This document shows, one piece after another, positions 1 through 47,343 of a stretch of DNA of 47,343 nucleotides. The translations under genes were made by a program, and so were the position numbers. The DNA lies in NCBI GenBank assembly GCA_036504675.1, contig DASXUT010000061.1:1-47343 (forward strand), read 5' to 3'. Under the pieces are notes generated by a model that did not search any database, was not told the DNA's origin, and worked only from the letters and a program-made list of their open reading frames with translations. Origin of the DNA: Bacillota bacterium. Its GTDB lineage: Bacteria; Bacillota; Sulfobacillia; JAJYWN01; JAJZPE01. Each line of letters starts with the position of its first letter. The first letter of the stretch is position 1.

Positions 1-1
1 T

Positions 2-685
2 CGTTCTTTGAGGAGGGATGACTCCCGGCGAAAGGCACCCTATTGGGGCATCTTGGCTAAAATCTATCGCAATCTATGGGCGCTCAACCAAGCCGACAAA
101 TACTATCGGCTTTACCTAAAGCTCTCTATGCAGGAGAATAACGTTCTGCAAGTAGGTTACGGCCATATGGGTCTGGGTCTGAATTACTATCAGCAGGGCG
201 ATCAGGAAAAAGCCCTTGACTCTACTGAAAAAGCCCTGTCGATCTTTGAGTCCATGGGGAACGAATCGCTACGGTTCGCTGCCAAGCTCAACATTGCCTG
301 TATCTATAACGCGATGAGCCGTCACGATCTATCCCTGAAGGTCCTGCAGTCAGTCCTAGCTGGGAATCTTCCGGTTGACTCTGCGATCTTGTGTAAGACC
401 TATCAGGAGCTGGCCAAAACTCATTTACGCTTGGGGGCCATCGATGGGTTTTTCCAGGCCCGCGAAAGGGCTGGTGACTATGCTGTCCAATCAAAGAGTC
501 TCGTGGAAATGGGCAGGGTGACCATGCTTGATGCGGAGTGGTTTTGGTCGCAGGGGCAGAACAAGAAAGCCATCCAGAGTCTGCGGAAGGCAATCATGAT
601 CTTCCGCAACCATGGGGCGGCTGTCGAACTTCGGCCAGCAGAAAAGCTGCTAATGACTTGGGTGAAAGGAGGGGACAGCGAATGA
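2..685 (+). CDS. TPR-repeat protein, C-terminal part (gene begins outside the window)
   Basis: The reading frame is open from the first codon of the window, so the N-terminus, possibly a helix-turn-helix domain, lies to the left. The visible ~227 residues are helical and consist of tetratricopeptide-like repeats; typical units appear around residues 48-80 (a GLNYYQQGDQEKAL-like stretch), 85-120, 130-160 and 175-205. No enzyme motif is visible. The stop codon overlaps the start of a small exported-peptide gene (ATGA, 682-685), which implies translational coupling. Known TPR receptors paired with a short secreted peptide are the RRNPP family (Rap, PlcR, NprR, PrgX); membership here is inferred from architecture only. 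Base composition is visibly more AT-rich than the rest of the window, hinting at transfer. It could also be the TPR tail of a SARP- or MalT-like regulator. Confidence 0.8.
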   Translation, partial: RSLRRDDSRRKAPYWGILAKIYRNLWALNQADKYYRLYLKLSMQENNVLQVGYGHMGLGLNYYQQGDQEKALDSTEKALSIFESMGNESLRFAAKLNIACIYNAMSRHDLSLKVLQSVLAGNLPVDSAILCKTYQELAKTHLRLGAIDGFFQARERAGDYAVQSKSLVEMGRVTMLDAEWFWSQGQNKKAIQSLRKAIMIFRNHGAAVELRPAEKLLMTWVKGGDSE

Positions 686-822
686 AGAGCATCCTCAAGA
701 GGCTGGGAGCCGTCTTGGTCCTGGTCGTCTTGGTGTTGACCCTGGTCGCGACCCCTGTTCTCGCCGATCCTGCGAGTGAACCGTGGCCCCCGCGCTGCAA
801 CGTTGTCCTCCCGGGCAAGTAG
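682..822 (+). CDS. 46-residue exported peptide encoded directly after the TPR protein
   Basis: This ORF is too short for routine calling. It starts at the ATG that overlaps the TPR gene's stop; the TPR gene's 3' end supplies a strong ribosome binding site (AAAGGAGGGG, about 668-675). The peptide has a textbook signal sequence: a basic start (K2, K6, R7), a long Leu/Val core at residues 8-22, and a VLA-type signal peptidase site near residue 28. The predicted mature tail is about 18 residues, rich in Pro, with one Cys and ending in Lys. Size, export signal and coupling to a TPR receptor resemble Phr/PapR/NprX pro-peptides. The function is inferred; no homologue is recognised. Alternatives are a small lipid-free secreted peptide or a membrane miniprotein unrelated to signalling. 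Confidence 0.72.
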   Translation: MKSILKRLGAVLVLVVLVLTLVATPVLADPASEPWPPRCNVVLPGK

Positions 823-873
823 ACCAAGGCTAGCTAGCGGTTGAAGCATCAAGCAAGATGGAACGGGACAGCA

Positions 874-904
874 AAGGAGCGCCACAGAGCGCTCCTTGTT
901 GTTT
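874..904 (+). terminator. Intrinsic terminator after the TPR/peptide pair
   Basis: A perfect 9-bp stem (874-882 with 889-897) and a 6-base loop are followed by a T-rich stretch (TGTTGTTT). It lies 52 bases after the peptide gene and in front of the convergent pyrG 3' end, so it probably ends the TPR-peptide transcript. Confidence 0.7.
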
Positions 905-951
905 CCATTACCAGGGCGGCCGGCCCGGGGCGTTCCCCGATGGCCCTCCCC

Positions 952-2814
<1,863 letters not shown>

Positions 2815-2915
2815 GGGGACAGGCTGTACGTTTCCGGCTCTATTAGGCTGGATGGGTGGCTTCGGCCTCGGCGTTAGGGGGAGGCTCGTCGAGGCGCCGG
2901 TCACCGCTCTCCGCC

Positions 2916-3554
2916 TCAGGCGTAGGCGAGGACGGTGATCTCGGTCTTCAGCGGCAGGTTGCCCGGCAGGACCTCGGTGCTCGGGCCGAGCTTGCGATGA
3001 AGCAATCTGGCCGCCTTCAGGAAATCGTCGACGGGGGCCAGCGGGATAGCCAGGACGTCAGTCTTGAAGTGCATCGGGATTACCAGTTTCGGATTCAACT
3101 GGTGGACAACCTCGACGGCCTCGGCCCCATCGATGGTGTAGGTCCCGCCGACCGGGATGAGGAGGATGTCAACTCGCCCGATTTCCTCGACCTGTTTTTC
3201 CGTCAGGAGGTGGCCGAGATCCCCGAGGTGGACCAGGCGTAGGCCGTCGATCTCGAAGAGGAAGATGAGGTTGGGGCCACGCTTTGCGCCCATCGAAGAG
3301 TCGTGAAAGCTTTCGATGCCGGTCACCTTGTGCTTGCCGGTCTTGTGCTCACCGGCGGTCTTGACGATCTTGGGCTTGCCGTCGATGGAACGGACGGAAT
3401 TGTGGTCGAAATGGTCGTGGCTGACCGTGATGTAATCGGCCGAGACGGTCGGAGGCAGGTAACCGACGGTCTCATTGAAGGGATCGGTGACGATCTTCGT
3501 CCCGTCGTCGGCCGTCAGAAGGAAACAGGAATGTCCTAACCAGCGGATCTTCAT
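2916..3554 (-). CDS. Metallo-beta-lactamase-fold metal-dependent hydrolase (UlaG/YtkL-like)
   Basis: This 212-residue protein is the usual length for the UPF0173/UlaG-like branch of the metallo-beta-lactamase superfamily. It begins KIRWLGHSCFLL and carries the metal-binding SHDHFDH motif (residues ~44-50), a later HLGDLGH-type aspartate/histidine region, and IPMHF near the C-terminus. Substrate cannot be told from sequence; relatives include ascorbate-6-phosphate lactonase and many uncharacterised hydrolases. Its ATG overlaps the stop of the upstream deacetylase gene (ATGA), so the two are probably translated from one message. pyrG follows but with its own promoter. Confidence 0.88.
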   Translation of the reverse strand: MKIRWLGHSCFLLTADDGTKIVTDPFNETVGYLPPTVSADYITVSHDHFDHNSVRSIDGKPKIVKTAGEHKTGKHKVTGIESFHDSSMGAKRGPNLIFLFEIDGLRLVHLGDLGHLLTEKQVEEIGRVDILLIPVGGTYTIDGAEAVEVVHQLNPKLVIPMHFKTDVLAIPLAPVDDFLKAARLLHRKLGPSTEVLPGNLPLKTEITVLAYA

Positions 3555-5002
3555 CTGGTCTCACCTCCACCTTGATTGGCCGAAGCGGCCAGGAGCTCAG
3601 ACACGGTGACCAGTCGGTAGCCGGCGGCCCGGAGGCCGTCGACAATCGCCGGAAGGGCGGCGATGGTGGCGGCGGGGGCATTGTGGAGCAGGATGATACC
3701 CCCGGGCTTGGCCCCCTTGAGAACGCCGCGGATGATGGTCTCCGGCTTCTTGCCGGGTTCATAATCCCCGACGCTGACCGACCAGAGGATTAACTTCTGC
3801 CCCGACCCGGCGATTGCCTTCTTACCATCGCGGGTTAGGATCCCGCCGGGGGGCCGGAAGAGCTCGCTGCTCTGACCGGTGACGGCGAAGACCGCCCGGC
3901 GGGTCCCCAGGATCTGGGCCCTGACTTCATCGATGTCGCCGATCTGGTTCAGCAGGGTGTGGTCGTAGGTATGGTTCCCGAATTCGAAGCCGTCGGCCAC
4001 CACCCGCCTGGCCATCGCCGACTGCCAGGCCAGGCTGCGGCCGGTGACGAAGAATGTGGCCGGGGCTTTCTTCTCCTCAAGTATATCCAGAAGCTGCTGG
4101 GTTTCCGGGACCAACTCGTCATCGAAGGTCAGGGCGACGAGCTTGTCTTTGATGGCAACGGACTTGAACTCCTCGGGCCGGTCTCCGCCCCTGACCACGA
4201 GCACGGGCGCGCCGCTGTTAATCAGGTAGCGGCCGAGGCCGATCGTTGTGAAGCTGACCCCTTTCCGCGAGCAGGCCTGCCCGACCGGGACATAGATGGC
4301 ACCGCTGCTGTTGTAAGCCTGGATGGGCTGTCCGTCAAAGAGGACCTCCCCCTGCGGCCCCCGGCCGTGAGTGGCCCCGAGGGCCGGGGCGAGGACCCGG
4401 ATGGACGACAGGACCCGAGGGGTCGGGGTCAGGGCCGACCCGCCGGCCTCGCCGGCCTGCCCGACTCCGGCCGGGAGCTCAACGGACTTCTCGGTCAGCA
4501 GGGCGCCGTCCATGTAAACCTGGGTCGGCCGGGCCTCTCTGGGAACGAGCGGCAGCAGAGGGTGCCCGCTGTAGGCGCGGACTTCGCGACGGTCGTGGGT
4601 CACTTTGTAGGTCAGCTTGAGCTGCCTGGCCAGGGTCACCAGGTCGGTCATGGCCTGGCCGCCGACGTAACGCACAGCCACCGCCCGGCCGCCGATGCTG
4701 ACCCGGCCGGAAGCCACGTCCCATTGGGCATAGATCCCGGCCGCCTCGGACAGCGGCCGCAGGGGTACCCGGTAGCGACCAAGGGCCGAGTGGGACTGGC
4801 CGATGACGATGTCGTCCACGTACAGGGTGTACGGGCCGAACCCAGGTAGCCGGTGGGTGACCGCCGCCCAGACCCCCAGAGCCAGGGCAACAATGAGAAC
4901 AAGGCCGTATACTGCCGGCCTCGTTCGTCTCAGGACGATTCTCTTTCTGGCCGGAGAGGTGCGGCGTCTAGGCCTCCCCCTCCGGCTCCTGATCCCACCC
5001 AT
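3551..5002 (-). CDS. Membrane-anchored polysaccharide deacetylase with copper-amine-oxidase-like N-terminal domain
   Basis: The very basic N-terminus (RSRRGRPRRR) is followed by one transmembrane anchor (about residues 30-48). Next comes an extracellular region typical of the copper amine oxidase N-terminal-like fold (VDDIVIGQS, RYRVPLRPL, YVGGQAM). The C-terminal NodB domain starts about residue 285 with TFDDE and the metal-binding NHTYDH. Later motifs RPPGG and ILLHN are present. The catalytic domain therefore looks intact and should deacetylate cell-wall or other surface glycans. The start is uncertain: an ATG at 5002 (used) or a TTG at 5020. Both lie inside the 3' end of rpoE, so the two genes overlap by 35-53 bases. 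It is wedged between rpoE and pyrG, which are direct neighbours in Bacillus. Confidence 0.87.
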   Translation of the reverse strand: MGGIRSRRGRPRRRTSPARKRIVLRRTRPAVYGLVLIVALALGVWAAVTHRLPGFGPYTLYVDDIVIGQSHSALGRYRVPLRPLSEAAGIYAQWDVASGRVSIGGRAVAVRYVGGQAMTDLVTLARQLKLTYKVTHDRREVRAYSGHPLLPLVPREARPTQVYMDGALLTEKSVELPAGVGQAGEAGGSALTPTPRVLSSIRVLAPALGATHGRGPQGEVLFDGQPIQAYNSSGAIYVPVGQACSRKGVSFTTIGLGRYLINSGAPVLVVRGGDRPEEFKSVAIKDKLVALTFDDELVPETQQLLDILEEKKAPATFFVTGRSLAWQSAMARRVVADGFEFGNHTYDHTLLNQIGDIDEVRAQILGTRRAVFAVTGQSSELFRPPGGILTRDGKKAIAGSGQKLILWSVSVGDYEPGKKPETIIRGVLKGAKPGGIILLHNAPAATIAALPAIVDGLRAAGYRLVTVSELLAASANQGGGETR

Positions 5003-5402
5003 TGTCCTCTTCGCCCTCAATTCTCAGGGCATCGATCTCATCGTGTGGTTCATCGCCGGCCTCGTCGCGGTGATAGGCGTCGTCGCGGCGGGGCCGCAGG
5101 CTGGTGATAAGGGGGGTGGCCTTGGTCGGGACTTGTTTCGGAGCCCAGCGGCGCAGTCCCCAAAGACCCTTGCCGAGGTGCTGAAAACGGTTGTCCATGT
5201 TGATCTCGGTGTGGATCTCCGCCATCAGCCGGGTCGGGTTCAGACCCCTGGCGGCAAAGGCCGGCGACAGGGTCTTGACCTTGACGACCTCGTCGATGAG
5301 GTCCTTGTAGTACATGGGCTGGCCGCTTTGGAGGAGGATGCGGTAAGCCAGTTCTACCGGGCTGGTCTCTGGGTCCAACTCCTTACCCTGTGCGATGGCC
5401 AT
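4968..5402 (-). CDS. rpoE: DNA-directed RNA polymerase delta subunit
   Basis: Delta binds core RNA polymerase in Gram-positive bacteria and raises specificity and recycling. The N-terminal ~90 residues form the HARE-HTH domain, seen as SPVELAYRILLQSGQPMYYKDL followed by NPTRLMAEIHTEINMDNRF and a GLWGLR end. The C-terminal acidic tail is present but short (about 35 residues, Glu/Asp-rich after residue 105); in Bacillus the acidic tail is much longer. The ATG at 5402 is preceded by GAGGTGAAC. Its presence is a strong Bacillota marker, and the order rpoE...pyrG matches the Bacillus neighbourhood with two genes inserted. Confidence 0.9.
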   Translation of the reverse strand: MAIAQGKELDPETSPVELAYRILLQSGQPMYYKDLIDEVVKVKTLSPAFAARGLNPTRLMAEIHTEINMDNRFQHLGKGLWGLRRWAPKQVPTKATPLITSLRPRRDDAYHRDEAGDEPHDEIDALRIEGEEDNGWDQEPEGEA

Positions 5403-5580
5403 TTAGTTCACCTCTGTGTCCAGGTAAACAAGCCTCCGGGGAAAAAACTCGCTTTCCTATTCGCTTCCCTCCCACTTTTTCCCTTCCTGCCGAACGGGAG
5501 TTGTCGAAAGAAATCGATACCCAGCGAGGGGTCGGTTCATTCATCCCCGGACCGGCCGCTTCATTCCACGTCCGACCGGC

Positions 5581-6381
5581 CTATTCCTTCCTGGCGAGGC
5601 CGCGTTTGACGATTTCCTGGGCCAGGTACGAGGCGACCATCGGGGGTAGGGTCCCGGGCCCGAAGCCGGCGTCGTAGCCGAGCTCGACGGCCAGTTCGTG
5701 GGTGATCCGGGGGCCTCCGCAGACCAGGATGACCCGGTCGCGCAGGTCCTCCGCCTCGAGGAGTTCGACCAGTTCGGTCAGGTTCTTGACGTGGATGTTC
5801 TTCTGGGTCACCGTCTGGGAGACGAGGATGGCGTCGGCCCCCAGCTCGATGGCCTTGGCCACCAGCGTCTCGTTGGGGACCTGGCTGCCCATGTTGACCG
5901 CGGCGATCTCCGGGTAACGCTCGAGCCCGTAACTCCCGGCGTAACCCTTCATGTTCATGATCGCGTCCAGGCCCAGCGTGTGGGCATCGGTTCCGGTCGA
6001 GGCTCCGACGACGATGACCTTGCGTCCTATCTTGTCCCGGATGAACGAGTTTATCTGGTCGAAATCCATCGTCTCGACCTGGACCTTGGGGACGTCGATC
6101 CGCTTCGCGTCGATTCCTAAGGGGAGCTTGCCATAGACTATGAAGAAGGTGAAGCCGTTGGTCAGGTTTTCGGAGTGGACGACCTGAGGTTCTTCGAGGC
6201 TCATCCGGCGGGCGATGGCCTTGGCCGCCTCGACGGCCACCTCGCCGGCTTCCAGGGGGAGGGTGAAGCTGACCTGCACGGCCCCGTCGTTCATGGCGTC
6301 GCCGTAGGGGCGGAGGTCGGTCAGGTCGACCTTGGCCACCTCGGTCCGGTCGGAGCGGGTCTTCGAGAGGATCGCGGTCAT
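5581..6381 (-). CDS. kamE: Lysine 5,6-aminomutase beta subunit (cobalamin- and PLP-binding)
   Basis: With KamD it moves the terminal amino group of beta-lysine (or D-lysine) from carbon 6 to 5, using adenosylcobalamin and PLP. Residues ~118-266 are a B12-binding Rossmann domain. The base-off cobalt ligand is His134 in the DAHTLG motif, and Lys145 in NMKGYAG is eleven residues later. The spacing equals the His133/Lys144 pair known to bind cobalamin and PLP in the Clostridium sticklandii enzyme. Length (266) is normal. Its ATG overlaps the kamD stop (ATGA), as expected for subunits made in equal amounts. It is the last gene of the lysine block; rpoE follows after 178 bases without a clear terminator. 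Confidence 0.96.
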   Translation of the reverse strand: MTAILSKTRSDRTEVAKVDLTDLRPYGDAMNDGAVQVSFTLPLEAGEVAVEAAKAIARRMSLEEPQVVHSENLTNGFTFFIVYGKLPLGIDAKRIDVPKVQVETMDFDQINSFIRDKIGRKVIVVGASTGTDAHTLGLDAIMNMKGYAGSYGLERYPEIAAVNMGSQVPNETLVAKAIELGADAILVSQTVTQKNIHVKNLTELVELLEAEDLRDRVILVCGGPRITHELAVELGYDAGFGPGTLPPMVASYLAQEIVKRGLARKE

Positions 6382-7967
6382 TCGGCCTCACCCCCTTGGA
6401 ACTGGTCCTGGAGTTCGGCCGGCAGCATCAACCTGGGGAAGGGGTTGAAGTAGTCGGGGCTCTTAGGGACCACTCCGTCGGCCCCTTTCCCGCCGGTCTG
6501 CGGCCGCTTGACCCGAGCGAACAGGCCGCGCTCCAAGGCCGTCATCAGGCCGATCTGCTGGATCTCTTCGAGCATGGTCGTGGCCCGCCAGAGGATGTCG
6601 GCCGTGTACCGTTGGACCCGGCCGTCCTTCTTGTAATTGATCTCCTCGCCCAGGTGCCGGGCAAAGTTGAAGACGTACTTGGCGTTGTCGATGGCCAGGA
6701 ATCGGTCGTGGAGGAAGGGGGTGTGGATGGCCTCGGTGAGCATCCCGAGGAGCTGGATGCCCTGGCCGGTGGCCACCGAGACCAGATTAAACATCACGTG
6801 CTCGGCGTAGCTCTTGAAGATGTTGCCGGTGATGTGCTTGGTCGGCGGCATGTACTTGAGGAGGCAGTCGGGGAAGATCTGCCGGGTCATCTGGGCCTGG
6901 GCCAGCGAATAGAGGAGACCGTCCTCGACCTCCGGGAAGATGGCGAAGACGTGGCCGAGCCCGATCTGCTTCGGCGGCAGCCCAGCCCTCAGGGCGAACT
7001 GCTCGTTGATGAACTGAGAGGCCAGGACGGTGTGGGCGGCCTCGACCGGGTCGTCGGTGGTCAGATAGTTGTCCTCGCCGGTGTTGATGACGATGCCGGC
7101 AAAGGCGTTGATCATCCGGGAGAAGGACTGATCGATGAAGGTCCGCTTCATGTTGATGTCGCGGAAGAGGATCCCGTACATCGAGTCGTTGAGCATCATG
7201 TCCAGCCGCTCGAGGGCCCCCATGGCGGCGATCTCCGGCATGCACAGGCCGGAGGCATAGTTGACCAGCCGCGGGTAACGGTGGACCTCCTCGGCCACCT
7301 CGTCGAGGGCCTTCCGCATGATCCGGAAGTTCTCTTGGGTGGCGTAGGTGCCGCCGAAACCGCCGCTGGTCGCATGGTAGGGGACATAGTCGAGGAGGCT
7401 CTGGGCGGTGTGCCGGATGACGGCGATGATGTCCGCCCCCTGGCGGACGGCCGCCGTGGCCTGAACGACATCCTCGTAGATGTTCCCGGAGGCGACGATG
7501 ACGTAGAGGTAGGGCTCGCGGCCCATGCCCAGCCGGTCGACGCAGGCCTCGCGCTCGGCCCGCCGGGCGGCGATCCGGGCTGCGGCCTCTCTGGCCAAGT
7601 CCTCAGCCACCTTACGGGCCTCGTCCTCGGCCTTGACCGGCACCTTGCACAGATCGATGGACCCACGGGCCACGGCTTCGGACACTTGTTGGACGTCATA
7701 GCCGAAGTAGTGGACCGCGTTTCCAAGCCAGAAGGCGGCACCGCGCCCAAGGCCGCCGTCTTTCTGGATGTTCTCCACGACGACATTGGGGAGGGGGACA
7801 TCGTCCTCGTCCACCCCGTCGATCCCGAACAGCCGGGCGACGGTCCGTTCGGTGGTCGTCGTCGTGTGGACGGCAATGAATTTTTGGATGTCCGCGGTGA
7901 TCCGCCGGGCCGCCTTCCGGGCCCTCAGGATGAGGTCTTCATCCAGTTCAAGGAGTACCTCTCCCAT
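6378..7967 (-). CDS. kamD: Lysine 5,6-aminomutase alpha subunit
   Basis: This is the large TIM-barrel subunit of the B12/PLP lysine 5,6-aminomutase, 529 residues from the chosen start. Conserved stretches such as HTTTTTERTVARLFGIDG near the N-terminus, YHATSGGFGGTYATQENF in the middle, and MPPTKHITGNIF later mark the family. The ATG at 7967 is chosen because AAAGGGG lies ten bases upstream and the protein then starts MGEVLLELDE; an earlier in-frame start at 8012 has no ribosome binding site. The gap to kamB upstream is 105 bases and holds no obvious promoter or terminator, so one transcript is likely. Confidence 0.96.
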   Translation of the reverse strand: MGEVLLELDEDLILRARKAARRITADIQKFIAVHTTTTTERTVARLFGIDGVDEDDVPLPNVVVENIQKDGGLGRGAAFWLGNAVHYFGYDVQQVSEAVARGSIDLCKVPVKAEDEARKVAEDLAREAAARIAARRAEREACVDRLGMGREPYLYVIVASGNIYEDVVQATAAVRQGADIIAVIRHTAQSLLDYVPYHATSGGFGGTYATQENFRIMRKALDEVAEEVHRYPRLVNYASGLCMPEIAAMGALERLDMMLNDSMYGILFRDINMKRTFIDQSFSRMINAFAGIVINTGEDNYLTTDDPVEAAHTVLASQFINEQFALRAGLPPKQIGLGHVFAIFPEVEDGLLYSLAQAQMTRQIFPDCLLKYMPPTKHITGNIFKSYAEHVMFNLVSVATGQGIQLLGMLTEAIHTPFLHDRFLAIDNAKYVFNFARHLGEEINYKKDGRVQRYTADILWRATTMLEEIQQIGLMTALERGLFARVKRPQTGGKGADGVVPKSPDYFNPFPRLMLPAELQDQFQGGEAE

Positions 7968-8072
7968 CTTGCTCTTGTCCCCTTTCTCTCTAATCTGCCA
8001 GGCGCTAAGCAACGACCTCCCACTTCGGGCGTGATGGCCATTCTCCGTCGAGGCCGAGGGCAGGGAAGCCAG

Positions 8073-9130
8073 CTAGATGCTACCCGGCCGGACGTTGACA
8101 GCCTCGCCCAAGACCAAATCGTAGGTTGGCAAGGGAGCGACCGCGGCCCCGACTCGATCGAGGAACTCGCGGGGCTGGTACGAGGGGCCGACGGGGGAAT
8201 ACGGGTTGACCGTGACCGCCAGGAGGTTGATCGGGCTGAGCACCCGGACGCGGCCTCCGGCGGCGACGAACTTCTTCCACCCCCCGTGCTCGACGAAGAC
8301 CTTGGTCCCGTCGGACACGATCAGCTCGACCTTCGTCAGGAGCTTGGGCCGGTCGGTCAGCTCCTTGACGAGGCTGCCGGGGAGGGCCCCTCCGAAGGCC
8401 ACCGCCTTGGCCTCTTCGCCGATGGACGCGAGGATGGCCCCGGATTGGTCGAGGGCGGTTTTGATGTCGAGGAACTGTGGTTCGTAACGGTCGTTGATGA
8501 CCGCGTACTTCCGGGCGTTGATGACTTCCTTGGCCACCTGCTCCAGGCGGGCGTCCCGGGTCCGCTTCAAGTTGAACAGTTCGACGGTGGTCCGGGTGCG
8601 GGCGACCGTCTGGGCCATCGACGGGCCGAGGGCGGCCCCGGTGGCCAGAATGGCCGCCTGGGTGATGGCCGGGGCGGCGGTGGCCACCCGGTCGAAGGCC
8701 CCGTCCACCAGGACCAACTGGGCCCCGTGACGGCGCATGGTCTGGCAGACCTCATGGAGCTGGTGGGCCGTGTCCGGGCCGACCAGGAGGACGTTGCCTG
8801 GTTTGAGGACCCGGAGGATGAGGACCCGGCCGAGCTGGGTCACGAACGGGGTGCCTTCGGCCAGCTCCAGGTCGGCCTGGCTCTGTTCTATCGCGCTGTC
8901 GACGGTGGCCACCAGGTTGCCCTGGCCGGCCTTGATGGCCGGCTTGGGCAGGCGGGTGATCTCGTCGACCCGCTCGCCGTCCCGTCCTGATGAGGTCATA
9001 CCGAGGAAGACCCCGCGCGCGTTGGCCTCGTCGACGAGGCGGTTGAGGGTCACCGTCTTGCCGACGTTCTTGGCCATGCCGACGACGGAGACGGACTGGT
9101 AATTCCCCTTGCGGATCAGGTCGATAAGGG

Positions 9131-9134
<4 letters not shown>
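8073..9134 (-). CDS. kamB: Lysine 5,6-aminomutase reactivase subunit, P-loop protein
   Basis: This 353-residue protein carries a Walker A-like GMAKNVGKT motif (residues ~19-27) close to the N-terminus. It matches in position and character the KamB protein of the Fusobacterium/Clostridium lysine fermentation operons, thought to help KamC re-activate the B12-damaged mutase. Its ATG overlaps the kamA stop (ATGA). The usual partner KamC, a MutS-related ATPase, is not adjacent here. The assignment rests on neighbourhood and general features, since KamB has few diagnostic motifs. Confidence 0.85.
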
Positions 9135-10483
<1,349 letters not shown>

Positions 10484-10501
10484 GGGTCCCACTCCTAGCT
10501 C

Positions 10502-11566
10502 CTAGTTGACGAACATCTTCTCGAACATCGCCCGCAGCTTGGGCGACTCCCGCATCAGCTCGAGGGCGATCTCGGCGTGGCCGGCGGTGTAGCCGTTGCC
10601 GATGATCATGTTGACGTCCTTGCCGACCCCTTCGGCCCCTAGGGCCGCGGCGGTGAAGCTGGTGGCCATGGAGAAGAAGTAGACCAGCCCGTTGTCGCGG
10701 GTGGGCAGGATGGACGACATCTCCGTGCCGGGGATATTGACGCAGTTGATGGTCAGGTCGGCCAGACGCCCGCCGGTGGCCTCGGCGACTTTCTGGAGGA
10801 TTTCCACGGGCTTGGTGGCGTCCCCGATAAGGGGGACGTCGACGAAGCCGGACTCGACCATCCGATCGTAGCTTGCCTGGCTATGCCCAAGGCCGATGAC
10901 CTTGCCGGTGACGCCGGCCCGCTTCTTGGCCTCATATAGACAGAGTAGGCCGGACTTGCCCCCCGCGCCGATGACGAAGACGACGTCGCCCGGACGGACC
11001 AGCTTGGCCGTTTGGGCCGGGGCCCCGGCCACGTCGAGAACGGCCAGGGACAGCCGGTCCGGGAGGTCCTTGGGGAGCTTGGCGTAGATGCCGCTCTCGA
11101 AGAGGATGGCCCTACCCTCAATATCGACCTGATCGGTGTCAAGATTGATCCGCTTGATCCGCTTGATCGTCAGCGGGGTCAGGGACAGAGAGACCAGGGT
11201 GGCCAGACGGTCGCCGGGGGCCAGGGCCGGGGCCTTGGTGCCGTCGGCGAACTTGGCCGCCAGGGCCGGCCCGACCTCGGCCACCGTTCCCAACAGCATC
11301 CCGCCGGACCCGGTGACCGGGTTCTGCATCTTGCCGCGGTCGGCGACGATCTCCACGATCATCTGGCCCATCTTCTTCTCGTCTCCGCCGCAGGCCTTCT
11401 TGATCTGGGTGAAGCTGGCGGCGTCGATGTTGAGGGTCTGGACGTCGATGAGGACCTCGTTGGCCCGGGGCTTTGGCGTGCCGTCGATCTTCTTGGCCGC
11501 CTGGGGAAGGGAGCCGGGGGGGTCGATCACTCGGTAGCAGCCAAAGGGGTCAAGGGTAGTGGGCAT
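10502..11566 (-). CDS. kdd: L-erythro-3,5-diaminohexanoate dehydrogenase
   Basis: Oxidatively deaminates 3,5-diaminohexanoate, the product of KamDE, to 5-amino-3-oxohexanoate with NAD(P)+. At 354 residues it has the usual length. It starts with the family-like YRVIDPPGSLPQAAKKID and has a nucleotide-binding FVIGAGGKSGLL motif around residues 203-214. The ATG at 11566 is preceded by GGGAGGG. The stop is 19 bases before kamA. Enzymes for later steps (cleavage enzyme Kce, ammonia-lyase Kal, CoA transferase) are not in the window. Confidence 0.93.
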   Translation of the reverse strand: MPTTLDPFGCYRVIDPPGSLPQAAKKIDGTPKPRANEVLIDVQTLNIDAASFTQIKKACGGDEKKMGQMIVEIVADRGKMQNPVTGSGGMLLGTVAEVGPALAAKFADGTKAPALAPGDRLATLVSLSLTPLTIKRIKRINLDTDQVDIEGRAILFESGIYAKLPKDLPDRLSLAVLDVAGAPAQTAKLVRPGDVVFVIGAGGKSGLLCLYEAKKRAGVTGKVIGLGHSQASYDRMVESGFVDVPLIGDATKPVEILQKVAEATGGRLADLTINCVNIPGTEMSSILPTRDNGLVYFFSMATSFTAAALGAEGVGKDVNMIIGNGYTAGHAEIALELMRESPKLRAMFEKMFVN

Positions 11567-11610
11567 GTCGTTCCCTCCCTCTGGTCTCGTCGTCTGGTGT
11601 GACTTTAGGC

Positions 11611-13326
11611 CTACATCCGTTCGGGCGCGCTTACCCCCACGAGTCCCAGGGCGTTCCGGAGGACGATCCGGGTGGCGTCGACCAGGACCAGGCGGGCATC
11701 GCGGACCTCCGGCTCGGCCCCCAGGACCCGGCAGGAATCATAGAACTTGTGGAACAGGGCGGCCAGGTCCAGCACGTAGCGGGTGAGCCGGTGCGGCTCG
11801 CGGGCCAGGGCCGCCCCGGCGATTTCCTCGGGCAGGAAGGCCAGTTTCCGCAGGAGTTCGGACTCACTCGGATCCTGCAGCCTGGTCAGGTCGACCGAGG
11901 CGTCGGCCCGCGGGGCGAGCCCCTCCTGAGCGGCCTGCCGGAGCAGGCTGGAGATGCGGGCATGGGCGTATTGGACGTAGAAGACCGGGTTATCGGCCGT
12001 CTTCAGCTTGGCCAGGTCAAGGTCGAAGTCCAGGTGGCTGGAGGCCGCCCGCATCAGGAAGAAGAAGCGCGCGGCGTCCGTGCCGACCTCGTCGAGGAGC
12101 TCCTCCATGGTCACGAATTCGCCGGCCCGCTTGGACATCTTGACCAGTTGCCCGCCGGAGAGGAGCCGCACCCATTGGACGATCAGGATCTCCAGGGAGC
12201 CGGCCGGGTAGCCGAGGGCTTCGATCATGGCCATCATCCGGGCGACGTGGCTCATGTGGTCGGGGCCCCAGAGGTTGATGACCTTGTCGAAGCCCCGCTC
12301 GAACTTGTTCTGGTGGTAGGCGATGTCGAGGGCGAAGTAGGTCGGCTCGCCATTGGAACGGACCAGGACCCGATCCTTGTCGTCGCCGAAGGTGGTCGAG
12401 CGGAACCAGACCGCCCCATCCTGCTCGTAGGTGTGGCCCCGCCGCCGGAGGGTCTCAATGGCCTTGTCGGTGGCCCCCGTCTCGACCAGACTCTTCTGGG
12501 AGAACCAGACGTCGTAGCCCACGCCGTATCGGTCGAGCTGGTCCTTGTGGGTGACGACGATCCGCTCGACGGCGTAGGCGGCCAGTTCCCGCTGGCGAGC
12601 CAGTTCATCAGGGTTGGCGAGGAGGCGGTGAGCCTCGGCCTCGCCCCGCCGGCCGAGGAACTCCCTGGCGATGTCGATCACGTACGCGCCGGGATAGCAG
12701 CCCTCCGGGAACTCTATGGTCTCTCCGAGGAGTTCCCTCAGCCTGAGCTCAAAGGACTTGCCCAGGGTGTCGACCTGGGTGCCCATGTTGTCGACGTAGT
12801 ACTCACGCTGGACCTCGTGGCCGGACCGGTCGAGGCAGGCGGCCAGGGCGTCGCCGAAGGCGGCGGCCCGGGCGTTGACCACCACCAGCGGCCCGGTGGG
12901 GTTGGCGCTGACGAATTCGACCTGCACCTTGTGGCCGGCCCCGGCCTGGCTGCGCCCGTAGTCCCGGTCCAGCCGGACGATCTCGCGCAGGGCCTCGAAG
13001 ATCCAATCGGGCCGAAGGTGGAAATTGATGAAGCCGGGGCCGGCGATCTCGGCCCGGTCGATCAGACTGTCCTTGAGATCAATTGCTTCAAGCAAGAAGG
13101 TTGCCAACTGGCGCGGGTTCTGCTTGGCCGCCCTGGCCAAGAGCATGGCGGCGTTGGTGGCGTAGTCGCCGTGCTGACGGTCCTTCGGCACTTCGAGGTA
13201 GACCGGCGGGATTTCGGCGGCTCCCGCCAGTTTTTCGGCCACGACTCGCTTGGCGGCCGCCTCCAGGCGGGCGACGATGTCGCTCTTGATCCTTTCAGTG
13301 AGGGGTGCTCCGGCCGGGTTGGACAT
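11611..13326 (-). CDS. argS: Arginyl-tRNA synthetase with a divergent HIGH motif
   Basis: Class I synthetase charging tRNA-Arg, 571 residues. The N-terminal Add1-like domain (about 1-110) leads into SANPTGPL (130-137), normally followed by the HIGH-type signature HVGHGR. Here residues 138-143 read VVVNAR, so the first His and the Gly of the signature are replaced. The second catalytic loop KMSKRAGEF (near residue 395) and the C-terminal DALR anticodon-binding domain (ending in VLRNALGLVGV) are normal. ATG 13326 has AGGAGG a little far upstream (11 bases). The gene sits between agmatinase and kdd on the same strand; the speB terminator lies just upstream and no promoter was seen. Confidence 0.93.
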   Translation of the reverse strand: MSNPAGAPLTERIKSDIVARLEAAAKRVVAEKLAGAAEIPPVYLEVPKDRQHGDYATNAAMLLARAAKQNPRQLATFLLEAIDLKDSLIDRAEIAGPGFINFHLRPDWIFEALREIVRLDRDYGRSQAGAGHKVQVEFVSANPTGPLVVVNARAAAFGDALAACLDRSGHEVQREYYVDNMGTQVDTLGKSFELRLRELLGETIEFPEGCYPGAYVIDIAREFLGRRGEAEAHRLLANPDELARQRELAAYAVERIVVTHKDQLDRYGVGYDVWFSQKSLVETGATDKAIETLRRRGHTYEQDGAVWFRSTTFGDDKDRVLVRSNGEPTYFALDIAYHQNKFERGFDKVINLWGPDHMSHVARMMAMIEALGYPAGSLEILIVQWVRLLSGGQLVKMSKRAGEFVTMEELLDEVGTDAARFFFLMRAASSHLDFDLDLAKLKTADNPVFYVQYAHARISSLLRQAAQEGLAPRADASVDLTRLQDPSESELLRKLAFLPEEIAGAALAREPHRLTRYVLDLAALFHKFYDSCRVLGAEPEVRDARLVLVDATRIVLRNALGLVGVSAPERM

Positions 13327-13355
13327 CTCTACGATAGCCTCCTCTGTTAGCGACG

Positions 13356-13380
13356 AAAAGGGCGGGCCGATGGCCCGCCC
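13356..13380 (-). terminator. Terminator after agmatinase gene
   Basis: On the minus strand a perfect 9-bp GC stem (13380-13372 with 13368-13360, 3-base loop) is followed by TTTTCG. It separates speB from argS, though some read-through may feed argS, whose own promoter is not visible. Confidence 0.65.
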
Positions 13381-13408
13381 GCCCGCTTCATCCGGCGACC
13401 ATGCCGGG

Positions 13409-14320
13409 CTAACGCCCCAGACAGATGATCGCTTCCCTGATCAGCTTGGCCGCCAGGATGGCCGTCCGCTCGCTCGGGTCGACGGCCGGCGCCACTTCCA
13501 CGAGGTCCAGGCCGACCACACGGACCTCTCCCCGGCGATGGCTCTCGCGCAAGGCGTAGAAGCTGTCAAAGACCTCCCGCGGGGAGAAACCTCCCGGCTC
13601 AGGCGTACCTGTGCCGGGGGCGTAAGCCGGGTCGAAGGCGTCGATGTCGAAGGTCACGTAGAGAGGCCGACCCCGGAACTCACGCAGGGCCGCTTTGACC
13701 GACGGCAGGAGACTCTCCCGAAACAGGAGGGTATTCGCCTTGGCGTAGACCAACTCCTCTTTGATCCCGGACCGGATGCCGAACTGAGCGATGGACTTGG
13801 GCCGGAGGCGTTCGGCGACCCGTCTCATGACGGTGGCGTGGGACAGGCGCTCGCCGCAGTAGGCTTCGCGCAGGTCGGCGTGGGCGTCGAAATGCAGAAC
13901 GGCCAGGTCCTGGTACTTGGTGACGACGGCTTCCACGGCCGGCAGGGTGACCAGGTGCTCCCCGCCCAGCATCAGGGGGATGTGGCCGTCCTCGACGAGC
14001 CTGACAGCGATCTGTCTGATGACGTCGAGGCAGGCGGTCAGGTTGCCAAGGGGCAGATGGGCGTCGCCGAGGTCGAAAAAGGGGACCTCCGAAAGGTCAT
14101 GCTCTAGTTCCCAGCTGTAGTCCTCGATCCCCGTCGAGGCCTCGCGGATGCGCCTCGGGCCGAGGTACGCCCCCGGCCGGTAACTCGTGGTGATATCGAG
14201 GGGCGCACCGAAGATGACCACCGCCGACCGACGGTAGTCTTCACCGGCCCCCAGGAAACCGTGGGCCCGTTCAATCAGTCCGTTGTAGGCTTCGGTAGTG
14301 GTGCCATTGCGATTGGTCAT
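13409..14320 (-). CDS. speB: Agmatinase
   Basis: Ureohydrolase that splits agmatine into putrescine and urea. The manganese-binding motifs of the arginase family are complete: GGEHLVTLP, HFDAHADLR and DIDAFDPAYAPGTGTPEPGG. Length is about 303 residues. ATG 14320 is used (GGTGG six bases upstream); a GTG nine bases earlier is an alternative. It follows a pyruvoyl-dependent arginine decarboxylase after 63 bases, so the pair can run arginine to agmatine to putrescine. Guanidinobutyrase activity cannot be excluded from sequence, but the neighbour supports agmatine. Confidence 0.93.
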   Translation of the reverse strand: MTNRNGTTTEAYNGLIERAHGFLGAGEDYRRSAVVIFGAPLDITTSYRPGAYLGPRRIREASTGIEDYSWELEHDLSEVPFFDLGDAHLPLGNLTACLDVIRQIAVRLVEDGHIPLMLGGEHLVTLPAVEAVVTKYQDLAVLHFDAHADLREAYCGERLSHATVMRRVAERLRPKSIAQFGIRSGIKEELVYAKANTLLFRESLLPSVKAALREFRGRPLYVTFDIDAFDPAYAPGTGTPEPGGFSPREVFDSFYALRESHRRGEVRVVGLDLVEVAPAVDPSERTAILAAKLIREAIICLGR

Positions 14321-14383
14321 CGATACCACCGCCCAAAGGTGGAGATATTCTGCGTCAAGGGGCCCCCGGTTATGCCTTTCGCG

Positions 14384-14842
14384 TCAATACCAGAGGGCCA
14401 CCCCGGCGAAGGCGCAGCCGCAGCGTTCCACCTTGTGCTCGGCGGCTCGGATGATCACTCGGGCCAAGGGCATCTGTCGGACCTGGAAGGCCTCTTCAAC
14501 CATGGCCTTGACGGCGGCCTCGGCGGCCTCTTTGTGGCAATGGCCGGAGAACTCCATGATCGCGCCGAAGGTGTCGGCCGACAGGCCGACGCCGATGGCG
14601 GCGGAGATCACTTCCCCGGGCTTCTCCGAGGCGATCGTCCCGAACGCCGTGGGGACCAGCGAACCGGGGGCGATCGTGAGGCTCTCGACCTCGCGAGCCC
14701 CGGGGGGCAGGATGCTGGACACCCTGAGCAGGTTGAGGTTACCGATACCAGCCTTCAGGATGGCGTTATCAAAGGCGTTCAACTCGGTGCCGCCCTCGGA
14801 GGAAGCGGCAACGACAGTGAATTTAACGGGGGTTGGCAGCAA
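14384..14842 (-). CDS. pdaD: Pyruvoyl-dependent arginine decarboxylase (first copy)
   Basis: Makes agmatine from arginine. The proenzyme cleaves itself at the Ser-Ser of LRVSSILPPG (Ser42-Ser43) to create the pyruvoyl group. IMEFSGHC contains the acid/base region Glu. The TTG at 14842 is chosen as start because it gives LLPTPVKFTV, which aligns residue for residue with the second copy at 24375-24833, gives the identical length of 152, and follows an AAGGAGG site (12 bases) with a closer GGAGAAG. An upstream ATG at 14869 would add nine residues. It heads the transcript with speB and has its own strong promoter with an operator-like palindrome. Confidence 0.93.
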   Translation of the reverse strand: MLPTPVKFTVVAASSEGGTELNAFDNAILKAGIGNLNLLRVSSILPPGAREVESLTIAPGSLVPTAFGTIASEKPGEVISAAIGVGLSADTFGAIMEFSGHCHKEAAEAAVKAMVEEAFQVRQMPLARVIIRAAEHKVERCGCAFAGVALWY

Positions 14843-14882
14843 GCTCTTCTCCGGCCTCCTTGTGGTCATGGGTCCGGGGTCT

Positions 14883-14936
14883 AGACCCATGGGTCTGGGC
14901 TGTGGCAATTATACCAGACCCATCCGGAATTGTGAA
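14883..14936 (-). promoter_or_regulatory. Promoter and candidate operator of the arginine decarboxylase/agmatinase genes
   Basis: Read on the minus strand: -35 TTCACA (14936-14931), a 17-base spacer, -10 TATAAT (14913-14908). A perfect 14-base palindrome AGACCCATGGGTCT (14883-14896) covers the likely early transcribed region. One more half-site AGACCCAT (14915-14922, plus-strand reading) lies inside the spacer. This layout suits a repressor; none is identified. Confidence 0.7.
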
Positions 14937-14959
14937 CCATCTCGAGCCTGGGAAGGCCA

Positions 14960-14990
14960 GAACAAGGCCGGTGCGAGGGCCGCACCGGCC
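14960..14990 (-). terminator. Terminator-like hairpin after the 31-residue peptide gene
   Basis: On the minus strand a perfect 9-bp stem (14990-14982 with 14974-14966) is followed by TTGTTCT. It lies just after the miniprotein gene and upstream of the decarboxylase promoter. Confidence 0.5.
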
Positions 14991-15016
14991 AGAGCGGACG
15001 ACGAGTCCCGGCGGCC

Positions 15017-15112
15017 CTAGAGATTGGCGTAGTAGAGGGTGACCGACAGGATCATCGTCACGACCAGGATACCGACGACGATGGCGGCCAGGAGACGGCG
15101 ATGCCGGAACAT
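15017..15112 (-). CDS. 31-residue single-span membrane peptide
   Basis: A short ORF missed at normal size limits. It has an excellent ribosome binding site (GGAGGGAAAGC directly before ATG 15112). It encodes a basic start (R3, H4, R5, R6), then an unbroken hydrophobic stretch from about residue 7 to 26 (Leu/Ala/Ile/Val), and ends YYANL. It is followed by a hairpin. A weak -10 (TAAGAT, about 15161-15166) lies 49 bases upstream. Function unknown; the size and form suit a small membrane regulator or a toxin-like peptide, but nothing proves either. It sits in the gap between divergent arginine decarboxylase and hspR genes. Confidence 0.6.
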   Translation of the reverse strand: MFRHRRLLAAIVVGILVVTMILSVTLYYANL

Positions 15113-15294
15113 GCTTTCCCTCCGAGACTGGCCCGGCGCGGGCCGGAGTAACGACGGCTTCATCTTACCACGGCCGGCCCGGCAAGGAAAGCGCATATCA
15201 GCTCCCGGAGGCGCAGATGACTAGCTAGAGCCCCGGGCCAAGATATCTTCATCTCAACTGATAGATTTTCTGTCAGACAGCGGGAGGTGTTCTA

Positions 15295-15323
15295 TTGACA
15301 ATTTCCCAAGGCTTTTCTATAAT
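15295..15323 (+). promoter_or_regulatory. Consensus promoter of the hspR-dnaK heat-shock operon
   Basis: TTGACA (15295-15300), a 17-base spacer and TATAAT (15318-15323) match the sigma-A consensus perfectly. Upstream at 15258-15280 lie overlapping inverted repeats (CTGATAG/CTGTCAG and CTGTC-A-GACAG) that could be an operator. The classical HAIR and CIRCE sequences are not seen. Confidence 0.85.
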
Positions 15324-15359
15324 TCAAGCTGGATACCACCCGATGGAGAGTGATCCCCG

Positions 15360-15665
15360 GTGAGACTGCACGGACCGAATGAGCCGGTCTACACCATCGG
15401 CGTCGCCGCCAAGCTGCTCAATGTGAATCCTCAGGTGTTGAGGATGATCGAGCGGGCGGGGCTGGTGGAGCCGGCCCGGACGGATAAGAAGACCCGACTC
15501 TACTCGGAGAACGACCTTCTGCTCCTGCAGAGGATTTGCTACCTCACCCGGGTGGAACGGGTCAACCTGGCCGGGGTACGAACCATCCTGCGGATGGAGA
15601 CCCAGACCACGATCGTCCGGCGGATCATCCCGCTCGGTCCGGGCAGCGAGGATGAAGATGAGTAA
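15360..15665 (+). CDS. hspR: HspR, MerR-family heat-shock repressor
   Basis: A 101-residue winged-helix MerR-type regulator. The DNA-binding part reads YTIGVAAKLLNVNPQVLRMIERAGLVEPART, followed by RLYSENDLLLLQRI and a C-terminal segment typical of HspR (VNLAGVRTIL). There is no effector domain. In HspR systems DnaK acts as co-repressor. Here hspR heads the operon (order hspR-dnaK-grpE-dnaJ-clpB), unlike the actinobacterial dnaK-grpE-dnaJ-hspR order. GTG 15360 starts 37 bases after the -10. The very acidic end (EDEDE) is unusual but short. Confidence 0.88.
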   Translation: MRLHGPNEPVYTIGVAAKLLNVNPQVLRMIERAGLVEPARTDKKTRLYSENDLLLLQRICYLTRVERVNLAGVRTILRMETQTTIVRRIIPLGPGSEDEDE

Positions 15666-15710
15666 GAGGCGCCGAAGTTCGAACAAAGACTAGGCACGAG
15701 GAGGTAGACA

Positions 15711-17648
15711 ATGGGTAAGGTTGTGGGAATCGACCTGGGGACGACCAACTCGGTCATCGCCGTCATGGAAGGCGGCCAACCCAAGGTGATCATCAATTCC
15801 GAAGGCAGTCGGCTGACGCCGTCGGTCGTCGGCTTCACCAAGACCGGTGAGCGTCTCGTCGGGCAGTTGGCCCGTCGTCAGGCCGCGGTCAACCCGGAGA
15901 ACACCGTGTTCTCGATCAAGCGCTTCATGGGCCGCCGTTTCGACGAGGTCACCGAGGAGCGTCGGCGCGTCCCCTATACGGTCAAGGCCGGTCACGCGAG
16001 CGAGGTCCGGGTGGCCGTCCCGGTGGCCGGGAAGGAACTCACCCCGGAAGAGATCTCGGCGATGATCCTGACCAAGATGAAGGAAGACGCCGAGAAGTAC
16101 CTCGGTGAGAAGATCACCCAGGCGGTCATCACCGTCCCCGCCTACTTCAACGACTCGCAGCGCCAGGCGACCAAGGACGCCGGCCGCATCGCCGGCCTTG
16201 AGGTGCTCCGAATCATCAACGAGCCCACCGCCGCGGCTCTGGCCTACGGGATGGAGAAGAAGGCCAACGAGACCATCCTCGTCTGGGACCTCGGCGGCGG
16301 CACCTTCGACGTCTCGGTCCTCGAGGTCGGGGAGGGGGTCTTCGAGGTCAAGTCGACCTCCGGCGATACCCACCTGGGCGGCGACGACTATGACGAGCGG
16401 ATCGTCAACTACGTGGCCGAGAACTTCCAGAAAGAGAACGGCATCGACCTGCGCAAGGACCGTCAGGCCCTGCAGCGGCTGATCGAGTCGGCCGAGAAGG
16501 CCAAGATCGAGCTGTCCCAGGTCTTTGAGACCACCATCAGCCTGCCCTTCATCACCGCCGACCAGAACGGCCCGAAGCACCTCGAGCAGAAGATCACCCG
16601 GGCCAAGTTCGAGGAGGTCACCGCCGACCTCACCGAGCGGACGATCAAACCCTTCCGTCAGGCCATTCAGGACGCCAAGCTGAGTGAGTCGGACCTCGAC
16701 GAGATCATCCTCGTCGGCGGGGCCACCCGCATGCCGGTCATCCAAGAGTTGGTCCGCAAGCTGACCGGCAAGGAGCCGCACCGCGGGGTGAACCCGGACG
16801 AGGTCGTCGGCGTCGGCGCCGCCATCCAGGCCGGCGTGCTGGCCGGCGAGGTCAAGGACATCGTCCTCCTCGACGTCACCCCCCTGACCCTGGGCATCGA
16901 GACCCTCGGCGGGGTGATGACCAAGCTCATCGAGAGGAACACGACCATCCCCACCCGGAAGAGCGAGATCTTCACCACCGCGGCCGACGGCCAGACCAGC
17001 GTGGAGATCCACGTCCTGCAGGGCGAGCGGGAGTTCGCCCGGGACAACCGGACCCTTGGCCGCTTCCACCTGGCCGGCATCCCGCCGGCTCCGCGGGGGA
17101 TCCCCCAGATCGAAGTGGCCTTCGACATCGACGCCAATGGTATCCTCAACGTCACCGCCAAGGACCTCGGCACTCAGAAGGAGCAGAAGATCACCATCAC
17201 CGCCTCGACCCAGCTGTCCAAGGACGAGGTCAACAAGATGGTCGACGAGGCCAAGAAGTACGCCGGCGAGGATGCCAAGCGGAAGGAAGAGGTCGAACTC
17301 AAGAACCGCGCCGACAGCCTGATCTACGCCACCGAGAAGAATCTGAAGGACATCGGGGACCGCCTCTCACCCACCGACAAGCAGGCCATCGAATCGGCCC
17401 TCAATGAGCTCAAGGAAGCGGTCAAGGACGGCGGCACCGAGCGCATCAAGTCGGCCCAGGACCGGTTGCAGCAGGCGTCCCACAAGATGGCCGAGGAGCT
17501 TTACAAGAAGACCTCAACGACCGGCACAGGCGGGCCCGGTGGCCCGAGCGGCGCCGGCGCCCCGGGGGCCGAGCCGAACGACAAGGCCGCCGGACCGCAG
17601 GGCGACGTGATCGACGCCGAGTTCAAGACGAAGGAAGATAAGGGCTGA
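15711..17648 (+). CDS. dnaK: Chaperone DnaK (Hsp70)
   Basis: ATP-driven chaperone of 645 residues. The nucleotide domain begins [15 protein letters not shown], has the phosphate loop [14 protein letters not shown] and the adenosine-binding GGATRMP. The linker [16 protein letters not shown] leads to the substrate domain, and the C-terminal lid ends in a Gly/Pro/Ala-rich tail before [15 protein letters not shown] precedes ATG 15711. It lacks the extra nucleotide-domain segment of Gram-negative DnaK, as in other Gram-positives. It follows hspR by 45 bases and is co-transcribed with grpE, dnaJ and clpB. Confidence 0.98.
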
Positions 17649-17659
17649 GGGTCGAGCAA

Positions 17660-17719
17660 AGACCCATCCGGGGTCTATCGAGACTCCACCGAGGGCGAGG
17701 GGCGCGTTCGTTCCTCGCC
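17660..17719 (+). repeat. Inverted repeats in the dnaK-grpE gap
   Basis: Two structures lie in the 98-base gap. AGACCC-N5-GGGTCT (17660-17676) uses the same half-site as the decarboxylase operator. A 7-bp stem GGCGAGG/CCTCGCC (17694-17700, 17713-17719) has only a weak T stretch after it. The second may be a partial terminator or RNA-processing hairpin that lowers expression after dnaK. Confidence 0.4.
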
Positions 17720-17746
17720 TTCCGTCTGGAGCGGAGGTGCTTATAG

Positions 17747-18262
17747 TTGGCTTCTCAAGAAGAGAAGGCGGACCGGCCGGAGGCCGGGCCGGACCTCGAA
17801 GCTGAGCTGAAGAAGGCCCAAGCAGAGGCGACCGAGAATTACGACCGCTTCCTGCGGGCCCGGGCCGAACTGGACAACTACCAGAAGCGGGTGCAGCGTG
17901 ACCTGGCGGCGACCATCCGCCGCGGCAAGAAGGATCTGCTCCTGAACGTCCTGGACGTGATCGACAACCTCGACCGGGCCCTGGAGACCTGGCGTGAAGA
18001 GGGCACGGCGGCCGCTGACCCGCACTTGGCGGGGATCGAGATGATCCACCGCCAGCTCATGTCGGCCCTGTCGGCGGAAGGGGTCGCCCCCATCGAGGCC
18101 AAGGGGGTTCCCTTCGACCCGACCGTCCACGACGCCGTAGCCGCCTGGGAGAAGGACGGCATCAACACGGAGATCGTCACCGACGAGATTCGGCGAGGGT
18201 ACACCTACGAAGGCGAGGTCCTCCGGCCGGCCAGGGTCCGGGTGGCCAAGCCGAGGGCCTGA
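17747..18262 (+). CDS. grpE: Nucleotide exchange factor GrpE
   Basis: Releases ADP from DnaK. Its 171 residues show the long N-terminal coiled coil (about 10-70, with YDRFLRARAELDNYQKRVQRD), the four-helix part around VLDVIDNLDRAL, and the beta-wing ending VTDEIRRGYTYEGEVLRPARVRVA. The start is a TTG at 17747 with GGAGGTG about eight bases upstream. It lies 98 bases after dnaK and 46 bases before dnaJ. Confidence 0.95.
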   Translation: MASQEEKADRPEAGPDLEAELKKAQAEATENYDRFLRARAELDNYQKRVQRDLAATIRRGKKDLLLNVLDVIDNLDRALETWREEGTAAADPHLAGIEMIHRQLMSALSAEGVAPIEAKGVPFDPTVHDAVAAWEKDGINTEIVTDEIRRGYTYEGEVLRPARVRVAKPRA

Positions 18263-18308
18263 CGGGCGAATAATGGGCCGGGGATAGGCCGCGGCCGGAG
18301 GTCGGCTC

Positions 18309-19352
18309 ATGGAATACAAGGATTACTACGCCATCTTGGGCGTCGACAGGAAGGCCGCGGACAAGGAGATCAAGTCGGCCTACCGCCGGCTGGCCCGCAA
18401 ATTCCACCCGGACGTCAACCCGAACGACCGGGAAGCGACCGAGAAGTTCAAGGAGATCAACGAGGCCTATCAGGTCCTCTCGGACCCGGCCAAGCGGTCG
18501 CGCTACGACCAGCTCGGGCCGGACTGGGAGAAGACCTTTCGGGCCGGGGGTTTCGGTCAGGGGGCCGGACCTGGGAGGCCTGGCGGTCCGGGTGGCTTCG
18601 GCCCCGGCTTCCCCGGGGGCTTCCGCAACGTGCGGGTCGAGTGGGCCAACGCCGGCGAGTCCGGGGACTTCTCGGACTTCTTCCGAACCGTCTTCGGCGA
18701 TATCGGCGGGGTCTCAGACCTGGGCGGCCTGGGGGACCTCCTGGGCGGAGGGGCGCGGGCGGCCGGGCGCAAGGCGCGGCGCCCGCGGGCGACCTGGCGC
18801 GGTCCGGGGCCTGCCGGCGAGCAGCCCGGCTTCGCCGCCAACGATGTCGAGCATCCCCTGGAGATATCCCTCGAGGAGGCCTTCTTCGGCGGTCAGCGGG
18901 CGCTCCAGATCGAGACCGGCGAGGGTGGGACCCCCCGCCGCCTGGAGGTGAAGATCCCGGCCGGCATCCGCGAAGGCCAGAGACTTCGCGTGGCCGGACA
19001 GGGGGTCGGCGGTGGCGACCTGTATCTGACCATCCGCTACCAACCGCATCCCATCTTCCAGGCCAAGGGCGACAACCTCGAGACCGAGGCCGCGGTCGAC
19101 CTTTATCAGGCGCTTCTCGGCGCCGACGTGGAGGTCCTGACCATGCGGGGCAAGGCGAGCATGAAGATACCCCCGGAAACCCAACCCGGACAGGTTTTTC
19201 GCCTGCGCGGCCAGGGCCTGCCGGCCTCCGGCGCGCACCCGGTCGGGGACGAACTCGTCCGCGTGCGGGTTGTCCTGCCGACCGGGCTCGAGGACAAGGC
19301 CAAAGACCTCGTCAAAGAGATGGCCCAGGTTCATCCATATACACCGAGGTGA
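18309..19352 (+). CDS. dnaJ: DnaJ-family co-chaperone without zinc finger (type II/CbpA-like)
   Basis: The J domain (1-70) includes DYYAILGVDRKAADKEIKSAYRRLARKFHPDVNPND with the HPD motif that stimulates DnaK. A Gly/Phe/Pro-rich linker follows (about 78-130). The two C-terminal beta domains are present (DVEHPLEISLEEAFFGGQ..., GDNLETEAAVDLYQALLGADVEV). The four CxxCxGxG zinc motifs of type I DnaJ are absent, so this is a CbpA/type II protein of 347 residues in the position normally held by dnaJ. A full-length zinc DnaJ may exist elsewhere in the genome. Confidence 0.92.
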   Translation: MEYKDYYAILGVDRKAADKEIKSAYRRLARKFHPDVNPNDREATEKFKEINEAYQVLSDPAKRSRYDQLGPDWEKTFRAGGFGQGAGPGRPGGPGGFGPGFPGGFRNVRVEWANAGESGDFSDFFRTVFGDIGGVSDLGGLGDLLGGGARAAGRKARRPRATWRGPGPAGEQPGFAANDVEHPLEISLEEAFFGGQRALQIETGEGGTPRRLEVKIPAGIREGQRLRVAGQGVGGGDLYLTIRYQPHPIFQAKGDNLETEAAVDLYQALLGADVEVLTMRGKASMKIPPETQPGQVFRLRGQGLPASGAHPVGDELVRVRVVLPTGLEDKAKDLVKEMAQVHPYTPR

Positions 19353-19358
19353 TCAGGC

Positions 19359-21977
<2,619 letters not shown>

Positions 21978-22017
21978 AGCCCATCGGCGCATCCGGGGCC
22001 GACTGCCCCATCCGGGG

Positions 22018-22046
22018 TTGACGTAGCCCCAAGACTGGGCTATAAT
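22018..22046 (+). promoter_or_regulatory. Strong promoter immediately in front of a terminator
   Basis: TTGACG (22018-22023), 17 bases, TATAAT (22041-22046). The expected start (~22053) is only ten bases before the hairpin at 22063, so the promoter would make a ~48-base RNA unless the terminator is bypassed. Confidence 0.65.
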
Positions 22047-22062
22047 CCGCGTTGTAGTGGTG

Positions 22063-22100
22063 AAGCCTGGCCCCTTCGGGGCCAAGGCTTCCGTCTTTTT
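22063..22100 (+). terminator. Intrinsic terminator after clpB
   Basis: A long stem (AAGCCTGGCCCC / GGGGCCAAGGCTT, one bulge) with TTCG tetraloop is followed after four bases by TTTTT. It can end the heat-shock operon transcript and also any RNA from the promoter at 22018-22046. Confidence 0.88.
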
Positions 22101-22281
22101 GTGGGGGCAATTTTGAAAATAGTCCACCAAGCCCCAACTGAGGCAACTGCCGTCCAGGGGGCCTCGGCCCAAGCAACTTAAGCTGCGGTCCAGGGAATAA
22201 TAGAGGCCACATCCTATCACTACTAGAACGGCCCTCTTGTCTCGGTCTTGGACGTTCACCGACGAAAGCGAGGCAACCCGG

Positions 22282-24252
22282 TTGAATTCCTCCCAAGTCA
22301 TTTACCTTGTCGCCGTAGGCATTTACTTCGTCTTCTTCCTCCTCTTCGCGAGGTTCTTTTTTTGGAAGAGGTACGCCGACAACCACTACTGGCGCCGCCG
22401 CCCCTCCTTGAGTCAGGATAGCATCGCCGCCCTCGCCCACAAGCAGGGGACCCAGGTCCCCTTCATTTCCGTTTTCGTTCCCGCTCGGAGCGAGGCCGAT
22501 GTCATCGCCAAGACCTTCGACCACATGGTCAGCCTGGACTACCCGAAGGACAAGTACGAAGTGGTCATCGTGACCGATGAGAAAGAGACGATGGCCCGTG
22601 AGAAGAAGCGCCCGGCCGTCGCCGAGCACGCGGCCGAAATCCTAAGCCGCCCGCGGACCTCGGGCAAGACCGTCGGTCCCGAGGCCACCCGGGTGATCAT
22701 CTCCGTGCTCACCCACTTCGCCCTGGCCGACCAGCGGCGGTTGCCCGGCCCCTATGTCGAACTGCTCGACTCAGCCGGCCTCACGGAGCTCCCACGGGAG
22801 GGCCAGGAAGCCATCCTGCGCGAGGTCGCCGAGCTCCTCTATGGCGGGAAAGGCCGGACCGACCTGGGTCGCCTCTATCGGATCTTGCGTCGCAACGTGG
22901 CCGAGCTCAGCGACACCGACGTGCGCCGGGTCTACCCCTATTACTTGGCCCTGGCCATCCCGGTGGTGGCCGCCCTGTGCCGGATGCGCGGGGACGGCAA
23001 CGGTCGGATCGTCCAGGTGATGATCGCCCGGACCGCTCATGCCCACCACAAGGTCACCCGGAAGATCCTGACCTCGATGACGGCCATGGTCAGCGCCCGA
23101 GTCCTGACCGGGCTGGAGACGGCCAAGCGCCGCGGCCAGTTGGCGTCCCTTCTCCTCCGGCACTACGACCTCTGCTATCCGACCACCCAGGACATCGTCG
23201 AAGCCAGGCAGCGCCGCTACCAACAGGCCGGCAACGTCCCGGCCATCAAGCACGTGGTCGTCCCCTACGACTTCGACGGGATCATGTTTGGCCAGTGCAC
23301 CGGTCATCCGGTGCCCTCGACCAAGGGCCGGGCCCTCAACTACGCCCTGCCGCTGGTCGACAAGCGGGCGACGATGTGCGGCTTCTACGACGCTGAGAGC
23401 CGGCCCGACAGGCTGGTCCTGCTCTACGTGGCCTGGCGGCGCCTGCACTCTGGTGCCGAGCTCAAGATCCTCCAGGGTCCGGTGTTCCAGGTCCGCAACT
23501 TCTATGACATGAGCCCGTTCTGCAAGATCGCCGCGCTCTATCAAGCCATCGCGCACGACTGGTACATGCCGTCGCTCTTCCGACGGCTGCCATTCGTCGG
23601 CGGGACCAACCTCTTCGTCGACCGGCTGATGCTCGAGCGGATGGGCGGGTACGACAAGACGTCCCTCACCGAGGACCTGGAACTCGGAGCCCGGGCCTAC
23701 CTGCAATCGGGGGCTTGGCCTGAGTACCTGCCCTACTCCTCAAGCGAGCAAACCCCGCCGACGGTGAGGGGTTTCTTCCGCCAGCGCCTGCGCTGGGGCA
23801 CCGGGCACCTGCAGGTGATGGACAAGATCCGCGAGGACAAACGCTACCCGGCCGACCGGAAGCGGGTCATTCTCAAGGAGCTCTTCATCAAGGGACAGGT
23901 CGAGTGGACGATCTACCAAGCGGCCACCTTCGTCCCGCCGGTCGTCCTAATCCTCTGGTGGACCGGGCACGTCGACCCAAACATCCTGCCCGAGTTCGTC
24001 CGGTGGATCCTCAACGCCCTGAGCCTCATGTACATCACCTTCACCATCTACGCCTACTACCGCTACTCGCCATACCTCGACATGACCTCCCGGCCGATCT
24101 CGACCCTCGGCCGGTGGGGAGTCATCTCGCAGCTCTTCGTCCTTCCCTTGGCCGCCTTCCTCTTCCCCGTTCCCTACAGCAGCGCCCTCGTCCTCAAGGG
24201 TCTCAACATGCAACCGAAGAACTGGGTGAAGACGCCGCGAACGCGGGAATAG
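22282..24252 (+). CDS. Membrane glycosyltransferase family 2 with a ~200-residue insertion
   Basis: An integral membrane transferase using a nucleotide-sugar. One transmembrane helix lies near the N-terminus, then the GT2 core starts with ISVFVPARSEADVI and YEVVIVTDEKE. The metal-site YDAES, the acceptor-site TEDLELG and the processive-type RQRLRWGTG motif follow, and three or four helices close the protein. Between the VVIVTD strand and the KGRALNYAL segment is a ~200-residue helical insert not typical of the family. The start is unclear: TTG 22282 (GAGG nine bases upstream) is used; TTG 22237 would add 15 residues. Product unknown; a surface or extracellular polysaccharide is likely. Confidence 0.82.
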   Translation: MNSSQVIYLVAVGIYFVFFLLFARFFFWKRYADNHYWRRRPSLSQDSIAALAHKQGTQVPFISVFVPARSEADVIAKTFDHMVSLDYPKDKYEVVIVTDEKETMAREKKRPAVAEHAAEILSRPRTSGKTVGPEATRVIISVLTHFALADQRRLPGPYVELLDSAGLTELPREGQEAILREVAELLYGGKGRTDLGRLYRILRRNVAELSDTDVRRVYPYYLALAIPVVAALCRMRGDGNGRIVQVMIARTAHAHHKVTRKILTSMTAMVSARVLTGLETAKRRGQLASLLLRHYDLCYPTTQDIVEARQRRYQQAGNVPAIKHVVVPYDFDGIMFGQCTGHPVPSTKGRALNYALPLVDKRATMCGFYDAESRPDRLVLLYVAWRRLHSGAELKILQGPVFQVRNFYDMSPFCKIAALYQAIAHDWYMPSLFRRLPFVGGTNLFVDRLMLERMGGYDKTSLTEDLELGARAYLQSGAWPEYLPYSSSEQTPPTVRGFFRQRLRWGTGHLQVMDKIREDKRYPADRKRVILKELFIKGQVEWTIYQAATFVPPVVLILWWTGHVDPNILPEFVRWILNALSLMYITFTIYAYYRYSPYLDMTSRPISTLGRWGVISQLFVLPLAAFLFPVPYSSALVLKGLNMQPKNWVKTPRTRE

Positions 24253-24294
24253 AAGCGCCGGTGCGCCCACGGCCCCAGCCGATTACAGTACAAG

Positions 24295-24321
24295 GGCCCC
24301 GGGAGGGCCACTCCCGGGGTC
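24295..24321. terminator. GC-rich stem-loop between convergent genes
   Basis: GGCCCCGGGAG and CTCCCGGGGTCC form a long stem with a 5-base loop between the glycosyltransferase and the convergent second decarboxylase gene. Neither side has a good T run, so it is at best a weak bidirectional terminator. Confidence 0.4.
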
Positions 24322-24374
24322 CATCCATGTTGGCGGAAGGTCAGGCGGGTCTCGCCACGCGGGTCGGGGCGGTC

Positions 24375-24833
24375 TCAATACCACAGAATGGCGGCGGCGA
24401 AGACTGAGGCGTGGTCCTGGACCTGGCAGTCGATGGCCCGAGAGCGGACCTCGGCCAGCTCGAGACCACGGGCGGCGAAGGCTTCGTCGACCATCCCCCG
24501 GACCATGCCTTCGGCTTTCTCCCGGCTGCAATAACCGGAGTACTCCATGATCATCCCGATGGATGAGCGGGTGAAGCCGACCCCGACGGCCGCGGCGATG
24601 AGCATGCCGGGCTGATCGCTGACGACCGACCCATAGGCCACCGGGGTCAGGCTCCCCGGCGGGAGGTCGAGGTCATCGACGACCTTGGCTCCAGGCGGCA
24701 GGATGCTGCTGACCCGGAGCAGGTTGAGGTTGCCGACGCCGGCGGCGATGAGGGCCTTATCGAAGGCGGTCAGGTCGGTCCGGCCGATGCCCGAGCCGGC
24801 GACCAGCGTTACTTTGGTCGGAGTGGGAAGCAA
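24375..24833 (-). CDS. pdaD: Pyruvoyl-dependent arginine decarboxylase (second copy)
   Basis: A paralogue of the enzyme at 14384-14842: same length (152), same self-cleavage motif LRVSSILPPG with Ser42-Ser43, and MIMEYSGYC with the catalytic-region Glu. The two differ widely elsewhere, so this is not a recent duplicate. The start is a TTG at 24833 preceded by GGGGGTGA ten bases upstream. It lies 131 bases after aspS on the same strand and may be co-transcribed with it. No agmatinase is adjacent. It could prefer a different substrate or simply be a second arginine decarboxylase. Confidence 0.9.
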   Translation of the reverse strand: MLPTPTKVTLVAGSGIGRTDLTAFDKALIAAGVGNLNLLRVSSILPPGAKVVDDLDLPPGSLTPVAYGSVVSDQPGMLIAAAVGVGFTRSSIGMIMEYSGYCSREKAEGMVRGMVDEAFAARGLELAEVRSRAIDCQVQDHASVFAAAILWY

Positions 24834-24964
24834 CCGGTGGTCACCCCCAAAATGGGCGGCCGCCCGGCCGCCTCGTCATCGGGGCGCCGCACACCGTGCT
24901 GCTCCCACCGTGCTCCCCGCCGCCCGTTACTCAGTATCCGACGGCGAGAGCGTGGCTATGCGCG

Positions 24965-26257
24965 TCAGGGGGTCAGGCGCGTCCGGTCACGGGGAAAGAG
25001 GGCCGCCTCGCGGAGGTTGGAAAGCCCCAGGAGTCTGGCCGTCAGACGCTCGAGCCCGATGGCCAACCCACCGTGGGGCGGCATCCCGAGGCGGAAGGTT
25101 TCCAAGTAGGAGGCGAAGCCCTCGGGGTTGAGCCCGAAACGGGTGAGGCTCTCAACAAGTTGTGGGTAAAGGTGGATGCGCTGGCCGCCGGTGGTCACCT
25201 CGAGTCCCCGGAAGAGAAGGTCAAAGCTGCGGGTCAGGGTCGGATCGTCCGGATCGGGATAGGCGTAAGCGGGCCGCTTGTTGGCCGGCCAGGTGGTGAC
25301 GAAGACCAGCTCCCCCCGCCCGTGGACGGCCATGTACTCGCAGATGAGCCGCTCGCCCTCGGGGTCGAGCCCCTCGGCCGGGCTCTCCTTGCCGTACTCC
25401 CGAGCCAGGATGCCCTGGACCTCGGCCAGGGGTAGGCGCGCCGGCTTGACCGCCGGCGGCAGCTTGGCTTCCAGCAACTCGAGCTCAGGCGCGCATCGCC
25501 AACCGACCCGCTCAAAGACGTGGGCCAGGAGTTCGTCCTCCAGGTCCATCAGGTCTTCGTCGCTGTCGATGAAGCCCATCTCCAGGTCGAGGCTGGTGAA
25601 CTCATTGATGTGGCGCGAAGTGTTGTGCTCCTCGGCCCGATAGACATGACCGACTTCGAAGACCCGTTCGTAGCCCGCGCCGACCAGCATCTGCTTGTAG
25701 AACTGCGGGCTTTGGGCCAAATAGGCCGGGCGGTCGAAGTAGTTCAGGGCGAACAGTTCAGAGCCGCCTTCGGTCCCTGTGGCCACGATCTTCGGCGTGG
25801 AGATCTCGGTGAAGCCGCGGCCGCTCAGGAAATCGCGGAAGCCGGCCATGATCTCCGATTGGACGGAGAAGATGGCGTGGACCTTCGGGTGCCGTAGGCT
25901 CAGGACCCGGTGGTCGAGGACGAGGTCGAGCCCGGCCAGGAGGTCCTTCTTGTTCACCTCGAAGGGCAGGGACTGCTCGGCCAAAGCCACGATCTCCAGC
26001 TCGGACAGCCTGATCTCGGCCCCCGAAGGGGCCCGTTCGTCGAGGGCCACCTTCCCGGTGACCCGGACGACGCTTTCGATGGTCAGGGCGGAGACCTGGT
26101 CGTCGTGACCCTCGGCGACCACCTGGAACAGACCGTCGCGGTCGCGGATGACGATGAAGGTCAGGTTCCCGAGGGCCCTGATGACGTGGACCCAGCCGGC
26201 CGCCACCACCGTCCGGCCGGCGTGGGATTTCAGGTGCCTGGACGTGACGCGTTCCAT
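24965..26257 (-). CDS. aspS: Aspartyl-tRNA synthetase, archaeal type, probably non-discriminating
   Basis: Class II synthetase of 430 residues, much shorter than the ~590-residue bacterial AspRS because the GAD insertion domain is missing; this is the archaeal/AspRS2 form. The OB-fold domain leads to motif 2 (RVFEVGHVYRAEEHNTSRHINEF) and motif 3 (GLAIGLERLTARLLGL). In the anticodon domain a His follows GWV (GWVHVIRAL), and Pro appears in ERAPSGAE. These positions (His26, Pro85 in archaeal numbering) are those of non-discriminating enzymes, which also make Asp-tRNA-Asn for GatCAB. The gene is preceded by a T-box leader with a GAC specifier. Confidence 0.93.
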   Translation of the reverse strand: MERVTSRHLKSHAGRTVVAAGWVHVIRALGNLTFIVIRDRDGLFQVVAEGHDDQVSALTIESVVRVTGKVALDERAPSGAEIRLSELEIVALAEQSLPFEVNKKDLLAGLDLVLDHRVLSLRHPKVHAIFSVQSEIMAGFRDFLSGRGFTEISTPKIVATGTEGGSELFALNYFDRPAYLAQSPQFYKQMLVGAGYERVFEVGHVYRAEEHNTSRHINEFTSLDLEMGFIDSDEDLMDLEDELLAHVFERVGWRCAPELELLEAKLPPAVKPARLPLAEVQGILAREYGKESPAEGLDPEGERLICEYMAVHGRGELVFVTTWPANKRPAYAYPDPDDPTLTRSFDLLFRGLEVTTGGQRIHLYPQLVESLTRFGLNPEGFASYLETFRLGMPPHGGLAIGLERLTARLLGLSNLREAALFPRDRTRLTP

Positions 26258-26318
26258 TAGTTATCTTCCTCCGCTCTCCCGGGTTCCGGGAAGTCGTTTG
26301 TGATCGGCACGGGAATAC

Positions 26319-26551
26319 AAAAAGCCCCTCGTCCGACAAGGGACGAGAGGCTGCTCGTGGTGCCACCCTAGTTGACGCCCGGCCCTTCGGCCTTGGGCGC
26401 GTCTTTCCGACCCGGTAACGGGGGTCGGCTACCGTTCGGTCTCCGGGTCGTCTTTCGCCTCGCGCGCCGGGCCGGGTTCTCAGCTTGACCCCGACTCTCT
26501 GTACCTCGCCTGTGAGCTACTCTTCCCGTCATCGACCGCTGGCCTGATTTA
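26319..26551 (-). ncRNA. T-box leader controlling aspS (Asp specifier GAC)
   Basis: On the minus strand the RNA starts about 26551. Stem I carries the AGTA element (GAAGAGTAGC) and the apical CAGAGAGTCGGGG/GCTGAGAA pattern. On its 3' side GAAAGACGACC offers GAC (26452-26450), an Asp codon, followed by a purine as required. The T-box sequence AGGGTGGCACCACG lies at 26369-26356. The terminator stem (26350-26325) is followed by TTTTT (26323-26319). Uncharged tRNA-Asp should favour the antiterminator and turn aspS on. Confidence 0.93.
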
Positions 26552-26557
26552 ACTGCC

Positions 26558-26587
26558 ATTATAGCCCTGCCCATCCGGCCGTGTCAA
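26558..26587 (-). promoter_or_regulatory. aspS promoter (TTGACA-18-TATAAT)
   Basis: On the minus strand TTGACA lies at 26587-26582 and TATAAT at 26563-26558, placed just before the T-box leader. Confidence 0.88.
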
Positions 26588-26754
26588 GACTTTGTCCCGT
26601 TTCGTTGTCCCGTTTCGTGTCCCGTTTCGGCCCCGTTTCGCGTTTCTGTCCGTCGGCTACGGAGGCCCGAGGCGCCGCCGGGTCATATAAAGCACAGGCC
26701 TCACCAATACTAGCTGTACCGCCCCGCTCCAGCACTTACTTCGGGAATCGGGCG

Positions 26755-28917
26755 GTGGTGAAGGCCTTGGAGAGAAGACACGAACGGAAGACGGTCGAGC
26801 CAGAGAAGGCCACGGCGACCCGCGGCGGACGCGGCCCTGATAAGCCGGGCGACCGGGTCCTGCGGGTGGCCGTCCCCGTGCTCATCGCTCTGGCGGCCGG
26901 CGTGGTCATCGTCTTCGCGGCCCTCATCTTCCTGGTCCGCCTGCCGACCCCCCAGACGTCCTTGGCCACCAGGATCCTCGACGTCAACGGCAACCTGGTC
27001 GGCCGGGTGGCCGTCGAGAACCGCACCGAGGTGCCCCAGTCCGACCTGCCGATGAACCTGCAGAACGCTACGGTGGCCGTCGAGGACGACCGCTTCTTCT
27101 CCCACCACGGGGTCGACCCTCGAGGGATCATCCGGGCCGCCTACCGCAACCTGCTGGCCGGTCGGGTGGTCGAGGGCGCCAGCACGATCACTCAGCAATT
27201 GGTGAGGAACCTGTACCTCACCCAGACAAGGACCTTCAGCCGCAAGATCCAGGAAGCCCTCCTGGCGATCAAGTTCGAGTCGGTTTACACCAAGCGAGAA
27301 ATCCTGGCGATGTATCTGAACACGATCTTCTTCGGCCAGAGCTCGTACGGGGCCGAGGTGGCCTCGGAGACGTACTTCGGCAAGCCGGTCCACTCGCTGG
27401 ACCTCGCCCAAAGTACCATGCTCGCCGGGATCATCAGAAGCCCGGAGAACTACAACCCCTTCACCAACCTCTCGGCCGCGACCGGCCGTCGTAGCCTGGT
27501 CCTGGACAAGATGGTCGTCCAGGGCTACATCACGGCCAAGCAGGCCACCGAGACCAAGAGTGAGCCGGTAGTCCTCAACCCGACTCGGGCCGCACCGCGG
27601 GCCGCACCGTACTTTATTGACTACGTCACCAAGCAGATCGCCGAGCGCCACCCGGACATCGCCAAAGACCTGGCCGTCGGCGGCTACACCGTGGAGACGA
27701 CCCTTGACCTGAAGATGCAGGCGGCCGGCGAGACGGCCTTCAAGGCCGGGATGCCGGCGGGAAGCAAGGACAGTGCGGGGATCACTCAGCCCCAAGGGGC
27801 GCTGGTGGCCATCGACCCGACCAACGGCTACATCAAGGCGATGATCGGCGGCCGCAATTTCGGCGAGAGCCAGTTCAACCGGGCCTACCAAGCCAAGCGT
27901 CAGCCGGGCTCATCCTTCAAACCCTTCCTGTACACGGCCGTCCTCGACCATGGCTACACGGTGGTTGACCGGCAGGTCTGCGAGCCGGTGAGTTTCCCAG
28001 GGGTCGGCAGGGTCCCCTATGAGCCCCAGGACTATGGCAACGAACCATATCACTATCAGGCTATGACCCTCCGGCGGGCGGTGAAGATCTCCGACAACGT
28101 CATCGCCGTCCGCTGGGCCAACACGATCGGGCCGGCCCAGGTGGTCAAATACGCCCATCTGATGGGCATCCAGAGCTATCTGGAGCCGAACCTGTCCATC
28201 GCCCTCGGCAGCTATGAGGTGTCTCCCCTGGAGATGGCCGTCGGCTACTCGACCCTGGCCGGTGGAGGCAACCTCACCACCCCCCTGGCCATCCTCCGGC
28301 TGCGGGACCGCAACGGGAAGATCATTGAGGAGAACCGCCCGTCCGTCAGCCAGGTCGTCGACCCGCGAGTGGCCTACGTCATGACCAACGTCATGCAGAG
28401 TGTCTTCGAACCCGGCGGGACTGGCTCCAACCTGACCCCAATCATCAACCGGCCGGCCGCCGGGAAAACCGGGACGACCGAGGACTACCGCGACGCCTGG
28501 TTCGCCGGGTTCACCCCGGACCTCGTGGCCGCGGTCTACGTCGGCAACGACGACCCGAGGGCGCCGGTGACCGCCCCCGGCGGGCGTCTGGCCGGCCCGA
28601 TCTGGGCCAACTTCATCCGCTTGTCCCTGGCGGATGTCCCGCCCCATGACTTCATTCGCCCCCCTGGGGTCATCGACGTCCAGGTCTGCGCCGACTCCGG
28701 ACTGCTGCCGGGGTACGATTGCCCGGTGGTGACCGAGATCTTCGTCGCCGGGACCGAGCCGACCCAGGTCGATGTCGGTCAGGGTTACAGCCCCGGGGCG
28801 AGGGGGCTCACCGGCGGCGGCGCGCCGGCACCGGGGGGGACCACGACCCCCTCCACGCCGCCGGCCATCACGCCTCGGCAGAATCGACCCGGTCGCCGGT
28901 TCACCTGGCCGTGGTGA
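26755..28917 (+). CDS. Class A penicillin-binding protein (PBP1A family)
   Basis: Bifunctional peptidoglycan synthase. After a charged cytoplasmic start comes one membrane anchor (VLIALAAGVVIVFAALIFLV). The GT51 glycosyltransferase domain has the catalytic VEDDRFFSHHGVD and GASTITQQL. The transpeptidase domain has the active-site SSFK, SDN and KTGTT motifs. The C-terminus is a Gly/Pro/Thr-rich tail ending in basic and Trp residues. The frame is open from 26581, but the first ~58 residues look non-coding and overlap the divergent aspS promoter; the GTG at 26755 (or 26758) is used, although no strong ribosome binding site is seen. Confidence 0.92.
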   Translation: MVKALERRHERKTVEPEKATATRGGRGPDKPGDRVLRVAVPVLIALAAGVVIVFAALIFLVRLPTPQTSLATRILDVNGNLVGRVAVENRTEVPQSDLPMNLQNATVAVEDDRFFSHHGVDPRGIIRAAYRNLLAGRVVEGASTITQQLVRNLYLTQTRTFSRKIQEALLAIKFESVYTKREILAMYLNTIFFGQSSYGAEVASETYFGKPVHSLDLAQSTMLAGIIRSPENYNPFTNLSAATGRRSLVLDKMVVQGYITAKQATETKSEPVVLNPTRAAPRAAPYFIDYVTKQIAERHPDIAKDLAVGGYTVETTLDLKMQAAGETAFKAGMPAGSKDSAGITQPQGALVAIDPTNGYIKAMIGGRNFGESQFNRAYQAKRQPGSSFKPFLYTAVLDHGYTVVDRQVCEPVSFPGVGRVPYEPQDYGNEPYHYQAMTLRRAVKISDNVIAVRWANTIGPAQVVKYAHLMGIQSYLEPNLSIALGSYEVSPLEMAVGYSTLAGGGNLTTPLAILRLRDRNGKIIEENRPSVSQVVDPRVAYVMTNVMQSVFEPGGTGSNLTPIINRPAAGKTGTTEDYRDAWFAGFTPDLVAAVYVGNDDPRAPVTAPGGRLAGPIWANFIRLSLADVPPHDFIRPPGVIDVQVCADSGLLPGYDCPVVTEIFVAGTEPTQVDVGQGYSPGARGLTGGGAPAPGGTTTPSTPPAITPRQNRPGRRFTWPW

Positions 28918-28990
28918 CCTTAGGGGCAGGCCGGCTGGTTGCGCCGGTGGGCGGTCGGTAGGGGCGGGTGAATGATCAGGGCACAGATAA

Positions 28991-29018
28991 GCCCGGCCAG
29001 ATGGCCGGGCCTTCTTTG
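28991..29018 (+). terminator. Terminator after the PBP gene
   Basis: GCCCGGCC/GGCCGGGC (28991-28998, 29003-29010) with an AGAT loop is followed by CTTCTTTGTCT. It lies about 75 bases after the PBP stop and just before the convergent GGDEF gene end. Confidence 0.75.
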
Positions 29019-29044
29019 TCTCGGGGACTGTCGGCCTACTCTGC

Positions 29045-30238
29045 TTACGACTTTACCAGCAGCTCGCCCGCATTGCAGATGCAGTTGGAGCCGCGGGACT
29101 TGGCGAGGTACATCGCCTGGTCGGCGACCCGCACCAGATCGCCGGGGGCCGGCGTGTCGGTGGGGTAAGTACACATGCCGATGCTGACCGCGACCGGGAG
29201 TTCGGCCCCATCGACCGTGACCCTCGACTCGACGACGACGTCTCTGATTCGCTCGGCGATCCGCTCGGCTAGCTCGGCATCGGTGCGGGGGAGCATCACG
29301 ACGAACTCATCGCCGCCGTAGCGGACGATCTTGTCGGTGTTCCTGGTGTAGCCCTGCAGGACCCGGGCTACCGTCTGGAGGGCGAGGTCGCCGGCGTGGT
29401 GGCCGTAAGTATCGTTGAAGGCCTTGAGGTCGTTGATGTCGACGAAGAGGATGGTCACCGGCTCGCCCTTGTCGGTCAGGGCCGGAAAGCGGTTCTCCAG
29501 CCAGTCGGCAAAGTAGCGGTAGTTGTAGACGTGGGTCAGCCGGTCGGTGATCGCCTGGAGGCGGACCTCGTCCATCTCGTTCATGATTCGGAAGAACTGA
29601 TTCAACCCGACCAGGCAAACCGAGACGATGAGGGCGCCGTAAGGACCTCGGTCAAGGTAGAGGATGGCCATCACCACGGCCAGCACATGGTAGAGAAGGG
29701 TGGCGCTCCTTCGCTCGAGGAGGGTGCGGTACAAGACGGGGACCCACCGCTGGTGCTCGACGAAGGCCATCCGCGCGCCGATCAGGCCCAGGTTAATCAG
29801 ATCGTAGGTGACGGTCGCCAGGAACAACGGGATGAAGCCGAAAGGCAGGATGAGTTGCCCGTAGCCACCGGCCACCGCTCGGAAGACGGCGGCCGCCGCC
29901 CCGATGCTCAGGGCGAAGTGGCCGACGTTGAAGAACGTCCGGAGGGGATGGAACTTCTGGGTGAAGGTCCAGAGGAGGACCGCCGGCAGGGTGGACCACA
30001 TGGCCACCGCCGGGCCGTGAGCGGCGATGGCGGCGACGACGATGGGAAAGGCGGCGGTTATCTTGAGCCCTGACGGCAGGGTGACCAGGCGTTGACTGAA
30101 GAGCACGTAGAGCAAGGTGAGAAAGAGAAGCGACAGGACCGAGCCGGGCGGGATGGATGGCGTGAGGTAGAGCATGAGCAGCCCGCCGACGGTCCCGATG
30201 GCGGCCTGGTAGAATCGGGCCGCGGCTGGTTCGCCCAT
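29045..30238 (-). CDS. Membrane diguanylate cyclase (GGDEF)
   Basis: Makes cyclic di-GMP. The N-terminal ~215 residues contain six or seven hydrophobic helices forming a membrane sensor of unassigned type. The C-terminal GGDEF domain (about 230-390) has DRLTHVYNYRYF, FVDINDLKAFNDTYGHHAGD and an intact RYGGDEF. The inhibitory RxxD site (RNTD) lies five residues before GGDEF, so product inhibition is expected. The ATG follows GGGTGAG, and the EamA transporter gene stops one base upstream, so these minus-strand genes form an operon. An HD-GYP protein that could degrade the product lies at 36.8-38.0 kb. Confidence 0.92.
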   Translation of the reverse strand: MGEPAAARFYQAAIGTVGGLLMLYLTPSIPPGSVLSLLFLTLLYVLFSQRLVTLPSGLKITAAFPIVVAAIAAHGPAVAMWSTLPAVLLWTFTQKFHPLRTFFNVGHFALSIGAAAAVFRAVAGGYGQLILPFGFIPLFLATVTYDLINLGLIGARMAFVEHQRWVPVLYRTLLERRSATLLYHVLAVVMAILYLDRGPYGALIVSVCLVGLNQFFRIMNEMDEVRLQAITDRLTHVYNYRYFADWLENRFPALTDKGEPVTILFVDINDLKAFNDTYGHHAGDLALQTVARVLQGYTRNTDKIVRYGGDEFVVMLPRTDAELAERIAERIRDVVVESRVTVDGAELPVAVSIGMCTYPTDTPAPGDLVRVADQAMYLAKSRGSNCICNAGELLVKS

Positions 30239-30239
30239 A

Positions 30240-31190
30240 TCATCTCACCCCACTTCCCCGTTTTTCTTCAGTGGTATTCGCCGGGTTCGGGGGGTTTCCT
30301 CCCGCCTGTCGAACAATGGACACTTGACCAGAAATAACCACGAAGGCCACCCCGGCAAGGGCCAATAGACCCCCGACCACCGCCGCGGCGCTGAGGGTCT
30401 CGCCGAAAAAAAAGTAGCCGAGGAGAATCCCGCCGGTGACCTCCTGGGTGGCGATGAGGTTGGCGGTGGCCGCCGTGGTCCGCCGTAGAGCGGCGTTATA
30501 GAGGGTGTGGCCGAGGCCGGTCGGCAGGAGGCCCAACAGAATGACGGCGACGAGGGTCGGTCCGTTGATGGCTGAAGCCCGCGACCACGGTCGCCCGACC
30601 GGCAGCAGGACCAGCGCGGCCAGCAGGTAGACCCAGAAGGTGTAGCGGAAGAGCGGGTGACGGCCGCGCACCGACCGGCCGGCCAGGGAATAGACGGCAT
30701 AGGACAATCCGGACAGGAGGGCAAGCAGGTCTCCGGACAGAGAGGAGGCGGTGGTTCTCGGTTCGAAGCCGACCATTACCGCCAGGCCGAGGAGGGAAAG
30801 GCCGATGCCGGCGAAGCGGCCGCGGGAGAGGCTCTCTCCGAGCCACCGCGGGCTGAGGACGGCCACGAAGACCGGGGACAGGTTGACCAAGACCAGGGTG
30901 TGGGCGATGGAAGTGCGGCCAAGGGCCAGGATGTAGGCCATGAAGTGGATGGCGGCGATGACGCCGATGCCGGCCAGGGGTGCAATCTCCCGAGGGCGGA
31001 TGCCCATCGGCGTTCGGGTGACAAGCCCCCCCAGGGCGACAAAGGCCGCTCCGATGAGGAGCCGATCGGCGGCCAGCGCCGCCGGAGGGACCTGGCCGGC
31101 GAACCGGACCAGAATGGCCGCCGAGGCAAAAAAGGCCGTCGCCGTAATGGCCAGGAGGCTACCGGCGGGTTCGCCAGAGCGGCCCGACAC
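30240..31190 (-). CDS. EamA-family (DMT) transporter
   Basis: A ten-helix drug/metabolite transporter made of two EamA halves (about 10-135 and 155-290), with family-like segments such as ILALGRTSIAHTLVLVNLSPVFVA and NAALRRTTAATANLIATQEVTGGILLGYFFFGE. Substrate is unknown; relatives export amino acids or metabolites. The GTG at 31190 is chosen because AAAGGGGGG lies a few bases upstream; this overlaps the 3' end of the MFS gene by 32 bases, supporting coupled expression. Confidence 0.88.
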   Translation of the reverse strand: MSGRSGEPAGSLLAITATAFFASAAILVRFAGQVPPAALAADRLLIGAAFVALGGLVTRTPMGIRPREIAPLAGIGVIAAIHFMAYILALGRTSIAHTLVLVNLSPVFVAVLSPRWLGESLSRGRFAGIGLSLLGLAVMVGFEPRTTASSLSGDLLALLSGLSYAVYSLAGRSVRGRHPLFRYTFWVYLLAALVLLPVGRPWSRASAINGPTLVAVILLGLLPTGLGHTLYNAALRRTTAATANLIATQEVTGGILLGYFFFGETLSAAAVVGGLLALAGVAFVVISGQVSIVRQAGGNPPNPANTTEEKRGSGVR

Positions 31191-32445
31191 CGGAATCCCC
31201 CCTTTTATCTCTCGGCAGGAAGACGCAGAGTGCGCCGGCAACAAGCAGGATCACCGGTGTGGTATCCATGGCCAGGGTCAGCCCGGCGTGCTCACTCACC
31301 CAGCCCGTCAGGGACAGCCCGATGGCCCCGAATCCCCAGGCCAGACCCATGACGATTCCCGAGGCCATCCCGGCATTCTCGGGGAAGAGCTCCTGGGCGA
31401 AGACGATCGCCGCCGGAAGGGCGGCCTGAAATACCGCTCCAATGACGGCCAGGGCGGCCCAGGAAAGATAGCCGGCTCCGAGTCGCCGGAGGGCGAAGAA
31501 AAGGATTGCGCTCAGCAGCGAGGAGACGATGATGGTCGGCCGCCGGCCGAACCGGTCCGATAGGTACCCCCCGGCCATGCCGCCGACCGTCCCGACGAGC
31601 AGGAACATGGTCAGCGGGATGCTCGTCATGGCCCGGCTGTAGCCGTGCTCCAAGTAGTAGAGGGGGACCAGGAAGGTGATGGCGTACATGCCCCAGGCTC
31701 GCAGGGTGACGATGAGGTTCATCATCGCCAGAGACCGAAGGTTGGGCCGCATCGATCGCCACAGCCCCGCCGGGCCCGGGCGCGCCGAGTCGACCGGCTT
31801 GGCTCGAACCTTGGCGACCCCGATGCCATGCATGAGGAACGCCCCGGCGAAGCCCAGGGGCAGCATCCAGACGAAGGAAATCAGGCCGTACTTGGCCACC
31901 AGTGGAATGGCGATCATCGGGGCCACGGCGAAACCGACGCTTCCGCCGGCCGAGTACAGCGACATCAGCCAACCCCGCCGGCGGGTCGTCAACCCGCCCA
32001 GAGTCACCGAACCCAAGGGGTGGTAGAGGGCGTCGCCCAGTCCGGCCAGGGTGGCGAGGATGAGGATGGCCCAGTAGTTCCGGGTAAGGCCGATGGCCGC
32101 CGCAAAAACGGCGGTCCACAGGACCGATGGGATGAGGAGCCCGCCGCCGGCCACCCGGTCGATGTACAGCCCAAAGACCGGTTGGAGGAGGTAGGCGGCA
32201 AAAGAGGAAGCCGAGGCGATGGCTGCTCCCGCCGTCAGGGTGAAGCCGAGATCGGCGTAGATGAGGGGGAGCAGTGGGGTCAGGAGGTTGGTGAAGAAGT
32301 CGACCATAAAATGTCCGGTCGTCAAAGCGACGACCGTGCTGGGCCGGGGCTCGGTGGAGGCCGACGAGGGCGTCGCCGCGGCGCTCGGCGGATGGCCGAT
32401 TTCATAGGTCTGAATGGGTTCGCGAGGATCGTGACGGTCAGTCAT
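31159..32445 (-). CDS. Major facilitator transporter, fosmidomycin-resistance-like
   Basis: A twelve-helix MFS protein of 428 residues with a ~35-residue polar N-terminus. TTGHFMVDFFTNLLTPLLPL at the first helix and GLGDALYHPLGSV resemble the Fsr/YfnC group, which includes the fosmidomycin exporter. SDRFGRRPT marks the cytoplasmic loop between helices 8 and 9. It is the first gene of a minus-strand trio (MFS, EamA, GGDEF). It diverges from the MutS2-like gene, with tandem 20-base repeats and a long leader in between. Efflux of a drug is plausible but unproven. Confidence 0.87.
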   Translation of the reverse strand: MTDRHDPREPIQTYEIGHPPSAAATPSSASTEPRPSTVVALTTGHFMVDFFTNLLTPLLPLIYADLGFTLTAGAAIASASSFAAYLLQPVFGLYIDRVAGGGLLIPSVLWTAVFAAAIGLTRNYWAILILATLAGLGDALYHPLGSVTLGGLTTRRRGWLMSLYSAGGSVGFAVAPMIAIPLVAKYGLISFVWMLPLGFAGAFLMHGIGVAKVRAKPVDSARPGPAGLWRSMRPNLRSLAMMNLIVTLRAWGMYAITFLVPLYYLEHGYSRAMTSIPLTMFLLVGTVGGMAGGYLSDRFGRRPTIIVSSLLSAILFFALRRLGAGYLSWAALAVIGAVFQAALPAAIVFAQELFPENAGMASGIVMGLAWGFGAIGLSLTGWVSEHAGLTLAMDTTPVILLVAGALCVFLPRDKRGDSGVGPLWRTRR

Positions 32446-32491
32446 GAGCCATACCTTTCGCGGCCCGAAAGGGAAGTCCTCCCGCGCTCTC

Positions 32492-32531
32492 CAGGGGCCA
32501 GCTGGTGCCGACAGGGGCCAACTGGTGCCGA
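32492..32531. repeat. Two tandem 20-base repeats in the divergent promoter region
   Basis: CAGGGGCCAGCTGGTGCCGA (32492-32511) is repeated at 32512-32531 with one change (G to A). Each copy contains a near-palindrome around CCAGCTGG, the period is about two helical turns, and the array touches the -35 box at 32532. This looks like an operator for a dimeric regulator acting on the leader promoter, the MFS gene, or both. Confidence 0.6.
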
Positions 32532-32560
32532 TTGACAGAGATCGGAGTTTGGCATAGAAT
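32532..32560 (+). promoter_or_regulatory. Promoter of the MutS2-like gene leader
   Basis: TTGACA (32532-32537), a 17-base spacer and TAGAAT (32555-32560). The expected RNA start near 32567 gives a leader of about 270 bases before the MutS2-like ATG. Confidence 0.78.
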
Positions 32561-32589
32561 TATGGCGGTTCATTCAGGAGGAATGCTTT

Positions 32590-32619
32590 GTGTCGGCGAG
32601 GGTTCTCAAGGTAGGGTAA
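32590..32619 (+). CDS. Nine-codon leader peptide (MSARVLKVG)
   Basis: GTG 32590 lies eight bases after a perfect AGGAGG (32576-32581), an ideal spacing, and the frame closes at TAA 32617-32619. An overlapping ATG at 32583 (13 codons) is too close to the same site. A tiny well-initiated ORF just after the transcription start and before terminator-like hairpins is typical of ribosome-sensing attenuators, such as those of erm, ABC-F and hflX-type resistance genes. The assignment is by position and ribosome binding site only. Confidence 0.55.
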   Translation: MSARVLKVG

Positions 32620-32735
32620 GTTAATACGCGCGAGGGCTGTGGTCGGCCACCGACCGGTCCAACGGACCGGCCGATGACGGCTTTGCCTGAGCGCAAACCT
32701 CGAGGACACGCTGCATCGCATACCGTGGTAGGTAG

Positions 32736-32808
32736 GCCGTGGAGGGTTCCACGGCTTTTCCTTACCTTGACCACCGGCCGCGGGCGAAACATGTCCCGCG
32801 GCTTTTTT
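32736..32808 (+). terminator. Tandem attenuator-like terminators in the MutS2 leader
   Basis: Hairpin 1: GCCGTGGA/TCCACGGC (32736-32743, 32748-32755) followed by TTTT. Hairpin 2: GCCGCGGG/CCCGCGGC (32777-32784, 32795-32802) followed by TTTTTT, only 12 bases before the AAGGAGG of the MutS2-like gene. The arm CCACGG of hairpin 1 can also pair with CCGTGG at 32723-32728, an alternative fold. More stems lie upstream (CCGGTCC/GGACCGG, about 32653-32670). Confidence 0.78.
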
Positions 32809-32835
32809 GTAGGCATTCCCAAGGAGGTCATCCCG

Positions 32836-34773
32836 ATGGATCCCAAGGTCCTAAGCCTTCTCGAATACGACAAGATCAAGCAGCTTCTGGCCGACTACAC
32901 CCAGAGCGGGTTGGGCCGCGAAGTGGTCGCGAGACTGGAACCGATGGTCAGCCGCCAGGCCATTGAGGCGGCCCTGCTGGAGACGGGTGAAGCACGGGCC
33001 ATCCTCGACCGAGGGGGGCAAGTCCCCATGTCGGGTCTGGCCGATATCCGCGAAGACCTGGGGCGCGCCGAGAAGGGCAGCGTCTTGAGTCCCCATGACC
33101 TCGTCCGGGTGGCCGACTCCCTGCGCGGATGCCGCGAGCTCAAGCAGTACATGGCGGCCAAGCGGACGGTGGCCCCGAATCTCAGCCGATATGCCGAGGC
33201 CATCACCATCTACCGCGACCTCGAAGACGAAATCTATCGAAGCATCGAAGGAGTTCGGGTGGCCAACGCGGCCAGCCCGCAATTGGCCCGCGTCCGCAAG
33301 GAGATCCAGGTGGTCGAAGACCGGATTCAGGCCAAGCTGCAGTCGTTCTTGGGTTCCCCGGCCTACCGCGAGGCCCTTCAAGATAGCTTCGTCAGCCTCA
33401 AGGGCGGGCGCTACACCCTGCCGGTCAAGGCCAGCCATCGGCGCAAGATTGACGGTCTGGTCCTCGAGACCTCGGGCAGCGGCATGACCGTCTATGTCGA
33501 GCCGGCCGCCGTCCGCCGGCTGGTCAATGACCTCAGTGAGCTGAGATCGGCCGAAGAGGCCGAGGAGTACCAGGTCCTCGTGACCCTGTCCGGACTGGCC
33601 GCGGCGGAGGCCCATCCGATCACGGTGAACCTGGAGGTCATGGCGGCTTATGACTTCGCCCTGGCCAAGGGGCGGCTGAGCCGGTCGATGAACGGCCGCC
33701 CGGCGACCCTCAACGAGGCCGGGTTCATGCAGGTCATCGAGGCTCGCCATCCGTTGATCGCCGATGAGGCCGTGCCGCTCGACCTGGTCCTCGGCCGGCG
33801 GTACCGAAGCCTGGTCATCACCGGGCCGAACACGGGCGGGAAGACAGTGACCCTGAAGACCATCGGCCTCCTCACCCTGATGCTCCAATCAGGGCTCCAC
33901 ATCCCGGTCGCCGAGGGAACGCAGATGGCCGTCTTTTCTAAAGTCTTGGCCGACATCGGCGATGGGCAAAGCATCGAGCAATCCCTGAGCACCTTCTCCT
34001 CGCATATGGGGCGGATCGCCTCAATCATCCACGAGGCCGGCCCGTCCTCCCTCGTCCTCCTGGACGAAATCGGCACCGGGACCGACCCGGCTGAAGGATC
34101 GGCACTGGCCACGGCCATCCTCGAGGAACTCTACGAGGCACAAGCGGTCACCGTGGCGACGACGCACTTCAGCGAGGTAAAGCGCCTGGCCGACGAGAAG
34201 CCCGGCTTCATCAACGGCCGGATGGACTTCGACCCGGAGACCTTGCGGCCACGTTACCGGCTGATCATCGGCGAGGCCGGGAACAGCCATGCCTTCTGGA
34301 TCGCCGAGCGGCTGGGCCTGCGCGGGTCGGTCATCGACCGAGCCCGGGAGTACGTCCGGGCCCGGGGCGACGGACCGGCTGTTGGCCTGGCGAAAGCGCC
34401 CAGGGAGCCGGACAAAGCGGTGGCGGCCGAATCGGCGGCGGTCGTGGGCGAGGTGATGGCGCCCTCGCCGCCGGCTCAGCGTCCGGAGCGCCCTTGGCAA
34501 CTCGGCGATTCGGTGATCATCAACCCCCTGGGGCAACAGGGCGTGGTGGCCGAGCTGCCCAACGCCAAGGGAGAGATGGTCATCTTCACCCGCGGCAAGC
34601 GGGTCACTGTCAGCCATAAGCGGGTCACCCTGCTGGTTGGGGCGGAACACCTCTACCCCGAAGGCTATGACCTCAATGTGGCCCTGTACACCTGGCATGA
34701 CCGCAAGCTGATGAAGGATATGGGGCGTAAGCCCGTCGAAGGGTACAGGGTCATTCGCGAAGGCCCGGAATGA
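32836..34773 (+). CDS. MutS2-like ATPase lacking the Smr domain
   Basis: 645 residues from ATG 32836, which has AAGGAGG nine bases upstream; in-frame codons before it lie in the leader. The N-terminal MutS2 core (LEYDKIKQLLADYTQSGLG) and clamp-like coiled coil lead to the ATPase with Walker A GPNTGGKT (330-337), LVLLDEIGTGTDPAEG (from 406) and the TTHF switch. After a Pro/Ala-rich linker (about 520-555) comes a small KOW-like beta segment (QLGDSVIINPLGQQGVVAEL). The protein then ends without the Smr nuclease domain found in standard ~785-residue MutS2. Bacillus MutS2 acts on collided ribosomes; this protein might do something similar. A distant KamC-like role was also considered. Confidence 0.85.
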   Translation: MDPKVLSLLEYDKIKQLLADYTQSGLGREVVARLEPMVSRQAIEAALLETGEARAILDRGGQVPMSGLADIREDLGRAEKGSVLSPHDLVRVADSLRGCRELKQYMAAKRTVAPNLSRYAEAITIYRDLEDEIYRSIEGVRVANAASPQLARVRKEIQVVEDRIQAKLQSFLGSPAYREALQDSFVSLKGGRYTLPVKASHRRKIDGLVLETSGSGMTVYVEPAAVRRLVNDLSELRSAEEAEEYQVLVTLSGLAAAEAHPITVNLEVMAAYDFALAKGRLSRSMNGRPATLNEAGFMQVIEARHPLIADEAVPLDLVLGRRYRSLVITGPNTGGKTVTLKTIGLLTLMLQSGLHIPVAEGTQMAVFSKVLADIGDGQSIEQSLSTFSSHMGRIASIIHEAGPSSLVLLDEIGTGTDPAEGSALATAILEELYEAQAVTVATTHFSEVKRLADEKPGFINGRMDFDPETLRPRYRLIIGEAGNSHAFWIAERLGLRGSVIDRAREYVRARGDGPAVGLAKAPREPDKAVAAESAAVVGEVMAPSPPAQRPERPWQLGDSVIINPLGQQGVVAELPNAKGEMVIFTRGKRVTVSHKRVTLLVGAEHLYPEGYDLNVALYTWHDRKLMKDMGRKPVEGYRVIREGPE

Positions 34774-34998
34774 GGGCCCCCTGGGCCATGCCACCCTGGC
34801 AATGATCACACCGGCCGTTGTCACCGTGACCGGGATGGCCCGGTGGCCTAGCCTCCATGACCGGCAGGAAAGGCGGGTTCCCGAGACGAATTAGAATCTT
34901 GGCCCAACATCGAAAACGGCCCCTCTTCACCGACTCCTCTACTCGCCACCCTTCATCCCCTTCATCCCACTCGTGGTCACACCAAGGAGAGATGTTGG

Positions 34999-35508
34999 AT
35001 GCGTTCGAAGCCTTTAGTTCCGTATCATCCGTCGATGCGCGCCGAAGTCTTGCCGGTCGTAGCCAGCCACCTGAGAGAGCCGACTCCGCAGGGAGCCCTG
35101 GCTCTGCTGGATAGCTATCTGGGCAATCTGCGCCGGCGTCTGTTTGTGCTGTTTGACGACCAGTCTGGAGCAGTGGCCGGGATCGTCGGGCTTACGGTGG
35201 CCTGTCCCCTGGCGGTCACCGACCCGGCCAGGGTCGAGATCTCAGACCTGACGGTAGCCCCGGGCCGGGGTTCGGAGATCGGCCAATTGCTCGTGTCCTC
35301 CCTCCCGACCGTCTTCCCGTGCCGTGAGATCTTGGCCGAGGCCGACGAGGGCTCGGTCGACTTCTTTCGCCGTTTGGGCTTCGTCTGCGACGGCCCGGGT
35401 GAAGGTGAAGCCCATCGTTACCGATGCTATATCCGCCTGCCGGAGGCCGTGGCGGCATCCGCCACGCAGCCCGAGATCGAAGCCGCCAGGGGTGTCTGGA
35501 GAAGCTGA
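34999..35508 (+). CDS. GNAT-family N-acetyltransferase-like protein
   Basis: 169 residues with a GNAT-like layout: a helix region, a beta strand VAGIVGLTVACPL, then VEISDLTVAPGRGSEIGQLLV, which corresponds to the acetyl-CoA-binding loop (the usual Q/RxxGxG/A is degenerate here, GRGSEIG). A VDFFRRLGF motif follows near the end. The substrate is unknown. ATG 34999 is preceded by AAGGAGAG about nine bases upstream. No clear promoter is visible in the 225-base gap after the MutS2-like gene. Confidence 0.75.
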   Translation: MRSKPLVPYHPSMRAEVLPVVASHLREPTPQGALALLDSYLGNLRRRLFVLFDDQSGAVAGIVGLTVACPLAVTDPARVEISDLTVAPGRGSEIGQLLVSSLPTVFPCREILAEADEGSVDFFRRLGFVCDGPGEGEAHRYRCYIRLPEAVAASATQPEIEAARGVWRS

Positions 35509-35585
35509 AGACTTCCAGATGGCGGATGGGCTGTCAAGCCCGCCCGGCAGGCGTGCGCCTGCCAGAATCAGATAATGATCGAACG

Positions 35586-35611
35586 ACCCCTACGGGTTTC
35601 CCCGCAGGGGT
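35586..35611 (+). terminator. Stem-loop after the acetyltransferase gene
   Basis: ACCCCTACGGG/CCCGCAGGGGT (one G-U pair, TTTC loop) lies about 80 bases after the stop. Only a weak T stretch (TTAGTTGT) follows. It may be a terminator remnant. Confidence 0.4.
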
Positions 35612-35639
35612 TAGTTGTCGCCCCGGCATTGGGCGATGA

Positions 35640-35879
35640 CTGGCAGGCGGGACCATTCGGGTCGCAGAAATACTAACGGATCAAGGCAGCGCGACGCCCC
35701 TGGGATGCCTGCTGGTGCCGGCAGTGGAGCGCCGGCTTTCGGTCTTGAAGGCCAGTGGGACCCTGGGGCCGCTGGACCTGGCCAAGCTGGCCGCCGTCGA
35801 CATGACCCGCCCTGAGCCCATCAAGAAGGCGGTCACCTACGTTGGTTCGTTGGTTGATGAGGTGGTTGGGAGCTTCTAA
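35640..35879 (+). pseudogene. Orphan ORF remnant, 79 codons, no good start
   Basis: The frame is open from a TGA at 35637 to a TAA at 35877. It has high-GC codon use and plausible protein character (RVAEILTDQGSATPLG, then PLDLAKLAAVD and a helical end KKAVTYVGSLVDEVVGSF). No ATG and no ribosome binding site are seen near its left end, so it is probably the C-terminal remainder of a gene lost by rearrangement. The family is not recognised. Confidence 0.4.
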
Positions 35880-36130
35880 ACGACCCCCAACCCTTTGGCT
35901 GAAACCCCGCCGGTCGGACTCCTCCGCTTGGGGCCGCCATCGGTCGGCGACTCATGGCCCTTTCCCATCTAGCCACGAAAAGGCCGGAAAGGAAGTTGGC
36001 CCGAAGGAGAAGGAGATGACCGGCCGAAGGCCGCCGGTCCGGCCGGCGAGGCCGGGAAGACCCGGGCGGAACCGGTCATCGAATAGGTGTAGACGGACAC
36101 GGCGATGGTCGGGAAGTGGTTGCCGAAGTT

Positions 36131-36195
36131 GAGCCGTGTGCCTGGCCGGTACGCACGGTTCCGTGAGAGGGGCGGGAATCCGCCCCTATCCTATT
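36131..36195 (+). ncRNA. Group II intron 3'-end remnant (domains V and VI)
   Basis: GAGCCGTGTGC...GCACGGTTC (36131-36161) has the domain V form with the AGC triad and paired arms. It is followed by GTGAGAGGGGCGG/CCGCCCCTATC (36164-36190), a domain VI-like stem, as found downstream of bacterial intron maturase genes. The domain V loop is shortened (about 31 instead of 34 bases). No reverse transcriptase ORF is present upstream, so this is a truncated relic. The flanking 35880-36130 has no recognisable gene. Confidence 0.6.
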
Positions 36196-36301
36196 GCTTG
36201 TTTGAGGTTCCGCTTGACCCACCTCGCCCTCCCGCGTGCCTGTGGAGGAGATGCCACGGGCTTGATTAAACCTGCGGCACTCGTGTTGCATACACCTGCC
36301 A

Positions 36302-36335
36302 TCAATCGTTGCAGCCCTTCGGCCGCAACGATTGA
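36302..36335. repeat. Long perfect inverted repeat
   Basis: TCAATCGTTGC (36302-36312) pairs perfectly with GCAACGATTGA (36325-36335), with further pairing inside the loop (GCC-CTTC-GGC). No T run follows on either strand. It may be a mobile-element scar or an attenuator-type hairpin. The rest of 36196-36650 shows nothing recognisable. Confidence 0.5.
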
Positions 36336-36656
36336 CTGCAACCCCGACTACTGGCTGGTGAGCGGGCGGGCCGACCTCGTGGAACACGAGCCTTCTCCTG
36401 GGCTTCTCAGACAAGTCCGGGCGCCAATCCAACGACTTAGGGTTATCCGATGCCAAGCCAATAGACCTGACCCCTCCGGGCCGGCGTCATGGATCCATCG
36501 GCCGTGGAATCGAGCCATACCTCCCAAGTCTATCCAAAAAAGTAGTGAAACGGACCAGGTATCCGGCCGAAAGAACAGATGAAGGGGCAGAAGGATGGAG
36601 GTGGGAGCGACAAGGCCCAATTCCGCGGACTCGATGTTGCAGCATTCCTGGGAGTA

Positions 36657-36742
36657 TAGCTCAGGCGACCGCAGGCGGCCAAGTATCCGCTGGGTGCTTG
36701 GCTCGCTTGGTTCCTTCACCTACGGATCCGACCGTTGAGCTA
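36657..36742 (+). ncRNA. Candidate structured leader RNA before the HD-GYP gene
   Basis: TAGCTCA (36657-36663) and TGAGCTA (36736-36742) form a perfect 7-bp closing stem. Inside are GCCAAG/CTTGGC (36678-36683, 36697-36702) and a small CCGC/GCGG hairpin (about 36669-36678). It ends about 94 bases before the HD-GYP start. It does not match the cyclic di-GMP riboswitch consensus I know, nor a tRNA. Confidence 0.35.
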
Positions 36743-36835
36743 AAGAGGCCGACCCCGCGAGCGGCAGCCCCTCTCCTCTTTCCCTGGGCGCAACAGCATT
36801 CACGCCAAAAAACCGCTAATGGAGGTGGCACTCCA

Positions 36836-38005
36836 ATGGGTGAAGAGCTGACTGCCGCAGTGGCGGTGCTCATGCTGTTGGCCCAAATCGGGGAGCTGTT
36901 CGTCCCGATCGCGCACTATCTTGGTCTGCTGATCGCCGCCAGCGCGACCCTGTTGGCCACGATCAGCCTGGTGCGACGACCCAACTTCATCCCGAAGGTC
37001 CCGGAAGGAACGGTGGAGCGGAGACGGGACCATTCGGAAACCGGGTACCTGCTGAGTCAAAGCTGCAACGCGTTTCCGATCGGCTTGCTTGTTCTCAACC
37101 CGAGAAAGCAGATAATCTGGTCCAATAACATGGCTCGGAAATGGTTCGATGACCCGAACCTCCACAGCCTGACCTGCAAAGACCTGCTTTGCACGGATAG
37201 GAATTGCCCTGCTTGCATCGTGGAACTGGCCCTCAATGGCCAACCCACCCACCCGATCGTGAGACAGTACAAGATGCTTGATGGTCCCCTCCTCCTCCAG
37301 ATCAGCGCCGTTCACGTAAGGTCCTCGGAGGATCATGAGGCGCGGGTGTTGCTCATCGCCCAAGACGTCACCGCCGAACACCTGCTGTCACGGAGGTCGA
37401 GTACGGGCGCTGTCATGATGAGCGACGTGCTCTCCCAGCTAACGGGACTGCGCGGTCACGAGATGCGGGTTCACGCAACGAACGTTGCCCGATGGAGCAT
37501 CGCCATCGCCCGGCGGTTGGGTGTGACATACGAAGAGATTGACCGAATTGAGGCCGCTGCCCTCATCCACGACATCGGGAAGCTCGCCATTCCTGAGACC
37601 ATCCTCGAAAAGCCTGGGAGCCTGACTCCGGAGGAGAGGGCCATTGTCGAAACCCACCCCGATCTGGGTGCGAAGATTGCGGCCGACGTCCCCCCACTGT
37701 CAGACCTAGCCTCGATGATCAAACACCATCATGAACGATGGGACGGCACGGGGTACCCCGACCGGCTGGAGGGTGCCGGCATTCCCCTGGGGGCTCGGAT
37801 CATCGCCGTTGCGGACGTCTACGAGGCGATGACCTCTCATCGTCCATATCGTGAGGCGTTGCCGACCGAAGACGTGATCGCATACCTGGTTGAGGCTCGA
37901 GGAACGGCATTTGACGCCGCGGTGGTCGACGCCCTGTTGCGGGAGCTGAAAACGAAGGGCAACGGCCCCTCCGGCGGTTCCTGGGGGGGGCGGAAATGGG
38001 ACTGA
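36836..38005 (+). CDS. Membrane PAS/HD-GYP protein, probable cyclic di-GMP phosphodiesterase
   Basis: 389 residues from ATG 36836 (GGAGGTGG upstream); the longer open frame to the left is not used because it lacks a start context. Two hydrophobic helices (about 8-48) are followed by a PAS-like domain (70-170). This contains four cysteines, C114, C119, C124 and C127, in a CX4CX4CX2C cluster that could bind a metal or iron-sulfur centre. The HD-GYP domain (about 185-375) has HDIGK (225-229), HHHERWDGTGYP (287-298) and VADVYEAMTSHRPYR, all intact. It would hydrolyse cyclic di-GMP, opposing the GGDEF protein at 29.0-30.2 kb. Confidence 0.92.
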   Translation: MGEELTAAVAVLMLLAQIGELFVPIAHYLGLLIAASATLLATISLVRRPNFIPKVPEGTVERRRDHSETGYLLSQSCNAFPIGLLVLNPRKQIIWSNNMARKWFDDPNLHSLTCKDLLCTDRNCPACIVELALNGQPTHPIVRQYKMLDGPLLLQISAVHVRSSEDHEARVLLIAQDVTAEHLLSRRSSTGAVMMSDVLSQLTGLRGHEMRVHATNVARWSIAIARRLGVTYEEIDRIEAAALIHDIGKLAIPETILEKPGSLTPEERAIVETHPDLGAKIAADVPPLSDLASMIKHHHERWDGTGYPDRLEGAGIPLGARIIAVADVYEAMTSHRPYREALPTEDVIAYLVEARGTAFDAAVVDALLRELKTKGNGPSGGSWGGRKWD

Positions 38006-38086
38006 AGTCCTTAAGTGACTGACCGTGGGGCCCGCCACGGACGACGGCTTGGGAAGAGTTCTGACCATCGTGGCAAACAAGCCATC

Positions 38087-38563
38087 TCATGGGACCACGA
38101 GCTCGGTAGCCCACAAGGCTGGATCCTCGGCCTCGTGAGGGGCGCGTAGCCCGTCTTCCCGGGCATGGCGGCACAAGCCCGGCATGACTGCCGGGCCTGC
38201 CGTCTTGTCGAGGTGGGGAGTGCTGCCGTCCGTGTCCCGGCGCGTCCCAAAGTCCGCCTGGGCCTGCTCACCGGGAGCGGTCTCGTAGCGCATTGTCGCC
38301 TTCGGCGGGACAGCGGGACGGAAGGGTTTCAGGAAGCCCTTCAGAATTATCATCTTACCGGCCAACCGTGGGACCGCGATTTCCCGCTGGAGACGGGCTG
38401 AGTTGGAGGTCCCTTCGCCCAACGGACCGTTACTCGACTCCATCCGGCACGACCACCTGTGGACGGTTTTCGGGGAGCAGTCGGCGACCCTCGCCGCCTC
38501 CCGGACGCTCACCCTTTGCTTCTTCAAATCCAACAGGTTCAAGATGTCCCACCTCCGTAGCAA
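38087..38563 (-). pseudogene. IS21-family transposase (IstA) remnant
   Basis: The N-terminal ~35 residues form an IstA-like helix-turn-helix (WDILNLLDLKKQRVSVREAA followed by CSPKTVHRW). After a gap comes LKPFRP...MRYETAPGEQAQADFG, the hallmark that begins the IstA integrase core. Real IstA is 400-500 residues. Here the region between these parts is collapsed and the catalytic core is missing; the last ~45 codons look unrelated. No IstB gene and no terminal repeats are visible in 38006-38716, so the element is dead. Confidence 0.75.
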
Positions 38564-38716
38564 TCTCCGAAACGCCTCCGACTTGGCGAAGTCCGGAAAG
38601 TGCTTCGACGGGGGTGGATGACGGGCTTCGATGGGGCGGGTCTTTTCTCGCCGCCGTTTGAGACGCCCGCCAAGCTGGTAAACTAATGACTGAATCGTAC
38701 CGGAGGTGAGCAGTTC

Positions 38717-40345
38717 ATGATTGAAGAGCTACAGGGGTTTTCGGCCCTGGGCATCCATCCCGCAATCCTCAAGGCCCTGGACGAAATGGGCTTTGAGGAG
38801 CCGTCCCCGATCCAAGCGGCGGCCATTCCAGTTCTTCTCGAGGGAAAAGATCTGGTCGGGCAGGCTCAGACCGGCACTGGCAAGACGGCGGCCTTTGCCA
38901 TCCCCCTCCTGCAGCGATTGGACCCGGCGGTCCGGGGTCCTCAGGCTCTCGTCCTCGCCCCCACCCGGGAGTTGGCCTTGCAGGTCACCGAGGAGTTCGC
39001 CAAGATAGGCAAGCACCTCGATGTCCGAGGATTGGCCGTCTATGGCGGTCAACCGATCGAGCGACAGATCAAGGCCCTCCGCGCCGGGGTCTCGGTGGTC
39101 ATCGGTACCCCGGGCCGGATCTTGGATCATCTCGAGCGACGGACCCTCAGGCTGGAGCAGGTCCATGCCTTCGTCCTCGACGAGGCGGACGAGATGCTGA
39201 GCATGGGCTTTATCGAAGACGTCGAGACGATACTGACCCATCTTCCGACTGAGCGGCAGACGGTCTGTTTCTCGGCGACCATGCCCGCCCCCATCGTCCG
39301 GATCACTGAGCGGTACACGAATGCCCCGGCCAAGATCAGCATCGGCCAGCGGGGGATCGCCGCCCCGCCGGCGATCGAGCAGGCCTACTATGAAATCCGG
39401 GAAAGGGACAAGGTCGAAGCGCTGGCTCGGATCATCGACCACGAGGCTATTTCCCGCGGAATCATCTTCTGCCGGACCAAGCGGAGCTGCGACGAACTGG
39501 CCTCGGCCCTGCAGGCTCGGGGCTACCTGGCGGAAGCGATCCACGGCGACCTGAACCAGATGCAGCGCAACCGGGTCCTGGCCCGGTTCAAGGAGGGCCA
39601 GGTCGAACTGCTGATTGCGACCGACGTGGCCGCCCGCGGTCTGGACGTGGAGAACGTCACCCACGTCGTCAATTATGATATTGCGCAGTCCCCGGAATCC
39701 CACGTCCATCGAGCCGGGCGGACCGGGCGCGTCGGCCGAGAGGGGACGGTCTTCACCCTGATCCACCCTCGCGAGTTCCGGCAACTGAAACTGATTGAAC
39801 GGGCGACCCGGGCCCGGATCGACCGCCGGCCCGTCCCGACCGCGGCCGACGTGGCCGAACGGGCCCTAGACCTGATCGGGGAGAGGGTCGGCGCCCTGAT
39901 TGCCGGCGGGGCCGGTCAGGACCCCAAGTACATCGACCTCGCCCTGCACCTTCTGGAAGAGCATGAACCGGAGCGCCTGGTGGCGGCCTTGGTGGCCGAG
40001 ATGGTCGGCGGCCGGCCGACCGGCGGCCCGGAGGCCGAGCGGGTCAAGGGCCGGGACGTTGCCTCAGCTTCGGATGATTTTCCGGAGACCGGGGCGGAGT
40101 CCGGCTATGTCCGGCTGTTCATCAACATCGGCGGGCGGCATGGGGTCGGGCCGGCCGACTTCGTGCGGACCATCGCCCGCCGGGCCGACATCTCGGGCGG
40201 GTTGATCGGGATGATCGACATCCACGACGACTTCACCTTCGTGGAAGTACCCAGAGATTTGGGACCCGCGGTGCTGGAATCAATGAGACACGCGTCGATT
40301 CAGGGCCGTACCGTGCACGCCGAGCCGGCCAAGCCGACTCACTAG
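38717..40345 (+). CDS. DEAD-box RNA helicase (CshA/DbpA-like)
   Basis: 542 residues. The Q motif (FEEPSPIQ), Walker A AQTGTGKT, PTRELA, TPGR, DEAD (VLDEADEML), SAT, RGLDV and HRAGRTGR are all present, so the helicase core is complete. The C-terminal ~95 residues (YVRLFINIGGRHGVGPADFVRTIA) form a DbpA-type RNA-binding domain, suggesting action on ribosomal RNA or structured mRNA. GGAGGTGAGCAG precedes ATG 38717. A clear terminator follows. Typical roles are ribosome assembly and cold adaptation. Confidence 0.95.
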   Translation: MIEELQGFSALGIHPAILKALDEMGFEEPSPIQAAAIPVLLEGKDLVGQAQTGTGKTAAFAIPLLQRLDPAVRGPQALVLAPTRELALQVTEEFAKIGKHLDVRGLAVYGGQPIERQIKALRAGVSVVIGTPGRILDHLERRTLRLEQVHAFVLDEADEMLSMGFIEDVETILTHLPTERQTVCFSATMPAPIVRITERYTNAPAKISIGQRGIAAPPAIEQAYYEIRERDKVEALARIIDHEAISRGIIFCRTKRSCDELASALQARGYLAEAIHGDLNQMQRNRVLARFKEGQVELLIATDVAARGLDVENVTHVVNYDIAQSPESHVHRAGRTGRVGREGTVFTLIHPREFRQLKLIERATRARIDRRPVPTAADVAERALDLIGERVGALIAGGAGQDPKYIDLALHLLEEHEPERLVAALVAEMVGGRPTGGPEAERVKGRDVASASDDFPETGAESGYVRLFINIGGRHGVGPADFVRTIARRADISGGLIGMIDIHDDFTFVEVPRDLGPAVLESMRHASIQGRTVHAEPAKPTH

Positions 40346-40411
40346 GGGGGCGGGGTCGGCCGCGTGGACCCGCGGTTCCCGGGCGCACGGGGGCCGCAAT
40401 CGGGTAGGAGG

Positions 40412-40439
40412 CGGGATGCCAGAGGGCATCCCGTTTTTT
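40412..40439 (+). terminator. Terminator after the helicase gene
   Basis: CGGGATGCC/GGCATCCCG (40412-40420, 40425-40433) with an AGAG loop and TTTTTT. It lies about 65 bases after the stop codon, in front of the convergent DUF3810 gene. Confidence 0.9.
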
Positions 40440-40468
40440 CGGCGGCGTCGTTCTTAGCGGGTTCGTTC

Positions 40469-41560
40469 TTAGCGGCCGGAATTCGCCCGGAACTCAGCCA
40501 AGAGCAGGTCGACCATGCGGCCATAACTGCCGATGCCCTCGGTCTGCCCGTTAGCCTTGAGGTAGCGGTCGTTGACCCGGTCGGAGTAGTCGGAGACGAG
40601 CCCCTCATGGGTCTTCCTGAACTCGGCCTCACGGACCAGGTCACGCTTCACGCCGGCCCCGTACCGCCCGGCGAGTTCCTTGAACGTGCCCGGGTCTCGC
40701 CCGCGCAAGGCGCTCATCGCCTCGGTCAGGGCCAGCATCGTTCCGGAGTACTGGAAGTCGGCGTCCGGGTGGAAGCGGCAGGTCAGGTAGGCGAGGTAGT
40801 TGGCCTCGTCCTCCCGGGCGAAGCCGCGCTGGTGGGCCATCTCGTGGGCGGCCGTGGCCGGGATGGTGAAGGCGGGCGCGGCCGTGTTGACGTTGGCCTC
40901 GCCGGTAAAGGGCCAGTACATGCCGGAGGTTCCCGTATATGACCAGAGGGCCGAGGTGAGGACGCCCTTCGGGCGACTGTACCGGCCTCCCAGGGCCGGG
41001 TAGTTGGCGGCGGCCCGGTCGAAGCCCTGCTGGGCTCGGCGGAGGGCCCCGTCCACCCCTCCGTTCGGCACCGCCACTCCGGTCGAGTCCTCGCCGACCA
41101 AGGGGCGCAGGGCATTGGCTCGATCGATGAGCAGGCGACAGAGGGCCGCCAGTTCGTCGACCGAGGCCTGGCCCGTCTTCAGGCCAATGGTCTGGGCCAA
41201 GGGCTGCCGGTTGTAGTTGACTCCCCAGAGGAAGACGAACCCGGCGTAGGCGATGACGAAAACCACCAAGACGAGAGCGACGTGGCGCCAGACCGCCTCC
41301 AGCCTCTTGGCCCGCGGCCGTCGGCCAACAGCCCGCGCCGCCACGATGAGCCAGAGGATGATGAGGGGTACCGTCACCCAGACGGTCAGTTCCGCCACGG
41401 AAAACGGGAAGAGGCCGAAGATGAAGCTGAGGCCCCGGGCCACGGCCGGGAAGAGGTGGCGGGAATACAGCCCCTCCACCCAGTCGGGGGCGAGCCGGGA
41501 TAGCCGCTGAATTCCGACGGCCAGCCCAAAGAGGGTCGGCCAGAGTAGCCTAGCTCGCAT
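40469..41560 (-). CDS. DUF3810 membrane protein with zinc-protease motif
   Basis: 363 residues with two or three N-terminal membrane helices (about 40-75 and 92-113), then a soluble extracellular domain. HEMAHQRGF (His239, Glu240, His243) is a classic HExxH metalloprotease signature, and REDEANYLAYLTC shortly after supplies conserved acidic residues, as in DUF3810 proteins. Activity and substrate are unknown. The ATG at 41560 has GAGG upstream. It is monocistronic, between the helicase terminator and the divergent LuxR-type locus. Confidence 0.87.
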   Translation of the reverse strand: MRARLLWPTLFGLAVGIQRLSRLAPDWVEGLYSRHLFPAVARGLSFIFGLFPFSVAELTVWVTVPLIILWLIVAARAVGRRPRAKRLEAVWRHVALVLVVFVIAYAGFVFLWGVNYNRQPLAQTIGLKTGQASVDELAALCRLLIDRANALRPLVGEDSTGVAVPNGGVDGALRRAQQGFDRAAANYPALGGRYSRPKGVLTSALWSYTGTSGMYWPFTGEANVNTAAPAFTIPATAAHEMAHQRGFAREDEANYLAYLTCRFHPDADFQYSGTMLALTEAMSALRGRDPGTFKELAGRYGAGVKRDLVREAEFRKTHEGLVSDYSDRVNDRYLKANGQTEGIGSYGRMVDLLLAEFRANSGR

Positions 41561-41902
41561 AGGACCTCATTTCTCAGGGGGATTGGGCCGGCGGTCAAAA
41601 TCAGACCGGCAAGACGAGAGCGGCACCCTTCGGCAGCTTCGGCGTGGGCGCCGGCTGTTCCTGGCTGCCCACCGCGATTCCAGGCATTGGTTCCCCGAAT
41701 CTTCCCGAAAAATGCTGGATGTCGGACTACACGTCAACCCTGGGAGGGGCATGCATGCGCCGGTATCTCGTAGCCGAACTGTCACGCTCATCCACCTCCG
41801 CCATGAGACACCGCAGGCCAGAAGGAATGCTAAGGCCGGGAAGCGAAGCGACACAGCCGAGCCGACTTTGGCCGCACCGACTGGCAACCTCGAAGGTGGT
41901 GA
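41561..41902. other. Gap with no recognisable gene
   Basis: Between the DUF3810 start and the LuxR-type reading frame no supported gene, promoter, tRNA or terminator was found. Short ORFs on both strands here overlap one another and have no good ribosome binding sites or family features. A regulatory region for both flanking genes is the likely content. Confidence 0.4.
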
Positions 41903-41908
41903 CCTGGC

Positions 41909-44568
41909 CTGTCTTCCCCCATCGCCGATACCTCCACCTGGCTGGTAGCGACCAAGCTGTGCCCGCCGCTCGCCCGGAGTGACACGGTCCGGCGGCCACA
42001 CCTGGAGGAGGCTCTACGGCACTTCGTCAGCACCCTTCCCTTGACCCTCCTTTCCGCGCCGGCCGGCTACGGCAAGACCACCATGCTGGCCGCCCTCCCC
42101 CATCTTCTCGACGACCATCCCCTGGCCTGGGTCACCCTGGAGGCGGAGGACAACGATCCGGTTCGGTTCCTGAGCATCATCGTGGCTGCCTTGCAACGGC
42201 TGAACCCCGACTGCGGTCGATCGGCCTGGCCCTGGCTGTCCGGAGCGGCCCTCGATGGGGTCGGTCTCAAGCGGGCCGTGGGCGCCCTGATCAACGATAT
42301 CCTGCAAGCCCTGCCGACCCCGTTCATCGTGGTCCTGGATGATCTGCACTTGGTGACCGAGCCGGCGGTGTTCGTCGCCCTCGAATACTTGCTGGATCAT
42401 CAGCCGCCCCAAATGCATGTGGCCGTGGGCACCCGTCATGACCCTCCCCTACGTCTGGCTCGGATGGCCGCCCGCCGCCAACTGGCTGAGTTGCGCCGGC
42501 CGGACTTGGGCTTCTGCCGGGACGAGGCCGACGAGCTGCTCAATGATACTCTGGGCCTGAGCCTTTCGGCGGCCGAGGTGGCTGACCTGCAGGACCGGAC
42601 GGAAGGCTGGCCGGCCGGCCTCTGCCTGCTGGCCGGCCCGCTGGGCCGGATAGGTACCCCGGCCGACCGGGCTCAGTTCGTGGCCGCCGTGACCCAGTCG
42701 GAGCGGTACGCCCTAGACTTCCTGGCCGAAGAAGTCCTCCGCGACATGCCCGAAGACCTACGCCGGTTCCTGATGAGAACCTCGGTCCTGACCGAGATGA
42801 CGCCGGGGAAGTCTTGGAGCAGCTCTACCGGCGGAACCTGACCATCGCCTCGATCACGGCGGAGGCTGAGGGCGAGCCGGTCTACCGGCACCACACCCTC
42901 TTCTCCCGGCTGCTGGCCCGCCAGCTCGAGCGCGAACTGCCCGGGGAGATTGTGGAGTTGCATCGCCGAGCGGCCCGGGCCCAGACGACGCCTGGTCGCG
43001 CCATCGCTCACTACCTGACGGCCGGCCTATGGGAAGAGGCGGCCGAGCTGATGGTCCAGTCCGGCGCGGACCTTCTCGCCCGCGGCATGTCCGAGACGAT
43101 CCGAAGTCGGTACCACGCGTTGCCAGCGCAGGCGCGGGCCACCCATCCCCGCCTGTCCGTCCTGATGGGCCGCTGCGAGATTCATCGAGGGGACTACGCC
43201 GCCGCCGGCCCCCTCCTGAGTCAGGCGAGAGTGGCCTTCGTCGCGGCCGGAGATCTCGCCGGCGAAGCTGGGGCCTTGACCTCCTTGATCACCCTGGCCT
43301 ACCAGAACGACGACCGGGCCGGGGCGGCCGGGTTGGTGGACCGCGCGCTGGGGCTGCCCCTCGGCCCCATGGGCCGGGTGGCGGCCATGTTGGCCCGAGC
43401 CTGGCTGCGCCTGTCCGGCGGTGATTGGGCCGCGTGTCGTGGGGACTTGGGCGAGGCCCTCGGTGTCCTCCGGGCTACGGGTGACCGGCCGGCCGCGTTG
43501 ATGGCAATCACCTACATGAGCGCTGCCCCCATGGCCGCCGTCCCCGGCTGCCTGGAGCTGACCGAGAGTTGCTGTGCCGTGACCGGCGACCTCGCCCTCC
43601 CGGATACGGCCCTCCGGCTGGGGGCCGATGAGCTGAGCCTCTGGCCCCTGGTCCTACGCGGGCGGACCGATGCGGCGTTGGCCGTGGCCGGCGAGGTCGA
43701 GGCCCTGCGGCAGCGGGTGGGCGGCTACCCCGTGCTCGGGAACGACTCGGCCGTGCTCCTGGCGGTCCTCCAGACGGCGCGGGGTGACCTGGCGGCTGCG
43801 GGGCGGGCCGTCGACGCGCTGGTCCAACGGCTTGACCGGGCCCCCCGCTCCAAGAGGATGTTGCACCTTCACGCCGCTGGCCGGACCATGGCCTTGCTGG
43901 GGCGCCGCACCGAGGCCGAGGAGATGCACCGGCGCCTAGCGGCTCTGAACGACGACCTCCCGTTGACGGCTTTCCTCCGCGACCACTTGGCCGGGCTACT
44001 GGCCCTCCTGGCCGACCGCCCAGACCAGGCGGAGGACATCTTGATCCGGGCCACCGAATGGGAGGCTCGGCTCCCCATCGCCCGGGTCGGCGGCAGTGCC
44101 CGACTGCTGCTGGCCCGGTTGCTGCTGGATCAAGGGCAGACCGAGGCTGCCCTGGCCGCCGTCACCGCAGTCCTCGGGGCTTGGGACGAGGCGGGCACGC
44201 CCGGCTGCGCCATCTTCGACGGCCCGGCCGGTCTGCCGGCCCTCCGGCTGGCGGCTGAGCACGGCCACGGCGGGGCCGCCCGCCTGCTGCCTCTCTTCTC
44301 ATCGCCGACCGGGGCCCGGCGGCCTTGGCCGGCGGCGCCCGGCGTTTCGGGACCGGCGGGAGATCAGGTCGCTCTATCGGAGCCGCTCACCCAGCGCGAA
44401 GGTGAGGTGTTGAGGCTGATCGTCGCCGGCCGCACCAATCGACAGATCGCCCAGGAGCTCTTCATCGCCACCGAGACGGTCAAGAGTCATGTGGTCCACA
44501 TTTTTCGCAAACTCGACGTCACTTCGCGGACCCAGGCCGCCATTCGGGGCCGAGAACTCGGGTTCTGA
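41909..44568 (+). pseudogene. MalT-like LuxR transcriptional regulator, frame-broken
   Basis: A large ATP-dependent regulator in two frames. Part one starts with WLVATKLCPPLARSDTVRRP and has the P-loop SAPAGYGKTTM (about 42050), Walker B FIVVLDDLHLV and GWPAGLCLL. Near 42810 the frame breaks after LTEMTP and resumes one frame over as EVLEQLYRRNL. About a dozen residues usual in MalT proteins are also missing there, so this is a deletion with frameshift. Part two carries helical TPR-like repeats and an intact LuxR helix-turn-helix (LTQREGEVLRLIVAGRTNRQIAQEL). No ATG/GTG/TTG precedes the ATKL region in frame; CTG 41909 is the only nearby candidate, or TTG 42041 if truncated. Decay or sequence error are both possible. 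Confidence 0.8.
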
Positions 44569-44623
44569 GCCGCGTAGCTTCGGTATTGTTGAACGCGGAT
44601 GTGAGCCGCCGCTGAACCGTCGA

Positions 44624-44664
44624 GGCGCCGGAAAGCCTTTCTCGCTTTCGGTGCCTTTTGTTTC
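44624..44664 (+). terminator. Terminator after the LuxR-type gene
   Basis: GGCGCCGGAAAGC pairs with GCTTTCGGTGCC (44624-44636, 44644-44655, one bulge) and is followed by TTTTGTTTC. It separates the regulator from the following five-gene group. Confidence 0.75.
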
Positions 44665-44794
44665 TGCCTTGCCAGCCGGTCTGCCCAAAGCAAGGGAGTC
44701 TTCACGGCCGTGTTTCACCCGGGCGATTCACTCTTTCGAGGGACGAATTCGTCCCCCAGGGCCTGTAATATCGGGATGGACAGGGGGCGTTGAC

Positions 44795-45190
44795 GTGGAA
44801 GGCGGTCTCGACGCAAGAATACTGGCGACAATGGGCGTTCGGTTGGTCGTCCTCAGCGTCGGCGGCTACTCGCTGCCGGTCCGTTTCCGGATTCGGGAGC
44901 AGGCCGTGGAATGCCGCGTTCCGACCCGGAGCGGCGTGGGCGATCGGCTCGAGGAAGCCGGCGAGGCGACGCTGGTAGCCGTCGCGGAGGTGGGGCCTGA
45001 CTTGCGGTGGCTGTTCATGCGCGGACCGGCGGTGGTGGTGCCGGAGCCGGACTGGGAGGGCCTGAGGCCACCCCCCTCAAACCAGGTGGGCCCGGACGAT
45101 TTGTACCAACTCGTGAGGATCGAGCTGAAGCGGATTGAACTCGTCGACGAGCGGCGGGGATGGGGTTTTCGCGAAACCGTTGACCGGTGA
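44795..45190 (+). CDS. Small protein, possibly split-barrel flavin-binding (PNPOx-like)
   Basis: About 131 residues from GTG 44795 (GGGGG eight bases upstream). VRLVVLSVGGYSLPVRFRI, CRVPTRSGVGDRLEEAGEATLVAV and a late LYQLVRIELKRIELVDERRGWGFRET resemble the beta strands of pyridoxamine-phosphate-oxidase-like proteins, but the match is by eye. The first ~18 codons have weak third-position GC in this frame. The neighbouring frame from TTG 44790 (MTWKAVSTQEYWRQWAFG) has stronger GC3, so a frameshift near 44840 is possible. It may be the first gene of the group running to 47297. Confidence 0.5.
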   Translation: MEGGLDARILATMGVRLVVLSVGGYSLPVRFRIREQAVECRVPTRSGVGDRLEEAGEATLVAVAEVGPDLRWLFMRGPAVVVPEPDWEGLRPPPSNQVGPDDLYQLVRIELKRIELVDERRGWGFRETVDR

Positions 45191-45221
45191 CGGACCAAGA
45201 GATAGGAAGAGGTGAGGACGG

Positions 45222-45647
45222 TTGAAGATCCTTCGTCTGGCCGCGGGCGCCTTCGTGGCCGCCCATGGTCTCATCCACCTGATGGGCTTTGCGGCCTACT
45301 GGCCGCTGGCGACCCTGCCCGACCTACCTTACAAGACCACCCTGCTGTCTGGACGCTGGGACGTGGGTGGAGTTGGGATGAAGGTCATGGCGGTCTTCTG
45401 GTTGCTTGCCGCCCTGTGCTATGCCCTCAGCGTCGCCGGCTTTCTCTCCGGCAAGGGCTGGTGGCGGCCGTTCATGTTGGGCGCGACCGCGCTGTCGACG
45501 GTCCTCTGCGTCCTTGACTGGGCCGCCGCCTACCGGGGCGGGATCATCGACCTGGCGATCTTCGCCTGGCTCGGGCTGGAGTACCTGATTCTGGGCGGCA
45601 GGAACCGCGGGGTATCAGCCCCCGTTTCTCAGAAGGAGGAAGCGTGA
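45222..45647 (+). CDS. Four-helix membrane protein of unknown function
   Basis: 141 residues from TTG 45222 (GAGGTGAGGACGG upstream). Four hydrophobic helices (about 5-30, 52-75, 83-103, 110-126); the first contains AAHGLIHLMGF, a His-bearing stretch. No enzyme motif is seen. The ATG of the next membrane protein overlaps this stop (45644-45647), so the two are translationally coupled and probably work together. Family not recognised. Confidence 0.75.
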   Translation: MKILRLAAGAFVAAHGLIHLMGFAAYWPLATLPDLPYKTTLLSGRWDVGGVGMKVMAVFWLLAALCYALSVAGFLSGKGWWRPFMLGATALSTVLCVLDWAAAYRGGIIDLAIFAWLGLEYLILGGRNRGVSAPVSQKEEA

Positions 45648-46468
45648 TGAAGCGGCGAACCCTTGGGCTCGAGGCCATCTTCGGCCTGTTGTTGGTGGTC
45701 AGCCTGGGAGGCATCCTGCTCCACCACCTCACCGGCTACCCCTACCCGGCCTCGCCCGCGTCCGACTTTGAGATGAACGTCCTCAATGACCTCTACGAAG
45801 CCTTCTTTCTCATCCCGGTAGGGGTCGTCAGTCTATGGGCCATGCGCAAGGGCGGCCCTTGGGGCCCTCTGCTGGTCGCCGGGGTTGCGATGAACTTCGT
45901 TTACAACTATGCGATGATGGCCGCCGGCCGGCAGAATCTGTGGGTCTTCCTATGGATTGTCAAGATCGCCCTCTCCGGGACGGTCGTCTGCATGGTCTGG
46001 GACCGCCTGCCGGGAGCGGCGGGACGACGGCGCGGAGCGCGGGTGGCGATGGCGGCCTACCTGACCCTGGTCGGTCTGGTCTTCGGCAAGATGATGTGGC
46101 AGCGGCTCTGGGCCAGCGCCAGCGGGCGGGCGGTGGATATGACCCTGCGGGGCACGGGCACCCTGGATTGGGGGGAGCCATTCCTAAGGGACCCCATCGT
46201 CTTCTTCGCCCTGGTCATGCCAATCATCATCGCCGCCACCATCGGGCTGTGGCGGGGGACTGACTGGGGCGGCAAGGCCGCCTCGCTCTCCAACCTGTTC
46301 AGCCTGGCGATCATCAGCGCCATTCTTTTTACCGGTCCCCTCAAGGAGTTCCTGCAGAACGGGTCGGTGTCGGCGGCCATGTGGGGGATGTCGGCGATCA
46401 TGATCGTCGCCGGTCTGCCGGCCGCGTGGTCGGCGGTTTGGCTGGCCAAGAAGGAGGAAGTGTCGTGA
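45644..46468 (+). CDS. Seven- to eight-helix membrane protein of unknown function
   Basis: 274 residues with hydrophobic segments near 10-28, 50-68, 75-95, 100-118, 133-152, 182-205, 215-235 and 240-268, and few charged residues in between. It starts at ATG 45644 overlapping the previous stop, after AGAAGGAGG. The flavodoxin GTG overlaps its own stop (46465-46468), so three genes are chained by start-stop overlaps. Function is not recognised; coupling to a flavodoxin suggests a redox or heme-related context, which is inference. Confidence 0.75.
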   Translation: MMKRRTLGLEAIFGLLLVVSLGGILLHHLTGYPYPASPASDFEMNVLNDLYEAFFLIPVGVVSLWAMRKGGPWGPLLVAGVAMNFVYNYAMMAAGRQNLWVFLWIVKIALSGTVVCMVWDRLPGAAGRRRGARVAMAAYLTLVGLVFGKMMWQRLWASASGRAVDMTLRGTGTLDWGEPFLRDPIVFFALVMPIIIAATIGLWRGTDWGGKAASLSNLFSLAIISAILFTGPLKEFLQNGSVSAAMWGMSAIMIVAGLPAAWSAVWLAKKEEVS

Positions 46469-46945
46469 AGACAGTCGTGGTCTATTCGACCAAGCACGGG
46501 GCCACCCGGAGGTATGCCGAAACCCTGGCCCGCGAGTTACCCGGGGAGGTTACCCTGGTCAACCTGCGGGAGAACCCGAACGTCGACCTCTCCCCGTATG
46601 AGCAGGTGGTCATCGGGGCCTGCATTTACGTGGGTCAGGTGCGCAAAGAAGTCAAGGATTTCTGCGCCCGGAACCTGGAGACCCGAGCGACTGGGGCTCT
46701 TCATCTGCTGCCTGTACGACGGCGTTGAGGCCCAGAAGGAGCTGGAGACGGCCTTCCCCGCGGAACTGTTGGACTCGGCGGTGGTCAAGGCGCACTTGGG
46801 AGGGAAAGTCGATCCTGGCGAGCTTAACTTCCTCGAGCGACTGGCCACCAGGGTGGTGGCCAAGGTCAAGGAGAAGTTCGATCAATACTCCGAGGCAGAC
46901 GTGCGGGGCTTCGCCCGGGCCCTGCAAGCCGGCCAGGATCAGTAG
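46465..46945 (+). pseudogene. HemG-type flavodoxin, interrupted by a one-base frameshift
   Basis: Begins at GTG 46465 with KTVVVYSTKHGATRRYAETLARELPG, the FMN phosphate loop of flavodoxins of the HemG/menaquinone-linked protoporphyrinogen oxidase group, followed by YEQVVIGACIYVGQVRKEVKDF. Near 46690 the frame shifts: the upstream frame ends at 46728, while the rest of the domain (GLFICCLYDGVEAQKELE..., ending GFARALQAGQDQ at 46945) is in another frame. One extra base around CGAGCGACTGGGG would explain it; removing it gives an uninterrupted ~160-residue flavodoxin. It could be a real mutation or a sequencing error at the G run. Confidence 0.8.
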
Positions 46946-47000
46946 GTTACGGCCAGATTGAGAGACCGCGTCGTCGCGAGCTGCGTTGGGGGGTGAACTG

Positions 47001-47297
47001 GTGAAGCAGTGGATCTACGTCCTCCGACCCGTCCGCGCCGGGCTGGCGACCACTCCTACGGCCGAGGAGGATATGGCCGTAGAACGGCACTTCGCCCACC
47101 TACAATCCCTGCTGGCTGCGGGCAGGCTGATCGTGGCCGGCCGGACGCTCGAGGATTCGCCGTTCGGCATCGTCATCTTCGAGGCCGAAACGGAAGCGGA
47201 GGCCCGCTCGATCATGGAGGCCGATCCCGCCGTTCAGGAAGGGGTCATGACCGCCGTCCTGCACCCATACCGGGTGGCCCTGGGGCGGGGCGGGTGA
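47001..47297 (+). CDS. YCII-family protein
   Basis: 98 residues from GTG 47001 (GGGGGGTG upstream). The ferredoxin-like dimeric alpha/beta YCII fold is indicated by KQWIYVLRPVRA, a helix with HFAHLQSLLAAGRLIVAGRT, then FGIVIFEAETEAEARSIMEADPAVQEGVMTAVLHPYRV. The conserved His of HFAHLQ and the Asp-Pro of ADPAV are present. Function is generally unknown in the family. It is the last gene of the rightmost group, 55 bases after the flavodoxin. Confidence 0.88.
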   Translation: MKQWIYVLRPVRAGLATTPTAEEDMAVERHFAHLQSLLAAGRLIVAGRTLEDSPFGIVIFEAETEAEARSIMEADPAVQEGVMTAVLHPYRVALGRGG

Positions 47298-47343
47298 GCC
47301 AGAGCCCGCAGACACTGACGTCCCTATAGAGAGGCCGGCGCTG

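Follow-up and report, generated by a model that had tools for sequence, protein, structure and literature searches.

Our analysis identifies, at the left end of the window (the whole 47,343-nucleotide stretch analysed here), a gene pair that we consider fairly probable to encode a peptide pheromone and its cytoplasmic, adaptor-type receptor, resembling Rap-Phr in logic. The window is the entire contig C61 of a 3.28-Mb genome in 199 contigs (G000), and direct reading shows the TPR frame to be open from base 2 up to a TGA stop at 683-685. Because the window begins at base 1 of its contig, the TPR gene lacks its 5′ part, and its own promoter, 5′ end and leader therefore lie off the contig (Table 1). 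Pfam recognises TPR repeats in the visible protein (TPR_2, 3e-11). Reading of the sequence confirmed the initial annotation's description of a TPR stop overlapping the ATG of a 46-residue ORF, followed by a terminator, whose hairpin (AAGGAGCGC/GCGCTCCTT, 874-897) precedes a T-rich run. The small ORF encodes MKSILKRLGAVLVLVVLVLTLVATPVLA as predicted signal sequence, followed by DPASEPWPPRCNVVLPGK as predicted mature tail; with Lys in the N-terminus, a long hydrophobic core, a VLA/DP site and an 18-residue tail, it also bears out the signal sequence and Ala-type cleavage site claimed for it, as judged by the home-made rule and inspection by eye that were used for signal sequences throughout.

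Table 1. Coordinates of the features discussed; positions refer to the window unless another locus is named.
Feature	Position	Strand	Remarks
TPR receptor gene, 3′ part	2..685	+	227 aa visible; full-length paralogue 317 aa
Shine-Dalgarno AAAGGAGGGG of the small ORF, within the TPR gene	665..674	+	strong
ATGA start/stop overlap, translational coupling	682..685	+	ATG 682-684 on TGA 683-685
Exported propeptide gene, predicted	682..822	+	46 aa; profile of four homologues
Predicted mature tail DPASEPWPPRCNVVLPGK, conserved C-terminus	766..819	+	cleavage site by eye
Tract 97% identical to the C2 copy, 123 bases	787..909; G000:C2:365-487	+	peptide C-terminus to terminator
Intrinsic terminator	874..907	+	hairpin conserved in 4/4 copies
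Presumed CTP synthase gene pyrG (named from sequence recognition), convergent	952..2781	-	context outside the pair; adjoins the pair in G001 and G002 too
TPR-HD-GYP gene elsewhere in G000	L204 1477-3150 (G000:C162)		exported small ORF downstream, ends AGICKGPGLLVVPMYGIVD
c-di-GMP-I riboswitches immediately preceding TPR-HD-GYP or TPR-peptide operons	L206, L207, L211, L213-L216, L233; L040, L062

The pair belongs to a small family of four copies. A full-length second copy on contig C2 of the same genome encodes a receptor 55% identical to that of the window and a TTGA-coupled small ORF ending in PPRCNVVLPGE, and two further genomes (G002 and G001) carry one copy each, both beside pyrG. TTGA coupling recurs in G002, and in G001 the TPR frame continues through the peptide gene with no stop at the peptide start; the Shine-Dalgarno sequence of the small ORF is also present in the C2 and G002 copies and degenerate in G001. 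The receptor, its coupling to or tight overlap with the small ORF, the signal sequence and a related tail are kept in all four copies from the three genomes, and the RRNPP-like gene layout that the initial annotation had recognised is conserved with them. The propeptides of the family measure 46-48 aa. Conservation of their C-terminus, which had been put forward as a check, was found (…NVVLPGK in the window, …NVVLPGE in C2, SADVITIGK in G002 and AANVILGK in G001); of the Pro/Cys-containing tail described earlier, the Pro pair is invariant across the four copies, together with a V and a G, whereas Cys occurs only in G000. The expectation that a small ORF always follows homologues of the TPR gene held for all orthologues and failed for some more distant TPR relatives, which have no peptide. 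True orthologues were found in only three of the 154 class genomes, and the only matches in named genomes were two Bacillota MAGs, which correspond to the G002 and G001 loci; a plasmid collection gave no match to the pair and viral contigs no relative of it. Most hits that the peptide profile scored in other genomes fell on the signal sequences of large proteins and were set aside; a new pair emerged only from G030.

The tract shared by the window and C2 copies (Table 1) starts at the PPR codons of the peptide, and the remainder of the two copies has diverged. Such a tract amid diverged copies makes gene conversion or a recent exchange likely on the sequence evidence, and both copies in G000 would then emit a nearly identical C-terminal peptide. 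The pair of G002 is flanked by sppA on one side and pyrG on the other; in G000, sppA neighbours the C2 copy and pyrG the window copy, an arrangement that suggests a tandem duplication split by assembly. The gene that we take to be sppA (signal peptide peptidase), named from sequence recognition, is divergent and upstream of the TPR gene at L002 1967-2776 (G000 C2) and L017 2833-3795 (G002). A Spo0A-box-like TGTCGAA and a common element, AAGGAGGAAACTGCCGAG, are located 84-138 bases upstream of the TPR start in G001 and G002 (L017, L018); a search of the window did not recover the common element. A Spo0A-box link for the window family was discarded, the matches being too few to count.

Exported small ORFs at the stop codon were found for 11 of 222 plausible genes in the sampled loci, a background of loci selected in part for the presence of TPR genes or peptides, and nine of the 11 stood behind TPR genes. 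None of 16 HD-GYP control genes without TPR repeats, taken from the same search and including three with only about 100 readable bases after the stop, was followed by one. The recurrence in the paralogue and in G001 and G002, with conserved tails, argues, at the level of sequence, that the arrangement of a TPR gene and an exported peptide exceeds chance.

According to PMC10075063, the RRNPP signature comprises a TPR receptor of 250-500 aa and an adjacent, Sec-exported propeptide of 10-100 aa at a distance of -60 to 400 bases. The corresponding values here are 317 aa (C2 receptor), 46 aa and -4 bases, with a clear signal-sequence anatomy by the home-made rule. The C2 receptor consists of TPR throughout (TPR_12, 8e-16) and has no RNPP_C match, and the small protein has no Pfam match, in agreement with the earlier statement that neither partner is a recognisable member of a named group; judged from these sequence features, the pair fits the RRNPP signature in lengths and distance and by its apparent Sec signal, yet appears to fall outside every named subfamily. 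The N-terminal helix-turn-helix (HTH) considered in the initial annotation is absent from the full-length C2 paralogue (Pfam) and from the AlphaFold model of a window-family orthologue, which is all TPR. This model is a 15-helix TPR superhelix (pLDDT 90.7), and the solved structures among those closest to it include RapI (Z 25.1, rmsd 2.9 over 272), other Raps (Z 22-24), NprR (22.6) and AimR (19.2). LGN and other unrelated peptide-binding TPR proteins match the model no less closely than Rap does, and the fold therefore does not discriminate RRNPP members; as modelled, it is a peptide-binding type of scaffold rather than proof of membership. A PDB profile search with the family's receptor gave marginal matches to NprR (E 0.003) and RapF (0.01), and a conserved asparagine ladder in the TPR groove, looked for by eye, was not established.

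Among known systems, Rap-Phr shares with the window pair an HTH-less TPR receptor, whose structure is close to the model in the case of RapI, and a coupled downstream propeptide whose Sec export and C-terminal signal are predicted in the window pair. Rap proteins act on Spo0F or ComA through an N-terminal three-helix bundle (PMC9765709 and, in part, general knowledge). This bundle was not recognised in the window family, in whose model the first residues correspond to Rap positions from about 40 in some comparisons and from 101 in RapI, and the sequence similarity is marginal. PlcR-PapR, NprR-NprX, AimR-AimP, QsrR and other HTH-containing RRNPPA systems likewise combine a TPR receptor with an adjacent propeptide, but HTH-type receptors (PlcR, NprR, Rgg, PrgX, AimR) carry an N-terminal HTH that the window family lacks. 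Loss of the HTH is described for Rap and, separately, for the predicted RRNPPA subfamily 17 of Anoxybacter fermentans (PMC12700828); that subfamily has an HTH-less receptor outside Bacillus as well.

We propose the following hypothetical sequence of events for the window pair, in which (i) the receptor is translated first and the propeptide from the coupled start; (ii) the propeptide would be exported by Sec and cut by signal peptidase after VLA; (iii) a C-terminal fragment around NVVLPGK would be re-imported and bind the groove of the TPR superhelix; and (iv) the receptor, having neither a DNA-binding nor a catalytic domain, would act by peptide-dependent binding of another protein, a partner possibly tied to sporulation or c-di-GMP signalling. 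An HTH-less receptor-peptide pair of this kind would widen the RRNPP output set, in a lineage for which we found no description of peptide signalling.

A related arrangement occurs with TPR genes fused to HD-GYP, the domain of c-di-GMP phosphodiesterases, which is present in these relatives and absent from the window family. One such gene lies in the window's own genome (Table 1), and the peptide at the orthologous locus in G001 keeps SGICKGPGIL. Profile A5, built from five TPR-HD-GYP proteins, found about 15 such proteins in the class, and HD and GYP motifs are intact in four of five aligned relatives. An exported small ORF lies close behind 11 of the 13 class genes with readable 3′ ends (G000, G001, G028, G065, G120, G080, G081, G036, G011, G064 and G097), where the G001 case was counted by eye since its ORF has no clear AxA site, and five of the positives were A5 members. 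Before G097 was added, Fisher's p was 5e-6 for 10/12 against 0/16 and 2e-5 against 0/13; for genes found by the peptide-blind profile, seven of ten (two of the ten being from outside the class) had the ORF, with a hypergeometric p of about 2e-4 by hand calculation. No small ORF followed the gene in G037 (class) or G361 (outside the class), which leaves one positive out of two outside the class. In G044 (L207 after 3030) a tail-like QSRPIIRDGGF is kept behind an intact TPR-HD-GYP gene and the signal sequence is missing, possibly a decayed peptide gene. Related tails recur across genera (…GPMVSDFVW, …GPMVSDFVF and …GAMVSDWVW in f10 and f31; …VYWLW and …IHWIW in f44), and the third-codon-position excess is clear in two close peptide pairs beside TPR-HD-GYP genes.

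A c-di-GMP-I riboswitch precedes seven of 14 TPR-HD-GYP loci in the class, or eight loci in all with G164 from outside the class, which unites riboswitch, TPR-HD-GYP gene and an exported 66-aa ORF ending in SGPWWW; none precedes the HD-GYP controls without TPR. Riboswitches of the c-di-GMP-I-GGC type were detected in 136 of 154 class genomes and were absent from 14 control genomes. TPR-only genes whose stop is accompanied by an exported small ORF were found in G022 and G004, both behind c-di-GMP-I-GGC riboswitches, and in G025. A survey of 50 c-di-GMP-I riboswitch loci revealed no further TPR-peptide pair, so the link is specific to a few operons. The G004 propeptide contains GVYDPPPPR three times in tandem (L062, about 1260-1480, minus strand), and that of the TPR-only gene in G030, reached solely via the peptide profile, contains ADGPAYPYPPPPGGG twice in tandem (L142 1501-1716). 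Tandem repeats of the signal are known from Phr propeptides (PMC11343458). G017, of the same class, pairs an HTH-TPR gene with an exported peptide.

These loci may follow a common scheme, in which a cytoplasmic TPR groove detects a secreted peptide and the outputs differ: DNA binding in G017, phosphodiesterase activity in TPR-HD-GYP proteins and protein binding in the window pair. We tentatively put forward, with less confidence than the pheromone reading itself, that the class uses exported peptides for direct control of c-di-GMP, via TPR-HD-GYP proteins or a separate TPR adaptor of the kind proposed for the window, with the riboswitch ahead of the operon closing a feedback loop. If true, RRNPP-like reception would here have a second-messenger enzyme as its output, and operons made up of TPR-HD-GYP gene, peptide and riboswitch would each bring peptide quorum sensing together with c-di-GMP. 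To our knowledge, the known RRNPP receptors act via DNA binding or response-regulator binding. The passages of the RRNPP literature that were searched mention neither HD-GYP nor c-di-GMP, and within an incomplete coverage of the literature we found no published account linking RRNPP-type receptors to HD-GYP or c-di-GMP riboswitches; the putative peptide-gated c-di-GMP signalling of the TPR-HD-GYP form has no earlier description in the literature searched. The TPR proteins RcbAB of Vibrio vulnificus are reported to modulate c-di-GMP (PMC12282931). They resemble the proposed function in this respect and differ in being from a Gram-negative organism. We know of no exported peptide associated with them.

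The window pair could itself be a branch of such a circuit, its standalone TPR protein sensing the peptide and acting in trans on a c-di-GMP enzyme, with the same sensing unit fused to HD-GYP in sister genes. The TPR-HD-GYP gene with its own exported peptide in the same genome, the riboswitches ahead of the TPR-only pairs of G022 (grouped with the window clade) and G004, and the alignment of profiles A1 and A5 over 285 columns are consistent with this, but TPR repeats align with one another generically, and no riboswitch was detected at the window-family loci L004, L033 and L034 at E 0.01, where Rfam as a whole gave no match. The tree joins the window clade with G022 (support 97/95) and with HTH-TPR proteins rather than TPR-HD-GYP proteins. 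Its long branches make this position unsafe, and we therefore do not claim an action of the window receptor on c-di-GMP; as an account of the window pair, we regard the branch as unlikely.

The pheromone reading also has to be weighed against the small ORF being a secreted effector, such as an antimicrobial peptide or an envelope protein, with the TPR protein aiding its production or immunity instead of sensing it; the window tail may be no more than a small secreted protein. The Pro-rich mature tail, the Cys in G000 and the weak, below-cut-off matches of the G022 and G004 TPR proteins to RiPP-associated TPR families point in this direction, yet modification enzymes, a transporter and an immunity gene are absent beside the orthologues, and the short conserved C-terminus, the tandem-repeat versions and the pairing with HD-GYP fit signalling better, leaving an effector role improbable. 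That the small ORF is nonfunctional, its signal sequence a by-product of GC-rich coding, is the least credible reading. In its favour, the ORF is short, members of the window family show a weak excess at the third codon position, and a recent duplication or conversion tract accounts for some of the sequence identity of the window and C2 copies; against it, two genera conserve the start codon, the ribosome-binding site, the signal sequence, an AxA-type cleavage site and the tail, and the four-member peptide profile scores its members, by construction, at E 1e-20 to 1e-25 against 1e-5 for the next match.
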